Source of the DNA: Actinopolymorpha alba DSM 45243
Lineage (GTDB): Bacteria; Actinomycetota; Actinomycetes; Propionibacteriales; Actinopolymorphaceae
Length of the DNA stretch: 64,000 nt
Assembly (NCBI RefSeq): GCF_000373925.1
Contig: NZ_KB892746.1
Coordinates: 62,001 to 126,000 of the forward strand
Direction of reading: 5' to 3'
In this document: piece after piece, positions 1 through 64,000 of the stretch
Position numbering within the stretch: position 1 is the first letter of the stretch
How the letters are laid out: every line of letters starts with the position of its first letter
The notes under the pieces: generated by a model
Told to the model about the DNA's origin: nothing
Database searches by the model: none
The model's input: the letters and a program-made list of their open reading frames with translations, nothing else
Program-made: the position numbers and the translations under genes

Positions 1-3000
1 GCCCGCGACGCCGCCGTCGCGAACGCCGATCCCCTTGTCAGCAAAGGCGACGACTGGCTCTGGAAGCTGGTCACCGGCCAGGGCGTGCCGCGCAGCTACG
101 CGGTGAACCAGGACCTCGGCTCTCCCATCACCGGCAAGGACATCTACCGGTTCGGCAACTACCCGTGGCTCGCCGACCCGATCAACCAGCCGTGGAAACT
201 GATCGACCCGTCGGTGCCGGAGGACTCCGGGCTGCCGCGGATCTACCCGACCAACGACTTCGGCGCCTTCTACGCGAGCGGTCTCGACGAGCACGGCAAC
301 TTCGACCGGGCGCGCGCCGACCGCAGCCTGCTCGTCAACGAGCTGTACCCGGAGAAGGGCCCGACGTGGGGTGTCGACGACGGCTTCGGCTGGGTCGATG
401 GCAACGGTGCCAAGTGGACGTTCGTCCCGTACTACAACCACTGGTGGGTGTGGTACGGCGCGACGGCGCCTATGTACTACGGCCTGCCCGCACTGCGCGA
501 CGCCTTCCTCACTACCGGGGATCTCAAGTACGCCCGCGCCGGGCTGATCCTGCTCGACCGGATCGCCGACGTGTACCCGTCGATGGACACCGCGCCGTAC
601 AAGCGATCGGAGGGTTACTTCCATTCCGATGGCTTGAGTGGCAAGGGAAAGGTCGTCGGCTGCATCTGGGAGACCGGGATCTCGCAGGGGATCTGCGACG
701 CCTACGACGCCTTCTTTCCGGCGATCGCGAACACCGACGAAGCCAACGTGGTGCCGTTCTTGTCGGAGAAGGCCGGCCAGTACGGGCTCGCCCCGAAAGA
801 CTCGCCGGCCGCGATCCGCGTGAACATCGAGAACGGCATCCTGCGGCAGGTGTACCCGAACGTGCAAGCCGGGAAGATCCGCGGCAACTTCGGCATGCAC
901 CAGCGGTCGATCACCGTCGCCGGTGTGGTGCTGGACGCCCCGGCCGAGACGAAGGAGTGGATCGACTTCGTCTTCAAGACCGGCGGCGTGGGGCCCGCAC
1001 CCGAGTATCGGGTGTCAGGCGGCGACGTGTACCGCACCCTTGTGGACGTCGTGGACCGCGATGGCATGGGCAACGAGGCTTCGCCGGGATACAACCGGCT
1101 GTGGATCGGCCACATCCGCGGCATCGCCGACGTCCTCGACGGGTACTCCGGTTACCCCGCAGCAGACCTGTACGACCACCCGAAGTTCCGGAAGATGTTC
1201 CAGGGCATGCACCCGCTGGTGATGCTGGGCGCCTACGTGCCGCAGATCGGCGACACCGGTTCGACTGGCAAGCCCGGCCTGTTCGGCTCCCCAAACGAGT
1301 TCTTCTACTTCTTCGAGAAGTTCGGCCTTCCTGAGTACGCCCAGATGGCCTACCTGATGAACGGCAACAGCGCCGACAACCTCTACGGCAACCTCTTCAG
1401 CCCGGACGTTCCCGGTATCCAGCAACGGATCCGCGACGTGATCGCCAAGCACGGCACGTGGCAGCCTCCCAGCGAGAACCTCACCGGGTACGGCCTCGCC
1501 ATGCTCCGGAACGGCACCGGGAGCAAGGTGCGCGACCTGTGGGTGTACTACGGCCGCACCACCGGGCACGGCGACTTCGACGCCCTCAACCTCGGCATGC
1601 ACGGCTTCGGCGTGGACCTGTTGCCGGACCTCGGATATCCGGAGTTCGCCGACACCAGCATCCGCACGCAGGAGTGGAACCAGAACACCATCGCCCACAA
1701 CACGGTGGTGGTCGACAAGAAGCCGCAGGCTGGCCAATGGGTCGGCACGCCGCACGGATTCGCGGCCGGTGACCGCGTACAGGTGTGCGACACCTCGGCG
1801 CCGGTGGCATATATCCAGACCAGCACCTACCGGCGGTTGTCGGCGATGGTGAAGGTCGACGACACGAACTTCTACGCGGTGGACGTCTTCCGCGTCGTCG
1901 GCGGCACCGACCACCACTTCTCGTTCCACGCCGCGGAAGGCCCCGCAACGGCCGAAGGGCTCACGCTGGTCGAACAGCCAACGGGGACCTACGCCGGCCC
2001 GAACGTACCCATGCCATCGGACGACGCCCCGTACCGCAGCAACGCCAGCGGCTTCGACTGGTTGGACAAGGTGTCCCGCGACACCAACCCCACCGGACCG
2101 TTCAGCGTGGACTGGAAGGTCAGCGACACCTGGGGGGTGCACGACCCCGACCCGAACCTCCACGTGCGGCTCACCATGCTGTCTGATGTGGACGATGTGG
2201 CGATCTGTGACGGCACGCCGCCCCGTAACAAGCCGGGCAACCCGGCGAAGCTGCGGTACCTCATCGCCCACCGGCAGGCCCCCGCGGGCCAGCAGCTCAC
2301 CAGCCAGTTCGTCTCGCTCGTCGAGCCGTACGTCGACCGTCGGGTGGTGCGATCCGTCTCGGCGGTGCCGGTGCGGGCCATCGACGGCACGATCGCCCCG
2401 CATGAGGTGGCCGCGGTACGCGTGGAGCTGACCAACGGCCGCGTCGACCACATCGTCAACTCGCTTCGGACTGACGTGATGTTGAAGGTCGATCTCGGCA
2501 ACAGCAAGGAGCTCATGTTCCGCGGTTCGTTCGGGGTGTACTCCACCCGCGGTGGCGAGCCGGAGTACGCGTGGACCCACGGGGCGAGCTTCCTCGGCCC
2601 GCTGCCACAGATGCAGGGCCCAGCCGCCGCGACCGGTACGCTGCGGGACTTCACCCGCGACCTGTCGGTCAGCAACCAGCTCACCGTCAAGCTCGACGGT
2701 GAAGTCCCGGCCAAGATGAAGCTCGACGGCAGCTACGCCTACGTCACCGTGCCCCACTCCACGTACGCAACGATCGTGTACCCGTCCAGGACTCCGTCGA
2801 AGGCGGGGGACTTCGGGGCGCTCCGCCAGCAGATCACCGTCAACCAGACGGACTCTCATCAGCTGTCCGTCAAATTGAACGACGACTTCGCGGGAGCCAC
2901 CGCCGGCTACCACTTCATGCAGGTGCTGATCGACGGTGCGGTCGTGGCCGAGCGGGACGTCGCCGGTCCAAGCCAGTGGCAGGAACTCACCGCCGATGTC

Positions 3001-3411
3001 ACCGGACAGCTGGCGGGCAAGACCACCGCGGTACTCACGTTGCGTCTGATCAGCAAGAGGGGCGTCGGCAACTTCGGTGTCACCGCGATGTTCGACGACG
3101 TGGCAATCTCGGGAACCAGCATCGAGAACGGCGACTTCGAGGACACGACCTCCCCTGCCTGGCGGCCGGAGTCGAACTCAGCGAGCTTCGCCATCAACCC
3201 GCGAACCACCGCCGACGGCAACGCGCGCAACGCCGTCTATCGCATCCGCAGTGCGCGCTTCACCGACGACACCACGGCGGTGCTCGACATCGGCGACATC
3301 ACCACGACCCGCGGTTACGCCGACCCGAACGACTTCAGCAAGGGCTTCCGCTACGACGTGGTAGCCGGCGGCACAGTCAGCATTCCCTTCACCCGGAAAT
3401 GGCAGTCGTGA
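1..3411 (+). CDS. Heparinase II/III family protein (5' end outside window)
   Basis: The frame is open from the first base; a GTG at 85 is the first start-like codon but conserved-looking sequence precedes it, so the N-terminus and any signal peptide lie upstream. At least 1136 residues are present. The central part is aromatic-rich (YYNHWWVWYG near nt 432-461), as in the alpha/alpha barrel of heparinase II/III and alginate lyases, and is followed by the C-terminal-domain signature HNTVVVD (about nt 1696-1716). The family cleaves uronic-acid polysaccharides by beta-elimination; the substrate cannot be read from the sequence. The last roughly 250 residues (MQVLIDGAVVAERDVAG, then SIENGDFE) look like a jelly-roll carbohydrate-binding tail. 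Probably secreted. No partner gene in the window is on its strand next to it. Confidence 0.8.
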   Translation, partial: ARDAAVANADPLVSKGDDWLWKLVTGQGVPRSYAVNQDLGSPITGKDIYRFGNYPWLADPINQPWKLIDPSVPEDSGLPRIYPTNDFGAFYASGLDEHGNFDRARADRSLLVNELYPEKGPTWGVDDGFGWVDGNGAKWTFVPYYNHWWVWYGATAPMYYGLPALRDAFLTTGDLKYARAGLILLDRIADVYPSMDTAPYKRSEGYFHSDGLSGKGKVVGCIWETGISQGICDAYDAFFPAIANTDEANVVPFLSEKAGQYGLAPKDSPAAIRVNIENGILRQVYPNVQAGKIRGNFGMHQRSITVAGVVLDAPAETKEWIDFVFKTGGVGPAPEYRVSGGDVYRTLVDVVDRDGMGNEASPGYNRLWIGHIRGIADVLDGYSGYPAADLYDHPKFRKMFQGMHPLVMLGAYVPQIGDTGSTGKPGLFGSPNEFFYFFEKFGLPEYAQMAYLMNGNSADNLYGNLFSPDVPGIQQRIRDVIAKHGTWQPPSENLTGYGLAMLRNGTGSKVRDLWVYYGRTTGHGDFDALNLGMHGFGVDLLPDLGYPEFADTSIRTQEWNQNTIAHNTVVVDKKPQAGQWVGTPHGFAAGDRVQVCDTSAPVAYIQTSTYRRLSAMVKVDDTNFYAVDVFRVVGGTDHHFSFHAAEGPATAEGLTLVEQPTGTYAGPNVPMPSDDAPYRSNASGFDWLDKVSRDTNPTGPFSVDWKVSDTWGVHDPDPNLHVRLTMLSDVDDVAICDGTPPRNKPGNPAKLRYLIAHRQAPAGQQLTSQFVSLVEPYVDRRVVRSVSAVPVRAIDGTIAPHEVAAVRVELTNGRVDHIVNSLRTDVMLKVDLGNSKELMFRGSFGVYSTRGGEPEYAWTHGASFLGPLPQMQGPAAATGTLRDFTRDLSVSNQLTVKLDGEVPAKMKLDGSYAYVTVPHSTYATIVYPSRTPSKAGDFGALRQQITVNQTDSHQLSVKLNDDFAGATAGYHFMQVLIDGAVVAERDVAGPSQWQELTADVTGQLAGKTTAVLTLRLISKRGVGNFGVTAMFDDVAISGTSIENGDFEDTTSPAWRPESNSASFAINPRTTADGNARNAVYRIRSARFTDDTTAVLDIGDITTTRGYADPNDFSKGFRYDVVAGGTVSIPFTRKWQS

Positions 3412-3484
3412 CTCTCGCTGGATAGCTCACAAAGATCCCGCCGGCCAGGCTCTCCCGCCGACGCCGCCAACAGCTCAGACACCA

Positions 3485-4039
3485 CTACTCGAGATGGACA
3501 GCCGGCTCGAACCTGGCCCGCACGGGTGGATCACCGAATCCGACCTCGCTCACCAGTCGTGTCACGATCTGTTCTTCGCTCTCGTCGGCGGTGATGATCG
3601 ACTCGTCGACGAAGCCGAGCAGATCGCGACGGTGATACCACTCGCGCAGTTTCTCCGGGCTGACGGTGACCAGCGATTTGGTCTGGTGCCGACGCTGCGT
3701 CTCCTCCAACTGGATGTCGAAGTAGTAGTGCTTGGTCACGCCCGCGTGATCATCTGTGAGTCGCCGGAGCATCTCACCGTACCGTTCCGCACCGAAGATA
3801 CCGTCGGCGATCACGTGGTAGCCGGCGTCGAGGGCGTACCGAGCAGTCATGTCGATCAGTCCGATGTTCGGAAGGCCAGGCCGGTCGTGCTCCCGGAGCA
3901 CCGTACGGCGCAGGTAGTCCTGCTCGACCCAGGCGACACCACGCCCGAGGCGCTCCCGCAGACGTTTCGCGATTGTCGACTTGCCCGAGGCGGAGTTGCC
4001 ACGGAGGATCACCAATCGGGTTTGCGGGTTGCCGACCAT
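3485..4039 (-). CDS. P-loop kinase-like ATPase (AAA_33 / zeta-toxin-like fold)
   Basis: A 184-residue protein with a Walker A motif GNSASGKST (residues 14-22), then an Asp-rich segment (WVEQDYLRR) and an Arg-rich lid region (LEETQRRHQ). This is the layout of small nucleotide-dependent phosphotransferases such as chloramphenicol phosphotransferase, zeta-like kinases and gluconate kinase-like proteins. I chose the ATG at 4039 because the family usually starts a few residues before the first beta strand (RLVILRG); the open frame continues to 4171 but that part is low complexity and overlaps the tRNA remnant. No antitoxin-like gene is adjacent, so a zeta-toxin role is not supported. The substrate is unknown. 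Confidence 0.7.
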   Translation of the reverse strand: MVGNPQTRLVILRGNSASGKSTIAKRLRERLGRGVAWVEQDYLRRTVLREHDRPGLPNIGLIDMTARYALDAGYHVIADGIFGAERYGEMLRRLTDDHAGVTKHYYFDIQLEETQRRHQTKSLVTVSPEKLREWYHRRDLLGFVDESIITADESEEQIVTRLVSEVGFGDPPVRARFEPAVHLE

Positions 4040-4165
4040 GGCGAGACGATAACCCGAGGGTCCGGCAGGCCATGAACGGGCCATTAGCCGAGGACGACGA
4101 AGGGCACTCCAGGCCGCTCCAGCCTCACGTCCGCGCCGGAGATCGCCCTCTAGGACGCCGTAGGC

Positions 4166-4183
4166 GTACATTTCCCAAGCTGA
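4166..4183 (+). repeat. att-like repeat copy 1 (tRNA-Gly anticodon region)
   Basis: The 18 bases gtacatttcccaagctga match the copy at 7400-7417 with one mismatch. The last 13 bases are the anticodon loop and 3' stem of tRNA-Gly(CCC). The first bases are not tRNA sequence but are shared by both copies, so the shared segment extends from outside the tRNA into it. Confidence 0.5.
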
Positions 4184-4211
4184 GTGGGGGTTCGATTCCC
4201 CTCACCCGCTC
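4171..4211 (+). other. 3' half of a tRNA-Gly(CCC) gene (remnant)
   Basis: The bases read as an anticodon loop with CCC (ttCCCaa), the 3' anticodon stem gctga, a T arm (ggggg-ttcgatt-cccct) and the acceptor 3' strand CACCCGC plus discriminator T, which is the tRNA-Gly acceptor sequence. There is no matching D arm or 5' acceptor strand upstream, and only two bases separate the anticodon and T stems, so this is not a functional gene. Displaced tRNA 3' ends of this kind are typical of the far end of an element integrated at a tRNA gene. Confidence 0.7.
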
Positions 4212-4271
4212 CCACGGACCTGTACGAGATCAAGGTTGAAGTGGGGATTGACCGGTAGGTACGGTCTCCGC

Positions 4272-4673
4272 ATGACACGACCGCGGATGCAGATTGGGGC
4301 CGTCACGATCACAGCACCACCGGCTCCGCACGCCCCGGAGCTGGCCAGGTTTTATGAGCGACTCCTTGGCTGGCGGATCGTCGATGAAGGGCCGAAGGGC
4401 GGTTGGGTCCAGCTCCACCCGCCCGAGGGCGAGACGGGGCGGACGCTGCTCGGCATCAACATCGAGTCTGACCAGGACCACGAGCGGCCTGTCTGGCCAA
4501 GCATGCCCGGCGGTCAGAACGCGACGATGCACCTCGACATAGGCGTAGATGACCTGGACGAGGCGGTCGCGTGGGCACTCCAGGCAGGCGCGAGTCTCGC
4601 GGAACACCAGCCGCAGGAGCATGTCCGGGTCATGCTTGACCCCGCCGGTAACCCCTTCTGCTTGTGCTGCTGA
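4272..4673 (+). CDS. VOC (glyoxalase/bleomycin-resistance) family protein
   Basis: A 133-residue single-module VOC protein. The N-terminal half holds the first beta-alpha-beta unit (ELARFYERLLGWRIVDEG) and the C-terminal half ends in the usual VOC finish (MLDPAGNPFCLC). The start ATG 4272 fits the family length; an upstream start at 4236 would add 12 residues without similarity. Members bind metals and catalyse isomerase, dioxygenase or resistance reactions; no function can be assigned from this sequence. It sits just after the tRNA remnant on the same strand. Confidence 0.75.
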   Translation: MTRPRMQIGAVTITAPPAPHAPELARFYERLLGWRIVDEGPKGGWVQLHPPEGETGRTLLGINIESDQDHERPVWPSMPGGQNATMHLDIGVDDLDEAVAWALQAGASLAEHQPQEHVRVMLDPAGNPFCLCC

Positions 4674-4735
4674 CCTCCCCTCGATCCCAGAAGGCGCGCT
4701 AGTCAGTGCCAAGCGCGGGCCATGCGCCGCCGGAC

Positions 4736-5359
4736 TTAGTTCAGGTGGCGGGTCTCGTTCAATTGGGCGATCTGGTGGCTGTAGTTTCGGTCGTCCTTGC
4801 GCAAGTGCGTGATTCCACCTGAGGAAACGCGGAATTGGACACGGCCCGATGCCTCCAAGGGCATACCAATCCAGGCTGCTAGGAGGAGGGTGACGGTACC
4901 TCCGTGTGTCACAACTACGTGATTCTCCATCGAGGAGTGTTGGATCCGATCCATCGCCGCATACGCCCTTACGGCAAGGTCCATCCGTGTCTCTGCACCG
5001 TCTACACCTTCGTCGTGCCGTAGCCGCTCGCCGAACTCCGGAATTGGGATGCGGCGTTCTTCGAGCCAAGCCTTGGGTCGGCCACCCGCCTCGCCGTACG
5101 ACTTCTCCCGCAGGTCTGGATCCAACTTCACGCCGCCGCCGATCCGCTTGACGATGACCTCTGCGGTCCGTTGCGCGCGGCGCAGGTCGGATGTGATCGT
5201 CTCGACCTCGGCGTCGCTGAGGCGCTCAGACAGTGCTTCGGCGATCGAATCAGCCTGTCGCATCCCTCGCTCGGTCAGATCGGAGTCGAACCACCCGCCG
5301 ACGAGTCCGTCTACGTGGTGGGTTGCCTCCGGATGTGTGACGACATAGATGTTCTTCAC
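4736..5359 (-). CDS. Histidine phosphatase superfamily protein with atypical active-site start
   Basis: A 207-residue protein of the phosphoglycerate-mutase-like fold. The second catalytic His is clear (VVVTHGGTV), as are the LTERGMRQA segment and the region with the phosphate-binding Arg (TSDLRRAQRTAE). The first motif, RHG in most members, reads THPEATHH here: the His is kept but the flanking Arg is Thr and the Gly is Pro. The Arg normally contacts phosphate, so the substrate or activity may differ. It is transcribed alone toward the VOC gene. Its base composition is less GC-rich than that of neighbouring genes. Confidence 0.75.
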   Translation of the reverse strand: MKNIYVVTHPEATHHVDGLVGGWFDSDLTERGMRQADSIAEALSERLSDAEVETITSDLRRAQRTAEVIVKRIGGGVKLDPDLREKSYGEAGGRPKAWLEERRIPIPEFGERLRHDEGVDGAETRMDLAVRAYAAMDRIQHSSMENHVVVTHGGTVTLLLAAWIGMPLEASGRVQFRVSSGGITHLRKDDRNYSHQIAQLNETRHLN

Positions 5360-5577
5360 TGTGACCTCGGAGACCTCGTGTGGACGCTGCAGATGGTGCG
5401 GCTGTGACGTGTATCGAGGCTAAGGGGTCGGGGCGCCCGCACCCTCATCACGAGTAGGAGCGAGCCATCACGGGAAGCCTCAGTCTCAGTTCCCGTCTCA
5501 TTCATCTGTGTTCGCAACCGTTCGGGCACGATCTGGGAGGTCATAGCTCACGCGTCCCTGCGCCTAGATGATCACTA

Positions 5578-5979
5578 GTGAACTGCGCGCTCGCGGAGGT
5601 CGCGACCGAACGGTGGGGCGAACGGACCGGCTCGTTCGGCCGCGCCTGGACCCTGTTCGAGGCACGCGCCGAACGGCACGACGGCCGTGCCCTGTCCGAC
5701 TGCATCCTCGACGCCGCCCACACGTGAACGGTCGACCTCGAAGACGTTCCCGAGTGGCTCGCGGACCGGATCGACCTGTCGTACCAGGCCTGCCAGCTCG
5801 TCGGCGAGAACGTCACCCCCGAGCAGAACGCGAGGGACTACGTGCTCGCCTACGCCTCCTTGTACCGCGGCAGATTCCCCACCGCGCAACAGCGCTGGAT
5901 GCGACCCGATGCCGACCCCACCGACGCCGCGCGCCAGCTCGGAGACCTCATCGAGGAGCTGCGAGCACCTCGCGGATGA
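5578..5979 (+). pseudogene. Unknown gene interrupted by an in-frame TGA
   Basis: From GTG 5578 one frame reads NCALAEVATERWGERTGSF and continues with coding-like composition to TGA 5977-5979, except for a single internal TGA at about 5725-5727 (DAAHT-stop-TVDLEDVPEWLADR). The codon is one base from TGG, so a nonsense change of Trp is the simplest explanation. The product is not recognised; it would be a soluble acidic protein of about 133 residues. Its 3' end overlaps the 3' end of the convergent phosphotransferase gene by about 30 bases. Confidence 0.45.
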
Positions 5980-6853
5980 CGTGCCGCGCGTAGTTCGCCG
6001 TCGCCGGGTTGGCGTCCTTGTAGTACGGCAACACGATCAGCGCCTGGGACAGCACGCGCCCGCGGCCGCGGAGCCACGTCGCGTCGTCCACGTCCAGCGC
6101 CGCACGGAACTCGTCGCGGACGTTCGCGGGCAGCAGGTACCACACGGGGAACAGGTCGCACGCCGGATCGCCGACACCGCACGTCTCGAAGTCGAGCACC
6201 GCGGTCAGCCGGCCCTCCGCCGACACGAGCAGGTTGCTCGGCGTCAGGTCCGAGTGCACCCACACCTCGCGCCCGTCGTACGGCGCCGCGAGCGACTCCT
6301 CCCACGACGCCAGTGCTGCGCGAGTGTCGATCAGGCCGTCCAGCTCGCCGATCGCCTTCCGCGTCGAGGAGTCCATCGAGACCATCGGAGCGCGCGTCCG
6401 GCGCTCGCCCGGATACGCCGGCGGCCGGTCCGGCAGGTCGATCCGCCGGAACGCGTCGACGAACGCCGCGAGGTCCGTCGCCAGCCCACGCGGATCAACC
6501 AGCGCGTCGGGGGAGGGGTGCGTACCGGCGAGCCAGCGGTGGACGGACCACTCGCCCGGGAACGCGTCGGTGGGTGAGCCGATCGCCTCGACAGAAGGGA
6601 TGGTCACAGGCAGGAACGGCGCGAGTGCCGCGAGTTTCGCCTGCTCCCGTTGGACTACGTCGGTGCCCGCGGGCCAGAGCGACAGCCGTACGGACAGGTC
6701 GGAACCGAGGCGGTAGATCGCGTTGCACAGTCCACCGGAGTCGACCGGCTCCAGCGGCAACGCGGCCCACTGCGGGAACTGCGCGGCCACCAGCTCGCGG
6801 ACGAGCGGCGTGTCGATGTCGGCCTGGTCGGCGTGGATCTTGCGGGGACTCAC
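5948..6853 (-). CDS. Aminoglycoside/hydroxyurea-type phosphotransferase (APH) family protein
   Basis: A 301-residue kinase-like protein. The catalytic loop HSDLTPSN (His200, Asp202, Asn207) and the metal-binding segment VLDFETCGVGDP (Asp221) are intact, so it should be active. The N-lobe has a glycine-rich turn (DSGGLCNAIYRLG). The family phosphorylates antibiotics, sugars or other small molecules with ATP; the substrate is not predictable. It is transcribed alone; no co-oriented gene lies within 1 kb upstream. Confidence 0.8.
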   Translation of the reverse strand: MSPRKIHADQADIDTPLVRELVAAQFPQWAALPLEPVDSGGLCNAIYRLGSDLSVRLSLWPAGTDVVQREQAKLAALAPFLPVTIPSVEAIGSPTDAFPGEWSVHRWLAGTHPSPDALVDPRGLATDLAAFVDAFRRIDLPDRPPAYPGERRTRAPMVSMDSSTRKAIGELDGLIDTRAALASWEESLAAPYDGREVWVHSDLTPSNLLVSAEGRLTAVLDFETCGVGDPACDLFPVWYLLPANVRDEFRAALDVDDATWLRGRGRVLSQALIVLPYYKDANPATANYARHVIREVLAAPR

Positions 6854-7175
6854 GAGGGCCCATCCGAACGGTCGGACCCGTCCGCTGTCAACCCGGTTTC
6901 GGATCGAGTGGTCTCACGTGACGGAGCCCGATTGAACCACGCGTGCGGGCCTGACGCTGGATCGCACTGACCCGCCTACCCGACACCGGGTACCCGCCCC
7001 GGGTTCGTCGCACCGCGTTCGCGCAGGCTCGTGGACCGGATGGTCAGAACTCGGCCGTCGAAGCTCAGCACAGTGTGGCGGCCCTTGGCACTCGCGTGGA
7101 TCGGCACTCATTGGCTCATCGCCGCCTGCCTCTCCCGTGCGTGGGCCCTGTAGACCCCTGCTACACCCGGCCTGA

Positions 7176-7376
7176 CTCTCAGGCTACGTCCGTTACGACG
7201 GCGAGCACCTGGTCGACGACTTCCGGAGCTCGGACGAGGTGGTCGCGATCGAGTTGCCTGCCTCTTTGGAAGTGGGTCGGCGACTCGCGGCAGCCGGAGC
7301 CGTGCCATCCACGGGCCATGCGCCCAGGTATCGACAGGTCACGCCAGGACACTCGCGGCCGCCGACGTCGGGGTGA
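7176..7376 (+). pseudogene. Coding-like remnant, function unknown
   Basis: Between an in-frame TGA (7173-7175) and TGA 7374-7376 the frame reads GYVRYDGEHLVDDFRSSDE and then VVAIELPASLEVGRRLAAA, with plausible protein composition but no start codon at the left. It looks like the C-terminal end of a lost gene. No family is recognised. Confidence 0.25.
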
Positions 7377-7399
7377 ACCAGCCCCTGATGCCGGTGGAT

Positions 7400-7417
7400 G
7401 TACGTTTCCCAAGCTGA
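7400..7417 (+). repeat. att-like repeat copy 2
   Basis: gtacgtttcccaagctga, 17 of 18 bases identical to 4166-4183. Unlike copy 1 it is not followed by the tRNA T arm; the flanking bases (ccaaccgcg) are unrelated. Confidence 0.45.
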
Positions 7418-7490
7418 CCAACCGCGCGCCATCAGACCAGGTACGCCGAGGTCGCTCTAGGCCACCCATACCTTCCGCTCGGTGGAGAGA

Positions 7491-7690
7491 TCATTCGGCG
7501 GGTGGCGAACGGCTTTGGCAGGAACCGGCGGCTGCGGTGCCATCCAGCCGGCTGGTAAGCGCGTCGAGCACCCGGCGAACCATCACCAGGTCTTCGAGAT
7601 CTGAGACAGGCGCGGCGTTGCGCGCGATCCAGTCCAGTACCTGACCGGTACGCGGTGGAGGCGGTACGTTCCTACGTCCGCAACTGAAAG
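7491..7690 (-). pseudogene. Coding-like remnant on minus strand
   Basis: The minus frame ending at TGA 7493-7491 reads RTGQVLDWIARNAAPVSDLE and then DLVMVRRVLDALTSRLDG, an amphipathic helix-rich sequence, with no start codon in the right place. It resembles the C-terminus of a small helical protein; no family is recognised. Confidence 0.25.
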
Positions 7691-8158
7691 CAGCTGCGCT
7701 GGGCCAGCCGGCGTCGAAGATTCACCAACTGCGAGAGACTCAAGCAGAATACGGCAACGAGGAATTGCCAATACCTGTCGAGATCTGGGGCGACGACCAC
7801 GGGGGAGGTGGGCTGCGCCCTATGCGTTCCCCAATGACGCATTCCGAGGCGGAAAGGAGGCCTTTCGTGCGGTCGTTGATAAGGCGCCCGGTGCGGAACC
7901 CGGCGGTCGCTGCGTGGTGGATCTGCACTGCCAACGGCAGCAGCGTAAAGCTGTGGTGGTTGCCTTTTGCGGTTCGTCGCCGTCTGGTCTGGATGCCGAC
8001 TGAAGAACACCCCACTTCGGCTGAGGGCGTCTTACGCTGCGGCCTTCCTGATGCGGCGGGTGCGAACTCGTCAACGTTCCGGTACGACACCGAGCCGTCA
8101 CCTGGCCGTCGTCTTTCATTGCTGGAGAAAAGTCCCGACCGGCTCTAGCCTTCTCCGC

Positions 8159-9748
8159 ATGACTTCGCCGACCGACTCGAGCGCTCTCGCCGCGATGAAG
8201 CGCCGCCGCTTCCTCAGCGCCGTCGGAGGTGTCGCCGGCCTCGCCGCGCTCAGCCAGGTGCCCGCGGCTGGAACCGCGCTGGCCGCACCTCGCCCACGTG
8301 GTGGCGCGTACCCTTTCACGCTCGGCGTGGCATCTGGTGACCCCACTCCTGACGGCGTGGTGCTGTGGACCCGGCTCGCTCCGGACCCCTTCGCGCCGCA
8401 CGGCGGCATGCCCGGACGCCCGGTGCCCGTCGACTGGCAGGTGGCAAGCGACGAGGGAATGCGGCGCCTCGTCCGTTCGGGGACCGCGCAGGCGCTGCCC
8501 GATCTTGCCTACTCCGTGCACGTCGAGATCAGTGGCCTGGAGCCCGGCCGGCACTACTACTACCGGTTCCGTTACCGCGGTGACCTCTCCGAGGTCGGCC
8601 GGACTGTCACCACACCCGAGCACGACAACGTCGCCAACTCGTTGAACTTCGCGTTCGCCTCCTGCCAGGACTGGTCCCACGGCTTCTACTCCGCCTACCG
8701 GCACATGGCCGAGGAGGATCTCGATCTCGTCGTCCACCTCGGCGACTACGTCTACGAGTACGGCCTGCCCGCCGACGGTGGTAACCGGCACACGCCCCTC
8801 CCGGAGGTGCTGCAGGAGGGCCCGCAGAACCTCGACCGGTGGCGGATGCAGTACGCGCTGTACAAAAGCGACCCGGACCTGCAGCGCACCCACGCCCGTT
8901 TTCCGTGGCTGGTGACCTGGGACGACCACGAGTACCAGAACGACTACGCCGGCGCCTACGACGACACGATCACCGCCGCGCGGGCGGCCGCGTACCAGGC
9001 GTGGTACGAGCACCAGCCGGTACGCCGCCGCTCGCTGCCCCGGCCGGACGGGTCGCTGCGGCTCTACGGCCGCAGTCAGTGGGGTCGGCTCGCGCAGTTC
9101 GACGTGCTCGACACCCGCCAGTACCGCGACGCGCCGCCGTGCGGCTGGGGTGAGGCGGCGGCCTGCCCCGCGGCCTACGACCCGAAGGTGACCGTCCTGG
9201 GCACCACGCAGGAGAAGTGGCTGCTGGACGGGTTGCGTGAGTCCGACGCGCGGTGGAACGTCCTCGCCAACAGCGTCATGATGGCCCGCCTCGACCACGA
9301 CGGCCCGAGCGGCGACATCCTCTGGCACGACGCGTGGGACGGTTTCCCCGCCGCCCGCAAGCGCATCACCGACACGTTCGTGTCCGGGCGGGTCCGCAAC
9401 CCGGTGATCGTGACCGGTGACTGGCACTCGACGTTCGTCAACGACATCAAGCGCGACTTCGACGACCCGGGCTCGCCGGTGGTCGCCACGGAGTTCGTCG
9501 GCACGTCCATCACCACCAACGGGGACGATGAGGTGTACGGCCCCTACTACGGGCCGATGATCAAGTACAACCCGCACATCACGTTCTTCGACGGTGACCG
9601 TCGTGGCTACGTGCGGTGCAGTGTCGACAAGAAGGAGTGGCGGACCGACCTGCGCATGGTCTCCAGCGTGAGTCGCGCTGACGCTCCGGTGTCGACGTTC
9701 GCCTCGTTCATCGTCGAGGACGGCCGTCCCGGTGCGCGGCGGCTCTGA
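8159..9748 (+). CDS. phoD: Secreted alkaline phosphatase D family protein
   Basis: A 529-residue PhoD-type metallophosphoesterase. A twin-arginine signal is visible (KRRRFLSAVGG, residues 14-24) with an Ala-rich cleavage region near residue 43; the start could also be the ATG at 8195, directly before the RRR. The N-terminal PhoD domain ends at a FRYRGDLSEVGRTVTTP-type strand. The metallo core follows: FASCQDWS, VVHLGDYVYEYG, TWDDHEYQNDY, NSVMMARLD, VTGDWHSTFVND and EFVGTSIT. These are the Fe/Ca-binding Asp, Cys, His and Asn positions of the family. It should release phosphate from phosphodiesters or monoesters outside the cell. I saw no clear pho box. Confidence 0.92.
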   Translation: MTSPTDSSALAAMKRRRFLSAVGGVAGLAALSQVPAAGTALAAPRPRGGAYPFTLGVASGDPTPDGVVLWTRLAPDPFAPHGGMPGRPVPVDWQVASDEGMRRLVRSGTAQALPDLAYSVHVEISGLEPGRHYYYRFRYRGDLSEVGRTVTTPEHDNVANSLNFAFASCQDWSHGFYSAYRHMAEEDLDLVVHLGDYVYEYGLPADGGNRHTPLPEVLQEGPQNLDRWRMQYALYKSDPDLQRTHARFPWLVTWDDHEYQNDYAGAYDDTITAARAAAYQAWYEHQPVRRRSLPRPDGSLRLYGRSQWGRLAQFDVLDTRQYRDAPPCGWGEAAACPAAYDPKVTVLGTTQEKWLLDGLRESDARWNVLANSVMMARLDHDGPSGDILWHDAWDGFPAARKRITDTFVSGRVRNPVIVTGDWHSTFVNDIKRDFDDPGSPVVATEFVGTSITTNGDDEVYGPYYGPMIKYNPHITFFDGDRRGYVRCSVDKKEWRTDLRMVSSVSRADAPVSTFASFIVEDGRPGARRL

Positions 9749-9793
9749 CCCCCGATCAACGGATGTCCACCAAGGGCAGGCAGGATCGCGGGC

Positions 9794-10303
9794 ATGACGA
9801 CAGAGCGGACGGACGTCCCGAGCAGCTTCGACGAGCGGACGACGCTGCTGACCATGCTCGACTACACGCGCAAGACGGCCATCATGAAGTGTGAGGGCAT
9901 CAGCGACGAGGACGCTCGCAGAGCGGTGCTGCCGAGCTCACCGTTGATGACGGTCTCAGGAGTGATCAGTCATCTGCGCTGGGTGGAGTACTCCTGGATC
10001 CAGGTGCGGCTGCTGGGTGGTGAGGACGAGGGCCCGTGGACCGAGGAGGACCCGGACCGCGAGTTCCGTTACCGGCTTGGGTTGCCGCTGTCTGAGGTCG
10101 TGGCCGACTACGAGGCGCTGGCGCGCGACCACGACGCGCTGATCGCCGGGTGGGACCTGGACATGCCTGCCGTGGCGAAGCTGCGCGATGGTCGGGGGAT
10201 CAACCTTCGCTGGATCCTGCATCATCTCGTCGAGGAGAACGCGCGGCACAACGGCCACCTGGACATTTTGCGCGAACTCCTGGACGGCACGAAGGGCGAC
10301 TGA
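9794..10303 (+). CDS. DinB / DUF664 family protein (probable mycothiol-dependent enzyme fold)
   Basis: A 169-residue four-helix-bundle protein. The three metal-ligand His positions of the DinB-like fold are visible: HLRWVEYSW early, and HHLVEENARHNGHLD near the C-terminus. Relatives in actinobacteria are often thiol transferases that use mycothiol. It starts 45 bases after phoD and may be read through from it, but no functional link is evident. Confidence 0.85.
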   Translation: MTTERTDVPSSFDERTTLLTMLDYTRKTAIMKCEGISDEDARRAVLPSSPLMTVSGVISHLRWVEYSWIQVRLLGGEDEGPWTEEDPDREFRYRLGLPLSEVVADYEALARDHDALIAGWDLDMPAVAKLRDGRGINLRWILHHLVEENARHNGHLDILRELLDGTKGD

Positions 10304-10554
10304 CCCGGTGGGTCGGGGCACCGGTGATGCGGAAACCGGGGAGTGGAACGTACCTGGCGTCCGTGGTTCGTATCGTGCGGTCGATTACTGGTGGGCCTGG
10401 CGTGGCGTCCACTGTCCGACGAGCGGCGCAGATGGCTGCCCGTGTTGCCAAGGGCACGCTGTACGCCGACCTGACGACAACAGCGCCGTTTCGCAAAGCA
10501 GCCCGCAGCGTCGCAAACATTTCCTGCATCTCGGGCAGCTGTCGCAAACACCTA

Positions 10555-10572
10555 CCCGTTGGCCCCAACGGG
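10555..10572. terminator. Hairpin between convergent genes
   Basis: Perfect 8-bp inverted repeat cccgttgg / ccaacggg with a 2-base spacer, between the convergent DinB gene (ends 10303) and the phosphotransferase (ends 10591). There is no T run, as is common in high-GC actinomycetes. The rest of the 287-base gap shows no gene. Confidence 0.45.
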
Positions 10573-10590
10573 CTCCGCGCGCGGATCGGC

Positions 10591-11480
10591 TCACAGGGGC
10601 AACCGGACGCGACGAAGGGACGCGAATGCTGAGGCCAGTGCCTGGATGTCAATGTGGTCGACCTCGTGGCCGTCGGCTTGGAGCCGGCTCCAGAAGGCGA
10701 CACCATGCCGAAGGCGCGCTCGTATGAGCGGGATCAAGGAATCAGACGGCTGAACGGGGCCACCCGCTTGCCGGTACGCAGTCAGGAACTCCATCGCAGG
10801 ATCCAGCAGGAGGGTGTCGCCAGTTGGCGACTTCCCGAATTCCCAGACCGATATGGCCAGTTCGGTGATCAGCGGCCCCCATTCAACTTCGTCCCAATCA
10901 ACCAAGCCGACGATCATCCCTTGCCGGCAGAGGATGTTGCCTGGAAAGAAGTCCCTGTGCATCCACCCGACCTGCTCTCTGGCGGCATCGCTGTCATGCC
11001 AGGACCGCAGCCACTCATCCAGCTCACCGTCTGGGAGAAGCCGCACCGCGTCAAAGTCGTCGCGAACTGGGGACTGGCCATCACCAAGACCCGGGCAGGC
11101 CAGCGCAGCCTTGTGCAGCCGTCCCAGGAAGCGAGCCGCTTGTCGTAGCTGTTCGAGGTCCTGGCGGTTCAATGGCGCGCCATCCACGAAGGGCCAGACA
11201 GTGACCGGGTGGCCACCCCAGAGGAAGGCTGATTCACCGTCTGATCCGACGAGCGGCTGAATCGCCTCCGGGATCATGTGGGACAACTCGTTGGCGACCT
11301 TGCACGACCGCTGCAAGTCCTTCAGCTGGTAGTACTGCGAGACTCGCACTACGACTGGTGGAACCGAGTCCAGCCGCCAGACCTTGGAGGCAGACCCTCC
11401 GCTCAGCGCTTCGGTGCTCCGGGCGCTACACGATATCGTTCACTAACCGCCGACAGCAGTCCTTCAGGAATGGCTTGCAT
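10591..11480 (-). pseudogene. APH-family phosphotransferase with a frameshift near its N-terminus
   Basis: The main frame carries the kinase core: MHRDFFPGN catalytic loop, then GLVDWDEVEWGP. Upstream of its first usable start (GTG 11349) the same frame still encodes typical family sequence, ALSGGSASKVWRLDSVPPV, but it is closed by a TGA and has no start codon. The missing N-terminus is in another frame from ATG 11480 (MQAIPEGLLSAVSERYRVAP), which hits a stop exactly where the glycine-rich loop frame begins. A one-base indel around 11405-11430 joins them. Either this is a recent pseudogene or the assembly has an error; a truncated product from 11349 would lack the ATP-binding loop. Confidence 0.7.
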
Positions 11481-11834
11481 TCGACAACCTCGCTCGTGTT
11501 AGTTGCAGCATTGCGAGACCAGCGAATCACAGCGGCTGATCGTCCGCAAAGGCTGAAGGAGATCTCAAGCCCGGTGTGACGCTTGAGTTGTGGGACGTGA
11601 AGCCCGAAAGTGAGCGGCCCAGGTGGGACCTTCGACCGCTTCGTCACCCACCCAGACGGCCTGATGACTGCCCCCGGCGACACCGCCTACGTTCAGGAGT
11701 GGCTGGAGGTGCTGGAGCGAGACAGCGATCGAGTTCGGGGACTCCCGGGCTCCTGGCACGCCAGTGGAACCGTCGGCATCACTTGGTTCGCTGCCGCAAG
11801 AATGGTAATCGTTGACACTCTTCGAGGAGGGAAC
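11481..11834. other. Intergenic region, possible remnant
   Basis: Divergent region between the frameshifted kinase and the sulfatase. A plus frame from 11610 (FDRFVTHPDGLMTAPGDT and onward) is coding-like and in frame with the sulfatase, but the sulfatase has its own strong ribosome site, so this is probably a remnant or leader rather than part of the protein. No domain is recognised. Confidence 0.3.
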
Positions 11835-13151
11835 GTGCCGGAAACAACGAGTCCCAACGTCGTTGTCATCTATGCCGATGATCTCGGTTGGGGGGACGTC
11901 GGATGCTTCGGGGCCGCCGATCTGAAGACCCCGGCGCTCGATCGCCTGTGCGCCTCCGGCGTCCGACTGCCACAGTGGTACTCAAACTCGCCGGTCTGCT
12001 CGCCCTCGCGGGCTTCGCTCCTGACAGGGAGGTATCCCGCTCACGCGGGCGTCGAGACGATCCTGGGAGGCGCCCGCCGCACGCGGGGCCTCCCTCGGCA
12101 GGAGACTCTGGCCACACAACTTGGTCGCCGCGGTTATCGAACGGGTATCTTCGGCAAGTGGCATCTCGGGGTGGCCCAAGAGTTCAGTCCATTGAACTAC
12201 GGGTTTGACGAGAGCTTCGGATTTCGTGCGGGCTGCGTTGACTACTACTCCCATATCTACTACTGGGGGGCGCACAATCCTGTGCATGACCTTTGGGACG
12301 GCGACGAAGAGGTGTGGCTCAACGGCGATTACCTCACGACTGTGATCGGCGAGCGTGCGTCCCGGTTCATCGCTCGAGATGACGGTCGACCATTCTTCTG
12401 CTACGTGCCGTTCAATGCGCCCCACTATCCGCTGCACGCACCCTCCGAGTACATGAGTCGATTCGCGCATCTTCCTGAAGGCCGCAGGACCATGGCGGCG
12501 ATGGTTGCGGCGATGGACGATGCGATAGGGCTGATCATCGACACACTCGACGAGCGCGGGCTACGCGAGAACACGCTCATCTTCTTCTCCTCTGACAACG
12601 GTCCCTCCGCGGAGAGTCGAAACTGGCTCGACGGCGAGGAGATCTCGTATGACGGCGGCTCCACCGGCGGGCTCCGGGGAACGAAAGGATCGGTGTTCGA
12701 AGGGGGAATTCGAGTACCCGCGATCGTATCGTGGCCGGCCCAACTGCCGTCGGGAGTCGACTACTCTGGCGCTGGCCTGATGATGGACCTGCTCCCGACG
12801 ATCCTCGAAGCCGTGGACGGCTCGCCAACGGACCTTGCCGACATCGACGGCTGCCCGCTCCTCGCAGGGTTGCGAGAGCCGAGCCCTCACACCGACACGG
12901 ACGACCGCACTGTCTTCTGGACATATGACGGGCAATGGGCGGCGCGCCGCGGTCGATTCAAGCGCGTTCATCATGTTCGCAAAGGAATGACCCCTCCCTA
13001 CGTCGTCGAACGCGCCCTCTTCGATGTCGTTGAAGACAGCACGGAACAGATCGATGTCTCGCAGCGGTTCCCGGAGACGGTGAACGAACTCGACCGTGAG
13101 TTGGAGGAGTTCCGGGCCCAGCACAAGAGATGGGGCAGCGCGGCCGTCTAG
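11835..13151 (+). CDS. Sulfatase (formylglycine-type, arylsulfatase family)
   Basis: A 438-residue sulfatase. The start is GTG 11835, four bases after a GAGGAGGG ribosome site; the open frame extends further upstream to 11610 but the family begins with the strand NVVVIYADDLGWGD, which holds the metal-binding Asp15-Asp16. The active-site motif is CSPSR (Cys55), which the aerobic formylglycine-generating enzyme oxidises to formylglycine. GKWHLG (107-112) and SSDNG follow. No signal peptide is visible, so it is probably cytoplasmic, acting on an imported sulfated sugar or ester. Base composition is somewhat less GC-rich than its neighbours, which may reflect transfer. Confidence 0.9.
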   Translation: MPETTSPNVVVIYADDLGWGDVGCFGAADLKTPALDRLCASGVRLPQWYSNSPVCSPSRASLLTGRYPAHAGVETILGGARRTRGLPRQETLATQLGRRGYRTGIFGKWHLGVAQEFSPLNYGFDESFGFRAGCVDYYSHIYYWGAHNPVHDLWDGDEEVWLNGDYLTTVIGERASRFIARDDGRPFFCYVPFNAPHYPLHAPSEYMSRFAHLPEGRRTMAAMVAAMDDAIGLIIDTLDERGLRENTLIFFSSDNGPSAESRNWLDGEEISYDGGSTGGLRGTKGSVFEGGIRVPAIVSWPAQLPSGVDYSGAGLMMDLLPTILEAVDGSPTDLADIDGCPLLAGLREPSPHTDTDDRTVFWTYDGQWAARRGRFKRVHHVRKGMTPPYVVERALFDVVEDSTEQIDVSQRFPETVNELDRELEEFRAQHKRWGSAAV

Positions 13152-13569
13152 CCTAGGCCCGTCGACAGCCGGCCCTCCGGATCAGTGCCGTCTCGGCCCC
13201 CGCCGGCATGAGGGGGGCGGGCTTCCGATTGGCGGCCCCGGGCCTTGGACATATTGGACACAAATGACAGAAACTCCGAGTGTCTCGGTTGTGGTGGGGG
13301 TATCCAGCGTGGCGGGCCCGCCGTGCAGGTCCTCCGGCGGCGGGTTCGGGGCGGTCTGGGCGTGTACAGAAACCCTCGGGACGCGGGACTGCGGCGGGTA
13401 CGTTTCCGCAGGTCAGCGTTTTGTGACAAATGTGCCCGACGTTCCATCCGTCTCCCCGTGTCGGCGAGCCCACGTGGCCTCCTCGGCAGGCTGCCGCTCT
13501 GGCTGGTTCGATGGTGGAAGAAGGGAAGGGAGGTGCTGTTCCGTGGCCGGCTGGTTGTCGCCGGGGAAC
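13152..13569. other. Intergenic region with a possible small zinc-ribbon frame
   Basis: 418 bases between the sulfatase and the TRIC gene. A plus frame from TTG 13245 contains two Cys pairs (ECLGCGG and FCDKCARR) about 50 residues apart, like a zinc ribbon. It does not stop until 13718, inside the next gene, so it is either a fortuitous frame or a broken gene. Nothing else is recognised. Confidence 0.3.
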
Positions 13570-14211
13570 GTGACCGAGGTGACTCGGGTTCTGGACTTGA
13601 GCGGGGTCTTTGTCAACGCCATGCTCGGCGGGGTGATGGCGCGGGACCGGGATCTGGACCTGTTCGGCTTCCTGGTCATCGGCATCGTCTCCGGCGTGGG
13701 CGGCGGGATCATCCGTGACACCCTGTTGCAGCACGGCACCCCCGTGGCGCTGACCGACTACGCCTATCTCGCCGTCGCCACCGGCGGAGTCCTGCTGGCT
13801 TTCGTGGCCGACCTGAGCCGCCACACCTCTAGCTGGGCCTTCAACCTGCTCGATGCCTCGGCGCTCAGCGTCTGGGCGGTGGCTGGGGCGCAGAAGACCC
13901 TCTCTGTCGGTCTGGGCTGGCTGCCGGCGGTGCTGCTGGGCACGATTACGGCGGTCGGCGGTGGTGCCGTCCGGGATCTGATGCTGGGACGCACTCCTGA
14001 CATCTTCGGCGGCACGCCCTTGTACGCAACCGTTGCGGTCGTGGTCAGCGTGGTGATGGTGGTCTGCAGCGAGCTCGGCGTACCCACCGTCGGCATCGTC
14101 GCCGGTGTGGTGATCGGCATCTTGCTGCGGCTGGCCGCGATCAACCGGGGCTGGAGGCTGCCGGGCAGCCGCGACTGGCGGCTGCGGGCCTCGCGTCGTC
14201 GGCGTCCCTGA
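13570..14211 (+). CDS. TRIC-family (UPF0126 / YicG-like) membrane channel
   Basis: A 213-residue membrane protein with about seven transmembrane segments in two homologous halves. Each half carries the family hallmark: GGGIIRD in the first and GGGAVRD in the second. Bacterial TRIC homologues are trimeric monovalent cation channels; older annotation calls them UPF0126 or glycine transporters. The start was set at GTG 13570 because family members begin just before the first helix (VLDLSGVFVNAMLGG); the frame is open far upstream. It ends 48 bases before the amidohydrolase gene and may be cotranscribed with it. Confidence 0.85.
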   Translation: MTEVTRVLDLSGVFVNAMLGGVMARDRDLDLFGFLVIGIVSGVGGGIIRDTLLQHGTPVALTDYAYLAVATGGVLLAFVADLSRHTSSWAFNLLDASALSVWAVAGAQKTLSVGLGWLPAVLLGTITAVGGGAVRDLMLGRTPDIFGGTPLYATVAVVVSVVMVVCSELGVPTVGIVAGVVIGILLRLAAINRGWRLPGSRDWRLRASRRRRP

Positions 14212-14258
14212 CATGGACGCGCAATCCGATCGCCCGTGGAGAGGAGGAGTCCACAGCC

Positions 14259-15539
14259 ATGACTCTCAGGGATTCCGCGGATGCTGTCGTGGCCGGGCTT
14301 GGCGGTATCCGGTCCGATCTGGAGGACTTCTACAAGGACCTGCATGCCCACCCCGAGTTGAGTCACCAGGAGCACCGGACCGCGGCTCGGGTGACGGAGC
14401 GCCTGAAGAGCTGGAACTACCTGGTGCACGAGGGCGTCGGCGGCACCGGCGTGGTCGGCGTACTGGCCAACGGTGACGGGCCGACAGTGCTGCTGCGTGC
14501 TGACATGGATGCCCTGCCTGTCCGCGAGGACACCGGTCTGCCATACACCAGTACGGTCACCGCTACGGATGCCTCCGGTCGACAGGTGCCCGTGGCGCAC
14601 GCCTGCGGTCATGACATGCACGTCACCTGTCTGCTGGGGGCTGCCCGGCTGATGGCGGCCACCCGCAAGTCCTGGCAGGGCACGCTCGTCGCCTTGTTCC
14701 AGCCCGCAGAGGAGCCCGGGGACGGCGCCGACCGGATGCTCGCCGACGGGCTCACTGACCACGTTCCCCGCCCGGACGTCGCGTTCGCCCAGCACGTGCT
14801 GCCCTATCCCGCCGGGCAGGTGGGCACGCGCGCTGGTTCCTTCCTCTCAGCAGCGGACAATGTGAAGATCACTGTCTACGGTAGGGGCGCCCACGGCTCC
14901 GCACCGCAGGACGCCATCGACCCCGTGGTCATGGCTTCGATGATTGTCGTCCGTCTCCAGACGATCATCTCCCGTGAGCTGGCCGCCACCCAGCCCGCAG
15001 TCCTCACGGTGGGCGCCATCCAGACGGGCACAAGCGCCAATGTGATCCCGGAGTCGGCCGATCTGCTGGTCAACGTGCGCACCTACGACGAGGAAACCCG
15101 TCGGGCCGTCCTAGCCGCCGTGCGGCGCATCGTCGCAGCCGAGTGCGACGCCTCCGGAGCGATCCGCGAGCCGCGTTTCGACGAAGGCGACCACTTCCCG
15201 CTGACCGTCAACGACGAAGCGGTGACCCGCGAGGTCTCCGCCGCCTTCGTCGCTACTTTCGGGGATCGGGCGGGAACCAGCAAGCTGCAGAGTGCCAGCG
15301 AGGACTTCAGCCGGATCCCCGATGCCTTTGGCAGTCCGTACACCTATTGGGCCCTAGGCGGCATCGATCCCGATACCTATCGGGCCGCTCAGCAACGCGG
15401 CACAGTCGCCCAGGACATCCCGGTCAATCACAGCGCCCGCTTCGCACCGGTCCTCCAACCCACCCTGGATACCGGCGTGCAGGACCTGGTTGTAGCCGCA
15501 CTGACCCGGCTCGCGAAGCCGGACCACGAAAGTCCGTAG
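14259..15539 (+). CDS. M20 family amidohydrolase (carboxypeptidase/aminoacylase type)
   Basis: A 426-residue M20D-like peptidase or N-acyl-amino-acid hydrolase. The metal site is complete: RADMDALPV, the ACGHDMH motif and QPAEE, followed by the dimerisation (lid) domain with the conserved GRGAHGSAPQ. The start ATG 14259 follows an AGAGGAGGAG ribosome site with a slightly long spacer. No signal peptide, so cytoplasmic. Typical substrates are N-acyl amino acids, indole-acetyl conjugates or hippurate-like compounds; which one cannot be told. Confidence 0.9.
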   Translation: MTLRDSADAVVAGLGGIRSDLEDFYKDLHAHPELSHQEHRTAARVTERLKSWNYLVHEGVGGTGVVGVLANGDGPTVLLRADMDALPVREDTGLPYTSTVTATDASGRQVPVAHACGHDMHVTCLLGAARLMAATRKSWQGTLVALFQPAEEPGDGADRMLADGLTDHVPRPDVAFAQHVLPYPAGQVGTRAGSFLSAADNVKITVYGRGAHGSAPQDAIDPVVMASMIVVRLQTIISRELAATQPAVLTVGAIQTGTSANVIPESADLLVNVRTYDEETRRAVLAAVRRIVAAECDASGAIREPRFDEGDHFPLTVNDEAVTREVSAAFVATFGDRAGTSKLQSASEDFSRIPDAFGSPYTYWALGGIDPDTYRAAQQRGTVAQDIPVNHSARFAPVLQPTLDTGVQDLVVAALTRLAKPDHESP

Positions 15540-15541
15540 GG

Positions 15542-15560
15542 CAACCCGCGGCCCGGGTTG
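15542..15560. terminator. Hairpin after the amidohydrolase gene
   Basis: Perfect inverted repeat caacccg / cgggttg with a 5-base loop, starting three bases after the amidohydrolase stop and followed by a pyrimidine-rich stretch. It separates this gene from the convergent ABC operon. Confidence 0.45.
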
Positions 15561-15703
15561 AGTCTGCTTCTTCAACGCGGCACGTACTAGCGGCAGGCGG
15601 CCACGAGTTCGTCGTGGTAGCTCGGAGAGATCTGCCGGGGGCACACCCAGTGCTCGCCTGCGATCTCCGTGAGATCTAGCGATGCTGGGTCCGACTCGAG
15701 ACG

Positions 15704-17092
15704 TTACGACGTCTTGCCGGTGGCGAGCAGGCGCTCGAGCTTCGGCCGCACCTCCTTCATTGCCACAGCGGCGGTGCGCTTGCCATTCAGCACGCTATCC
15801 CAGGCCGGCGTGAAGACGTTCCCCCACTCGACGACGTACCCGCCGTAGTGTTTGCCAGTCAGGTCACCAGGCGTCCGGAGGTATTCGGGGTTGAGCTCAT
15901 CGAGGAACACTTGCTTGCTTACGGGCTTGGTCTTCGGGTCGAGGAAGACGGCACCTTCTGCCAATGTGCGCAGCGACGGCACGCTCTGACCGAGCGAAGA
16001 GACGATCTTCTGGCCGTCGGCGGACGTACAGAACGAGATCCACTTCCAGGCGGCTTCCTTGTCCTCGTCGCTCGCCTTGGCCGTGATGGAGAGCGGTGAA
16101 TACCATCCCGTCGACACCTTCTTGCGTCCAATTGGGAACGGTACGACGTCCCAGTCGAATTTCGCTCCCCGGTACCGGACCGACGACCAGACACCGTCGT
16201 AGGCCATTGCGACATTGCCCGTCAGGAAGGAGATCTGGCCGGATTGCTGATACGCGGGGCTCGGCGCAATCGAGTGCTTGGCCCCCAGGTCAGCCACGAA
16301 CTGCAGACCTTCGACCGCCTCCGGCTCGTCCAGCGGAACCTTGCGATCCTTGGTGATTACTTCGCCTTCGTTCGCCCAAACCCACGGCCACGGTACGCCC
16401 CCGGCGCTGGGATCGAACCCGTACTGCTTGATTCGTTTGGGGTCGAACCCCGCTTCGCCAGGATGCTTGCCGTTTCGGTCGAGGGTGAGCTGGCGACCGA
16501 AGTCGAGCACCTGGTCCCAGGTCATCGGCTGCTTCGGATCCGGCGGCTCGAGCCCTGCTCTCTCGAACAAGTCAAGATTGCAGTAGATGGCCATGGACCC
16601 GCCGTCGTAAGGCAGGCCGTAGGTCTTGCCTTCGTATTCAGAGGTGTCCCACGCAGTCGGAAGGAAATCGTCCTTTTTGAATCGCTTGTCGTTCTTGATC
16701 AGGTTGTCGAGTGGCTCCACCGCGCCTGCGCGTATCGACGAGGTGATCGTGCAGGAACACTCGAACAGGCTGTCCGGCGGTGTGCCGCTCGCCAGTTTCA
16801 GCTGGAACTTCTGGTAAAAGTCGCCGGGAACCTGCTCGATGTTCACCTTGGTGTCGGGGTTGCGCTTGACGAACTCGGTACGGAGTTGACGGAAGACCTT
16901 CCAGATTGCCTGGTCGCCTCGCGCGAAGAAGTCCACGCCCGTAGATTTGCCGTTGGCGGAACCGTCACCGTTCCCACCAGTACCCCCGGTAAAGCCGCTG
17001 CACCCCGATGCGAAACCGCCCGCAAGGAGTGCGACGCCGAGCGATCCCGTGCGTGCAAGAAACTCGCGCCTACTACGTACTTGAGCATCCAC
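15704..17092 (-). CDS. Sugar ABC transporter substrate-binding lipoprotein
   Basis: A 462-residue family-1 (MalE-like) solute-binding protein. The N-terminus has an Arg-Arg signal and a lipobox (RREFLARTG, then GGFASGC), so it is probably a Tat- or Sec-exported lipoprotein. The Gly/Ser/Asn-rich linker after the Cys is typical. The start GTG 17092 has an AAAGG site seven bases upstream; the frame continues upstream without similarity. Last gene of a three-gene importer operon with the two permeases at 17127-19021. No ATPase is encoded here, so a shared MsiK-type ATPase elsewhere probably energises it (inference from actinomycete importers). Confidence 0.9.
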   Translation of the reverse strand: MDAQVRSRREFLARTGSLGVALLAGGFASGCSGFTGGTGGNGDGSANGKSTGVDFFARGDQAIWKVFRQLRTEFVKRNPDTKVNIEQVPGDFYQKFQLKLASGTPPDSLFECSCTITSSIRAGAVEPLDNLIKNDKRFKKDDFLPTAWDTSEYEGKTYGLPYDGGSMAIYCNLDLFERAGLEPPDPKQPMTWDQVLDFGRQLTLDRNGKHPGEAGFDPKRIKQYGFDPSAGGVPWPWVWANEGEVITKDRKVPLDEPEAVEGLQFVADLGAKHSIAPSPAYQQSGQISFLTGNVAMAYDGVWSSVRYRGAKFDWDVVPFPIGRKKVSTGWYSPLSITAKASDEDKEAAWKWISFCTSADGQKIVSSLGQSVPSLRTLAEGAVFLDPKTKPVSKQVFLDELNPEYLRTPGDLTGKHYGGYVVEWGNVFTPAWDSVLNGKRTAAVAMKEVRPKLERLLATGKTS

Positions 17093-17126
17093 AATGATGC
17101 CTTTCTCGAAACCCAAGGAGTGAGCG

Positions 17127-18041
17127 CTACGCCTTGAGACCTGTGAGTACGATTCCGCGGATGAACGTCTTCTGCGCCAGGAAGAACAGCACCACAACCG
17201 GTGCGACCATGATGACGGAGACGGCCATGACGAGATGGGTCATGTCACGACCCCACTGCAGACCCTGCAGTGCCGAGATTCCCAGCGCGAGGGTCCATTT
17301 GCTTTCACTCGTGAGATAGACCAACGGTCCGAAGAAGTCGTTCCAGTGCGAGAGGAACGCAAATACTGACACGACCGCGATAGCTGGCCGTGACAGCGGA
17401 AGGATGATCTGGGTGAGGATAACCCACGGCCCGGCACCGTCAATCCGAGCCGCCTCGTCAAGCTCCATCGGTAAGGTGCGGAAGAACTGCCGGAGCAGAA
17501 AGATGAAGAACGCACTACCCGCTCCGAACCAGTAGGGCACGGTCAGGGGGAGGAAGGTGTCCAGCCAGTTCAGCGATTTGAAGAGGATGAATGTCGGTAT
17601 CAACGTCACGGTGTACGGGACCATGAGTGTGGCGAGCACGATGGCGAACAACACGTCACGGCCGGGCCAGCGTAATCGCGAGAACGCGAACGCACAGAGC
17701 ACGGACGTCACCACCTGGCCGGTGGCCGCGACAAAGGTGATGACGAGCGTGTTCTCCAGATACCGTAGGAACGGGAGCGCAGACAGTACATCAGTAAAGT
17801 TTCTCCACCGCATCGGCTCCGGGATCCACTCCGGAGGGACGGTAAAGATGTTCTCCGGGCCTTTGAGCGAGCTGCTTACTAACCATGCGAACGGCAGCAG
17901 CATCACCAGGCCACCGCCGGTCAGGAGCACATACGCCAGCACCGTGCGGATCCGACTGGATGGTCGCCGACGCGACGTCCGGGGCCCCTGACCCATGTCG
18001 GCCGCCAAGGGTCCGCCTTGCTGTGCGGTCGTCGTGGCCAC
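17127..18041 (-). CDS. Carbohydrate ABC transporter permease (MalG type)
   Basis: A 304-residue inner-membrane protein with six transmembrane segments. The EAA loop that docks the ATPase reads DEAARIDGAGPWVILTQIIL. The start is GTG 18041 with a GGGAGGT ribosome site that overlaps the stop of the preceding permease; the longer open frame to 18587 is the shadow of that gene. It ends 34 bases before the binding-protein gene. Confidence 0.92.
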   Translation of the reverse strand: MATTTAQQGGPLAADMGQGPRTSRRRPSSRIRTVLAYVLLTGGGLVMLLPFAWLVSSSLKGPENIFTVPPEWIPEPMRWRNFTDVLSALPFLRYLENTLVITFVAATGQVVTSVLCAFAFSRLRWPGRDVLFAIVLATLMVPYTVTLIPTFILFKSLNWLDTFLPLTVPYWFGAGSAFFIFLLRQFFRTLPMELDEAARIDGAGPWVILTQIILPLSRPAIAVVSVFAFLSHWNDFFGPLVYLTSESKWTLALGISALQGLQWGRDMTHLVMAVSVIMVAPVVVLFFLAQKTFIRGIVLTGLKA

Positions 18042-18046
18042 CTGAA

Positions 18047-19021
18047 CTACCTCCCGCGCTCGGTTTCGTAGTAGACCCATCGGCGCTGCAGGCGGAACAT
18101 CACGGCTGTGAGCCCGACGATCACCAGGAACAGCAGCCATGACAGGGCCGCCGCGTACCCGACATTGAAGTACTGGAAGGCATTGCGGTAGAGGAACACC
18201 ATGTACATCAGGCCAGAGTCCTCCGGCCCTGCGCTTCCCGTGCCAGTGGGCGTGTAGATCAGGTAGACGATGGTGAAGACCTGGAACGACCCGATGATGC
18301 CGAGGACGAGGTTGTAGAAGATGATCGGCGACATCATCGGGACGGTGATATGCCTGAACTGACCGAACGTGCCGGCGCCGTCGATCTCGGCTGCTTCGTA
18401 CAACTGCTGGGGCAGGCCCTGCAGTCCGGCGAGGAAGACCAGCATCGTTCCGCCAAGGCCCATCCACAGCCCGACCAGCACGAGGGCGGGGATAGTGAGT
18501 CCGGGCTCGATCAACCATCCCGGCGTGGGCAGTCCGAGTGATCCGAGCAGGTTGTTCAGCAGACCGAAATCGCGGTTGAGGATCCATCGCCAGAGCGCGG
18601 CGGCGGCAGCAGCTGGTACGAGTGTGGGGAGATACCAGATAGTCCGGTACACCGCGATCCCGCGAACCTTCTGGTTCATCAGGATGGCGACCATGAACCC
18701 CGTGGCGAGCGTCAAGGGAATCGCCAGAACGCTGTAGTAGATCGTCGCCGACAGCGACTTCAGGAAGAGTTCGTCGGAGAACATCGCGACGTAGTTGCGC
18801 AACCCGACGAAGCGGGGGACATCCACGATCTTGTACTCGGTGAAGCTCAGATAGAACGTGAAGATGATGGGGTACGCCGTGAAGATCAGCAGGCCTAGGA
18901 TCACCGGCGCGGCGAAGAGGTAGCCGTGCAAGGTCTCATGACCCCAACGCCTCCGCCTTCGGCTCGCCCGCACGCTTTGAGTGCCGGCGCCGGCGGAGGA
19001 TGCCTGCCGTGAAGAAAGCAT
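18047..19021 (-). CDS. Carbohydrate ABC transporter permease (MalF type)
   Basis: A 324-residue inner-membrane permease with six transmembrane segments; the EAA loop reads YEAAEIDGAGTFGQFRHITV. First gene of the importer operon; 5 bases separate it from the next permease. The substrate is an oligosaccharide of unknown kind; no glycosidase or LacI regulator is encoded within the operon itself. Confidence 0.92.
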   Translation of the reverse strand: MLSSRQASSAGAGTQSVRASRRRRRWGHETLHGYLFAAPVILGLLIFTAYPIIFTFYLSFTEYKIVDVPRFVGLRNYVAMFSDELFLKSLSATIYYSVLAIPLTLATGFMVAILMNQKVRGIAVYRTIWYLPTLVPAAAAAALWRWILNRDFGLLNNLLGSLGLPTPGWLIEPGLTIPALVLVGLWMGLGGTMLVFLAGLQGLPQQLYEAAEIDGAGTFGQFRHITVPMMSPIIFYNLVLGIIGSFQVFTIVYLIYTPTGTGSAGPEDSGLMYMVFLYRNAFQYFNVGYAAALSWLLFLVIVGLTAVMFRLQRRWVYYETERGR

Positions 19022-19482
19022 ATATGTTGATAGCGGGCCGACGTGCGAAGGTCAAGAAGCCCACATGTACATAAGGCGTGGGCCACGCGGCTGATTTCGG
19101 CCATCCCGAGCGGACGACCGGGCGCTGGCGACGGTTGCGTTGTCCCGGGCGGCGCACAACTACGACCATATGCCGGCGCCGCCAAGGAGGCGTCGCTGAT
19201 GGCAGCGCCGCAGCTAGGTCTTTGCCGCATGACGTTGCTTCGCGTTGCTGCAGGCATGTCGCGGGGTGCTGCCGCTGACCGGCTATTCGTTGTGCCTTGA
19301 CGGGCTGGGCAGCGGTCGCCAGACTGATCCCCGGGCGCAGATCCAGCGCCCAGCCTCTGGACGTCGCCCCAGCCGAGTCCATCGTGAGGCGAAGGGGGAC
19401 CAACCCCTCGGGTCCTGGTTGTCCGGCCATGCCGTCCGTAGTTGGTCGCTGGGGGTTGCTGCGGCGCGGTGGAGGTGTCTGG
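19022..19482. other. Regulatory region upstream of the sugar importer operon
   Basis: 461 bases between the divergent importer operon and the VOC gene; no convincing gene. An imperfect dyad lies at 19059-19083 (gcccac, 13-base spacer containing atgtacat, gtgggc), 38 bases upstream of the permease start, where an operator could sit. No classical CebR-type box was seen. Confidence 0.3.
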
Positions 19483-20019
19483 ATGACGCGGGACCGACGT
19501 TTCAAGCATCGTGTCCGTCGGCGCATGCGCGAAACCGGCGAGAACTACGCCACGGCGCTCGCCGCCGAGCGATCTACCAGGCCGCCGGCGCGTGGCACCT
19601 CGTCCGTAGCGGAGCGACGTGAGATGTCGTCGCTGGACCTCAAGTCTGCTGTCGCTACGCGCTTGCGAGGGACTTGGCTTGGCGTTAGCGATATGGAGCG
19701 GTCCCGTGAGTTCTATGAGCTCATTGGGGCATCCTTCGACAGCGTTGAGTCTTCCGACGGAATCGTCTACTGCACCCTCGCCGGCACGAGACTGGTCTTC
19801 GAGCTCGCGCCCGCTAACCCGAATCCGGGTGCCGGCCCGTACCTGCTGTTTGATGTGACCAACGCGGATGCGCTGCACGCTGAACTTCAACGGGCGGGGT
19901 ACGTAATAGAGAAACCGCCCGAGAACGAACCTTGGGGGCGACAGTTCAACGTCCTTGACCCTGACGGCTACTCCATCGCATTCATAGGCCCAATCACTGA
20001 GGACTCCTTCAATGTATAG
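19483..20019 (+). CDS. VOC-domain protein with an N-terminal basic motif
   Basis: A 178-residue protein. The start ATG 19483 has a GGAGG site seven bases upstream. Residues 1-30 form a basic element (FKHRVRRRMRETGENYATA) that is not part of the VOC fold; short elements of the form RxRMxxTGExYxxA are attached to several unrelated actinobacterial proteins in my experience, but the role is unknown to me. Residues about 60-178 are a VOC domain (GVSDMERSREFYELIG; ending NVLDPDGYSIAFIGP). Its last 8 bases overlap the start of the next gene, so translation is coupled and the two probably act together. Confidence 0.75.
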   Translation: MTRDRRFKHRVRRRMRETGENYATALAAERSTRPPARGTSSVAERREMSSLDLKSAVATRLRGTWLGVSDMERSREFYELIGASFDSVESSDGIVYCTLAGTRLVFELAPANPNPGAGPYLLFDVTNADALHAELQRAGYVIEKPPENEPWGRQFNVLDPDGYSIAFIGPITEDSFNV

Positions 20020-20614
20020 CATCATTCGCTACGGTGCGGCGGCGATTACCTCGCTGACTGGTCCCGGTTGGTTCCACGCCGAAGGAGCATTGACGCGGGA
20101 GTGGGTCGATGACCTGGAACAATCGCATCCTGAGAGTTGGCATCCCCTCCAGGAGGATGAAGGCGGCATTCGCCAGTTCGGGTTTGGCGCCTATCTCCCT
20201 ATGGCGGAGTGCTCCAACGCCGTAGTGAACGTGGCGACCAAGCTTGTGTCGCAGCTCTCGTCGTCCGCCGAAACGATGGGGTTTCCATCCATCCCGTTCT
20301 TCAATGAGGTGACCTGGACTCGATACCCCGAGGGCAAGGGTCATATCACTGCCCATCGGGACCCTCCTGGCGCAGGCGGGGTGATAGCGGTGTTCACGCT
20401 GGAGGGCCGGGCTACCTTCCGGGTGGAGGACGGGTCGCATTCTGGAGAGTGGCCCGTCGTGTCCGGCGATTTAGTGATCCTGCGCGGGCGCGGCTGGCCC
20501 ACGCCAGACGCCATGTGTCCCGTCCATGCGGTCGATCCACCAATGGGCAGGAGTCGAATGATTATGACCATGCGTTTCAATGTCGGAGGTGCCGGAGCGC
20601 CGTACTTCTCGTAG
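20012..20614 (+). CDS. 2-oxoglutarate/Fe(II)-dependent oxygenase-like protein
   Basis: A 200-residue protein with an AlkB-like double-stranded beta-helix layout. The HxD iron motif is in KGHITAHRDPPGAGG, the distal His in MCPVHAVDPP, and the 2-oxoglutarate-binding Arg pattern in MGRSRMIMTMRF. The spacing (short protein, HxD about 65 residues before the distal His) fits the superfamily. The substrate is unknown. It overlaps the upstream VOC gene by 8 bases. Both genes are less GC-rich than the surroundings. Confidence 0.7.
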   Translation: MYSIIRYGAAAITSLTGPGWFHAEGALTREWVDDLEQSHPESWHPLQEDEGGIRQFGFGAYLPMAECSNAVVNVATKLVSQLSSSAETMGFPSIPFFNEVTWTRYPEGKGHITAHRDPPGAGGVIAVFTLEGRATFRVEDGSHSGEWPVVSGDLVILRGRGWPTPDAMCPVHAVDPPMGRSRMIMTMRFNVGGAGAPYFS

Positions 20615-20640
20615 TTCCTGCCGCTCGATCCCCGCTCGCA

Positions 20641-21201
20641 TTACGGCAAGATCAAGCGGCCGTCCACGATCGTGCGGTGCGAAGCAGCGGAGATGTGGGC
20701 TGCGTCGCGCGTCATGCGGTAGTACTCAGCCCGCCACACCTCGTCCCGGATCGCGACGTCATTGTCGAGTTCGGGTGCCCTGGTGAACCCAGCCTTTCTG
20801 GCCACCCTGGCGCTACCGGCGTTTCCGGGCTTCACCCAAAGCCTGAGCTCCTCAAGCTCGCTTATCTCGAAGGCGTATGCGGCCATAAGTCGCACCGCGC
20901 GGGTAGCTATGCCTCGGCCCCGAGCGGCTGCGGCCACCCAGTACGACACCTCGCCGTGGGCAAGATCCACGCCGGCGTTCCCGAGCAGTTCGCCTGAGTC
21001 GGCCTCGCAGATTGCCCAGCCGGGATAGCGCGGATCAGCGGCGTAGCGCGCGATCTCTTCAGCCACGGGAGCGGCCGTCAGGTGGGCAGGTTCAGCAGTG
21101 TTCCGCTGAATCTCCACATCATTGGACTGCGTGGCGTACCACTCGGCATCGTCGGTGTGCCACGGTCGCAGGACGATCACACCGTCGGTCAGCTCACTCA
21201 T
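20641..21201 (-). CDS. GNAT family N-acetyltransferase (RimJ/RimL type)
   Basis: A 186-residue acetyltransferase. It opens with the RimJ/L-type pattern (VIVLRPWHTDDAEWY) and carries the acetyl-CoA pyrophosphate-binding loop AARGRGIATRA followed by the C-terminal NAGSARVARKAGF segment. The start ATG 21201 was chosen because the upstream extension to 21369 has no fold similarity. The acceptor is unknown. It is convergent with the oxygenase gene. Confidence 0.85.
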   Translation of the reverse strand: MSELTDGVIVLRPWHTDDAEWYATQSNDVEIQRNTAEPAHLTAAPVAEEIARYAADPRYPGWAICEADSGELLGNAGVDLAHGEVSYWVAAAARGRGIATRAVRLMAAYAFEISELEELRLWVKPGNAGSARVARKAGFTRAPELDNDVAIRDEVWRAEYYRMTRDAAHISAASHRTIVDGRLILP

Positions 21202-21346
21202 TTCCGGAGCGTACTGCGGCTCAGCGATTCTGCTGATCTGTGCGCAGCACCCAACGAGTCCGCTGCCGGCCGAGAGCCGCAGCGACGCTGTGACTCTCCT
21301 ACTCCGCGATCTGGGTCGACGTGGCCGCCGCCCTGCTGTTCGCGGG

Positions 21347-21742
21347 TCATCGTGCTCCCATGAGGGCACGGGTGTCCGGCCAGCGGCCCCAGGCGATCAG
21401 TGCCGCCAGGACCAGGAAGCCGAGCGCCAGCCACGGCGACGCGTCGAGTACGAAGACGTTGGTGACCGTCGCCCCGACCATCAGCGCCGCCAGTCCGAGG
21501 GCTGCGAGTCCGTACAGGCGCGGGATCAGGAGTCCGAGTGCGCCCGCGACCTCAAGTGCCCCGACCACGTACCGCAGCCACTGGCCGGCACCGATGTCAT
21601 CGAACATCGCCACCATCGTCGGGTCACCGCTGAGTTTGAAGATCCCGGCCATCGCGAACTGCGATGCCAGGAGCACTTGCCCGACCCACAGCGTGATGTG
21701 CAGGCCACGGCCCCGAGTGGCTGCCTTGGTGTTTGTGGTCAT
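21347..21742 (-). CDS. DoxX family membrane protein
   Basis: A 131-residue protein with four transmembrane helices and the DoxX pattern (QFAMAGIFKLSGDPTM in helix 1, VVGALEVAGALGLLIPRL in helix 2). DoxX-like proteins are linked to thiol redox homeostasis and terminal oxidase accessory functions, but most are uncharacterised. It is transcribed alone. Confidence 0.85.
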   Translation of the reverse strand: MTTNTKAATRGRGLHITLWVGQVLLASQFAMAGIFKLSGDPTMVAMFDDIGAGQWLRYVVGALEVAGALGLLIPRLYGLAALGLAALMVGATVTNVFVLDASPWLALGFLVLAALIAWGRWPDTRALMGAR

Positions 21743-22174
21743 GTCTGCCGCCTATCCGGCCGGGTCCCGAGCGACCTGTGCCCGGTGTCGAACCCGACCT
21801 CCTGCTAGGTACGTCGATCCCGCCTGCGCGAAAGAGACACCCTTCCTCCGGCGAAGTGGGTTTGGGTAGCGGTAGGCCGGCGGGGAGAGTGGGAGGGGCC
21901 TCCAAGCCCGTACGGACGATTCTCGCTCGACATGGATACCACCTCGATCTCGCCCGCACCGGGAAAATTGACACGAATGGGACGGAAAAGATCCCTTACG
22001 GACGGATCTCTTGCGGACGCTGGGCTGGTCAGGTGGTGCTGAGCGGGAGCCTGTTGGGGACGTTGTCGGGTGTCTTGGATAGTTGTCGTGTCGGGTGTCG
22101 AGAATGTGGCGCTGGCTCCGGCCCAGGGACACGAGTGGCCACGACGGGCCGCGCGACGATCAAGGAGAACCACC
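21743..22174. other. Divergent promoter region
   Basis: 432 bases between the DoxX gene and the YCII-sigma pair; no gene is supported. A 6-bp perfect stem (agatcc / ggatct, loop of 9) at 21989-22009 is present. The right end is the ribosome site of the YCII gene (AAGGAGAA, seven bases before ATG 22175). Confidence 0.35.
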
Positions 22175-22582
22175 ATGAAGTACCTGCTCCTGAAGCACTA
22201 CCGAGGTGGCCCGGCCCCCGCCGTCGACTACGGGTCGATGGACCAGTGGACGCCGGAGGAGGTCGACGCGCACGTGCAGTTCATGCGCGACTTCGCAGCC
22301 CGCCTGGAGGAGACGGGTGAGTTCGTCGACGAACAAGCACTGGCGCCCGAGGGCACGTTCGTGAGGTACGACGGCGAGGGGCGCCCACCGGTGACCGACG
22401 GTCCGTTCGCCGAGACCAAGGACCTCATCGCCGGTTGGATGGTCATCGACGTGGAGTCCTGGGACCGTGCGCTCCAGCTGGCTGCGGAGCTTTCCGCCGC
22501 ACCCGGACCCGACGGCAAGCCGATCCATGAGTGGCTCGAGGTTCGACCGTTTCTCACCGAGCCGCCCACGGTCACCGAGTGA
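22175..22582 (+). CDS. YCII-related domain protein, sigma-factor partner (copy 1)
   Basis: A 135-residue protein with the YCII/DGPF fold (MKYLLLKHYRG start, VTDGPFAETKDLIAGWMVIDV centre). DGPF-type YCII proteins sit next to ECF sigma factors of the group-42 type throughout actinobacteria and are thought to act in the same pathway; the mechanism is unknown. Its stop overlaps the sigma-factor start in a GTGA junction. Confidence 0.88.
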   Translation: MKYLLLKHYRGGPAPAVDYGSMDQWTPEEVDAHVQFMRDFAARLEETGEFVDEQALAPEGTFVRYDGEGRPPVTDGPFAETKDLIAGWMVIDVESWDRALQLAAELSAAPGPDGKPIHEWLEVRPFLTEPPTVTE

Positions 22583-23724
22583 ACGAGTCGCTGCTGCGGG
22601 AGCTCGTGCCCTCGGTGATCGGTGTCCTCGTCCGGCGCGGAGCCGACTTCGCGTCGGCCGAGGATGCCGTGCAGGAGGCGCTGATCCGGGCGCTGGACAC
22701 CTGGCCGGACGATCCACCGCGCGACCCGAAGGCGTGGCTCGTCGCGGTCGCATGGCGCAAGTTCCTCGACGCCGCCCGTGCCGAGGCGTCGCGGCGGGGC
22801 CGGGAACTCGCCGTGGAGGCCGAGCCTCCCGCCGGCCCGGCGCCCGCCACGGACGACACTCTTCGGCTGTACTTCCTGTGTGCGCACCCGACCCTGCCGC
22901 CGACCTCGGCTGTCGCCCTGACGCTGCGCGCGGTCGGTGGCCTTACCACCAGGCAGATCGCGTCGGCGTACCTCGTCCCCGAGGCGACCATGGCGCAGCG
23001 GATCAGCCGGGCCAAGCGGCGGATCGCAGGGCTGCCCCTCGACCAGCCCGGCGATCTCGGGACGGTGCTGCGCGTGCTCTACCTCGTCTTCAACGAGGGG
23101 TACGGCGGAAACGTCGACCTGGCGGCCGAGGCGATTCGCCTCACCCGCCAGCTCGTCGCTTTGACCGACGAGCCCGAGGTCGCGGGGCTGCTCGCGCTCA
23201 TGCTGCTGCACCATGCGCGGCGCGCGTCTCGCACTGGCTCGGGAGGTCGCCTGGTGCCGCTTGGTGAGCAGGACCGATCGCGCTGGGACACCGGCCTGAT
23301 CACCGAGGGGGTGACGATTCTGCAGACCGCGCTGGCCCGCGATCGGCTGGGCGAATACCAGGCGCAGGCCGCGATCGCCGCCCTGCACGCGGACGCCCGG
23401 AGCGCCTCCGAGACGGACTGGGTGCAGATCGTGGAGTGGTACGACGAACTGCTGCTCCTCACCGGCAGCCCGGTGGTGCGGCTCAACCGCGCGGTAGCGG
23501 TCGGGGAGGCCGACGGACCGCAGGCCGGTCTGGCGGCGCTGGCTGACGTGAACCCCGACCTGCCCCGTTACGCCGCGGTGACGGCATACCTGCACGAACG
23601 CGCCGGCGACCTCGAGCACGCCGCCGAGCTGTATGCCGAGGCCTCCCGCGCCGCTACCAGCGTGCCGGAGCGCGACCACCTCACTCGAGAGGCAGCACGG
23701 GTGCGGCAACTGCTGCGTCCGTGA
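22579..23724 (+). CDS. ECF sigma factor with long C-terminal domain (ECF42-like, DUF6596)
   Basis: A 381-residue protein. Residues 1-75 are sigma region 2 (FASAEDAVQEALIRALDTW), about 95-150 region 4 (GLTTRQIASAYLVPEATMAQRISRAKRRI). The remaining 220 residues form the TPR-like DUF6596 extension with hallmark segments LYLVFNEGY, EQDRSRWD and SPVVRLNRAVAV. Sigma factors of this type have no classical anti-sigma factor; the C-terminal extension is thought to control activity. Start GTG 22579 overlaps the YCII stop by four bases. Confidence 0.92.
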   Translation: MNESLLRELVPSVIGVLVRRGADFASAEDAVQEALIRALDTWPDDPPRDPKAWLVAVAWRKFLDAARAEASRRGRELAVEAEPPAGPAPATDDTLRLYFLCAHPTLPPTSAVALTLRAVGGLTTRQIASAYLVPEATMAQRISRAKRRIAGLPLDQPGDLGTVLRVLYLVFNEGYGGNVDLAAEAIRLTRQLVALTDEPEVAGLLALMLLHHARRASRTGSGGRLVPLGEQDRSRWDTGLITEGVTILQTALARDRLGEYQAQAAIAALHADARSASETDWVQIVEWYDELLLLTGSPVVRLNRAVAVGEADGPQAGLAALADVNPDLPRYAAVTAYLHERAGDLEHAAELYAEASRAATSVPERDHLTREAARVRQLLRP

Positions 23725-23920
23725 GTGCACGGTGACTTTCTCAGTCAGAGGTGCTGCTCCACCGACGAGCAAGACCTCACCGTCCAACGCCAACGCCTGG
23801 CCAGGTCGGAGAACACGGCAGCGCACTTTCCACTGGACAGCGCCAACTTGTCGCTCTCTTCCAGCACCAGCGAATGGGATGCCCATGACCTCGCGAGGCA
23901 GGCTCGGGTGAGCGGTCGTG

Positions 23921-24910
23921 TCAGAGGGCACCGGCAGATGAACGCATCGGCATCTCCGGCGTGCCGTCGTCGGTTGAGCTTGCCCCTTGTTGGAGTGGCG
24001 ATCGGAGTTCGTCGATACGTACCAACGCGACACCGGCGACGATCAGCATCCCGCCCAGGAACTGAACGGGGGTAGGGAGTTCGCCCAGCAGGGCCCAGGC
24101 GATGAGCACCGCGAACACCACCTCGGTCAGGCCGAGGAAGGACGCCAGCTTTGCTCCGAGCATCCGGGCGGCCTCGATCCCGGTGACGTAGGCGATCACA
24201 GCAGCGACAAGTGACAGGCCGATGACCGGGACCAGCCAGTGAACGCTATGGCCGGCGAAGCTGACCGGTACGAGGCTCACCTGCATCGGCAGGATGCCCA
24301 CACCACCCAGGACGAGCAGCGCCACAGCGCCGATGCCCATTCCGGTGCCGGCGACGGCGACGGGCGGCAGGTCGTTGTCACTCTTGGACGAGAGTACGAA
24401 GTAGGTGGCCAGTCCCACCGCGGAGCCGAAGCCCCACAGCACGCCGATGGGATGGAGGCGACTGCCACTCAGGATGTCGAGGACAAACGCCAGCCCCAGC
24501 AGGGCGATCGCCGAGCCGGCGAGGGTGAGTCGTCGCGGTCGGTGGCCCTGCCAGATCCACAGCCAGGCAACGATCAGCACGATGCCGAGGTATTCCAGCA
24601 GCAGCGCGACGCCGACCGAGAGGTACTGGATGGCCATGAAGAAGCACAGCTGGGCGCCGACGATCGCGAGCAGGCCGTAGCCCGCGACCAGGCCGAGATT
24701 GCTCCGCAGCGCTCGCCATCTGCCGCGCAGGGCCAGCACGGTGGGTACGGCCAGCAGCAAGGCGGCGAGGCTGATCCGGACCGTCACCGCGGCGCCGGGC
24801 GACCAACCTGCTTCGGTCAACGATCGCGCGAAGGAGCCGGACGTGCCGAACGTCGCCGCGGACAGTAACGCCAGGCCCAGCCCGACACCAGCGGCCCGTC
24901 GCGTGTGCAT
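23921..24910 (-). CDS. EamA/DMT-type metabolite exporter
   Basis: A 329-residue membrane protein with ten transmembrane helices in two EamA repeats (first ending near YLGIVLIVAWLWIW, second near FLGLTEVVFAVLIAWALLGE, the conserved E of the fold). The start ATG 24910 follows a GGAGGA site. The substrate, probably an amino acid or other small metabolite, is unknown. Divergent from the CGNR-type gene 92 bases away, which could regulate it. Confidence 0.88.
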   Translation of the reverse strand: MHTRRAAGVGLGLALLSAATFGTSGSFARSLTEAGWSPGAAVTVRISLAALLLAVPTVLALRGRWRALRSNLGLVAGYGLLAIVGAQLCFFMAIQYLSVGVALLLEYLGIVLIVAWLWIWQGHRPRRLTLAGSAIALLGLAFVLDILSGSRLHPIGVLWGFGSAVGLATYFVLSSKSDNDLPPVAVAGTGMGIGAVALLVLGGVGILPMQVSLVPVSFAGHSVHWLVPVIGLSLVAAVIAYVTGIEAARMLGAKLASFLGLTEVVFAVLIAWALLGELPTPVQFLGGMLIVAGVALVRIDELRSPLQQGASSTDDGTPEMPMRSSAGAL

Positions 24911-25002
24911 TGGTCCTCCGAGGGCGAGGTCGCCACGATGTTGTCATGAGCAAAGAGACGGTACGCTGATGACTGTACGGGTGCCGGGTGACAGGGGTCA
25001 AG

Positions 25003-25545
25003 ATGATTTTTGCTCATGACACCGAGGTGGCCCTGGCCGCTGCCGCGGCCTTGGTCAACACCGTCGACGGCGAGGACGAGCGCCTGCCCGACCTCGCCGC
25101 GCTCGACGAGTTCGTACGTACCTGGGGTTGGAGCGGTCAGCGCCAGCGCACCGCGAAGGAGCTTCGTGAGGTACGCGCGCTGCGGCCGCGTCTGAGGGAG
25201 GTGTGGACCGCCGAGGAGGACCGGGTCGTCGAGATCGTCAACGAGCTCCTGCGCGAGGCGGCTGCCCTCCCGCAGTTGGTCAAGCATGATGAGTGGGATT
25301 ACCACCTGCACGCCACCCCGCCCCATGCGCCGCTTGCCACGCGGATGTCGGTCGAAGCGGCGATGGCGTTCGTCGACGTTGTACGCACCACGGAGCTGAG
25401 CCGGCTGCGGATCTGCGACTACCCCGACTGCGACAACGTGCTGGTGGACCTGTCGAAGAACAGGTCGAAACGGTTCTGCGAGAGCGGATGCGGAAACCGG
25501 GCGGCGGTGGCCGCCTATCGAGCCCGCAAAGCCGCCACGCCCTAA
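25003..25545 (+). CDS. ABATE/CGNR zinc-finger protein (putative regulator)
   Basis: A 180-residue protein. The N-terminal 120 residues are the ABATE-type helical domain (LAAAAALVNTVDG start), and the C-terminus is the CGNR zinc finger with four Cys: CDYPDC and FCESGCGNRAAVAAYRAR. These proteins are presumed stress-responsive transcription regulators. The start ATG 25003 is preceded by GGGG at a fair distance; GTG and ATG codons lie five codons further upstream. The stop overlaps the stop of the convergent VOC gene. Confidence 0.85.
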   Translation: MIFAHDTEVALAAAAALVNTVDGEDERLPDLAALDEFVRTWGWSGQRQRTAKELREVRALRPRLREVWTAEEDRVVEIVNELLREAAALPQLVKHDEWDYHLHATPPHAPLATRMSVEAAMAFVDVVRTTELSRLRICDYPDCDNVLVDLSKNRSKRFCESGCGNRAAVAAYRARKAATP

Positions 25546-25958
25546 CCCCTCGACTTTGACGCGAGGATGTCCAGGTAGTGCTGGTTGTACATCAGGCCGA
25601 GGATGTTCCCGAAGGGATCGACCACCGATGCGGTGACGAATCCGGGTCCGCGCTCGATCGGCTTCTCGTGCAGGGTGGCTCCGAGGGAGAGCAGCCGATC
25701 GACGCTGGCCTGGATGTCGTCCACGTGCCAGTAGGTCACCACGCCGCCAGGCTGCTCCGACCGATCGTGTGGAGCGAACCCGCCGTCCAGGATGCCGAGC
25801 TCGTGCTGGTAGTCGCCGACGCGGAACTCTACGTACGCGGGCGGACCCTCGATGGGCCGTACGAAGTACGCCTCGATGCCCACCACCTTGGTGTACCAGT
25901 CCTTCGCGGCCGCGACGTCGTCGGCGAAGTAGGTGATGGTGGTGAATCCTCGCAACAT
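25542..25958 (-). CDS. VOC family protein
   Basis: A 138-residue single VOC module (FTTITYFADDVAAAKDWYTK, then a WHVDDIQASVDRLLSLGA half and the closing VVDPFGNILGLMYN). The ribosome site GGAAGGAA precedes ATG 25958. It is divergent from the WYL regulator; the perfect palindrome between them makes it the probable regulatory target. The small-molecule substrate is unknown. Confidence 0.82.
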   Translation of the reverse strand: MLRGFTTITYFADDVAAAKDWYTKVVGIEAYFVRPIEGPPAYVEFRVGDYQHELGILDGGFAPHDRSEQPGGVVTYWHVDDIQASVDRLLSLGATLHEKPIERGPGFVTASVVDPFGNILGLMYNQHYLDILASKSRG

Positions 25959-26003
25959 GGTGGTTCCTTCCTTCGGTCAGTGACAGGAACCAGCTTCCCG
26001 TCT

Positions 26004-26028
26004 AAAGTGCTCATCAACTGAGCACTTT
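26004..26028. promoter_or_regulatory. Perfect palindromic operator between VOC and WYL genes
   Basis: Inverted repeat aaagtgctca / tgagcacttt, 10-bp arms, 5-base spacer (tcaac), all bases matching. It lies 18 bases before the WYL regulator start and 45 bases before the VOC start, in the only shared intergenic space. Size and position fit an operator bound by the neighbouring regulator. Confidence 0.7.
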
Positions 26029-26046
26029 GTTGGAGAAGTTGGGGAC

Positions 26047-26997
26047 ATGCGTGCTGACCGCCTCGTCGCTGCCCTCCTGCTCATGCAGGCCCGCGGCCGG
26101 GTGACCGCCGCCGAGCTGGCAGACGAGCTCGAGGTGTCTGTTGCCACCGCTCGCCGCGACCTGGAGGCGCTGTCCGCTGCCGGCATCCCGATCTACCCGC
26201 AGCCCGGTCGCCGTGGCGGCTGGTCGCTCGTGGGTGGCGCCCGCACCGACCTCAGCGGGCTGTCAGCAACCGAGGCGCAGGCGCTGTTTCTGCTCGTCGG
26301 CCCGGCCGCGGCTGTTTCGGGTGAGGCCAAGGCGGCGATGCGCAAACTCGTACGGGCGCTGCCGCAGACTTTCCGGGCCGATGCCGAGGCCGCCGCCAGC
26401 GCGACCATGATCGACCCCACCCGCTGGGGCGAGCGTGATCGCCGCCGGCCCGAGCTGGTCGACCTGCTGCAGGCGGCTGTGGTCCGCCGGCAGAAGGTCC
26501 GCCTCACCTACACCAACAGCGCCCGGGAGCGGACCGAACGGTTGGTCGACCCGTGGGGGCTGGTCGACAAGGATGACGTCTGGTATCTCCTCGCCGGGAC
26601 CGAACGAGGGCAGCGAACCTTCCGAGTTGACCGGATCATCGAGGCCGAGCCGACCGACCAGCCCGCCGAACGCCCGGACGACTTCACGCTCGCCAGCGCG
26701 TGGCAGGAGGTCGTCGGCGAGGTGGAGCAGCGGCGGTCACGCACCTGGGCGACCGTGCTCCTTGAGCCCGGATTCGTGCCGGTGCTCCGAGACCAGTTCG
26801 GGCAGCACTGCCACACCGACGGCGAGCTCGACGACGGGCGGGCCAGGGTACGCCTCGCCGCGCCGACTCCGTTGGACATCGCTCGGCACCTCGCCGGCTG
26901 GGGCGCGATGATCGAGGTAGTCGAACCCCGATCCGTCCAGGTCGAACTGGCGCGGATCGGCGCCGAGCTAGCTGCCCGCTATGCCAGCGGACACTGA
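26047..26997 (+). CDS. WYL-domain transcriptional regulator (YafY type)
   Basis: A 316-residue regulator. Residues 1-60 form a DeoR/HTH_11-type winged helix (VTAAELADELEVSVATARRDLEAL). Residues about 135-215 are the WYL ligand-binding domain, with the motif itself in DDVWYLLAGTERGQRTFRVDRI. A WCX-type C-terminal part follows. WYL proteins sense nucleic acids or small ligands and usually repress neighbours. It probably controls itself and the divergent VOC gene through the palindrome at 26004-26028. Confidence 0.9.
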   Translation: MRADRLVAALLLMQARGRVTAAELADELEVSVATARRDLEALSAAGIPIYPQPGRRGGWSLVGGARTDLSGLSATEAQALFLLVGPAAAVSGEAKAAMRKLVRALPQTFRADAEAAASATMIDPTRWGERDRRRPELVDLLQAAVVRRQKVRLTYTNSARERTERLVDPWGLVDKDDVWYLLAGTERGQRTFRVDRIIEAEPTDQPAERPDDFTLASAWQEVVGEVEQRRSRTWATVLLEPGFVPVLRDQFGQHCHTDGELDDGRARVRLAAPTPLDIARHLAGWGAMIEVVEPRSVQVELARIGAELAARYASGH

Positions 26998-27119
26998 CCG
27001 GCAGCTCGGATATCCGCGCCCCTCATTACGGGATCTCCTACTTTCGTTCCGCAATGGCAACCCCGTCGACCTCTCAGGCATTTTTCTTGAGACTCATACC
27101 TTTTCGGGGAGGTGGCCCA

Positions 27120-28292
27120 ATGTCGAGGAGTCGAGCGTTGGTGCGATGTGTCGGAGCGCTGATGGCCAGCGTGCTTGCCACCATGACAGTCCTGGTGGGT
27201 GGAGCGGCGCCCTCGGTCGCGCAGGGAAGTGTGACCGCCCGGTGGGAGGTGGTTCCCCTTCCGGCGCTGACTGGACCGACTGACCTGACAGGCGTCGTCG
27301 CGTTCGGCGCGTCTGACGCATGGGCGGTGGGGTACGTCAGCGAGCAAGGAAGCGTCCGCACCCTCACCCTGCACTGGGACGGATCGCAGTGGACGCGGAT
27401 TCCCAGCCCCAACCGTAGCCGCACACAGAACTGGCTGTTCGCCGTTTCCGGGTCGTCTTCTTCTGATGCGTGGGCCGCGGGTTATGACGTCGGTCCGGAC
27501 GGGAAGCACCGGACCTTTCTCCTGCACTGGAACGGCGTCCGCTGGCGGGTGGTCCCGAGCCCGAACGTCACCTCACTGGACACCATGCTGATGGGCGTCA
27601 CGGTGCTGACGCCGAAGAACGCCTGGGCGGTCGGGAGCGCGACGGCCTGGCCACTCACGGGTCAGACAGTCGTCCAGCACTGGGACGGCATCCGCTGGTC
27701 GATCGTCGCGAGCCCCAACCCCGGCACGACCGGACTCGGCAGCTACCTCCTGGATGTCGCGGCAGCTTCCGCGGGGGACGTGTGGGCGGTCGGCGACTAC
27801 GACAGCGGCGACTCCGTGATGCGTACGTTGACAGAGCACTGGGACGGCACCGCCTGGACGGCCGTTTCGAGTCCCACCGCGCGTGATGGTGCGGTTCTCA
27901 CCAGCGTGGCCGCCGCCGGCTCCGAGGATGTGTGGGCGGTCGGGTGGCAACAGCGGCGCACGCAGGTTCAGCCGCTGGCACAGCAGTGGAACGGCGTCGC
28001 ATGGTCGAACGTCGCCACGCCACGGTTCAACGGTGACGCCGCCTTCGCTGACGTGGTGGCCGCTGGGCCCAACGATGTGTGGGCCGTAGGCGGCCAGTCC
28101 AATCGTACGCTGGCCGCCCACTGGGATGGGAAGTCCTGGACGGCATCACCCACGGCCGATCCCGGTGGCATCGGCGCCAGCTTCACTGACGTGACCACGA
28201 TTCCGGGTACGCCGTGCCTCTGGGCGGTCGGCCAGTTCACAGACGGCGAACGAGGGCAGGCCCTTGTCGAGAGGTACTGCGCCGGCCGATAG
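27120..28292 (+). CDS. Secreted beta-propeller protein (DAWAVG repeats)
   Basis: A 390-residue exported protein. The start ATG 27120 has a GGGGAGG site; a Sec signal peptide follows (LVRCVGALMASVLATMTVL, ending near Ala-Gln). The mature part has about seven repeats of roughly 48 residues, each with a DxWAVG strand and an HWDGxxW strand followed by a SPN-type turn, as in SDAWAVG, SDAWAAG, KNAWAVG, GDVWAVG, EDVWAVG, NDVWAVG and CLWAVG. The repeat count fits a seven-bladed propeller. No catalytic residues are recognised; a binding or lyase function cannot be decided. It lies 177 bases upstream of the GH67 gene on the same strand. Confidence 0.75.
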   Translation: MSRSRALVRCVGALMASVLATMTVLVGGAAPSVAQGSVTARWEVVPLPALTGPTDLTGVVAFGASDAWAVGYVSEQGSVRTLTLHWDGSQWTRIPSPNRSRTQNWLFAVSGSSSSDAWAAGYDVGPDGKHRTFLLHWNGVRWRVVPSPNVTSLDTMLMGVTVLTPKNAWAVGSATAWPLTGQTVVQHWDGIRWSIVASPNPGTTGLGSYLLDVAAASAGDVWAVGDYDSGDSVMRTLTEHWDGTAWTAVSSPTARDGAVLTSVAAAGSEDVWAVGWQQRRTQVQPLAQQWNGVAWSNVATPRFNGDAAFADVVAAGPNDVWAVGGQSNRTLAAHWDGKSWTASPTADPGGIGASFTDVTTIPGTPCLWAVGQFTDGERGQALVERYCAGR

Positions 28293-28469
28293 CACGCTTG
28301 CGCCGAACTCCGGTGAGGAATCCTCGGGACTCTCGTCCGCTCCCGAATGGCCAGGTTGGCCCGTCCTTGAACCTTGACGCTGGGAGCCTCACTGCCTACG
28401 GTCCAGGACGAAATCGTCTTCTAAGAATCTGCGCCAGGCCCACAAACGACGACCACGGTGGGGTTCCTG

Positions 28470-31400
28470 ATGCATGACCATGTCACCCGTCGACAACTGC
28501 TTGCCGGCGCTGGCGTGCTGGCAGGGGGTCTCTTCCTGCCGCCAGGGTCGATGGCCTGGGCAACCACCCGGCCGGACGGTCCCCAGCCATCCGGCGAGGA
28601 CGGCCACGAGTTGTGGCTGCGGTATCGATTGGTGGACGACGCCAGGCTGTTGACGTCGTACCGTCGAGCGCTCACCCACGTCGTCGTTCCCGATGGCGGG
28701 AAGGTGCTGGGGTCGGCCGTTGACGAGCTCTGTCGCGGTCTGTCGGCGCTCACAGGACGAACGGTTCCGCGGGAGCAGGCGCCCTCAGGCGACGGTGCGC
28801 TCATCGTTGGTACGCCGGAGTCCTCGCGGTTCGTCGCGGACGCGGTCGAACCAGACGTGCTCCGCGGGCTCGGGCCTGAGGGATACGTGCTCCTGCGTCG
28901 CCAGATCGGGGGCCGCGACGCGATTCTGGTGGCAGGAAACGCTGAACGTGGCGCCCTCTATGGCGCGTTCCATCTCCTGCGACTCCTGCAGACCCACGAG
29001 AGTCTCACCACCCTTGACGTCGTCGAACGTCCGGCCAACCCACTGCGCCTGGCCAACCACTGGGACAACCTGGACCGCAGCGTCGAGCGAGGGTACGCCG
29101 GTCAGTCCATCTGGCACTGGGAGGAACTACCCGAGATTTTGCCGCACTACGTCACCTACGCGCGGGCACTGGCGTCCCTCGGCATGAACGGAACCGTGGT
29201 CAACAATGTCAACGCCAACTCCGCGTTCCTGTCGACCGAGATGCTGCGGCAACTGACCGGGCTTGCGGACGTCCTCCGCGCATGGGGTGTCAACTTCTAC
29301 TTGTCGGCGAACTTCGCCTGCCCGATCACCCTGGGCGGCCTACCAACGGCCGACCCGTTCGATGAGGATGTGCAGGCGTGGTGGCGGGACAAGGCCGTCG
29401 AGATCTACGACCTGATCCCCGATTTCGGCGGCTTCCTGGTCAAGGCCGACTCCGAAGGTCAACCCGGGCCGCTCACCTACGGCCGCACCCACGCCGACGG
29501 CGCCAACCTGCTTGCTCGGGCTGTGGAACCGCACGGCGGGATCGTTATGTGGCGGGCGTTCGTCCACGACTTCGACCCGAGAACCTGGGCCCACAAGTCG
29601 TACCAGACGTTCACGCCGCTCGACGGGGCGTTCGCCGACAACGTGGTACTCCAGATCAAGAACGGTCCGATTGACTTCCAGGTCCGCGAGCCAGTTCATC
29701 CGTTGTTCGGAGCGTTGCCGCGCACGAATTCAATGCTCGAGCTACAGATCACTCAGGAGTACACCGGACAGTCGACCCATCTGTGTTACCTGGTGCCGAT
29801 GTGGAAGGAGGTTTACGACTTCGACACCCACGCGGCCGGGGCGGGCACGACCGTCGCCGACATCGTGGCGGGAACCACCTACGACCGCCGTCAAGGCGGA
29901 GTTGCCGGGGTGATGAACGTCGGCTCCGACGTCGACTGGACGCGGCACCAGCTCGCCGCGGCCAACACCCACGGCTTCGGGCGGCTCGCCTGGAACCCGC
30001 GGCTGGATCCCGCGCAGGTCGCCGAGGAATGGGTACGCATGACGTTCGGCTCGCATCCGCAAGTCGTCCAGGTCCTGACCAGGATGCTGCTGCGGTCATG
30101 GGAGATCTACGAGTCTTACACCTCGCCCCTGGGGGTGGGATTCATGATCGCAGGCGACCACTTCACCCCGAATCCAGAGGGCAACGCTCCATGGAACCAA
30201 GCCAACTCGGAGGGCACCGGCTTTGACCGGACGGTCGCGACCGGCATCGGCTACACCGGCCTTTACCATCCGCCCGTGGCGCGGGTCTTCGAGTCACTGG
30301 TGACCTGCCCCGACGAGCTCCTGCTGTTCATGCACCACGTTCCATACACCCACCGCCTGCACTCCGGCAGCACCGTCATCCAACACATCTACGACTCCCA
30401 CTTCGACGGCCTGGACGACGCAGAACGTCTGCGTCGCCAGTGGCGATCACTGGGCAGCCGGATCGACGAACGCCGATACGCCGAAATCCTCGGACGGTTC
30501 GACCGCCAGGTCGAGCACGCCACGCTCTGGCGCGATTCGATCGTCTCCTATTACTTCGAACGCAGCAGGATCCCTGACCCTGCACGGGAATGGGTGCAGC
30601 TTCGGCCTGCCGAGTCGAGGGTTTTCCTGGGCGGCTGGCCAAACGTCCTCCGCCTCTCAGTCGGCAACGCCTCGACGACCGGGCGGGCGGTGACCGTGGG
30701 CTTCGCGGCGAAGGACGGCTGGAGTACCGGAACCGACACCACCACGCTGACGCCACGCGAGTTCGGCGACGTCTCGATCCCGGTCACGCCGCCGATCAAG
30801 CCCGAGATCACGACACTGCGCGCCGAGGTCAATGCCGGCGGGCTGGGTGTACTCCAACCTCTCGTCGACACCATCACCGCGCCGGCCGGCTCCCACTGCT
30901 TTCTCGCCCTCGACGCCGGTTCCGCGAGCAGTCCGATCATGCCGAGTTACCGCCGGCTCGCGCCGGGCGACGCCTGGGATCCGCAGCGCGGGTACGGGTG
31001 GGTCGGAGCCGCGCCGCAGTCGCGCGACCGCGGCCGTCCCGATCCGCTCCGGCAGGACTTCGTCAACGACGTCGCAGCACGTACGCTGCGGATCGCGGTG
31101 CCGGCCGGCACCTTCGAGGCGTACCTCCTCGTCGGTGATGCCGGCGCCGACTCCTTCCCTACGTTCGTTCGCTCGGGTGGGGAACTCGTCGCCGAGAGCG
31201 CCTTCATGACCGGTGGGTCGTACGCCTGGCTGTCATTCATGCTGGACGGCGGCGCTGCCGGCCGCACGGTCGACCTCGAACTGTCCGGCGTACCCGGTCA
31301 GCACTGGCACCTCAACGCGCTCGCTCTCAGGGATCCGCGCGCCGAGCCGCCCCCGATCGTCGTCACCGGCATCGACGTGCCGCTGCTCATGGTCGGTGGC

Positions 31401-32114
31401 CGAGACCACTCGGTGACGATCGAGGTCGCGAACCTCACCGAGGCAGATGCCATCTCCGTCACGGCTGCGGCGACGGTCCCCGACGGATGGTCGAGCCGGC
31501 CCGGGACCGTCACGGTCGATGCGGGCGGGACCGCCCGGATCGAGGCCGTGGTCGTGCCTGGCGAGGAGCCCACTTTTGCGAGGCTCCAGCTTGAGGTGTC
31601 GGCCGAGGGCCGCACGGTCGGCGGCGGGCGACAGAACGTCGAGGTGCTGGGCGTACCCGACGGCGCCGGTGTCGTGCACGCGCTCGACGCCGGGCCAGCC
31701 ACCAGCCCGCTGCTCGCCAGTTACCAGCGCCTCGCGCCCGGGGATGGCTGGTCGACGGCGGCGGGATACGGCTGGGTTGGACCAGCGCCGCAATCGCGTG
31801 ACCGCGGTGTCCCCGACCCGCTCCGTCGGGATTTCGTCAACGACACGGTTGCCCGCACGCTCCGGCTCGCGATCCCCGCCGGACCACACGACGCCTACCT
31901 GCTCGTCGGCGACGGCACCCAACCCTCGCAGCCCACGTACGTCCGCTCCGAAGGCGTCCTGCTTGTCGCGAGCAGACCACTTGGGACCGGCGAGTTCACC
32001 TGGGAACGCTTCACCCTGGACGGCGGGGCGTCTGGACGTGAGATCGACCTCGAACTCTCCGGTACGCCGAACGACCACTGGCACCTCGCCGCCCTGCTGG
32101 TCCGCCCCGCGTAG
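28470..32114 (+). CDS. Secreted GH67 alpha-glucuronidase with duplicated C-terminal domains
   Basis: A 1214-residue enzyme that removes (methyl)glucuronic acid from xylo-oligosaccharide ends. The start ATG 28470 follows a GGTGGGG site. A Tat signal is present (RRQLLAGAGVLAGG, residues 7-20). The GH67 core spans to about residue 710. The acid is Glu329 in KADSEGQPGP; Asp402 in KNGPIDFQ and Glu430 in QITQEY keep the spacing (73 and 101) of the Cellvibrio GH67 catalytic residues. After an Ig-like linker, two homologous domains of about 135 residues follow (about 810-957 and 1068-1213), each with LAPGDxW, GYGWVGxAPQSRDRG, DPLR and HWHL. Most GH67 enzymes lack such domains and many are intracellular. 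Confidence 0.92.
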   Translation: MHDHVTRRQLLAGAGVLAGGLFLPPGSMAWATTRPDGPQPSGEDGHELWLRYRLVDDARLLTSYRRALTHVVVPDGGKVLGSAVDELCRGLSALTGRTVPREQAPSGDGALIVGTPESSRFVADAVEPDVLRGLGPEGYVLLRRQIGGRDAILVAGNAERGALYGAFHLLRLLQTHESLTTLDVVERPANPLRLANHWDNLDRSVERGYAGQSIWHWEELPEILPHYVTYARALASLGMNGTVVNNVNANSAFLSTEMLRQLTGLADVLRAWGVNFYLSANFACPITLGGLPTADPFDEDVQAWWRDKAVEIYDLIPDFGGFLVKADSEGQPGPLTYGRTHADGANLLARAVEPHGGIVMWRAFVHDFDPRTWAHKSYQTFTPLDGAFADNVVLQIKNGPIDFQVREPVHPLFGALPRTNSMLELQITQEYTGQSTHLCYLVPMWKEVYDFDTHAAGAGTTVADIVAGTTYDRRQGGVAGVMNVGSDVDWTRHQLAAANTHGFGRLAWNPRLDPAQVAEEWVRMTFGSHPQVVQVLTRMLLRSWEIYESYTSPLGVGFMIAGDHFTPNPEGNAPWNQANSEGTGFDRTVATGIGYTGLYHPPVARVFESLVTCPDELLLFMHHVPYTHRLHSGSTVIQHIYDSHFDGLDDAERLRRQWRSLGSRIDERRYAEILGRFDRQVEHATLWRDSIVSYYFERSRIPDPAREWVQLRPAESRVFLGGWPNVLRLSVGNASTTGRAVTVGFAAKDGWSTGTDTTTLTPREFGDVSIPVTPPIKPEITTLRAEVNAGGLGVLQPLVDTITAPAGSHCFLALDAGSASSPIMPSYRRLAPGDAWDPQRGYGWVGAAPQSRDRGRPDPLRQDFVNDVAARTLRIAVPAGTFEAYLLVGDAGADSFPTFVRSGGELVAESAFMTGGSYAWLSFMLDGGAAGRTVDLELSGVPGQHWHLNALALRDPRAEPPPIVVTGIDVPLLMVGGRDHSVTIEVANLTEADAISVTAAATVPDGWSSRPGTVTVDAGGTARIEAVVVPGEEPTFARLQLEVSAEGRTVGGGRQNVEVLGVPDGAGVVHALDAGPATSPLLASYQRLAPGDGWSTAAGYGWVGPAPQSRDRGVPDPLRRDFVNDTVARTLRLAIPAGPHDAYLLVGDGTQPSQPTYVRSEGVLLVASRPLGTGEFTWERFTLDGGASGREIDLELSGTPNDHWHLAALLVRPA

Positions 32115-32164
32115 GACCTAACCTCTTGACGATCGGACCGGGCGACGCTTCAGTGGGGACCCGC

Positions 32165-32395
32165 CTATCCGGTCCTTGTCAACTCGAAGATTACCTTCAG
32201 AAAATACACACATGCGTTGTCTTCTAGAACGAAATTGACGGTGTCGAATCTCTGGCCACGCTCACTTATGAACACCGTCCACATCTGATCCTGATGAATA
32301 AGGCAAAGAGTCTGGTCTACTTCGCTTCCTATGCTGTAGAAGGTTGGGTTTACCTGCGAGCGTGCAAGGATCTCCACCAAATCCTGTGTCGTCAT
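32165..32395 (-). CDS. Small immunity-protein-like hypothetical, coupled to the GH36 gene
   Basis: A 76-residue protein reading TTQDLVEILARSQVNPTFYS, then a WTVFISERGQRFDTVNF centre and an NACVYFLKVI end. The pattern of an N-terminal helix, a strand pair around W-x-V-x-x-SERG and a C-terminal ED-x-AC helix is one I recall from short actinobacterial proteins found near polymorphic toxins; that assignment is tentative. ATG 32395 overlaps the stop of the alpha-galactosidase gene (ATGA), so it is translated from the same message. Its codon use is clearly less GC-rich than the neighbours, suggesting a different origin. Confidence 0.6.
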   Translation of the reverse strand: MTTQDLVEILARSQVNPTFYSIGSEVDQTLCLIHQDQMWTVFISERGQRFDTVNFVLEDNACVYFLKVIFELTRTG

Positions 32396-34497
32396 GATCG
32401 TCGACTCTCCCGGATCACAAGAATCTCTGAGCCTTCCTCAGGCAGGGTGAGGGCAAGTCCGCCGTCCATCAACTCCGCGCCACTGCGGGTCTCGTCGCGT
32501 TCGCCGTCCTGCCAACGAACGCTGTAAAGCTGGTCCGGGTCGAGGGCGTGCAGCCGGATCTCCTGGCTGGGTTCGCCGCCGGATAGCCGGAAGACGAGGA
32601 CGAGGTGTTCGCTGCCCTCAGGTTGGGCGTACTGCACCGCGGCCCACCGGTCCCCGCCGCCGAACCGCCGCGGCGAGCCGGTCAGCCGGTGCACATCGGC
32701 GGTTCTTACGAACGGCCGTACGAGTTGCTGGTACGTGCGAATCTGCGCGGCCAGCCGGTCCCGGACCCACGCCTGCAGCTCCGGCAAACCCAACGAGAAA
32801 CCAGTCGCGCCAAGCATTGCGATCCGCCGGTAGTAATCCAGCTGGTGTGGTGCGAGCTGGATATCGCGCGGATCGAACGTCTGCTGTGGATGGGTGCTGA
32901 GCCACTCCGAGAATCCCCAGTGCAGCAGCTGGTTTGGGGGCAGCATCGTCGTTGCGCCCCACAGCAATTGCAGGCCGTGCTCTGGCCAGTCAGGGTCGCT
33001 CAGGAAGGTCAGGTGAGTGTGCCGCAGGATTCCGAGATCGACCCGCAGCCCACCCGACGAGCAGTTTTCGAGTACGAGGTCAGGATGCTCCTCGCGTACC
33101 CGGTCAAGCAGGCGGTAGTAGCCGAGGTAATGCTCGAACAGCCCGTCGCCGACGCCATGGCCATGATCGGTACGGTTGCAGCCGAGCCCGGGGTCGAGAT
33201 TGAAATCCAGCTTGATCCAGTCCGCACCCAGCTCACGGGACAGCCGGTCGAGCGTTTCGTACGCCCACTGCCAGGCGGCCGGGTTGGCCAGGCAGACGTA
33301 GCCGAGTGGCGCGCCGTCCCGCAGCGCGGGGAAGTCCGGGCGCCGGGTGAGGAGGGCAGCCTTCGGTCCGAGCGCTTCGATCTCGCACCACAGCCCGAAC
33401 CGCATTCCACGCTCATGCACATAATCGGCGAGCGCTCGGATCCCACCGGGGAACCTGGCGGCATTAACCAGGTCCCAGTCGCCGCGAACCTCCGGCCAGT
33501 GGGAGGTGGAATCATCCGGTCCGAACCATCCGGCATCGAGAGTGCAGACCTCGACTCCGAGCTCGGCCGCGATGTCGGCGTTCGCCTTGAACGTGGCCTC
33601 GTCAATTCGATGATCTTCGTAGGTCCACCAGTGGTTCCATTCCACCGGCAGGCGGTCCGCGAGATCGTTCCGCGGCGCCCAGTATTCTCGCGCTGCCCGA
33701 GCCAGATAGATCGACGTCGTGTCCAGGTTGCCGTCCGATCCGAGGGCGAGGACAACGGGAGGCGCGTCGACGGTCTCACCAGGGCGCAGGTTCTTGGTGA
33801 ACCCGTGGTCATGCAGGCCGCCGGTGAGGACGTAACCCGCTCCAGCGCGCCGTTCCTCCGCAGCGTCCGCGGTCCCGCTCACCTTCGTCACTTCTTCCAG
33901 GCGGACGATCCAGTTGCCGGACCAGGCGATCGCCCCGCACAACACCGACCCGTCAGCGCGGACCAGACCGAACCACGGATGCGTCCCTTGAGAGGACCGG
34001 CCGGCCAGCGTACCGATCGTCCTGGAGTCCTTCAGAGGCTCGCGTACGCCGTCGAACTCCTTGCCCCACGCACTTGTGAACGAAAGCAGCTCGTAATCGC
34101 CAGCAGGAATGGTCAGCCCCAACGAATCCAACCGCTCGACCGTCACCGGATGTGGACCGCGATTGGTCAGGCTGACCCACGTCTCTATCAGCGGAAGATC
34201 CGGATAGCGGACGACGTGCCATTCGATCCCCACGGTCAGGCTTTCGCGGGCATATCCGCAGCGGGTGATCTCCTCCACAACACCGCGACCGCGCCCGATC
34301 GTCGTGACATTCTCGACCTCGAGACCGTCGGACTCCCCGTTGATTGTCAGCCCGTCCACAACGACCGTGAAGACCGGCCCAGCTTTCAGGACCGACCATC
34401 CCTTCTCGCCGTCGAGGGCCAACACGTCGGTGCGCAGCCCGTCATCCCTGGCGAGTACGTACGACACAGACCGAGAACCAACCGAGCATCTGGTCAT
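32392..34497 (-). CDS. GH36 alpha-galactosidase
   Basis: A 701-residue GH36 enzyme without a signal peptide, so probably intracellular. The start ATG 34497 follows CAGGAGGGCTC. An N-terminal beta-sandwich domain (about 1-270) precedes the (beta/alpha)8 barrel. The nucleophile is Asp431 in WIKLDFNLDPG; LENCSSGGLRVDLG is the conserved substrate-binding strand and the acid/base is Asp501 or Asp503 in FLSDPDWPE. It hydrolyses terminal alpha-galactosides. It is convergent with the GH67 gene and coupled to the small downstream gene by a four-base overlap. Confidence 0.92.
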   Translation of the reverse strand: MTRCSVGSRSVSYVLARDDGLRTDVLALDGEKGWSVLKAGPVFTVVVDGLTINGESDGLEVENVTTIGRGRGVVEEITRCGYARESLTVGIEWHVVRYPDLPLIETWVSLTNRGPHPVTVERLDSLGLTIPAGDYELLSFTSAWGKEFDGVREPLKDSRTIGTLAGRSSQGTHPWFGLVRADGSVLCGAIAWSGNWIVRLEEVTKVSGTADAAEERRAGAGYVLTGGLHDHGFTKNLRPGETVDAPPVVLALGSDGNLDTTSIYLARAAREYWAPRNDLADRLPVEWNHWWTYEDHRIDEATFKANADIAAELGVEVCTLDAGWFGPDDSTSHWPEVRGDWDLVNAARFPGGIRALADYVHERGMRFGLWCEIEALGPKAALLTRRPDFPALRDGAPLGYVCLANPAAWQWAYETLDRLSRELGADWIKLDFNLDPGLGCNRTDHGHGVGDGLFEHYLGYYRLLDRVREEHPDLVLENCSSGGLRVDLGILRHTHLTFLSDPDWPEHGLQLLWGATTMLPPNQLLHWGFSEWLSTHPQQTFDPRDIQLAPHQLDYYRRIAMLGATGFSLGLPELQAWVRDRLAAQIRTYQQLVRPFVRTADVHRLTGSPRRFGGGDRWAAVQYAQPEGSEHLVLVFRLSGGEPSQEIRLHALDPDQLYSVRWQDGERDETRSGAELMDGGLALTLPEEGSEILVIRESRRS

Positions 34498-34528
34498 GAG
34501 CCCTCCTGGCGCAGTAGTCGCTGTGAGG

Positions 34529-35536
34529 TTACTCAGGGATGGTGCGTGGAAGCCCGAAATGAGGGAACAAGCTGCGTTCGCCGAACCACGTGATGGCCGA
34601 CAGGAGGTTGCCCTCAAGGGTGAGCACCATCAATCCGTAGCCGCGCACGATTTTGGCCTGGGCGTCGGGCAGGTAGCAACCGAACGCGGGTTGACCGTTG
34701 GCCCGGGTGGCCACGAGCCGCAAGTGGCCGCCGAGCAGGGGAGCGCGGTGGTGGAGGAAGGCGGCGATAGCGGTGTGGCCTTGGTATTCGTACGGCTCGG
34801 GTGGCATTGTCAGCCAGGCGTCGTCGGTGAGTAGGGAGACCACACCGTCGACGTCGCCATTTTCGAGTGCGGCGATGAAGAGGCCGATCACGTCGAGCTC
34901 ACGCGGGGAGCGCGGCAATGGTGCGCTTTCGCGGCTCGGTGCGGGGTGAGAGGCGTCGAGTGTCGCCCGGGCGCGCTGGAGGCAAGCTTTGACCGACGCC
35001 TCGGTGGCGTCGAGCATGGCCGCCACCTCGGCGCGGCTGAAGCCAAGGGCGTCGCGGAGCACGAGTACCACCCGCTGGCGCGGTGGAAGACGTTGGAGCG
35101 CGGCAATGAACGCCAGCCCAACCGCCTCCCTGGTCTCGTATCGGGTGTCCGGGCCCGGCGCGGTCGAGGGGATGCCGTCGAGCAGGACGTCGGGGTAGGG
35201 CTCGAGCCAGATCGGTTCACCGCGGCGGGTCGGTTCCGGGGGCTCGACCATTGGTTCGAGCGAGGGTGGCCGGCGCCCGCGATCGCGCAGCAGGTTGAGG
35301 CAACGGTTGGTCGCGATGCGGTAGAGCCAGGCGCGCAGCGAAGCTTGCCCTTTGAAGTCCTCGAGGCCGCGCCATGCGGCCAGCAGCGTCTCCTGGAGCA
35401 TGTCCTCGGCGTCCTGCAGCGAGCCGAGGATGCGGTAGCAGTGGAACTGGAGCTCGCGACGATAGGGGTCGACGAGCTCGCCAAACGCCGCCTCGTCGCC
35501 CGTACGGGCGCGGGTGATCATCTGCTCGGTCCGCAT
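34529..35536 (-). CDS. ECF sigma factor with SnoaL-like C-terminal domain (SigG/SigJ type)
   Basis: A 335-residue protein. Region 2 is at about 20-85 (GSLQDAEDMLQETLLAAWRG), region 4 at about 150-205 (LPPRQRVVLVLRDALGFSRAEVAAMLDATEASVKACLQRAR), and residues 215-335 form a SnoaL/NTF2-like domain. This architecture matches the TIGR02960-like ECF family, where the extra domain replaces an anti-sigma factor. The start ATG 35536 suits the family; the frame extends upstream without similarity. Divergent from the methyltransferase gene 139 bases away. Confidence 0.88.
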   Translation of the reverse strand: MRTEQMITRARTGDEAAFGELVDPYRRELQFHCYRILGSLQDAEDMLQETLLAAWRGLEDFKGQASLRAWLYRIATNRCLNLLRDRGRRPPSLEPMVEPPEPTRRGEPIWLEPYPDVLLDGIPSTAPGPDTRYETREAVGLAFIAALQRLPPRQRVVLVLRDALGFSRAEVAAMLDATEASVKACLQRARATLDASHPAPSRESAPLPRSPRELDVIGLFIAALENGDVDGVVSLLTDDAWLTMPPEPYEYQGHTAIAAFLHHRAPLLGGHLRLVATRANGQPAFGCYLPDAQAKIVRGYGLMVLTLEGNLLSAITWFGERSLFPHFGLPRTIPE

Positions 35537-35675
35537 GGGTGCACCGCAAGACCTCTCCGAATCCTGTCCATCACAGGTAACGACCCCGAACGTAGGCGAA
35601 ACGGACCGGTCCATCATCCCGGCCGGTGGTGTCTCAACTCATGACTGAGCACCGAGCCAAGCACGGAGGTCCGCA

Positions 35676-36524
35676 ATGACGAACCAGGTAACCGACGAGT
35701 ACCGCCGTACCAGCTACGAGATCTCGCAGACGATCGCGCCCGGCTGGGAGCGCTGGCGATCGCGGTTCGAGACGGTTGTGGCGCCGGTGCGCGAGTGGAT
35801 GGTCCGTGAGCTGGCCTCCCCTCGCGGGGCCACCGTGCTCGAGCTCGCCGCCGGGGCAGGCGACACAGGCTTCGAAGCTGTCAGGGCGCTCGGCGGGGAC
35901 GCCCGCCTGATCTCGACCGACTTCTCTCCGGCGATGCTGGACGTGGGCCGCCGCCGGGGTGCCGAGCTCGGAATCAAGAACGTGGAGTTTCGCGTCTTGG
36001 ACGCCGAATACCTCGGTCTCGACACCGATTCGGTCGACGGCGTCCTCTGCCGGTTCGGTTACATGCTTATGGCGGATCCCGCCGAAGCGTTGCGCGAGAC
36101 GCGCCGAGTGCTTCGCCCCGGCGGGCGGCTGACCTTGGCGGTGTGGGGAGCTGCCGAGCGCAATCCATTCTTCACGGTCATCGCCTCGACCCTTGTCAAA
36201 GGCGGGCAGCTGCCGGCCCTTCGCGAGGGGGTTCCTACGCCGTTCAGCATGGCGAGCCCGGTCCAAACGAAGGCTCTGCTCGAGGCCGCCGGATTCAGGG
36301 TGGTCAAGGTGGAAGAGGTTCCGCTTGAGTTCCAGTTCCGCGACGTCGATGACTATCTCCGCTTCATGGCCGACACCGCGGGCCCCCTCGCCGTCGCACT
36401 GCGGAAGCTGCCGCAACCTGAAGGCAAGGCTGTTGCGGCCGGCCTCGAGAACGCCCTCGGCATTTTCGAGACCGGCGGCGAGTACAAGATTCCTGGTATC
36501 GCTCTTGTCGCTGCCGCGAGCTGA
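35676..36524 (+). CDS. Class I SAM-dependent methyltransferase
   Basis: A 282-residue methyltransferase. Motif I is VLELAAGAGDTG, the acidic residue ending strand 2 is in LISTDFSPAML, motif II-like VLDAEYLGLDTDSVDGV and the post-motif RVLRPGGRLTLAVWG are in order. It belongs to the UbiE/COQ5-like group; the acceptor is unknown. It faces the SnoaL-type sigma gene, which may control it. The stop codon lies inside a 28-base tandem duplication. Confidence 0.85.
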   Translation: MTNQVTDEYRRTSYEISQTIAPGWERWRSRFETVVAPVREWMVRELASPRGATVLELAAGAGDTGFEAVRALGGDARLISTDFSPAMLDVGRRRGAELGIKNVEFRVLDAEYLGLDTDSVDGVLCRFGYMLMADPAEALRETRRVLRPGGRLTLAVWGAAERNPFFTVIASTLVKGGQLPALREGVPTPFSMASPVQTKALLEAAGFRVVKVEEVPLEFQFRDVDDYLRFMADTAGPLAVALRKLPQPEGKAVAAGLENALGIFETGGEYKIPGIALVAAAS

Positions 36525-36555
36525 GGGGGGCCCGATCGCTGCCGCGAGCTGAGGG
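36508..36555 (+). repeat. 28-base tandem duplication over the methyltransferase stop
   Basis: The segment cgctgccgcgagctgaggg occurs at 36509-36527 and again at 36537-36555, a period of 28 bases. The first copy encodes the last codons and stop; the second lies just outside the gene. Confidence 0.6.
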
Positions 36556-36572
36556 CCCCGAAAACGTGTCGA

Positions 36573-37465
36573 TCAGTGTTCCCCGCGGGCGAGGATGCTG
36601 CGACGGTACGCGCGGGGAGTGAGGCCGGTGTGCTCACGAAAGACGGTGGCGAAGTGTTGGGCGGAGGAGAATCCGAGGTCGACGGCGATCTGAGTGATCG
36701 TCCGGTCGGTTTCGGCTAACAGGACCTCGGCCCGCCGGGTGCGTAACTGCCGCTGATAACGCGCCGGGCTGAGCCCAATCTCCGCCGTAAACAGCGTGGT
36801 CAGGTACGTCGGTGACATGCCTACCGTGCGAGCGAGTTGGGCGAGTGGCAGGCGTTCGGTGTAGGCCTCGTCGATCAGGCGTCGGGCATGGGCCACCGCC
36901 GGGTGCGGCAGCCGGCGATCGACGCCACCCTCACCTGCGAAGAGACGGGTCACCTCGATGAGCAGATGTTGCGCGGTGAGTGTGAGGCCTTCGGCGCGCG
37001 AGTGCCGCGTGGTCAGGACTTCGCGGAGAAAGGCCTCGAACGGCGGGACCGCCGTGCCCGCGCCGGGCACATGCGGGGCACGGCGCGCCGCCATTGGTCG
37101 GCCACTTCTGGAAAACGCTCGAGTAGCGGCGCGATATCGAAGGCCGCGAACAGAAAATGCCATTCGGACGCGGCCGGGCACACCATGTGGTGGATCGTCC
37201 CGGGTGGTACGACGAGGAGCTCGTGACGGTCAACGACGTACTCCTCCTCGCCCACCAGCCACCTGGTCGCCGGGCCGCTGAGCTGCAGGTACAGCTCCCA
37301 CACGTCGTGGCGATGGCGACGGATGAGGAATGACGTCGGGGCCTGCTGGTCGCCGGCGTGGACGAGTCCCGCGACGCCAGCTCGGTCAAGGTGGGCGTGG
37401 AAGCCGGCGCGCAGGCCAGCCGGGCGTACGACATCATCGGTCACCTGAAGATTCTGTACGTTCAC
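36573..37465 (-). pseudogene. AraC-family regulator split by a frameshift
   Basis: Two overlapping minus frames make one AraC protein. From GTG 37465 (or GTG 37444) one frame gives the cupin sensor (FLIRRHRHDVWELYLQLSG, VVDRHELLVVPPGTIHHMV, then LLERFPEVADQWRRAVP). The other frame takes over near 37080-37090 with PGAGTAVPPFEAFLREVL and runs through two helix-turn-helix motifs (PLAQLARTVGMSPTYLTTLF and TITQIAVDLGFSSAQHF) to the stop at 36573. A one-base indel joins them at the linker. It may be a pseudogene or a sequence error. It is divergent from the PhyH gene 51 bases away, the expected target. Confidence 0.75.
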
Positions 37466-37516
37466 TGAGTCGATTGTGAACGCCTGAGCGGCAAGGTTCG
37501 GCGTACCGTCGGCACC

Positions 37517-38404
37517 ATGACGACCGCTGCGAAAGAGTTCCTCGAGCATCACGCCGACCTGCTCCCCACGGAGGAGGATGTGGCGTTCTTTGTCAACCAT
37601 GGCTACTGGATTTCGCGGCCAATCCTGCCACCCGCCGTCCTCGACACGGCCGAGCGCGGGATGAAGCGGTTCTATGCCGGCGACCGTGACCAACTGCTGC
37701 CGGGTGGTCGTGCCCACGGCGGTTGGACGCCCGAGCATGGTGACGTCCTTCGTAAGAATGACTACGCGTCCCTCGTCGTTGACGAACTCGCCACGCTGGT
37801 GCGGCATCCGTTGATCGCGGCCTGTGCCGCCCGGCTCTCCGGTGCTGATGAGATCCGGTTGTGGCATGACCAGTTGCTCTACAAGCCGGCGGAGCGTTCC
37901 CTTCCGGAAGGCGGGAAGGTCAACGTCGGTTGGCACACGGATCGGCAGTACTGGCGTACGTGTGCCAGCGCCGACATGGTGACGGCGTGGGTGCCGTTCC
38001 ACGATGTTGGCGAGCAGAACGGCGCGGTGTCCTTCGTGGACGGTAGCCACCGTTGGGACGACGACGTGGTCCTCGACTTCTTCAACCCGGACCTGTCAAC
38101 CCTCGACAACGTTCGGGATCGGCACGAGGTGTCGGTGGTCGTGGCCGAGATTCCCCGCGGGGCGATGAGTTTTCACCACTGCCGCACTGTGCACGGCAGC
38201 GGGCCCAACCTCGCTGACTATCCGCGACGGTCGATCGCCATTCACCTGCAGCCCGGTGACAACCACTTCGTCGAGCACCATGGTGCCGATGGCAAACAGG
38301 CTTGGCACCCCAACGATGAGTACGTCACGCGCACGAGCGACGGCCACCCCGACTACACCGACCCGCTCCTGTGCCCACGCCTCTGGCCGCCCCCCGTCGG
38401 GTAA
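37517..38404 (+). CDS. Phytanoyl-CoA dioxygenase (PhyH) family protein
   Basis: A 295-residue Fe(II)/2-oxoglutarate oxygenase. The iron motif is in VGWHTDRQYW (HxD), the distal His and 2-oxoglutarate Arg are in CRTVHGSGPNLADYPRRS. Family members hydroxylate small molecules or sugars-linked compounds; the substrate here is unknown. Location next to an AraC/cupin regulator is typical for sugar- or ectoine-type catabolic enzymes, but no other pathway gene is adjacent on this strand. Confidence 0.85.
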   Translation: MTTAAKEFLEHHADLLPTEEDVAFFVNHGYWISRPILPPAVLDTAERGMKRFYAGDRDQLLPGGRAHGGWTPEHGDVLRKNDYASLVVDELATLVRHPLIAACAARLSGADEIRLWHDQLLYKPAERSLPEGGKVNVGWHTDRQYWRTCASADMVTAWVPFHDVGEQNGAVSFVDGSHRWDDDVVLDFFNPDLSTLDNVRDRHEVSVVVAEIPRGAMSFHHCRTVHGSGPNLADYPRRSIAIHLQPGDNHFVEHHGADGKQAWHPNDEYVTRTSDGHPDYTDPLLCPRLWPPPVG

Positions 38405-38462
38405 CGCTGGCGTGTCGGTGCCCACCTGGCGGCATTCGGACGATGGCGTCACCCCAGCCACC

Positions 38463-39494
38463 TCACTGGTTGCGTTGGCGGAACACCGCGAGCGCCGCGG
38501 CGACGGCAGGAATGTCGAAAGCGTTCACCTCGTCGAGGACCACCCGGTGATCCTCAGGGATACCCGCCATGCCGGCGTAAGCACCGCAGATGCCACCGGC
38601 GATCGCCCCGATCGTGTCGGTGTCACCGCCAAGGTTCGCCGCCAGTAACGACGCGCGGATCGGGTCGCCACCGCTGAGCGCCACCAGGGCGAGCGCTACA
38701 GGCACAGTCTCCGTCATCGCGACGCCCGCGCCGAGGAAGTCGTACAGATCCTCCAGGACCTCCTCGACCGTCCCTCCGGCCGCCACCCGCCGCAGCGCCC
38801 ATTCGGTCCTCCGCCGCAGCGAAGCGCCTGGCACCGGATTTCCTCGAAGCAGGCCCAATGATCCCGCCTCGTACGCCGCGGCAAACACCTCGTCCAACCC
38901 TCGCGCCGTAAACGCCACAGAGAGAGCGGCCGCGACCATCGAGGCGCCAGCGATAGCGATCGTCGTACGGTGCGACACCGCGCACGCGGCTTCGACGCGG
39001 TCCACCAGGGCGACCAGGTCGTTCGGCGGGCTGATGATGCCGACCGGTGCGATCCGCATGGCGGCGCCGTTCGTGTCACTGCGTACGCCGATCTGCTGCA
39101 GTGGTGCTCCCGCTCGCAGCGCCTCGATGGCGCGCGCTGAGTTGGGCCCGAGGAAATGACCTTCGCTGGCGCCCACGCGGTCCGCCCAGGCGACCAGATG
39201 CCGCGCGATCACCGCCGGCTCGACTCTGCCACCGGACTCGATGATCGCGCCGGCGAGCATCAGGGTTTGTTGGGTGTCGTCGGTGACCTGCCCGGCCGCG
39301 TAGCCGTCCACGATGAAATGACCAGGAGGGCCGGGCAGGAAACCAGTGATCTCACCGAAGTGTTCGCGGATCTGCTGCCTCGACCACAGTTCGCCCGGCA
39401 TTCCCATGGCATCGCCAAGAGCCACGCCGTACAACGCGGCTGTCGCCTTGCCGACGACCGCGGCGTCCGGCCCATCCTTCACCAATTCAGACAT
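38463..39494 (-). CDS. ADP-ribosylglycohydrolase family protein
   Basis: A 343-residue DraG/ARH-fold enzyme. The metal-binding residues are visible in QVTDDTQQTLML near the N-terminus and GGDTDTIGAIAGGICGAYAG near the C-terminus. Family members cleave N- or O-glycosidic bonds of ADP-ribose or related ribosides. The start ATG 39494 overlaps the EcfT stop by one base (TGATG); an upstream start at 39515 would lie inside ecfT. Last gene of the ECF-transporter operon, so the natural substrate is probably a ribosylated compound imported by it rather than a protein (inference). Confidence 0.85.
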   Translation of the reverse strand: MSELVKDGPDAAVVGKATAALYGVALGDAMGMPGELWSRQQIREHFGEITGFLPGPPGHFIVDGYAAGQVTDDTQQTLMLAGAIIESGGRVEPAVIARHLVAWADRVGASEGHFLGPNSARAIEALRAGAPLQQIGVRSDTNGAAMRIAPVGIISPPNDLVALVDRVEAACAVSHRTTIAIAGASMVAAALSVAFTARGLDEVFAAAYEAGSLGLLRGNPVPGASLRRRTEWALRRVAAGGTVEEVLEDLYDFLGAGVAMTETVPVALALVALSGGDPIRASLLAANLGGDTDTIGAIAGGICGAYAGMAGIPEDHRVVLDEVNAFDIPAVAAALAVFRQRNQ

Positions 39495-40306
39495 CAGAAC
39501 CCCCAGGATCCCCACCTGATCCGCAGCGCCACCACCGCACCTAGCACCACCGTCAACGCGGCCACAGCCACCCAGTCTCGGGCCCGCATCCGGATCTCGT
39601 ACAGGCTGGCGACCTTACGACTGGCGCCGTACCCGCGATTCAGCATCGCGGCGGCGAGATTGTCAGCCATGCGAAGGCTTTCGGCAAGCAGCGGCACCAT
39701 CACCGGAACAAAGGCCCGGACCCGACCGAGCATTCCACCACGTTCGAGCCGCGCGCCCCGCGCACGTTGGGCGTCCTGGACCTGCTCAGCTCTCCGGTGC
39801 ATCGTGGGTACGAATCGCAGAGCGGTGACGACCAGGAACGTCAATGGGTAGGGCAACCGCGCCTTGCGCATCAGCTGGACGATTCCGTCGATCGGCGTAC
39901 TCACCGTCAACGCCGTCGTCAAGGCCACCATGCCGAGGAGGCGAAGCGCGAGCGTGCAGCCGGTGAGCAGTCCACCGACGGTGAACGGGAGATGGTCGGT
40001 GCCGGGCACGAGATGGAAGAGAACGCGCGCCGCCGACCCGTCGAAGCGAGCCGGTCCGTAGCTAACCGCCGACAGCACCGGAATGAGGACGAGCAAGGGC
40101 AGCAGGGGTACGACGACCGGCAGCAGCCGCCGGTGCGACACCTTCGCCCACGCACAGAGTCCGAACGCGATCACCACCAGGACAAGGTTGGCCAGCGGAT
40201 GCGCGAACAGGAAGAACGCGACGACGCCGACCGCGAACGCCAGGAGTTTCGGGCGCGGGTCGAGCCGGTGCGGCAGCGTGTCGGCCGGCTGATAGTCAGC
40301 GAGCAT
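39494..40306 (-). CDS. ecfT: ECF transporter transmembrane (T) component
   Basis: A 270-residue CbiQ-type membrane protein with about five to six helices. The two coupling-helix motifs that dock the ATPases are represented by AQRARGARLERG and the later LNRGYGAS. It scaffolds the S component and the ATPase pair. The start ATG 40306 overlaps the end of the ATPase gene by 11 bases. Third to last step of the operon; its 3' end touches the ADP-ribosylglycohydrolase start. Confidence 0.9.
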   Translation of the reverse strand: MLADYQPADTLPHRLDPRPKLLAFAVGVVAFFLFAHPLANLVLVVIAFGLCAWAKVSHRRLLPVVVPLLPLLVLIPVLSAVSYGPARFDGSAARVLFHLVPGTDHLPFTVGGLLTGCTLALRLLGMVALTTALTVSTPIDGIVQLMRKARLPYPLTFLVVTALRFVPTMHRRAEQVQDAQRARGARLERGGMLGRVRAFVPVMVPLLAESLRMADNLAAAMLNRGYGASRKVASLYEIRMRARDWVAVAALTVVLGAVVALRIRWGSWGF

Positions 40307-42128
40307 CCGTACTCGCCAACAGATCCGTGAGACTCGCCGCGAGCGACGCGACGTCGAGCGTTGCCGGATCCACCGCGTCAGGTCGTCCGGCGGCGGTGAG
40401 CTTGTCCGCAAGGGTGCCTGCGAGCCGCGTGATCGGCGGGACTTCCAGACAGGCCCGGCTCAGTAGGTCAGGCTGGGCGAAAAGGTCTCGCGGGGTGCGG
40501 TCTGCCGCGAGCCGCCCGTCGACGAAAACGCATACCCGCTTCGCATGTCGCGCCACCAACGACATGTCGTGCGTGATCAGGACGACCGTGTGGCCCGACC
40601 GGTGCAACTCATCGATGAGCCCCATCATCGATCGCGTACCAGCGAGATCCTGTCCTGTGGTGGGTTCGTCGATGACCAGGATGGATGGCGACAACGCCAA
40701 AACCGAGGCGACGGCAAGGCGCTGCCGTTGTCCCTTGCCGAGCCGGAACGGATGCCGGTCCGCGACCGTCGACAGCCCGACCAGTTCCAGGACCCGTGCG
40801 ACCGATTGGTCGATCTCGTCCTCAGGTGCGCCCTGCTGGCGTAGGCCGTAGGCGACCTCCTCCGCAACGGAGGAGCAGAAGATCTGGTGATCGGGGTTCT
40901 GGAAGACGTACCCCACCAGGCGGGCGAGCTCGCCGACCGCGCGGCCCGCGATGTCCTCACCGGCGACGCGGACGCTACCGGCGCTTGGGCGGAGCAGGCC
41001 GTTGAGGTGCTTGGCGAACGTCGTCTTGCCGGCACCGTTGCCGCCGACCAGCGCGACGAACTCCCCTTGGTCGATGGTGAGATCGACGTCGGCCAATGCG
41101 GTCACACCAGGGGAGTACGTGTGCGTGAGGCCCGCGACCTCGATCGCGGGCGTGGTCGGTGGTGGCGTACGTACGTCGGCCGGCCGCCGCGGCGACGTGT
41201 TGGCCGCCGGGGCCGGGACGGCCGGTTGCGCCGGGATGGTCGAACCAACGGCGAGTCGAGGTAAGAGCACCCGCTCGGCGTCGGCGAGGGTGAAGGGTAG
41301 GTCGTCGGCGGGCAGCACTCCGCTGGCCACGAGCCGCCAGCCGAGTTCGGTGACCTGCGGGGCAGGCAACCCCAGACCACAAACCCGATCAGGGTCGCGG
41401 TACAGCTCACGCGGTGTCCCCACGAAGGCGACCGCGCCCTCGCGTACCACGACCACGAGATCGGCCCAGCCGGCAATCAGGTCCGGATCGTGTCCGACCA
41501 GCACGATGGTGCGCGCCTGCTCCCGGGCGAGTCGGCGTACGAGATCGACCACCGTGGCCGCGCCGGCGGGATCGAGTTCGGACGTTGGCTCGTCAAGCAC
41601 CAGGACCCGCGGCTCCATCGCGAGGATCCCGGCGATCGCGAGTCGCTGCGACTCGCCACCCGACAGCTGGTCGGTGGGGCGCGTCGCGAGATCCGACAGC
41701 CCGACCATCGCGAGGGCCTCGTCAACGCGTCGACGTACAACCCCGCGGGGGCAACCGAGATTCGCCGGTCCGACCGCCGCATCCTCCTCGACCGTACGGC
41801 CGGTGAGCTGCGTTTCCGGATCCTGCATCACCAGTCCGACGTCGCGGACGATCTGCGGCACCGTCTCGCGCGCGACATCGTGGCCGGCGACCCGCACCTG
41901 CCCGGTGAGCCGGCCTTCGTACAGATGCGGGATGAGGCCGTTGAGCAGCATGCAGAGCGTCGTCTTGCCCGCGCCGGTCGGCCCTGTGATCGCGATGCGT
42001 GCGCCTGCGGGAAGCCTGAGGGTCACATCTCCCAAGGCGGGTTGCGCGGCGTGTTCGTAGGTGAACGACACGCGGTCCAACACGACGATGTCCGTTGCCG
42101 CTGTGTTCGTGGTGACCGCTGGGTTCAT
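40296..42128 (-). CDS. ecfA: ECF transporter fused ATPase (A-A' in one chain)
   Basis: A 610-residue protein with two complete ABC domains. Domain 1: Walker A GPTGAGKTT, signature LSGGESQRLAIAG, Walker B VLVLDEPTSELD. Domain 2: Walker A GGNGAGKTT, signature LGKGQRQRLAVAS (a Lys replaces Gly of LSGGQ), Walker B ILVIDEPTTGQD. Between them is a Pro/Ala-rich linker. In most ECF systems EcfA and EcfA' are separate genes; fusions occur in actinobacteria. ATG 42128 overlaps the stop of the preceding gene (ATGA). Confidence 0.92.
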   Translation of the reverse strand: MNPAVTTNTAATDIVVLDRVSFTYEHAAQPALGDVTLRLPAGARIAITGPTGAGKTTLCMLLNGLIPHLYEGRLTGQVRVAGHDVARETVPQIVRDVGLVMQDPETQLTGRTVEEDAAVGPANLGCPRGVVRRRVDEALAMVGLSDLATRPTDQLSGGESQRLAIAGILAMEPRVLVLDEPTSELDPAGAATVVDLVRRLAREQARTIVLVGHDPDLIAGWADLVVVVREGAVAFVGTPRELYRDPDRVCGLGLPAPQVTELGWRLVASGVLPADDLPFTLADAERVLLPRLAVGSTIPAQPAVPAPAANTSPRRPADVRTPPPTTPAIEVAGLTHTYSPGVTALADVDLTIDQGEFVALVGGNGAGKTTFAKHLNGLLRPSAGSVRVAGEDIAGRAVGELARLVGYVFQNPDHQIFCSSVAEEVAYGLRQQGAPEDEIDQSVARVLELVGLSTVADRHPFRLGKGQRQRLAVASVLALSPSILVIDEPTTGQDLAGTRSMMGLIDELHRSGHTVVLITHDMSLVARHAKRVCVFVDGRLAADRTPRDLFAQPDLLSRACLEVPPITRLAGTLADKLTAAGRPDAVDPATLDVASLAASLTDLLASTDAR

Positions 42129-42904
42129 TGTGGGCGTTCCACGAACCGCCCGACGACCTGGACTGGCAGGCTTGCCCGCAACGCTTTCAGGGACGCGACC
42201 AACGTCTCGGGGCCGGCGACGAGCACGCAGCTGGCCGGACCGCCGGACCGACGCAGGTCGACCGGTGTGTCGGCGTTCAGCTCGACGTCCAAGCCGGCTG
42301 ACGCGGCGAGGTCGTGTAACTCAGCGGCGACACCGCGCGAGCCGACCGGCAGCATGTCGTGAACGCCAGTCAGGCGGCCCGTCGCGAGTACCTCCGCGAC
42401 ACTCACCTGGCCCGGATGGCCCTGGTAGATCTTGTCCTCGGGGGCCGAGAGCGGCAGACCGAGCAGGATGGCGCTGTCACCGGGCCGTGCCTCGCCCGGG
42501 CGCAGGTCATCAGGGTGCGCCAGCCCGATCACCGTGACGCCGACGCCGGTCTGGGCGACGGGGACGTTCTCCTCGGTACTCCCGGTCAAGGCCTCCGGAT
42601 CCGTGAGCCCGACGTCGGTGAGCAACTCGCGCATGGCCGCGATGATCGCTCGACCGGTCGGCTCCATCTCGACACTGAGTGTGTTGACGACCAGGACGGG
42701 CCGCGCGCCCGCGGCGAGTATCTCCAACAATGGAACGCGTAACGCGAAGTGGCCACACGTCGCGGGATCGGTCCGATAGACGTCGTGGGGTTTGTCGCCG
42801 ATCGCGCCCAGCGAATCACAGGCCACCACCATCACCTGGCCAGGTGTGAGGGGAACGACGGTCAGATCCCGAACGGCTCGCCGGCCGCCGGCGTTGTCAT
42901 GCAC
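42125..42904 (-). CDS. PurM/ThiL-like (AIR synthase-related) protein
   Basis: A 259-residue protein with the AIR-synthase N-terminal fold: VVACDSLGAIGDKP carries the Asp and Gly pattern that binds ATP-Mg in PurM, ThiL and HypE, followed by a helix-rich part (ALRVPLLEILAAGARPVLV) and a shortened C-terminal domain. It is shorter than ThiL or PurM (about 320-350), so the C-terminal part is reduced. It might phosphorylate or activate the compound imported by the ECF transporter (inference). The start is GTG 42904, four bases after the S-component stop; an upstream start would overlap that gene. Confidence 0.7.
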   Translation of the reverse strand: MHDNAGGRRAVRDLTVVPLTPGQVMVVACDSLGAIGDKPHDVYRTDPATCGHFALRVPLLEILAAGARPVLVVNTLSVEMEPTGRAIIAAMRELLTDVGLTDPEALTGSTEENVPVAQTGVGVTVIGLAHPDDLRPGEARPGDSAILLGLPLSAPEDKIYQGHPGQVSVAEVLATGRLTGVHDMLPVGSRGVAAELHDLAASAGLDVELNADTPVDLRRSGGPASCVLVAGPETLVASLKALRASLPVQVVGRFVERPQ

Positions 42905-42908
42905 GGGA

Positions 42909-43466
42909 TCAGCCGTTGCCGTTCCGGCGTTCGCCCACCAGACCTCCACGCGCGAGGACGGAGTACGCGGCGGAAGCGATCACCACGTTGGCAGTGGCGC
43001 CGACCAGCAGCGGCACCAGCAGCGCGATCGCCGGACCCGCACCGATGAACGGCATCACCACCACAATGCCGGCGATCGCGTTGAGGGCGATCGCGACGAC
43101 GGCCGCCAGAATCAGGAAAGTCCTGCGCGCCAGATATCCGAACGCCACCACTGAGACCGGCATGACGACGATCGCCACCAGCAGGTGGACGGGCAGGCTG
43201 AGGGGAAAGCCGGTGGTGAGCGCGCTCGCCAGGTGACCGATCCCACCGACGATGGCGCTCGGCAGACCACCGAACGCCACGCCGGCGAAGAATCCGGGAG
43301 CGCTGTCGAAGGCCACCGTGCCGGTCGGGCTGGGAATCTTGATCAACGCGCCAACCGCGCTGAGCGCGATGAGGATGGCCATCCGCGCGATCTGACGTGG
43401 CGCGAAAATGCCTTTGCCGGGGCGGGATCCGCCAGTCGGAGGTGCGGTCTCGGACGCGTCTGCCAT
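42909..43466 (-). CDS. ECF transporter substrate-binding (S) component
   Basis: A 185-residue integral membrane protein with about six helices and the S-component features: a short cytosolic N-terminus, RMAILIALSAVGALIKIP in helix 1, the small-residue pattern AFGGLPSAIVGGIGHLASAL, and a final Arg/Asn-rich tail. The ligand is unknown; the sequence is not obviously BioY, ThiT or RibU. First gene of the operon. No cobalamin or TPP riboswitch fits into the short gap upstream (43467-43551). Confidence 0.85.
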   Translation of the reverse strand: MADASETAPPTGGSRPGKGIFAPRQIARMAILIALSAVGALIKIPSPTGTVAFDSAPGFFAGVAFGGLPSAIVGGIGHLASALTTGFPLSLPVHLLVAIVVMPVSVVAFGYLARRTFLILAAVVAIALNAIAGIVVVMPFIGAGPAIALLVPLLVGATANVVIASAAYSVLARGGLVGERRNGNG

Positions 43467-43551
43467 GAGGGAGTTCTCCGTCCACAGTCAGGCGGCGTTG
43501 TTGATCGCCTAGACGATCCCCGAGACTTCCCAGGCAGTCAAGGGCTTCCCT

Positions 43552-44235
43552 CTACTCTCGTGAGGAGGTGCCCGGGTCCGCGGATGTGACGGGAGCCAGC
43601 AACAACCCGACGATCGCGTCGATCAGTCCGGTCGCCAGCTCCTGCCACGTGGTGCTGGCTGGTGGGGTTCCGTCAGCCAGGGCGCGTTCGTGGTCCGCAC
43701 ACATGTGCACGATCAGGTGACGCGCCATCTCGCCGCGTTGGAGACGTACCTGGAACGGCAAGGCTGGAAGGCTGTGGTTGAGCCCGTCAAGAAGCTCTTG
43801 CAAGGGTGGAGCGCTGAGTGCCTCGTCAATCATGATGGCGCGGAGTGCGGGGTCGGTCATCACCTGGGCGCCGAACCGCGCGTACCACGTGGGACTTCCC
43901 AGCGTGGCAAGGTGCTCGGTGACCGGGCGTACGAGACAGGCCACCCAGTCCCGCACCTCCGCACTGTCGCCGAGCTTGGCCAACATCCGCAGGCGAAGCC
44001 GTTCGATCCGCTCGTCGTGCTTACGCACGATCGCACGCACCAGGTCCGCCTTGGTGCCGAAGTGATAGCCGACGGCGAAGTTGTTGCCCTGTCCCGCGGC
44101 CTCGCTGACCTGGCGGTTGGACACCGCGAATACGCCGTGCTCGGCGAACAGGCGTTCCGCCGCGGTCAGGATCAGGTCGCGGGTCGCGCCACTCCGCTCG
44201 GCGCGCACGGACCTGATGCTGCTCGGCACGGTCAC
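43552..44235 (-). CDS. TetR family transcriptional regulator
   Basis: A 227-residue regulator with an N-terminal helix-turn-helix (AAERLFAEHGVFAVSNRQVSEAAGQGNNFAVGYHFG) and a helical ligand-binding domain. The start GTG 44235 overlaps the P450 stop as GTGA, so both are translated from one message. A downstream GTG at 44229 is an alternative. It probably represses its own operon, through the AGTCAA repeats upstream of the P450 gene. Confidence 0.88.
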   Translation of the reverse strand: MTVPSSIRSVRAERSGATRDLILTAAERLFAEHGVFAVSNRQVSEAAGQGNNFAVGYHFGTKADLVRAIVRKHDERIERLRLRMLAKLGDSAEVRDWVACLVRPVTEHLATLGSPTWYARFGAQVMTDPALRAIMIDEALSAPPLQELLDGLNHSLPALPFQVRLQRGEMARHLIVHMCADHERALADGTPPASTTWQELATGLIDAIVGLLLAPVTSADPGTSSRE

Positions 44236-45452
44236 CACCGCACCGGAACCTCGCGTAGCCCGCCGACGATGAGTCCCTCCACCCGGTGCAGGTCTTCCGC
44301 CGCGACAGCGAGTTCGAGAGAGGGAAGCCGGCGCAGCAGAACGTCGAGCACCGTCTGGAGTTCGGTGCGGGCAAGTGTTTGGCCAAGGCAGGAGTGCGGT
44401 CCGGTGCCGAAGGCCAGATGGGGATTCGGGTTGCGGTGAAGGTTCATCTCGTCGGCGTCGGCGAACGCGCTCTCGTCGCGGTTGGCCGCGCCCATGTTGC
44501 ATACGACGGTGGTGCCGCGGGGGAGCAGGGTGCCGCCGACTTCGACCTCGTTGGTGAGATACCGCGGCATTCCGAATCCTGCGTTGGCGTCGAACCGCAG
44601 CGCTTCCTCCACGGCCGTACGAATCAGCGATCTGTCCGCGAGCAACTGCTCCCACCGCTGCCGGTCGGCCAGCAGCATCGCCACCATCTTCCCGATCATG
44701 TTCGTGGTGGTCTCGTGTCCGGCGACCAACAGACCCTGGCCGGTGGCGACGAGTTCCTCCTCAGACAGCCGGCCACCGGCAGGATCGGTCGCGTTGATGA
44801 GTTCGCTGAGCAGGTCCTCGCCCGGCTCCGTACGCCTGACGGTGATGTGCCCGCGCATGTACGACAGGAACTCCGCCTGTGCGGCGTCAACCTCAGCTTG
44901 CGTATACCTGGTGAGGTTCAGCAGGGTTTCGGACCAGTAGGTGAATCTTTCCCGATCGGTGTCCGGAACGCCGAGCAGGTCACAGATCACCCACACCGGC
45001 AGCGGAAAGCCAAGGCGCGCCCTGAGATCCGCTGGACAACCGTCTTCCAGAAGCTCATCGATGAGCCGGTCGGTCATCGCCTCGATCTTCGGTTGGAGAG
45101 CGGTCATCCGCTTGACGGTGAACCACTTGACGACCATTCGCCGCCACCGCAGGTGCCCCTCGCCGGTCTGGGAGATCGATGACGCGAGCGTGCTGTTGAA
45201 TGGTCCGCCCGATTCGTTGGTGGAGATCCGGGCTGCGTCGTCCGCGTCCAGTTGGCGGGTGAATCGCGGATCTGACAAGACCAACTTGACATCGTCGTAG
45301 CGGGTGAGGAGCGATGCCTCATCACCGCTGGGCAGGCGAATCGCGGCAACCGGACATTCCTGCCGTAATCGCGCCCATTCGGCCGGCGGCTCCAGGGCCG
45401 CATCGCTGGGAATCGGGTAGTTAAGTACCTGTCCGTTGTCGTCCTGGCTCAC
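44232..45452 (-). CDS. Cytochrome P450
   Basis: A 406-residue soluble actinobacterial P450. The oxygen-binding I-helix is VAGHETTTN, the K-helix ExxR is EALR, and the heme-binding loop is FGTGPHSCLGQTLAR with the Cys thiolate. The start GTG 45452 is chosen for family length. No ferredoxin or reductase is encoded next to it, so partners come from elsewhere. The substrate is unknown; co-translation with a TetR regulator suggests xenobiotic or secondary-metabolite induction. Confidence 0.92.
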   Translation of the reverse strand: MSQDDNGQVLNYPIPSDAALEPPAEWARLRQECPVAAIRLPSGDEASLLTRYDDVKLVLSDPRFTRQLDADDAARISTNESGGPFNSTLASSISQTGEGHLRWRRMVVKWFTVKRMTALQPKIEAMTDRLIDELLEDGCPADLRARLGFPLPVWVICDLLGVPDTDRERFTYWSETLLNLTRYTQAEVDAAQAEFLSYMRGHITVRRTEPGEDLLSELINATDPAGGRLSEEELVATGQGLLVAGHETTTNMIGKMVAMLLADRQRWEQLLADRSLIRTAVEEALRFDANAGFGMPRYLTNEVEVGGTLLPRGTTVVCNMGAANRDESAFADADEMNLHRNPNPHLAFGTGPHSCLGQTLARTELQTVLDVLLRRLPSLELAVAAEDLHRVEGLIVGGLREVPVRW

Positions 45453-45488
45453 TGTGACACCCCCGGAGGCCAAGCTGCGATTGCGTCC

Positions 45489-45528
45489 AGTCAAGTCCGC
45501 CCGCGAAGTTAAGTCAACCGCCTGACTT
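45489..45528. promoter_or_regulatory. Repeated AGTCAA half-sites upstream of the P450-TetR operon
   Basis: Half-sites agtcaa at 45489-45494 and 45512-45517, and the inverted form tgactt at 45523-45528; the last two make an aagtca-6-tgactt dyad (45511-45528). It is 60-75 bases upstream of the P450 start, where a TetR-type repressor would bind. Confidence 0.5.
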
Positions 45529-45640
45529 GTCCCGTACGTCGCCGCCCGGGGGCGGAGATCGGCTCCCGCTGAGACTCGCAGTAAGAAGAAGTTCTGCGTC
45601 CTCGTGAACCCGGAGGCGCTGGAACGCAACAGAGAAGGCG

Positions 45641-46195
45641 ATGGACGACGACGAGCTGGTCAGTGCCGTGGCGGGTGGTGACGACGGGGCGTTGCGCGAG
45701 CTGTTCTCGCGGCATGCGCCGTGGTTGGCTGCCCGGCTGCGTACGGTCCTGCCCGCCGCCGATGTGGAGGACGTGCTCCAGGAGACCTTCGTGGGGGTGT
45801 GGCGAGGTGCCGCGGGTTACCGGTCGGGGGGTGCCGGTGGATGGCTGTGGGGGATCGCGCGGCGGCAGGCGGCGTTGTGGCTGCGCCGCCGGGGCCATCC
45901 GGAACGGCTGGTGACCGCTCTGGTTGCGGCCGGTGAGCTGCAGCCGGTGGACCCGACGGAAGCGGCGTTGTCCCGGGCAGAGCTTGCCGCCGCCGTCGAG
46001 GCGCTGGGCCCGGAGGGCAGCCCGCAGCGGGAGACCTGGCGGCTGATGTACGTCGAGGACCGGCCGGTGGCTGAGGTAGCTGAGCTGATGGGCGTGCCGG
46101 AGGGGACGGTGAAGAGCCGCGCGTACCAGATCCGCCGGCTGATGCGCGCGGCGCTGCGACGCCACGACCCGATGCTCGAGAGAGGTGGGCGATGA
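45641..46195 (+). CDS. ECF-type sigma factor (first gene of ABC-exporter operon)
   Basis: A 184-residue minimal sigma factor. Region 2 is VEDVLQETFVGVWRG, region 4 is PVAEVAELMGVPEGTVKSRAYQIRRLMR. An AGAAGG ribosome site precedes ATG 45641. Its stop overlaps the next start (ATGA). Classical ECF genes are followed by a zinc-binding anti-sigma factor; here the next gene is an integral membrane protein without Cys/His motifs, so that protein may fill the role. Confidence 0.9.
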   Translation: MDDDELVSAVAGGDDGALRELFSRHAPWLAARLRTVLPAADVEDVLQETFVGVWRGAAGYRSGGAGGWLWGIARRQAALWLRRRGHPERLVTALVAAGELQPVDPTEAALSRAELAAAVEALGPEGSPQRETWRLMYVEDRPVAEVAELMGVPEGTVKSRAYQIRRLMRAALRRHDPMLERGGR

Positions 46196-46929
46196 CCAGC
46201 GACCATGAGGTGGGTCCCGATCGTGCCTCGGCGCGGCCCGGCCCAGCTCCGCGCGACGTCGACCTGGACCGTGTCTGGGTCGGGGTGGCCGCCGAGGTGT
46301 GGCGGCGCCGTCCCGGTCCGGTGGAGCGGCTGGCCGGCCGGCTGCTCCGCTCGCCGGGCCTGGCTCGGGCGTTGGTGACCACGCCGTCGCTGCTGCTCGC
46401 GTGGGTCGTCGCCACCGCGGTGGTGCTGCTGGCCGGGGCGCTGGCCACGCTGGGGACCGGGACGCCCTACGTCGCGCTCGTCGCGCCGGCTGTGGCCGCA
46501 GCGGGTATCGCGTACGCGTACGGACCCGGCGTCGACCCGGCCTGGGAGCTGTCGTGCAGCGTCGCGGTCAGCGATCGGATGGTGCTGCTGGTCCGGGCGC
46601 TGACGGTGTTCGGTCTGAACGCGGCGTTCGGGCTGGCCGCCTCGGCCGCGTCAGGCGTCGCGACGGCGGTCACGCTCGGCTGGCTGCTCCCGATGACCGC
46701 TGTGTGCGCGCTGGCGCTGGCCACGGCGACGGTCGCCCGGTCGGCGAACGTCGGTGTCGCGGCCGGCGTGGCCAGCTGGCTGATCGCGATTCTGGCCGGC
46801 CAGGCGGCCACCGGGCGGATCAGCGCCGCGGTGACGACCTCAGCACTGTGGCTTCCCTGTCTGGCGTTCGCCGGCTGCTGCGCGGCGATCGTGCTCTACA
46901 CGACCAGGATCCCGAAAGGAAGCTCATGA
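46192..46929 (+). CDS. Integral membrane protein, possible atypical anti-sigma factor
   Basis: A 245-residue protein: a cytosolic N-terminus of about 65 residues (with VDLDRVWVGVAAEVWRRRPG), then about six transmembrane helices. No zf-HC2 motif (HxxxCxxC) is present. Position directly after a sigma gene and before an ABC transporter, with ATGA overlaps on both sides, suggests that the N-terminal segment holds the sigma factor at the membrane (inference). Confidence 0.6.
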   Translation: MTSDHEVGPDRASARPGPAPRDVDLDRVWVGVAAEVWRRRPGPVERLAGRLLRSPGLARALVTTPSLLLAWVVATAVVLLAGALATLGTGTPYVALVAPAVAAAGIAYAYGPGVDPAWELSCSVAVSDRMVLLVRALTVFGLNAAFGLAASAASGVATAVTLGWLLPMTAVCALALATATVARSANVGVAAGVASWLIAILAGQAATGRISAAVTTSALWLPCLAFAGCCAAIVLYTTRIPKGSS

Positions 46930-47672
46930 ACGTCGCGACCACTGATCTGACCCGCCGGTTCGGCCGGAACGTGGCCGTGGCCGGGGTGACCCTGGACGCG
47001 GGTCCGGGCGTGTTCGGTCTGCTCGGCCCGAACGGGGCGGGCAAGACCTCGCTGCTGCGGATGCTGGCGACGGTGATCCCACCGTCGTCGGGCCGCATAC
47101 GGTTGCTCGGTCGTGATCCCGGCGTCTACGGGCAGCGCCGGCAGATCCGGCGCAGGCTCGGCTACGTACCGCAGAATCTGGGCTTCTACCCGGGGTTCAC
47201 GGTCGTGGAGTTCGTCGAGTACTTCGCGCTGTTGAAGGAGCTGCCGGCGGCGGAGGTGCACCGCGCGGTCGCCGTCGCGGTCGAACGCGTCGGCCTGGGA
47301 GACAAGGCGACGGCGAAGCTGCGCACCCTCTCCGGAGGGATGCTGCGCCGGGTGGGCATCGCGCAGGCGATCGTGAACGAGCCCGAACTCCTGCTCCTGG
47401 ACGAACCGACCGCCGGACTGGACCCCGCGCAGCGGGTCGCGTTCCGGGCCCTGCTGCGCGACCTCGGGCAGCAGGCCACCGTCATCGTCAGCACCCACCT
47501 GGTCGAGGACGTCGGCGCCGCCTGCACCCAGGTCGCCCTGATGGACCAGGGAAAGATCGTTTTCCACGGTACGCCGGACGAGCTGGTCGCCCGCGGCGCC
47601 GGAACAACGGCGGCGGGCGATGCCCCGCTGGAGCGCGGCTACAGCGCGGTGCTGGCGGAGGCGGGCTCATGA
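46926..47672 (+). CDS. ABC exporter ATP-binding protein
   Basis: A 248-residue ATPase: Walker A GPNGAGKTS, Q-loop in RLGYVPQNLGFYPG, signature TLSGGMLRRVGIAQ, Walker B LLLLDEPTAGLD and switch His in VIVSTHLVEDV. It is of the drug/antibiotic-exporter (CcmA) group. Overlaps both neighbours by four bases. Confidence 0.92.
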   Translation: MNVATTDLTRRFGRNVAVAGVTLDAGPGVFGLLGPNGAGKTSLLRMLATVIPPSSGRIRLLGRDPGVYGQRRQIRRRLGYVPQNLGFYPGFTVVEFVEYFALLKELPAAEVHRAVAVAVERVGLGDKATAKLRTLSGGMLRRVGIAQAIVNEPELLLLDEPTAGLDPAQRVAFRALLRDLGQQATVIVSTHLVEDVGAACTQVALMDQGKIVFHGTPDELVARGAGTTAAGDAPLERGYSAVLAEAGS

Positions 47673-49138
47673 CCGCCACACCCGCCATGCCGGTGCCCAC
47701 CCGGCCCGGCCGGACCGCCCGCGTGCCGCTGGCGGCGGCGGGGCGACTGCTGCGGTTGGAGCTGCGCCGCAACGTGATGCTGTGGCTGCTGCCGATCGTC
47801 GCCGCGCTCTTCTGGCTGGTCACGTACCGGCCGGCGATGGCGTACCCACCGTTGTGGAACGTCCGTGCGATGACCATGCAGACCAGCGCCTCGGCGGTCT
47901 TCGTGCCCACCGTGGTCGGCGCCGCCGCCTGGCTGGGCTCGCGGGAGGCCCGGCACGGCATGACCGACCTTCTGTCCGGCGTCTCCCGCCCGCGGTGGGT
48001 CCGCCAGCTCGCCACCTGGGCCGCCACCACCTGCTGGGCGCTGGTCGCCTACCTGGGCTGCGTGGCTGCGCTGTACGCGGTCACCGCTCAGCAGGGGGCC
48101 TGGGGCGGCCCGCTGTGGTGGCCGGCCGCTGTCGGCGCCGCGAGCCTGCCCGCGTTCTCCGCGCTCGGATTCGCCGCCGGCGCGCTGCGCCCCAGCCGGT
48201 TCACCGCACCACTGGTCGCGGTCGCCGCGTTCCTCGCGCTCGAACTCACCGCGCAGTTCATCCAAGGCGACGACTCACCCTGGCAGGTGTCCCCGCTGGT
48301 CGCGGGCCCCTGGGAGATCGGCGCCGACCATGGCGTCGCGACGTTCTACCGGTACCTGCCTGACCTGCCCATCGTCCAGCTGATGTTCCTCGCCGGCCTC
48401 ACCGCGGCGCTGCTCGGCGTACTCGGCCTGCCCGCCGGGTCCGGTGGCCGGTGGGTACGCCGTTTCACCGCCGGCCTCACCACGGCCGGCGTGCTGGCCG
48501 CGGTCACCGCGACCGCGCTGGCTGGCACCGGGCGGCTCGACCCCCACGGCATGATCGCCATCCCCGCGCTGCACAACCCTGCCAACGACCGTCCCGTCCC
48601 CTACACCCCCGTGTGCGGCGACACCCCCATCCCGGTCTGCCTGCACCCCGCGTACGCCAGCTACCTGCCCACCCTGACAGCCGCACTCGAACCGGTACTC
48701 GGCGAACTGGCCGGCCTGCCTGGCGCGCCGGCTCGCATCGACCAAGCCGCCGCGACCTACCGACAGGAATCGGGCAACGGTGTCAGTATCAGCAGTGCCG
48801 GCCCGGCCATGAGAGGGACGCCGCCAACGCTCCACCTCCTCCTTCCCTTCCAACTGGCACGTTCGGCAACCACGGACGAACTAACCAGCGAGCTGCGAAC
48901 GAACACCGCGCGCGAGATCCTCAACAGCGTCATCGGCGGTGACCGCCGCAGGACGACCGACGCGCAACAGGCGGTCGCCGCCGCCATCCTGAAGACCTCT
49001 ACGCTCCCACCGGGTTCCCCCACCGCCAACGCCGCGCAACGGTTCGCCGCCCTGCCACCCGCCACCCGGCACGCCTGGCTCACGCGCCACGTGGCCGCGC
49101 TGCGAGCCGGTCAGCTCACCCTCGCGGAGCTGCCATGA
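47669..49138 (+). CDS. ABC exporter permease with a large soluble C-terminal domain
   Basis: A 489-residue protein. Residues about 20-310 carry roughly six transmembrane helices (for example RNVMLWLLPIVAALFWLV and FLAGLTAALLGVLGLP). Residues about 315-489 are soluble, with a Cys pair (VCGDTPIPVC) and a HPAYASYLP segment. The substrate is unknown. The preceding ATPase and the following small membrane protein overlap it, so the transporter is probably ATPase plus two membrane proteins. Confidence 0.75.
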   Translation: MTATPAMPVPTRPGRTARVPLAAAGRLLRLELRRNVMLWLLPIVAALFWLVTYRPAMAYPPLWNVRAMTMQTSASAVFVPTVVGAAAWLGSREARHGMTDLLSGVSRPRWVRQLATWAATTCWALVAYLGCVAALYAVTAQQGAWGGPLWWPAAVGAASLPAFSALGFAAGALRPSRFTAPLVAVAAFLALELTAQFIQGDDSPWQVSPLVAGPWEIGADHGVATFYRYLPDLPIVQLMFLAGLTAALLGVLGLPAGSGGRWVRRFTAGLTTAGVLAAVTATALAGTGRLDPHGMIAIPALHNPANDRPVPYTPVCGDTPIPVCLHPAYASYLPTLTAALEPVLGELAGLPGAPARIDQAAATYRQESGNGVSISSAGPAMRGTPPTLHLLLPFQLARSATTDELTSELRTNTAREILNSVIGGDRRRTTDAQQAVAAAILKTSTLPPGSPTANAAQRFAALPPATRHAWLTRHVAALRAGQLTLAELP

Positions 49139-49782
49139 CTGTTGTCGCGGCCGGCAAGCCGCCGGCGGGATCCGCCCGTGGTGGCCTACGCCTGCTACGG
49201 CTGCACCTGAGCAGCCGCCGCGTCCCAGCGGCCCTGGCCGCGATCGCGGCCTGCGCTGTCGTACTCCGGATCGCGCTGCTCTGGCAGTGGGACGCCTACG
49301 GCGCACTCCAACTCCCGCTGATCCTCGAAACCGGGTGCGCCGTCGCCATCGCCGTCACCACCGCCAGCCCGTTCGGCGAACCGGAACGCGCCACCGGCCG
49401 ATGGCTGCCGCTCCTGCGACTGGGCACGGCGCTGACCCTGACCGCCGCCGCAGTAGGCGCACTGGCCGTCGCGGGAATCGGCGCTCATCTCGCCGGGGGC
49501 GGCTTGGACGTGCTGCGCAACCTCGCCGGACTAACCGGCATCGGCCTGCTGTGCGCCGCATTCCTTGGCGGAGCACTCGCATGGGCCGCCCCCACTGCCT
49601 ACCTCGTGATCGCCATCTACGCCCTGTACACCCAGTGGCACGGTCCCGCACTCACTACACCCTGGATCTGGCCCGCCCGCCCACCACACGACCTCGGCGC
49701 CGCCGTCTGCGCCGGCCTGGTCTTCATCACCGGCCTGGCCGCCATCGCGCTACGCGGAGCCCGCGACGCCGCCAACAAGTGA
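49135..49782 (+). CDS. Membrane protein, last gene of the sigma-ABC operon
   Basis: A 215-residue protein with about six predicted transmembrane helices (PAALAAIAACAVVLRIALLW near residue 32) and no recognised domain. The start ATG 49135 overlaps the permease stop. Probably a second permease-like subunit of the same exporter. Confidence 0.65.
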   Translation: MTVVAAGKPPAGSARGGLRLLRLHLSSRRVPAALAAIAACAVVLRIALLWQWDAYGALQLPLILETGCAVAIAVTTASPFGEPERATGRWLPLLRLGTALTLTAAAVGALAVAGIGAHLAGGGLDVLRNLAGLTGIGLLCAAFLGGALAWAAPTAYLVIAIYALYTQWHGPALTTPWIWPARPPHDLGAAVCAGLVFITGLAAIALRGARDAANK

Positions 49783-49832
49783 TCTTGGGCTTGCCGCTCA
49801 GTCTGTCGTGGGGAGGCTCGTAGAGTCGGGTC

Positions 49833-50798
49833 ATGGCAACTTTTCGACCGTATGCCGAGGCCGATGCTCCGGCCGTGGCCGCACTGGCGAACGACGTCGA
49901 GGTTCACTTCGGTGGACCGCCGTTGTTTGGTCCCCATGATGTGGGCGACTGGATGCGGGGTATACGTGACGTGGATCTTGACACCCGACTTGTGGTGACG
50001 TCGGACGGCATGGTTGTCGCGTACGGGCTGGTCTCAGCGCCCGCGGACGGGGGACAGCAGGCCGGCATGAACGGCGCCGTTCATCCGGCATGGCGCGGGC
50101 AAGGCATCGGTCGGGAACTCCTGGCATGGCAGGTCGGGCGCCTTGATGATCTGCATCGTCAGATCGCGCCGACAGCCGATTGGACCGCCCGCGCAGGCGC
50201 GCACCGGCAAGACACCGTCGCGCAGCGCCTGCTCGAGCGTGAGAGCTTCACTCCGGTCCGGTACTGGTTCGGTATGGAGGCGCCGACTACGGCAGCGGCG
50301 ACTGTCCGGGCGTTGCCCACCGGGCTGCGGGTTCAGAACGCCGCGGATGTCGACTCGGCGGCGCTCTATTCCGCACATCTGGAAGCGTTCGCCGAGCACT
50401 TTGGCTTCGAGCCACGCGGCATGCAGGAGTGGACTGCCCGCACGATTGAGTCGGCCGGGTTCCGGCCAGACCTGTCCCGGATCGTGTACGACGACGACAT
50501 CGTTGCTTACGTCCTGGCGTTCGACGAGCCCCAACCCGATGGCGTGTACGTCGGTGTCGTCGGTACCCGACCAGTCTGGCGTGGCCGGGGCCTCGCTTCC
50601 TTCCTGCTGGCCGAGGTGCTGACCGCTGCCGCTGCGGCGGGCAAGACAACGGCCCGGTTGAACGTCGATGCGACCAACCCGACCGGGGCGGTCGAGATCT
50701 ACAAGCGGGCGGGCTTTGCCGTGGTGTCTGAGTTCGTCTCCTATTCGAGGCCCCTTAGGACGTTTGGCGCAAGCCTTTCCGGATTTCCGCGCGGCTGA
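49833..50798 (+). CDS. Tandem GNAT acetyltransferase (two-domain)
   Basis: A 321-residue protein with two GNAT modules. Domain 1 has the acetyl-CoA loop AWRGQGIGRELLAW; domain 2 has VWRGRGLASFLLAE and closes with NPTGAVEIYKRAGF. The two-domain layout resembles mycothiol synthase MshD but the N-terminal sequence is not clearly MshD. Its 3' end overlaps the 3' end of the convergent GH32 gene by 44 bases. Confidence 0.8.
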   Translation: MATFRPYAEADAPAVAALANDVEVHFGGPPLFGPHDVGDWMRGIRDVDLDTRLVVTSDGMVVAYGLVSAPADGGQQAGMNGAVHPAWRGQGIGRELLAWQVGRLDDLHRQIAPTADWTARAGAHRQDTVAQRLLERESFTPVRYWFGMEAPTTAAATVRALPTGLRVQNAADVDSAALYSAHLEAFAEHFGFEPRGMQEWTARTIESAGFRPDLSRIVYDDDIVAYVLAFDEPQPDGVYVGVVGTRPVWRGRGLASFLLAEVLTAAAAAGKTTARLNVDATNPTGAVEIYKRAGFAVVSEFVSYSRPLRTFGASLSGFPRG

Positions 50799-52155
50799 TC
50801 TCGAGCGCTCCGTCGATGACGTCCAGAGCGATCGTTCTGCCTGGTCGATCGTAGGCGCGTGCGTTGAGCGCCACTCCGTCGACATACAGCGTCGCGATGC
50901 TGTTGTCGACGATCACCGTGATGGTGTAGTCGCGTTCAGGTGTGAGCGTGATGGGTCGCTCGAGACCCTTGTTGTCATAGCGATACCAGGGATAGTTGGG
51001 GCGTCGATCAAAGCTGACCCGGTTTTCGGGGATGCTGAATCTGTATTCGTACCCATCTCCGGTCGCCTTGTCCTCGTAGAGGCGGAGGCTGAAGGCCCTG
51101 GTGCCAGCCGTGAAGCGCACCGTGGTTTCGAAGGCGAACACCTCGCCCGACTCCTCGGCAAGGACGCACTCAGCGAGTGAGTCGCTGGTCTGAAGAGTCA
51201 TTAGTGCGTGCGGGAGTGTTACCGGATCGCTGAATGCGGCCACAACTCCGGCGGGTGGGACGACACCGAGGGATCCGTCGTCGCGCTGCATGATCTCGTG
51301 TACGACAAGCGTTCCGCCCCACTGCCACGAACGGCGTTCATCGCAGTCCTCCTTCGTGGGCACCCAGCCGAAGAGATACCGCTGGTCGCCGTGGGCTGCA
51401 GAGCGAGCGGCGTAATACGCACGTCCGTCGAAGGCGTCATCCGCGGGCGCGACCCAGGGGCCGTCGAGGCTTCGACTCATGCGGTAGACCGTCTTGCTCT
51501 TGTCGCTGTATTCGGTCGTCAGGAGATACCAGTAATCTCCCATCCTGAAGAGATCGGGCATCTCGTGCATCGAATAGAGGCCGGGCGCCCAGAAATCTCC
51601 CTCGAACGTCCAGGCGCGAAGATCGGTCGAACTAAACGACACGGTCCGGCCGGTGAGAATCTTCTCTCCGTCGACCTTGCGGGCGCCGAGGATCATCACG
51701 TAGCGCTGCGTGTCGTCATCCCACAAGACGAAGGGATCCCGCCAGTCGTCTGGATCGTAACCAGGCTGGGGGACGACGAGCTCCTGTCCCGTCTTGGTCC
51801 AGGTCGTCAGATCCGGACTCGTGGCGACCATGAGCACCTGCGACGCCTTCCCGCGAGCTTTGAAGTCGCGGTTGTAGCCGGTGTACATGGCATAGAACGT
51901 TCTGTCGGCTTCGAAGACGCTGCCGGCGAAGATGAACTGGTCCTGGTCGTCGTCCCCGCCGCGTTCCAGGACCTCGCCGAGATCGTCGTACGACACGAAG
52001 TCGGTGGTACGCGCCAACGCCCAGCCGAACGGCTCCCCGAACGGGCCCGGCTTCCGGGTGTCGCGTTGGTGGAAGAGATAGAACACGCCGTCCTTGCACA
52101 ACGGCATACAGTCTCCGAACCAGCAGCCGTCAGGTTGGTAGTAGAGATCGTGCAA
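50755..52155 (-). CDS. GH32-like fructan/sucrose hydrolase (clan J)
   Basis: A 466-residue enzyme. The five-bladed propeller starts at once: WFGDCMPLCKDGVFYLFHQ holds the nucleophile-equivalent Asp15; the RDP motif is in DDWRDPFVLW and the acid/base Glu in MHEMPDLF. The last 150 residues form the beta-sandwich typical of the family (SLRLYEDKATGDGYEYRF). No signal peptide is visible. The start is uncertain: TTG 52155 fits the family start best (GAAGGGA site), since no ATG or GTG is near and the frame is open far upstream. Related proteins are annotated as levanases or fructosidases; this branch is not typical invertase. Confidence 0.8.
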   Translation of the reverse strand: MHDLYYQPDGCWFGDCMPLCKDGVFYLFHQRDTRKPGPFGEPFGWALARTTDFVSYDDLGEVLERGGDDDQDQFIFAGSVFEADRTFYAMYTGYNRDFKARGKASQVLMVATSPDLTTWTKTGQELVVPQPGYDPDDWRDPFVLWDDDTQRYVMILGARKVDGEKILTGRTVSFSSTDLRAWTFEGDFWAPGLYSMHEMPDLFRMGDYWYLLTTEYSDKSKTVYRMSRSLDGPWVAPADDAFDGRAYYAARSAAHGDQRYLFGWVPTKEDCDERRSWQWGGTLVVHEIMQRDDGSLGVVPPAGVVAAFSDPVTLPHALMTLQTSDSLAECVLAEESGEVFAFETTVRFTAGTRAFSLRLYEDKATGDGYEYRFSIPENRVSFDRRPNYPWYRYDNKGLERPITLTPERDYTITVIVDNSIATLYVDGVALNARAYDRPGRTIALDVIDGALEISRAEIRKGLRQTS

Positions 52156-52269
52156 TGCCCTCAAGTCCCTTCGAGGTGCGCGCCGAGAGGTCAGTCGAGA
52201 ACGGACTCTAGACCCGGGTGAGACGAAACCCGGATGCCGCTGTCGGCGCCGTTGCCTAGGGTGGCGGCC

Positions 52270-53004
52270 ATGACTCTCTCTACCGATGCGTGCCTTGCCG
52301 CGATCACATACCACTCTCGTGGCTTCGCCGACGCTGTCCGTGACAACCTCGACGCGCGGGTCGAGCACTGTCCCGACTGGGACGTTGCCGACCTGGTCTG
52401 GCACCTGACCGAGGTGCACTGGTTCTGGCGAACGATCGCGGGGGAGCGGCTGGCCGCGCCGGCAGACGAGTCCCAGCGGCCGGGGCGTCCGGAGAGGGAG
52501 GATCTCGTCGCGGCGTTCGAGCGCGGTGCCGCCGAACTCGTCGACACGCTTCGCGACGCTGACCAGGAAGCACCCGTGTGGACCTGGTTCCCCGGACGCC
52601 AGGACATCGGGTTCATCACGAGGCACCAGGTGCAGGAGGCCGCCGTGCACCACTGGGATGCCGTGAACGCCGCTGGGAAGGCATGGACGGTGGAGACCGA
52701 GGTGGCGGCCGACGCGGTCGAGGAGTTCCTCACCTGCTCCCTGGCCGACGAGAACGACGTCAAGCAGCTGGGCCGATCCCTGTCCGGCCCGATCGTCCTC
52801 ACCGCGACCGATACCGGATCCTCGTGGACGATCGCCCAGGCAGACCCTGCCGCCGCACTGCTGTGGACGCCTCGTGCGGATGGCCCGGCGACGGTCAGTG
52901 GTACGACGGCGGATCTGCTGCTCTGGCTGTATGGCCGCGTTGCCCTGCCCACCGACCAGCCCGAGCGGGTCGCGGAGTTCCGTTCCCTGAGCTCCACCGA
53001 CTAG
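52270..53004 (+). CDS. Maleylpyruvate isomerase family mycothiol-dependent enzyme
   Basis: A 244-residue DinB-fold enzyme. The metal His ligands are in DLVWHLTEVHWFW and, after the central helices, RHQVQEAAVHHWDAVNA; the C-terminal part (AALLWTPRADGP, then TADLLLWLYGR) is the MDMPI C-terminal domain. Members use mycothiol in isomerase or transfer reactions. Start ATG 52270 is 36 bases downstream of the first open ATG. Confidence 0.85.
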   Translation: MTLSTDACLAAITYHSRGFADAVRDNLDARVEHCPDWDVADLVWHLTEVHWFWRTIAGERLAAPADESQRPGRPEREDLVAAFERGAAELVDTLRDADQEAPVWTWFPGRQDIGFITRHQVQEAAVHHWDAVNAAGKAWTVETEVAADAVEEFLTCSLADENDVKQLGRSLSGPIVLTATDTGSSWTIAQADPAAALLWTPRADGPATVSGTTADLLLWLYGRVALPTDQPERVAEFRSLSSTD

Positions 53005-53375
53005 ACGAACAAGGTCAGCTGCGACAGGTGTCGGTTTACGAGAAGACGTACAGACGATGACGAGCGAGTCTCGCGAAGTGGCCGTTTCCGGACACCTGTA
53101 GCTAATCGAGATCACCGGCTAACCAGCCAGTGGGAACGGTTTGCCCGAATTCGGGCAAACAACCAGGCCCGATCTGTCCGATTCCTTTCCATTAGCGGCA
53201 ATCCCCGCACGTCGACGATCTCGCAAGGGTCAGGTCTTGCGCGGGTCGGTAGCGTGTGCCGGTCTGTCGGGGTGTGCGTGGGGGGCCAGCACGCTCTATC
53301 GCATCGTGTCCGCGTTGTTCGTTCTGCAATGCCCGCATCGTTCACGTCGTGCGTCGCTGGGAGGGGAACCCCTTG
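53005..53375. other. Intergenic region with a 22-bp palindrome
   Basis: 371 bases with no supported gene. A perfect palindrome lies at 53139-53160 and the right end is the ribosome site (GAGGGG) of the large secreted protein. Confidence 0.4.
53139..53160. promoter_or_regulatory. Perfect 22-bp palindrome
   Basis: gtttgcccgaa followed directly by its reverse complement ttcgggcaaac, no spacer, all 22 bases pair. It lies 135 bases after the preceding stop and 216 bases before the next start. Even symmetry without a loop favours a dimeric-repressor site over a terminator. Confidence 0.5.
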
Positions 53376-55571
53376 ATGGTTCTGTCGGGCGGTCGTCGAA
53401 TCACCGCGTTGCTGCTCGGGTGCCTGATCCTGATCGGGGGTACGGCGGCGATCGCCGAGCCTCGTTCCGGTAGCGACCGGGAGCGAGCGGCTTCGACCTT
53501 GACCAACACGATCACTGATGCGTGGTCGGTGACCATGTTCGCCGAGAAGGGTGAGTACCTCGGTCGCGGCGTCGACCGCCACTACGACGAGTCGAATGGC
53601 ACATTGCGGGTATCCTCAACGGGCACCAACGGGGCCAAGGTATGGATCACTGGTGGGCCATATAACCAGAGTTACGGCTTCGACTTCGCGGCCGCGGACT
53701 ATGGACACTTGACGCCGGGCTTCTATCCTGACGCCCAGGCGTGGCCCTTCCAGGATCCCGGCCGACCAGGTATCAGCATTTCTGGCGACGGACGTGGTTG
53801 CAGTGACGAGATCGGTAACTTCGAGGTACGCGACATCGCCTGGTCAGCCGATCGTACGATCATCACTCGGCTGTGGATTTTGTACGAGCAGCACTGCGGG
53901 GAAGGAAAGCCAGCGCTCTTTGGTGAGATCCGGTTCGGTGCGTCGATGGGGAGCGTGGACGTCGAGTCGGATGCTGTGCGCTGGCCCGAAACCTATCGCG
54001 GCCAGTTGGGCAAGTCGGTTCCGCTCCGGGTCCGCCAACGTGGCAACGCCGCGGCCCAGGTTTCCACCATCGCGCTCGATGGCGCCCATCCGACGGACTT
54101 CGTGATCGACTCCAACGAGTGTTCTGGGCTTTCCCTCGACGTGGGCAAATCCTGTCTGGTCTCAGTGAGATTCGCGCCGAGCGTAGCGGGACCGCGCACC
54201 GCGCGCTTGCGGATTACGACGAGCGCCGGGACCTTCCAGGTGCCCCTCGATGGATACGGCCTGCCAGGTGTCACCGAGTGGTCATTCACGAGTACCGCCG
54301 ACGATCCTATCGGCGGAGGCGGCACCTACCTCTACACTGCCCCGCGGGATGCCTTCCTCTACAGGGGTTCATCCAGCCGTATAAGCGGCAGCGTCACCGC
54401 GGCGAACGGCGACCTGTGGAACACGACCTTCGCCCCTGCGCGGAACGATGCCCTTGCGGAGGGCAGGACGTACGACAACGCACAGAAATACCCGACTGGC
54501 GACGCGGTCCCGTCGATGTATGTCTCCAGAAGTACCGGTTGCACCACGATCAATGGGAGTTTCACGGTCACGCAGCTAGGGATATCCCCGGTAACCGGCG
54601 CGCTCGATCGCATAGATGTCAGCTTCCGACAGACCTGTGACGGGAAGGGGTCGCTCCAGGGCCGCATGCGCTACCGGGCCAGGGCAGATGTCACGCCCCC
54701 AGCCCGAGTGACGAGTGCGGCAGCGACCAGGACCGGTGCGACATCGGCGCGCCTCTCGTGGGTCAATCCCACCGACACCGACTATGCCAGCACAGTCGTG
54801 CGGTACTTGCCCGCGAACAATCTGGGGTCCGGAATCGCGACTGCGGGCTATCTCGCCTACGCCGGCGAGGGCACCGGTATCGACGTCTCGGGTCTGCGTT
54901 CGAACGAAACGTATTCGTTCGCCATCTTCACGTATGACAGCACCGGCAACGTGAGTTCTGCACGGGTCGTCACCCTGCCAGGCTCGTTGGACCAGACACT
55001 GATCTTGTCGGCTCGGGTGACCACATTGACCTATGGAGCAACCGCCTACTTCGGTGGGGAACTCTCGTACTGGGACGGCACCCCACTGTCGAAGCGGTCA
55101 GTTCGGCTGCAGGTGCGACCACTGGGTACGACCACGTGGTCGACGGTGAGTACGCACACGACGTCAGCATTCGGCGGCATCACGGCGTCGCCGAAACCCT
55201 CGACGAGTGGCGATTATCGGTTGCTAGCCGCAGCCGCTCCCGGATACACCGAGGTCGAGAGTAAAACGGTCCGAATACATATCGGTCAGAAGGTCACCGC
55301 CGCGCTCAGCAGGACTTCGATCACCCTCGGACAGACCGTAACGGTGACCGGCTCCGTGGCGCCCAGCCACGCCGGCCAGCCGGTACAACTCCAGCGCTAC
55401 TACTCGGGTGCGTGGCACACACTGAAGCAGGCGACATTGTCCAGTTCGAGTACGTACAGCTTCAGCTACACGCCGACGTCCAAGGGGACCTACAGCCTTC
55501 GCGTCTACCGGGCGGGAGACGTTGACCATCTCGCTGGTAACTCGACCACACTCAAGCTGACGGTCGGATAG
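53376..55571 (+). CDS. Large secreted multi-domain protein with duplicated domain and Ig/FnIII-like repeats
   Basis: A 731-residue exported protein. The start ATG 53376 follows a GAGGGG site; the signal peptide is RRITALLLGCLILIGGTAAIA (cut near residue 27). Two copies of an uncharacterised domain of about 140 residues are present (49-188 and 300-435), each with a GC-x(4)-G-x-F strand (GCSDEIGNFEV / GCTTINGSFTV) and a second Cys (EQHCGEGKPALFG / RQTCDGKGSLQG), probably one disulphide. Between them is an ASPM/choice-of-anchor-D-like sandwich, then an FnIII-like and two Ig-like domains. No enzyme motif is seen; a cell-surface or binding role is likely. Eight bases separate it from the next secreted protein. 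Confidence 0.75.
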   Translation: MVLSGGRRITALLLGCLILIGGTAAIAEPRSGSDRERAASTLTNTITDAWSVTMFAEKGEYLGRGVDRHYDESNGTLRVSSTGTNGAKVWITGGPYNQSYGFDFAAADYGHLTPGFYPDAQAWPFQDPGRPGISISGDGRGCSDEIGNFEVRDIAWSADRTIITRLWILYEQHCGEGKPALFGEIRFGASMGSVDVESDAVRWPETYRGQLGKSVPLRVRQRGNAAAQVSTIALDGAHPTDFVIDSNECSGLSLDVGKSCLVSVRFAPSVAGPRTARLRITTSAGTFQVPLDGYGLPGVTEWSFTSTADDPIGGGGTYLYTAPRDAFLYRGSSSRISGSVTAANGDLWNTTFAPARNDALAEGRTYDNAQKYPTGDAVPSMYVSRSTGCTTINGSFTVTQLGISPVTGALDRIDVSFRQTCDGKGSLQGRMRYRARADVTPPARVTSAAATRTGATSARLSWVNPTDTDYASTVVRYLPANNLGSGIATAGYLAYAGEGTGIDVSGLRSNETYSFAIFTYDSTGNVSSARVVTLPGSLDQTLILSARVTTLTYGATAYFGGELSYWDGTPLSKRSVRLQVRPLGTTTWSTVSTHTTSAFGGITASPKPSTSGDYRLLAAAAPGYTEVESKTVRIHIGQKVTAALSRTSITLGQTVTVTGSVAPSHAGQPVQLQRYYSGAWHTLKQATLSSSSTYSFSYTPTSKGTYSLRVYRAGDVDHLAGNSTTLKLTVG

Positions 55572-55578
55572 GAGACTC

Positions 55579-56928
55579 GTGCGCACTCCAGGTATGCGTA
55601 CTCGCCACGTCAAGGTGCTGTCGCTGAACGGATTCAGTGGTCGGGGTGGAACGGTCGTGAAAGGACGCCGCAGGCTGATGGCGTTGGTGTTCGCCTTGGC
55701 GTGCGTCCTCCTGGTCAACCTGAGCGCGCCCGCCAACGCTGCCTGGAGTACGTCATGGCAGGTGTCGGCTTCGGGTTGGGATCCGTCAAACCCTCGCGAT
55801 ATGGCCGTCGACCGTCAGGGCGACGCCATCTTCGTCTGGATGGCTGATAACCGTCAGACCCTCGGCTCGGACCAGGTCCAAATGAGAATGAAACCGGCGA
55901 GTGGGTCGGCTGGCTCAATTAAGACCCTGTCAGCTCTGGGACCGTTGTCGACGGCGCCCCAGGCGGCCTCCGACGACGATGGCGACTCCGCCGTGGTGTG
56001 GAGACAGGAGGGACGAATTGTGGGTCGCCGAGTATCGGCGTCGGGCGAGGTCGGACCCATCCGACTCATCTCTTCCTTGATTCCCAACGCCGTGGCAGAC
56101 AATCCAGTCGTGGTCGTTTCACCGTCAGGAGTTGCCCTGGTGGTGTGGACCGAGTTCCGCATTGAGGAGCGGGTCGTGCTGGCTCGACACTTCTACCCGG
56201 ATGGGCTCGTGGGCCCTGTTCTCGCCCTCGGTGAGGGCAGCGAAATGCCCGCCGCGGACATCTCCCGCACAGGGACGGCTGTCGTCGCATGGACAGATAA
56301 TCAGAGCAGAGTGCTTGCCAGGCGGATCAGCCCTGGATACGTGTCATCCGCGCAGGTGCTGATCGCGCCCATTTCTTCCGTCGGTGGATTCGGATGGGTG
56401 CATGTTGGTGTCGACCAAGATGGCGACGCGGTCATCAGCTTCGCCTCCAATGGTGAGGAGCAACCGGGACTCTGGATCTCCCGGTGGAGCAGGTCGGGGT
56501 CGTTGTCCGCGCCGTTCGTGGCCTCCGCGCCAACGGACAGGCTCGGGATGTTCCATGCGCTCGCGACGGATCTGGAAGGCGATTCGATGCTCGTCTGGAC
56601 CCGCGGGAACAGCTCGAATCAGCTCGAGATGGTTGGTCGGATGGTCAATCGCGACGGCGCACTGGGTGCCATCACCCGCCTGGGCCTCTACGATCATCCT
56701 CAGCTTGCGCTCGATGATGACGGCGATGGACTCGTTACGTTCGACATACCAGGCTCTACCGATCAGGTCGGCACCCGGACCATCTCCCGTACTGGATCGT
56801 TTGGATCAACCAAGACGCTCAGCGGCCGTTTTCACCAGGTCGATATCGGCCCGACTGGACGCGCCACGGTTATGTGGATGAGCGGGACCTATCCCGACGT
56901 CGCATACCGCGCGATTTCCGGACCGTGA
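55579..56928 (+). CDS. Secreted beta-propeller-like protein of unknown function
   Basis: A 449-residue protein. From GTG 55579 (AGGAGA site) it begins with about 26 basic residues, then a Sec signal (GRRRLMALVFALACVLLV, end near residue 53); GTG 55657 is an alternative start just before it. The mature part has repeats of about 45 residues with a D-x-x-G-D-A-x-x-x-W pattern (RQGDAIFVWMAD, DDGDSAVVWRQ, SGVALVVWTEF, TGTAVVAWTDN), as in propellers of unknown function. It likely shares an operon with the preceding secreted protein. Confidence 0.7.
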   Translation: MRTPGMRTRHVKVLSLNGFSGRGGTVVKGRRRLMALVFALACVLLVNLSAPANAAWSTSWQVSASGWDPSNPRDMAVDRQGDAIFVWMADNRQTLGSDQVQMRMKPASGSAGSIKTLSALGPLSTAPQAASDDDGDSAVVWRQEGRIVGRRVSASGEVGPIRLISSLIPNAVADNPVVVVSPSGVALVVWTEFRIEERVVLARHFYPDGLVGPVLALGEGSEMPAADISRTGTAVVAWTDNQSRVLARRISPGYVSSAQVLIAPISSVGGFGWVHVGVDQDGDAVISFASNGEEQPGLWISRWSRSGSLSAPFVASAPTDRLGMFHALATDLEGDSMLVWTRGNSSNQLEMVGRMVNRDGALGAITRLGLYDHPQLALDDDGDGLVTFDIPGSTDQVGTRTISRTGSFGSTKTLSGRFHQVDIGPTGRATVMWMSGTYPDVAYRAISGP

Positions 56929-56933
56929 TGCTT

Positions 56934-56970
56934 AGAGGTCGTCAAGCGCGACCTCTTACGTGAAGAGGTC
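56934..56970. terminator. Alternative hairpins between convergent genes
   Basis: agaggtcg (56934-56941) pairs with cgacctct (56949-56956), and gacctctt (56950-56957) pairs with aagaggtc (56963-56970), both perfect 8-bp stems with 7- and 5-base loops. The shared middle arm lets only one form at a time. It ends the secreted-protein gene and overlaps the end of the minus-strand sigma gene. Confidence 0.55.
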
Positions 56971-58152
56971 GAGGCGTTGGCCCAGAAGTGCTTGCTGGGC
57001 GGGGTTCTGGGTGAGGCTGAGGGCGCGCTGATCAGCGGTCGCGGCCTCGCCGGTACGCCCAAGATCGCGGAGAAGCTCCGCCTTGGTCGCGTGAAAGATC
57101 GGGTACGCCTCCAAACTGCCAGCAAGCTCGTCGAGTTCGGCAAGGGCGGCTTGCGGGCCGGAGGTGTAGCGAGTCGCGATCGCCCGGTTAAGCCGGATGA
57201 CCGGAGAGGGCGAGAGCAGGAGCAGCAGGTCGTACAACACGCGGATCTGCGGCCAGTCGGTGTCTTCCCATCGCCGTGCTTCGGCGTGACAGGCGACAAT
57301 CGCCGCCTGGAGTTGGTACGGCCCCGGACGGTGGTGCCTCGCGGCCCGGGTCAGGATGTGGATAGCGGCGTCGACGGCGTCCTGGTCCCACAGCGACCGG
57401 TCCTGTGCCTCCAGCGGCACCAACCCGCCGTCGGAGTCGAAGCGGGCGGCCGCGCGGGCGCGATGGAGGCGGATCAGCGCGAGCAGCCCGCCGACCTCCG
57501 GCTCGGCGGGCATCAGCGTGTGCAGGAGGCTCGCGAGCCATTCGGCGTCGTCGGACAGGTCCTTGGAGTGTGCCTGGTCCGCGGTGGACAGGTAGCCCTC
57601 GTTGAAGACGAGGTAGATCACCGTGAGGACCTCGGCCAGCCGGGGTGCGAGTTCGTCGTCGGCGGGAACGCGGTACGGAATTCCGGCCGCGGCGATCTTG
57701 CGTTTGGCGCGGGTGATCCGCTGCGCGATCGTGGTCTCCGGCACCAGAAACGCGCGCGCGATCTGGGCGGTCGTCAGCCCGCACACGATCCGCAGGGTGA
57801 GCGCCACCTGTGCCGGGCGGCTGAGGGCCGGGTGGCAGCAGGTGAAGACGAGCTGGAGGCGGTGGTCGGGCTCGGCCGGGACGGGCCACTGAAGCTGCGC
57901 GAGCTTGCGGCGATAGTTACCTTCGCGCCGGAGCACGTCCAGGCCACGCCGGCGGGCAACAGTGAACAGCCAGGCGTCGGGGCGTTCCGGGATACCGTCG
58001 AGCGGCCACCGCTCCAGCGCGGCGACGACCGCATCCTGGACGAGATCTTCAGCGGTACCGAAGTCACCGATCAACGGGACCAGCGACGCCGCCAGCTGGC
58101 CCGCGTGCTCACGCAACACTCGGGCCAGCTCGGCCTGCGGTACGCCGCTCAC
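56956..58152 (-). CDS. ECF sigma factor with long C-terminal domain (ECF42-like, copy 2)
   Basis: A 398-residue protein of the same type as the one at 22579. Region 2 GTAEDLVQDAVVAALERW, region 4 GLTTAQIARAFLVPETTIAQRITRAKRKI, then the extension with IYLVFNEGYLST, AQDRSLWD and SPVIRLNRAIATRY. The start GTG 58152 is 8 bases after the YCII stop; the open frame upstream overlaps that gene. Confidence 0.92.
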   Translation of the reverse strand: MSGVPQAELARVLREHAGQLAASLVPLIGDFGTAEDLVQDAVVAALERWPLDGIPERPDAWLFTVARRRGLDVLRREGNYRRKLAQLQWPVPAEPDHRLQLVFTCCHPALSRPAQVALTLRIVCGLTTAQIARAFLVPETTIAQRITRAKRKIAAAGIPYRVPADDELAPRLAEVLTVIYLVFNEGYLSTADQAHSKDLSDDAEWLASLLHTLMPAEPEVGGLLALIRLHRARAAARFDSDGGLVPLEAQDRSLWDQDAVDAAIHILTRAARHHRPGPYQLQAAIVACHAEARRWEDTDWPQIRVLYDLLLLLSPSPVIRLNRAIATRYTSGPQAALAELDELAGSLEAYPIFHATKAELLRDLGRTGEAATADQRALSLTQNPAQQALLGQRLDLFT

Positions 58153-58160
58153 CGAAGCGC

Positions 58161-58511
58161 TCAGCGTTCCATCGCCTCGGGCGGACGGATCTCGACGATC
58201 GGGCACCCGGGCCAGTCCCGGACCATCCGCAGTGCCTCGTCCAGATCGGCTACCTCGATCTCGAGGAAACCGCTGACGATCTCCTTGCCCTCCACGAAGG
58301 GCCCGTCAGTGATGATGGGCTCCGCGCCGTCCAGACGTACCGTCGTCGCGGTCTCCGGTGATGCCAGCTTGGCGCCGTTCCCGATCTTGTCGGCGTACTC
58401 CGCGAGCCACCTGTCGACCCGCGCGAACGCCTGCCCCCGCTCGGCGGGGCTCATCGTGCGGAACCTCTCGGCGAACTCCTCGGTCTCCACGAACATCAAC
58501 ACGTACTTCAC
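58161..58511 (-). CDS. YCII-related domain protein, sigma-factor partner (copy 2)
   Basis: A 116-residue protein: KYVLMFVETEEFAERF start, ITDGPFVEGKEIVSGFLEIEV centre and CPIVEIRPPEAMER end. Directly upstream of, and probably cotranscribed with, the sigma gene. The DGPF motif is intact. Confidence 0.88.
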   Translation of the reverse strand: MKYVLMFVETEEFAERFRTMSPAERGQAFARVDRWLAEYADKIGNGAKLASPETATTVRLDGAEPIITDGPFVEGKEIVSGFLEIEVADLDEALRMVRDWPGCPIVEIRPPEAMER

Positions 58512-58625
58512 TGTGGCCTCGATTCCTCGGGCTCTTGCCGGACACCCGTCACAAGTTTCTCTTCACCTGACGATCGGCGCCGGGCCGGATTCGACATCGG
58601 ACCCAAAGGATCTTGGTACGCGTCC

Positions 58626-59984
58626 CTACGGGTGATCGGGCCCGGCGAGGCGTTCGGCGAGCCGCGCGGCCAGGAAGTCCCGCTCGGCGTCGTTCTGCGC
58701 CAACTCCAGGGCTTGGCGGTAGGCGAGCGCGGCATCGTTGGTACGGCCGAGTCGCCTCAGCAGGTCTGCCTTGACGGCGGGGAGGTAGTGGTACCCCGCG
58801 AGCTGGCCCGCCCGCTCCAGCTCCTCGACCTCGGCCAACGCCCGCATCGGTCCGTGGACCCGCGCCATCGCCACCGTGCGGTTCAACGCGACCACGGGGG
58901 AGGGCCAGATCCTCAGGAGTTCGTCGTACAAGGTCAGGATCTGTGGCCAGTCCGTCTGCTCGTACGCCGGCGCCTCCGCGTACAGCGACGCGATCGCCGC
59001 CTGCAGGACGTAGCGTCCGGGACGCCCGCCGCGCAGGCCGTCCACGATCAGGTCGTGCGCCTCGGCGATCGCCGCCCGGTCCCATCGCGAGCGGTCCTGC
59101 TCCTCCAGCCGCAGCAGCCGGCCCTGCGTATCGACCCGGGTGGCTCGCCGGGCGTCAGTGACCAGCAGCAAGGCGAGGAGTCCCCAGACCTCCCGCTCGT
59201 CGGGCATCAGCTCCCGCAGCATCCGGGCCAGGTGGAGCGCCTGGTCCACCAGGTCGGAGCGCACGAGCGCGGCGCCCGACGGCGCGGTGTGTCCGGTCGT
59301 GAACAGCAGATGGATCACCCCGAGCACCGCGCTCAGCCGATCCGGGAGTTCCGCGGCGCCCGGCACCCGGTAGGGGATCCGGGCGGCCGTGATCTTCTTC
59401 TTCGCCCGGGTCATCCGGGCGGCCATCGTCGGCTCCGACAGCAGGAACGTCCGGGCGATGTCCCTGGTCGAGACCCCGCAGACCAGCCTCAGCGTGAGCG
59501 CCATCTGGGCGTCCTGGGCCAAAGCCGGATGGCAGCACAGGAAGATCAGCCGGAGCCGCTCGTCAGGTACGACGTCGTCGCCCGGCTCGCCCAGGGCTGG
59601 TTCGCCTGCGGCTGGTTCGCCCGCGGCAGGTTGGTGCGGGGCCGGTTCGCCCGCCATCTCGTTCGCCGCGAACTCCTCTGGCGCGAACTCCTCTGGTTCC
59701 ATCGCCTCCGACTCCACCAGCAACGGCAGCTTGGACCGGAACACCTGCTCACGCCGTACCGCATCCATGGCCCGGCGCTTCGCGATGGTGGTGAGCCAGG
59801 CCACCGGGGTTTTCGGGATGCCGTCGCGGACCCACGACACCAGCGCCGCGGCGTACGCCTCCTGGACACATTCTTCGGCGAGGTCGAGGTCCCGCGCGAC
59901 GCGCGCCGTCGCGGCGAGCGCGAGGGCCCAGCCACGACGGTGCGCGTCCGCGACGGCCGTCCGGACGTCCGAGGGGTCCGTCAT
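58626..59984 (-). CDS. ECF sigma factor with long C-terminal domain (ECF42-like, copy 3)
   Basis: A 452-residue member, longer than the other two. Region 2 LDLAEECVQEAYAAALVSW, region 4 GVSTRDIARTFLLSEPTMAARMTRAKKKI, extension with IHLLFTTGHTAP, EEQDRSRWD and SPVVALNRTVAM. Between regions 2 and 4 is an acidic repeat insert of about 45 residues (EPEEFAPEEFAANE, then AGEPAAGEPALGEPG) missing from the other copies. In the extension the usual LVFNEGY is LLFTTGH, so this paralogue is diverged. ATG 59984 overlaps the YCII stop (ATGA). Confidence 0.9.
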   Translation of the reverse strand: MTDPSDVRTAVADAHRRGWALALAATARVARDLDLAEECVQEAYAAALVSWVRDGIPKTPVAWLTTIAKRRAMDAVRREQVFRSKLPLLVESEAMEPEEFAPEEFAANEMAGEPAPHQPAAGEPAAGEPALGEPGDDVVPDERLRLIFLCCHPALAQDAQMALTLRLVCGVSTRDIARTFLLSEPTMAARMTRAKKKITAARIPYRVPGAAELPDRLSAVLGVIHLLFTTGHTAPSGAALVRSDLVDQALHLARMLRELMPDEREVWGLLALLLVTDARRATRVDTQGRLLRLEEQDRSRWDRAAIAEAHDLIVDGLRGGRPGRYVLQAAIASLYAEAPAYEQTDWPQILTLYDELLRIWPSPVVALNRTVAMARVHGPMRALAEVEELERAGQLAGYHYLPAVKADLLRRLGRTNDAALAYRQALELAQNDAERDFLAARLAERLAGPDHP

Positions 59985-60343
59985 CCCGCGGTGGGCGGCA
60001 CCCCGACGAAGCCGCTGTCGACGGGACGTACCTCCACGCCGCCGCCCTGCTGGGTGGCGGGGTTGCGGCGGGCGATCTCCATTGCCGCGTCCAGGTCGGG
60101 TGCCTCGATCACGTAGAAGCCGGCGACGACTTCCTTCGCGTCGATGAAGGGACCGTCGGTCACCACGTCGCCACGGATCGAGGTGGCCGTGGCGGCGGGT
60201 TGCAGCGCGAACGCCGTCAGCATGGTGCCGCCGAACTTCTCCACGGCCTCACCGTGCCGGTCGTGCGCGGCGCGGTCCTCCGGACTCAGGGCCGCGTGGT
60301 CGTGGGAGGCGTTCGCGAAGATCAGGATCGCGTACTGGGCCAT
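59981..60343 (-). CDS. YCII-related domain protein, sigma-factor partner (copy 3)
   Basis: A 120-residue protein with VVTDGPFIDAKEVVAGFYVI as the DGPF core and an EVRPVDSGF end. Its stop overlaps the sigma-factor start by four bases, as in copy 1. Confidence 0.88.
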   Translation of the reverse strand: MAQYAILIFANASHDHAALSPEDRAAHDRHGEAVEKFGGTMLTAFALQPAATATSIRGDVVTDGPFIDAKEVVAGFYVIEAPDLDAAMEIARRNPATQQGGGVEVRPVDSGFVGVPPTAG

Positions 60344-60518
60344 GGGGATGTCTCCAAATCAGCTTGGCGATTGTCGCCCTACACCCCCATGTCGGACGGC
60401 TGGCGCGAATTCGACAGCTGGCGCCGAGATTTCAGCGAAAGATCGTCGGGTCGGCCGTCCTTGGCCATGGTACGAACCCGCCTAATCCGGCCGCCGCCGG
60501 AGGCCGCCGTCGGTAACC

Positions 60519-60866
60519 TCAGGCGCGTGCCCGCCTGACCAACCGGCGACGTACGAAGATCCCAAGCGCGGCGAGGAAACCGCCCACCGCGAGCATCGGG
60601 CGTGGATGGGCGCGCGCCGCCGTCAGCGCCCGCGAGCCGGCCTTGCGCAGCCGCGTACCCGTCTTACGGAGCTGATCCGGGGCCTTCGCACCGACCGTTT
60701 TTCCTACCTGCGGCGCCTTCTGCTGGACCGCGTGGGCGGCGTCCGTCGTCCTCTGCTGGGCCACGTGTGCCGCGTGCGTCGCCTTCTGCTGCAGCCTCGT
60801 GCGCCTTTCCGACGACCGCTCGTGCGCGTGTTGTTTCCGGTTGCCCCTGCTTGTCGAGAGCCTCAC
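60519..60866 (-). CDS. Small basic protein with one C-terminal membrane helix (DUF3618-like)
   Basis: A 115-residue protein, strongly basic, with Gln/Ala/Arg-rich heptad-like sequence (QQKATHAAHVAQQRTTDAA) and one hydrophobic segment near the end (PMLAVGGFLAALGIFV) followed by Arg residues. The start GTG 60866 follows GGAGGAGATC. The layout is like DUF3618/YtxH-type membrane-anchored coiled-coil proteins. Transcribed alone. Confidence 0.6.
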   Translation of the reverse strand: MRLSTSRGNRKQHAHERSSERRTRLQQKATHAAHVAQQRTTDAAHAVQQKAPQVGKTVGAKAPDQLRKTGTRLRKAGSRALTAARAHPRPMLAVGGFLAALGIFVRRRLVRRARA

Positions 60867-61107
60867 GATCTCCTCCCTCGCATCTGTTCCCCTACGCCTA
60901 CTCTCCCCCTTCGCCGCGAATGCAGGGAAGGAAGGAGCGGAGACGTCGTGACCTCGCGTTCGGAATCGCGAAAGTAATCACCGACTGTCGGAGAGCTCAC
61001 CAATCGCGAGTTCTTACCTGAGGTCTGGTCAAAACGGTGATCCGGAATTACAGTCCGGACCGAAAGGCCGTCCGCGTCCGTTTCCGCGTTCGCAGGGAGC
61101 CCCACCC

Positions 61108-63039
61108 ATGCCAGGCACAGCGATCACCGCGACCGCAGCCCTCGCCACCCTCAGCCTTCTCCTCGCCCTTCCGGCGTACGCGGCGGACCCGGAGCCGTCA
61201 GCGACGGTCACCGACCTCGGTCCCGCGTCGTCGGTCACGTCCCTCAATGGCTCAGAGGCGATCGGGGACAAGATCTTCGTCAATACCGGCGGCGTGAGCC
61301 CGACCGTCGTCGGGGCGTACGACCCCGGCCAGGAGCGGGTCACCCAGCGCTACACCCTGCCCACCGGGGAGGGCGCGTGGGCGACGACGGCGGTCGGGAC
61401 GGACCTCTACGTCGGTACGTACGCACCCGGCGACCTCTACAAGGTGGACACGACCAGTACGTCGGTCACCAAGGTCAGCGACGCGCTGCCGGACAACTTC
61501 ATCTGGGCCCTGGACAGCTCGCCGGACGGGAAGGTCTACGGCGGCACCTATCCGCGTGGCCTGGTCTTCGAGTACGACCCCGCCACTGGCGCCAGACGCA
61601 ACTACGGCTCCGCGGTGCCGGGCGAACAGTACGTCCGCAGCATCGCCGTCGACGACACCACGATCTACGCCGGCGTTGGGGCGCACGCTCATCTCATCGC
61701 GATCGACCGGGCCACAGGGGCGAAGAAGGAGATCCTGCCACCGGAGTTCGCCCACCGTACGTTCGTCGCCACGCTCGCCCTCGAGGACGGCCTCCTCGCG
61801 GCAGGGCTCTCCGCGACCGGAACGATGCTGTTGATCGACACCGCCGACCCGACCCGCTACGAGGTGGTCCAGGCGCCGAACGATTCCTATATCACCGCCA
61901 TCACCATCGACGCGGCGAAGAACGACGTCTACTTCGGCACCCGGCCGTCGGGCACGCTCTACAAGTACGACCGGGACACCGCGACGCTCACCAAGCTGCT
62001 GGTGCCGTACGACGGTGCGTACTTCGGCCGGATCTTCCTCGAGGGCAGGAAGTTGCGCGGCATCCTGACGAGCAACGTGCTCACCTACGACCTCGACACG
62101 GGGGAGTTCTCCGGCGTCGACATCACCCAGGCGGGGATGCCGCCGGCACCCGAACTGGCGATGGCGATCGCCAGCGACGGACCTCGCGTGTACGTCAGCG
62201 GCAAGGCCGGCGTCCAGGTGCACGATCTCGCGTCGGGCACGTCCCAGCGGCGGTTCCTGCCGGGCGAGGCGAAGGTGATGACCCCGGCGCACGGCCAGCT
62301 GTGGCTCTCGGTCTACACACTGGCGTATCTGTTCCGGATGCCGCCGGGCGGTGGCGATCCCGTCCGGGTCACCACGCTCGGCAACGATCAGACCCGGCCG
62401 TTGGACGCGGCGTACTCACCAAGCGACAAGCTGCTGGCCGTCGGGACGCAGCCGGAGTACGGGCTCTTCGGTGGCGCCCTCGGCCTCTACCGACCGGCCA
62501 GCGGCGACCTGGCGGTCTACCGCGACATCATCCACGACCAGTCGGTCCGCTCGGTCGCGATCAAGCAGGGCACCGCGTACCTCGGCGGCAGCGTCTACAA
62601 CGGCCTGGGCACCACGCCACGGGAGACCGAGGCGAAGCTGGCAGTGTTCGACCTGGCCAGTCGGAAGGTGCGGTACGAGACGGTTCCCGTCCCCGGGGCC
62701 AAGGAGATCGTCGACCTCATCGCCACGGGCGACCGCATCTACGGCGTGACCGAGACCGGGTTGATGTTCGAGTACGACCCTTCGCGCCGCACGGTCGTCC
62801 GGACACGCCAGGTGGCGAGCGGCCCCAGTGCGCTGGTGCTGGTCGGCGACACCATCTACGGAGTCGACACCAGGCAGGTCTTCAAGCTCAACCGGTCGAC
62901 TCTCGCGACCACGACGGTGGTCGACAACCTGCGTACAGACAGCTACAGCGGCGCCATGATCGCCGCGGCTCCTGACGGCTCGGCGCTGTATGTGCTGCGC
63001 GGGCGAAACCTGATCCGCATCGGACTGGAGGCCAGCTGA
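61108..63039 (+). CDS. Secreted beta-propeller protein (paralogue 1 of a tandem pair)
   Basis: A 643-residue exported protein with a Sec signal (TATAALATLSLLLALPAYA, cut near residue 25). The mature part is built of repeats of about 40-50 residues such as DLYVGTYAPGDLYKVDT, VYGGTYPRGLVFEYDP, VYFGTRPSGTLYKYDR and IYGVTETGLMFEYDP, as in PQQ/streptogramin-lyase-like propellers; about 12 repeats suggest two propellers. No active-site signature is recognised; some polysaccharide lyase families have this fold. The start ATG 61108 is preceded by GGGAG. The next gene, a paralogue, overlaps its stop (TGATG). Confidence 0.75.
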   Translation: MPGTAITATAALATLSLLLALPAYAADPEPSATVTDLGPASSVTSLNGSEAIGDKIFVNTGGVSPTVVGAYDPGQERVTQRYTLPTGEGAWATTAVGTDLYVGTYAPGDLYKVDTTSTSVTKVSDALPDNFIWALDSSPDGKVYGGTYPRGLVFEYDPATGARRNYGSAVPGEQYVRSIAVDDTTIYAGVGAHAHLIAIDRATGAKKEILPPEFAHRTFVATLALEDGLLAAGLSATGTMLLIDTADPTRYEVVQAPNDSYITAITIDAAKNDVYFGTRPSGTLYKYDRDTATLTKLLVPYDGAYFGRIFLEGRKLRGILTSNVLTYDLDTGEFSGVDITQAGMPPAPELAMAIASDGPRVYVSGKAGVQVHDLASGTSQRRFLPGEAKVMTPAHGQLWLSVYTLAYLFRMPPGGGDPVRVTTLGNDQTRPLDAAYSPSDKLLAVGTQPEYGLFGGALGLYRPASGDLAVYRDIIHDQSVRSVAIKQGTAYLGGSVYNGLGTTPRETEAKLAVFDLASRKVRYETVPVPGAKEIVDLIATGDRIYGVTETGLMFEYDPSRRTVVRTRQVASGPSALVLVGDTIYGVDTRQVFKLNRSTLATTTVVDNLRTDSYSGAMIAAAPDGSALYVLRGRNLIRIGLEAS

Positions 63040-64000
63040 TGGCGACACCGGAACGAATGGCGTCACGGCGGAGCCTGCTCGCCGCCGCTGGCGCGGGCAT
63101 GGTCGCGGCGGCCGTACCACACACCGCCCACGCCAACGAGACCCCAGGGGTGACCGTTACCAACCTCGGTCCGGCCGTCCTGGGGGCTCCGATCGTCGGC
63201 GCGGCGCTCGCGGGAGACAGCGCCTTCGTGGTCACGCGCGGGCTCGAACCCGCGACGCTCGCGGAGTACGACCTGCTCAGCGGGCGGGTCGTCAACAACT
63301 ACAACCTGCCGACCGGTCTCGGTGGCTGGGGCGCGGTCGTGGTGCGCGGAGCGGTCTACGCCGGCATGTACTCGGTCGCTGACATCCACCGGCTGGACCG
63401 GGCCACAGGACAGGTCGAGCAGGTCGCCCGGCTGGGCACCGAGGAGTTCGCGTTCGACCTGGCCGCCTCGCCGGCCGGGCTGATCTACGCGGGCACCTAC
63501 CCTCGCGGCAAGGTCTACGAGATCGACCCCGCCACCCGCGGCGTGCGCGATCTCGGCCAGGCGGTGGCGGGTCTGCGGTACGTGCGCTGCGTCGCCGTGG
63601 ATGACGGCGGCACGGTGTACGCCGGCACCGGCACGTCCGCGCGGCTCGTGACGATCAACCCGGCGACCGGCGCCCGCACCGAGATCCTGCCGGCCGCGTT
63701 GCACGGCGAGTCGTTCGTCTATGACCTGGTGGTGGCCGGCGACTACGTCGTCGCGGGCACCGAACCAAACGGCTACCTGGCCATCATCGACCGCCGTGAC
63801 CCGTCTCGCGCGGTCGTCGTCGCCACCGGCGAACGGACCGTCGACGCGATCGCCATCTCCGGTACGACGGCGTACTTCACCGCCCGGCCCAGCGGCGCGC
63901 TCTACTCCTGCCAACTCGACACGGGCGAGCTGACCAAGCTGGCGGTCCCTGTCGCCGGGCAGGAGACGCGCGGTGTCTTCGTCCGGGACGGTGTGGTGCA
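63039..64000 (+). CDS. Secreted beta-propeller protein (paralogue 2), 3' end outside window
   Basis: Open from ATG 63039 to the last base, at least 320 residues. The start overlaps the stop of paralogue 1 by one base. A Tat-type signal is visible (SRRSLLAAAGAGMVAAAVP). The mature start VTNLGPAVLGAPIVG aligns with VTDLGPASSVTSLNG of paralogue 1, and the repeats correspond (VYAGMYSVADIHRLDR, IYAGTYPRGKVYEIDP, VYAGTGTSARLVTINP). The pair arose by duplication, yet the signals differ (Sec versus Tat). Confidence 0.75.
   Translation, partial: MATPERMASRRSLLAAAGAGMVAAAVPHTAHANETPGVTVTNLGPAVLGAPIVGAALAGDSAFVVTRGLEPATLAEYDLLSGRVVNNYNLPTGLGGWGAVVVRGAVYAGMYSVADIHRLDRATGQVEQVARLGTEEFAFDLAASPAGLIYAGTYPRGKVYEIDPATRGVRDLGQAVAGLRYVRCVAVDDGGTVYAGTGTSARLVTINPATGARTEILPAALHGESFVYDLVVAGDYVVAGTEPNGYLAIIDRRDPSRAVVVATGERTVDAIAISGTTAYFTARPSGALYSCQLDTGELTKLAVPVAGQETRGVFVRDGVV

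What the first reader, a model, noticed from the sequence alone, without database searches (positions are those of the whole stretch)
38463..43466. ECF vitamin-type transporter operon with a PurM/ThiL-like protein and an ADP-ribosylglycohydrolase
Five genes (S component, PurM-like, fused A-A', T, ADP-ribosylglycohydrolase) are joined by gaps or overlaps of 4, 4, 11 and 1 bases, so they are one unit. A dedicated importer plus an ATP-binding kinase-like protein plus an N-ribosyl hydrolase has the same logic as E. coli yegT-yegU-yegV (nucleoside-type transporter, ADP-ribosylglycohydrolase homologue, sugar kinase), but with different transporter and kinase families. Inference: import and processing of a ribosylated compound such as a nucleoside, a vitamin riboside or an ADP-ribose fragment. 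I know no described pathway with this gene set.
Basis: partly seen in the sequence, partly recalled or inferred. Interest (0 to 1): 0.75.

Follow-up and report, generated by a model that had tools for sequence, protein, structure and literature searches.

The report
Predicted alpha-ribazole uptake-and-cleavage operon
Five tightly packed genes appear to import a ribose-linked fragment of vitamin B12-like cofactors, add a phosphate to it and then cut the base off the sugar, a combination that recurs in distant bacteria and hints at a job for an enzyme family of unknown role.

Summary
In detail: five minus-strand genes (43466-38463), joined by +4, -4, -11 and -1 bases, encode an ECF S component, a PurM-fold protein, fused A-A', T and an ADP-ribosylglycohydrolase (ADPRH). 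The ADPRH is 41% identical to E. coli YegU, so the yegTUV comparison has homology behind it. Of 70 named loci with the PurM-like gene, 18 have an ADPRH close by; ten keep the window's order behind a GntR gene. In three other genomes both enzymes accompany a nucleoside ABC importer instead. CobS is present in 6 of 20 ADPRH-linked genomes and 48 of 53 unlinked ones, but a kinship-controlled test is not significant. Ten ADPRH loci examined lack cobalamin riboswitches. Most likely: import of alpha-ribazole or a similar alpha-riboside, 5'-phosphorylation, then ADPRH cleavage to base and ribose-5-phosphate, the opposite fate to CobS condensation. No reaction is shown, and the substrate could have changed. 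My literature searches found no description of this set.

The parts
42909..43466 (-). ECF S component, CblT-like (185 aa)
   Evidence: PF12822 and PF07155 above cut-off; 34% over 142 aa to the S gene of the plasmid operon L092 that matches a published CblT-CblS-CobS-CobC operon; model pLDDT 89.3 with S-component fold
42125..42904 (-). PurM-fold protein, CblS-like (predicted riboside kinase)
   Evidence: PF00586; 40% to L. plantarum and 34% to Listeria CblS-position proteins; model pLDDT 90.4, nearest folds SelD, ThiL, HypE, PurL; start GTG 42904
40296..42128 (-). ECF A-A' fused ATPase (610 aa)
   Evidence: two ABC_tran domains; TIGR04521 and TIGR04520 above cut-off
39494..40306 (-). ECF T component (CbiQ family)
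   Evidence: PF02361; start ATG 40306
38463..39494 (-). ADP-ribosylglycohydrolase, YegU-like
   Evidence: PF03747, 214.8 bits; 41% identity over 324 aa, no gaps, to E. coli YegU; TDDT and GGDTDT motifs invariant in 22 operonic copies

Best explanation
An alpha-riboside uptake-and-cleavage operon. The CblT-like S with its own AA'T module imports alpha-ribazole or a related alpha-riboside of cobamide lower ligands (inferred from homology). The CblS-like PurM-fold protein phosphorylates the ribose 5'-OH with ATP (inferred; CblS is called alpha-ribazole kinase in the literature). The YegU-like ADPRH, whose superfamily cleaves alpha-configured ribosyl bonds (recalled), hydrolyses the alpha-N-glycosidic bond to free base plus ribose-5-phosphate (inferred). 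In hosts without CobS this would be catabolic; in hosts with CobT and CobS, such as this genome, it may also release dimethylbenzimidazole for reuse or limit alpha-ribazole phosphate. Shown: gene set, conservation, homology, kept metal-site motifs, genome distribution. Not shown: any substrate, any activity, or the order of steps.
For: S and PurM-like are homologous to the S and PurM genes of an S-PurM-CobS-CobC operon on plasmid pMF1298-5, which fits the CblT-CblS-CobS-CobC operon reported for that strain, and to the Listeria protein beside cobU-cobS-cobC (PMC6722938 passages). Six polar S residues (K43, D54, H78, H94, N129, N160) are kept in at least 91% of both 12 ADPRH-type and 22 cob/pair-type S proteins. 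ADPRH close to the PurM gene in 18 of 70 loci, ten in the window's order; both enzymes kept when the importer is a nucleoside ABC system (L016, L025, L047). CobS in 6 of 20 ADPRH-linked against 48 of 53 unlinked genomes. No cobalamin riboswitch in 10 ADPRH-type loci, against 3 of 7 comparison loci. ADPRH close to YegU, with metal-site motifs kept.
Against: No biochemical evidence. The CobS and CobT associations count related sequences; the independent-pairs test found no significance, and many genomes are MAGs. S proteins of ADPRH-type loci resemble each other (58%) more than cob/pair-type ones (40%), so the ligand may have shifted. 26 of the 46 rows in the branch that holds the ADPRH-linked PurM proteins have no linked ADPRH. 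The window's nearest PurM relative (L022, 64%) has neither S nor ADPRH beside it, and its genome has CobS, CobT and only weak ADPRH matches. L089 has GntR-S-AA'-T-PurM and CobS, and no ADPRH match in its genome. Transporter swaps and IunH neighbours also suit ordinary nucleosides. The host has CobT and CobS.
Confidence: 0.45

Rival explanations
1. The S/kinase pair has been recruited to another riboside (an ordinary or modified beta-nucleoside, or pseudouridine) and the operon is a general nucleoside catabolic unit: import, 5'-phosphorylation, hydrolysis.
For: BMP-type nucleoside ABC genes with the two enzymes in L016, L025 and L047, IunH in L025, and PsuG, PfkB and IunH beside the PurM-like gene in L015/L066. 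YegU-like ADPRH beside three IunH-like genes and nucleoside permeases in L108. Most ADPRH-linked genomes tested lack CobS. S of the two groups differ at many non-polar sites.
Against: Polar S residues are the same as in cob-linked S. Beta-nucleosides already have IunH or phosphorylases (recalled), so a separate hydrolase would be redundant.
Confidence: 0.3
2. Alpha-ribazole salvage for cobamide assembly (S and kinase as in Firmicutes), with the ADPRH trimming excess or unwanted alpha-ribazole phosphate or releasing dimethylbenzimidazole for CobT.
For: This genome has CobT behind a cobalamin riboswitch, and CobS. L030, L032 and L058 also have both, and L044 has CobS.
Against: 14 of 20 ADPRH-linked genomes have no CobS match. 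No riboswitch in the window.
Confidence: 0.12
3. The ADPRH removes ADP-ribose from a protein or small molecule and merely shares a promoter with an unrelated importer.
For: Family name and kept metal-site motifs; weak NCBIfam matches to DraG and Tri1, far below cut-off.
Against: Much closer to YegU (238 bits) and MJ1187 (98.9 bits) than to DraG (44 bits) or ARH3 (41 bits). It recurs with the PurM-like gene across phyla and with changed importers. I made no systematic search for ADP-ribosyltransferases in the loci.
Confidence: 0.06

Closest known systems
CblT-CblS alpha-ribazole salvage (Listeria, Geobacillus, Lactobacillus; Gray and Escalante-Semerena 2010 not read, cited in PMC6461909, PMC6167548, PMC5064896)
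   Same: Homologous S component and PurM-fold kinase, adjacent genes
   Different: Here with its own AA'T module and an ADPRH; no cobalamin riboswitch or cob genes in the window region that I recognised; most ADPRH-linked genomes tested lack CobS
E. coli yegTUV (YegT nucleoside-type transporter, YegU ADPRH, YegV PfkB kinase, YegW/GgaR GntR regulator; function stated as unclear in PMC10819704)
   Same: Importer + kinase + ADPRH; the ADPRHs are 41% identical; GntR regulator in ten related operons
   Different: MFS symporter and PfkB kinase in E. coli instead of ECF-CblT and CblS-like; no GntR gene next to the window operon, where a TetR gene lies upstream
DraG / ARH1 / ARH3 / Tri1 ADP-ribosyl hydrolases
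   Same: Superfamily and metal-site motifs; cleavage of alpha-ribosyl bonds (recalled)
   Different: Distant in sequence (about 41-44 bits for DraG and ARH3); operon with a riboside-type importer and kinase
PsuK-PsuG pseudouridine breakdown (recalled)
   Same: Kinase then glycosidase giving base plus ribose-5-phosphate; a PsuG-like gene lies near the PurM-like gene in L015 (my reading)
   Different: Different enzyme families; no PsuG-like gene recognised in the window operon

Membership tests
CblT (alpha-ribazole S component) | Sequence homology to an S gene in a CblT-CblS-CobS-CobC operon | tested here: met
   34% over 142 aa to L092 S; shared invariant D54, H78, H94, N129, N160 in 36 S proteins
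CblT (alpha-ribazole S component) | Binds or imports alpha-ribazole | not testable with these tools
   needs binding or uptake assays
CblS (alpha-ribazole kinase) | Homology to CblS and PurM fold | tested here: met
   40% and 34% identity; SelD/ThiL/HypE-like fold
CblS (alpha-ribazole kinase) | Groups with Listeria and Lactobacillus CblS in a tree | tested here: not met
   window lies in a 46-row branch (SH-aLRT 96) with both outside; quick tree, no bootstrap
CblS (alpha-ribazole kinase) | ATP-dependent phosphorylation of alpha-ribazole | not testable with these tools
   needs enzyme assay
CblT/CblS salvage system | Linked to cobamide assembly genes or a cobalamin riboswitch | tested here: not met
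   no Rfam match in the window; CobT and CobS lie about 67 kb away on the same contig
YegU-type ADP-ribosylglycohydrolase | High similarity to YegU and metal-site motifs | tested here: met
   41% over 324 aa without gaps; TDDT and GGDTDT kept (role of the motifs recalled)
DraG/ARH protein de-ADP-ribosylation enzymes | Match at curated cut-off | tested here: not met
   DraG model 72.6 of 337 bits, Tri1 63.4 of 490 bits
ECF transporter with its own module (group I) | S, A, A' and T encoded together | tested here: met
Solved vitamin S families (BioY, ThiT, RibU, FolT, PanT) | Close sequence similarity to a solved member | tested here: not met
   Foldseek 12-22% identity, best E 2.3e-3; profile matches weak, best RibU 31.6 bits

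The most novel reading that the evidence does not exclude
YegU-type ADP-ribosylglycohydrolases are alpha-nucleoside(-5'-phosphate) hydrolases. Paired with interchangeable importers (ECF-CblT, BMP/Nup ABC, YegT) and interchangeable kinases (CblS-like PurM, PfkB), they form a catabolic route for alpha-ribosides released from cobamides, the reverse fate to CobS condensation, and they would explain E. coli yegTUV.
Probability: 0.33. Interest if true: 0.82.

Novelty: new variant of a known kind. Interest (0 to 1): 0.62.

Why it matters
If true, cobamide lower-ligand nucleosides have a degradation route as well as the known salvage route, which bears on who recycles vitamin B12 fragments in microbial communities. 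It would give a metabolic substrate to a branch of the ADP-ribosylglycohydrolase superfamily and a direct prediction for the orphan E. coli operon yegTUV, whose genes are said in PMC10819704 to have no clear function. The test is compact: one importer, one kinase, one hydrolase and a chemically distinctive alpha-linked substrate.

Tried and rejected
BioY/ThiT-type vitamin importer: not supported, solved S components lie at 12-22% identity. ThiL or SelD proper: far below cut-offs. The CblT/CblS bypass of CobT as the sole role in this host: weakened, because CobT and CobS are present. Protein de-ADP-ribosylation: weak. Riboswitch control of the window operon: no Rfam match. The Pfam riboflavin-type match of S and the RibU profile match were not taken as substrate evidence. 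The kinship-controlled tests of ADPRH against CobS and against CobT did not reach significance. The original CblT/CblS paper was not held, so its content is recalled or taken from citing papers. No model coordinates were in the Python box, so conserved residues were not mapped onto the models.

Errors and limits in my scripts: the window T sequence was out of frame (corrected). In one search PurM rows were trimmed by a pattern before alignment. In one search three minus-strand S genes (L029, L036, L048) were translated on the wrong strand; they sat in that alignment but in neither counted group. In one search one G000 ADPRH paralogue (L003) was in a wrong frame. Gene labels such as BtuF, BtuC, CobD, CobU, CobS, ThiE, ThiM, PsuG and GntR are my readings of sequences; family searches checked only the proteins, and record annotation those. 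Trees are quick ones without bootstrap.
Full report
Observation. Five genes lie on the minus strand from 43466 down to 38463. Pfam assigns S (PF12822, also PF07155), PurM-like (PF00586, N-terminal domain only), a fused pair of ABC ATPases, T (PF02361) and an ADP-ribosylglycohydrolase (PF03747). NCBIfam names the ATPases as ECF ATPases and matches S with nothing.

Rarity and host. The genome has 7.98 Mb in 127 contigs. It is an actinobacterium by inference: the contig of G269, told as same phylum, has the length and genes of L066, a Euzebyaceae MAG. The PurM-like protein is found in 4 of 296 phylum genomes, the window's own included; S at E <= 1e-8 in 1 of 296, the window's own. Of 57 genomes in a search of relatives, own genome included, 5 have the PurM-like protein; none of 5 congeners and 2 further family members has it, and the other four are of the same order. 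The operon is thus an accessory trait here, probably acquired (inference).

Identity of S and PurM-like. A translated search of plasmid records with the PurM-like protein hit 7 records. On plasmid pMF1298-5 of L. plantarum MF1298 the match lies in the order S, PurM-like, cobS, histidine phosphatase, near nrdJ and a cob(I)yrinic acid adenosyltransferase gene. The paper on that strain reports plasmid regions with NrdJ, CobA and an operon of CblT, CblS, CobS and CobC homologues (PMC6722938, passages), so this is very likely that operon. The Listeria match lies beside cobU-cobS-cobC. Identities with the window: S 34% over 142 aa, PurM-like 40% and 34%. CblS is called alpha-ribazole kinase and CblT its transporter in PMC6461909, PMC6167548 and PMC5064896 (passages). 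The models are confident: S pLDDT 89.3 with an S-component fold at 12-22% identity to solved ones; PurM-like pLDDT 90.4, nearest SelD, ThiL, HypE and PurL. A profile of 36 S proteins matches RibU (31.6 bits) and FolT (24.7 bits) weakly; a profile of 22 PurM-like proteins matches an archaeal AIR synthetase (20.3 bits).

Neighbourhoods. One scan of named genomes with four PurM-like proteins gave 70 loci. In 18 of 70 an ADPRH lies close to the PurM gene: seven Bacillota, seven Actinomycetota, two Bacteroidota, one Neomarinimicrobiota and one unassigned bacterium (titles). In 10 of 70 the order is GntR-S-PurM-AA'-T-ADPRH (L024, L027, L031, L035, L039, L041, L044, L045, L054, L088; AA' is split in L054), that is seven Bacillota, two Bacteroidota and the unassigned one. 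L032 and L058 (Propionibacteriaceae) have PfkB-S-AA'-T-ADPRH-PurM. So the enzymes stay together while the transporter family changes. In three Bacteroidota-type clusters (L045, L054, L088) TonB-receptor-type genes lie downstream; in L045 both score best against the B12 receptor model, below its cut-off.

Two groups. Many other loci hold an S-PurM pair without its own AA'T, often with cobamide genes. In a quick tree of 76 PurM-like proteins all 20 ADPRH-linked rows (window and L016 included) fall in one branch of 46 rows (SH-aLRT 96), with the Listeria and L. plantarum proteins outside; inside that branch 26 rows have no linked ADPRH. Some of these are on truncated contigs: in the genomes of L081 and L028, neither with CobS, an AA'-T-ADPRH end and a T-ADPRH end lie at the edge of another contig. 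Others are real exceptions: L022, the window's nearest relative by PurM (64%), has neither S nor ADPRH beside it, and L089 has GntR-S-AA'-T-PurM with no ADPRH match in its genome.

Cobamide capacity. CobS (PF02654) is present in 6 of 20 ADPRH-linked genomes (L030, L032, L044, L058, G162 and the window's own) and in 48 of 53 unlinked ones. Fisher p = 7e-7; within the 46-row branch p = 2.4e-4. The five unlinked genomes without CobS are those of L028, L034, L066, L081 and L083. CobT is present in 4 of 19 linked and 22 of 32 unlinked genomes (p = 0.0014); the remaining genomes were not tested for CobT. These p-values count sequences. Independent-pairs tests were not significant for either gene, with too few informative pairs, and many of the genomes are MAGs. 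In the window's genome CobT lies behind a cobalamin riboswitch with CobS beside it, about 67 kb from the operon on the same contig.

Regulation. The window has no Rfam match at gathering thresholds, and none within 36000-46000 at E <= 1. Ten ADPRH-type loci, of the 18, hold no cobalamin riboswitch; one c-di-GMP riboswitch was found in L024. Seven comparison loci hold cobalamin riboswitches in three (L046, L072, L077), directly before S in L046 and L072. The GntR neighbour is a GntR/UTRA protein in L045, the one tested by Pfam. The window has a TetR gene upstream instead.

The hydrolase. It is 41% identical over 324 ungapped residues to E. coli YegU, and its best PDB sequence match is MJ1187 (98.9 bits) before DraG (44 bits) and ARH3 (41 bits). 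The TDDT and GGDTDT motifs are invariant in 22 operonic copies. In a quick tree YegU falls beside the operonic copies of L025 and L044 with support 87, which is not decisive. YegU-like relatives elsewhere sit with PfkB, a DeoC/LacD aldolase, a zinc dehydrogenase and an FGGY kinase (L106 by Pfam, L105 alike by reading), or with PfkB, three IunH-like genes and nucleoside permeases (L108). In E. coli fbaB lies beside yegT. PMC10819704 (passages) says that none of yegTUV has a clear function, and links the operon to ADP-glucose and glycogen, which is a different reading from mine.

Mechanism. Known ADPRH enzymes cleave alpha-configured ribosyl bonds, and alpha-ribazole is an alpha-N-riboside (both recalled). 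With a CblT-like importer and a CblS-like kinase in the same operon, the simplest scheme is import, 5'-phosphorylation, and hydrolysis to base plus ribose-5-phosphate. Six polar positions of S (K43, D54, H78, H94, N129, N160) are kept in both 12 ADPRH-type and 22 cob/pair-type proteins (five of them invariant in 36 S proteins), which argues for a shared ligand class; the lower overall identity between the two sets (40% against 58% within the ADPRH type) argues for some shift. The scarcity of CobS in the linked genomes argues for breakdown rather than assembly. Whether the ADPRH acts before or after phosphorylation, and whether the ligand is alpha-ribazole or another riboside, is not settled.

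Literature. Searches for YegU/YegV with ADPRH, ADPRH with pseudouridine and nucleoside, ECF with ADPRH or AIR synthase, ribazole with ADP-ribosyl and glycohydrolase, ADPRH with nucleoside transporter or PfkB, CblT with ECF transporter (12 of 13 listed) and alpha-ribazole with hydrolase terms (10 of 50 listed) showed no title or abstract start that describes this gene set; the single ribazole hit concerns sirtuins. The library holds open-licence papers only, and I did not read these papers in full.

Noticed in passing
L105 1-6463 and L106 1-5199: PfkB, YegU-like ADPRH, DeoC/LacD aldolase, zinc dehydrogenase and FGGY kinase in a row (L106 by Pfam, L105 by reading), in L105 after an ECF AA'-T end; recalls E. 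coli fbaB beside yegTUV.
   Followed up: partly
   Followed up: partly
L045, L054, L088, L103: Near the ADPRH operon lie BtuF-like binding proteins, TonB receptors, a CehA/McbA-type metallohydrolase (L045 by NCBIfam) and, in L054, an adenosylhomocysteinase; possibly a cobamide uptake and breakdown cluster.
   Followed up: partly
L061 and L065 (Cutibacterium): The CblS-like gene lies near genes that read as thiE, thiM and thiD.
   Followed up: no
L020 9919-14646 (G000:C49): Four ADP-ribosylglycohydrolase paralogues in tandem beside what reads as a sugar ABC importer in the window's own genome.
   Followed up: no
L019 5184-8835 (G000:C40): Genes that read as gas-vesicle proteins (GvpF/L- and GvpA/J-like) a few kb from CobS-CobT.
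   Followed up: no
window 43552-45629, minus strand: A TetR regulator and a cytochrome P450 gene (best NCBIfam pentalenolactone synthase, below cut-off) directly upstream of the operon.
   Followed up: no
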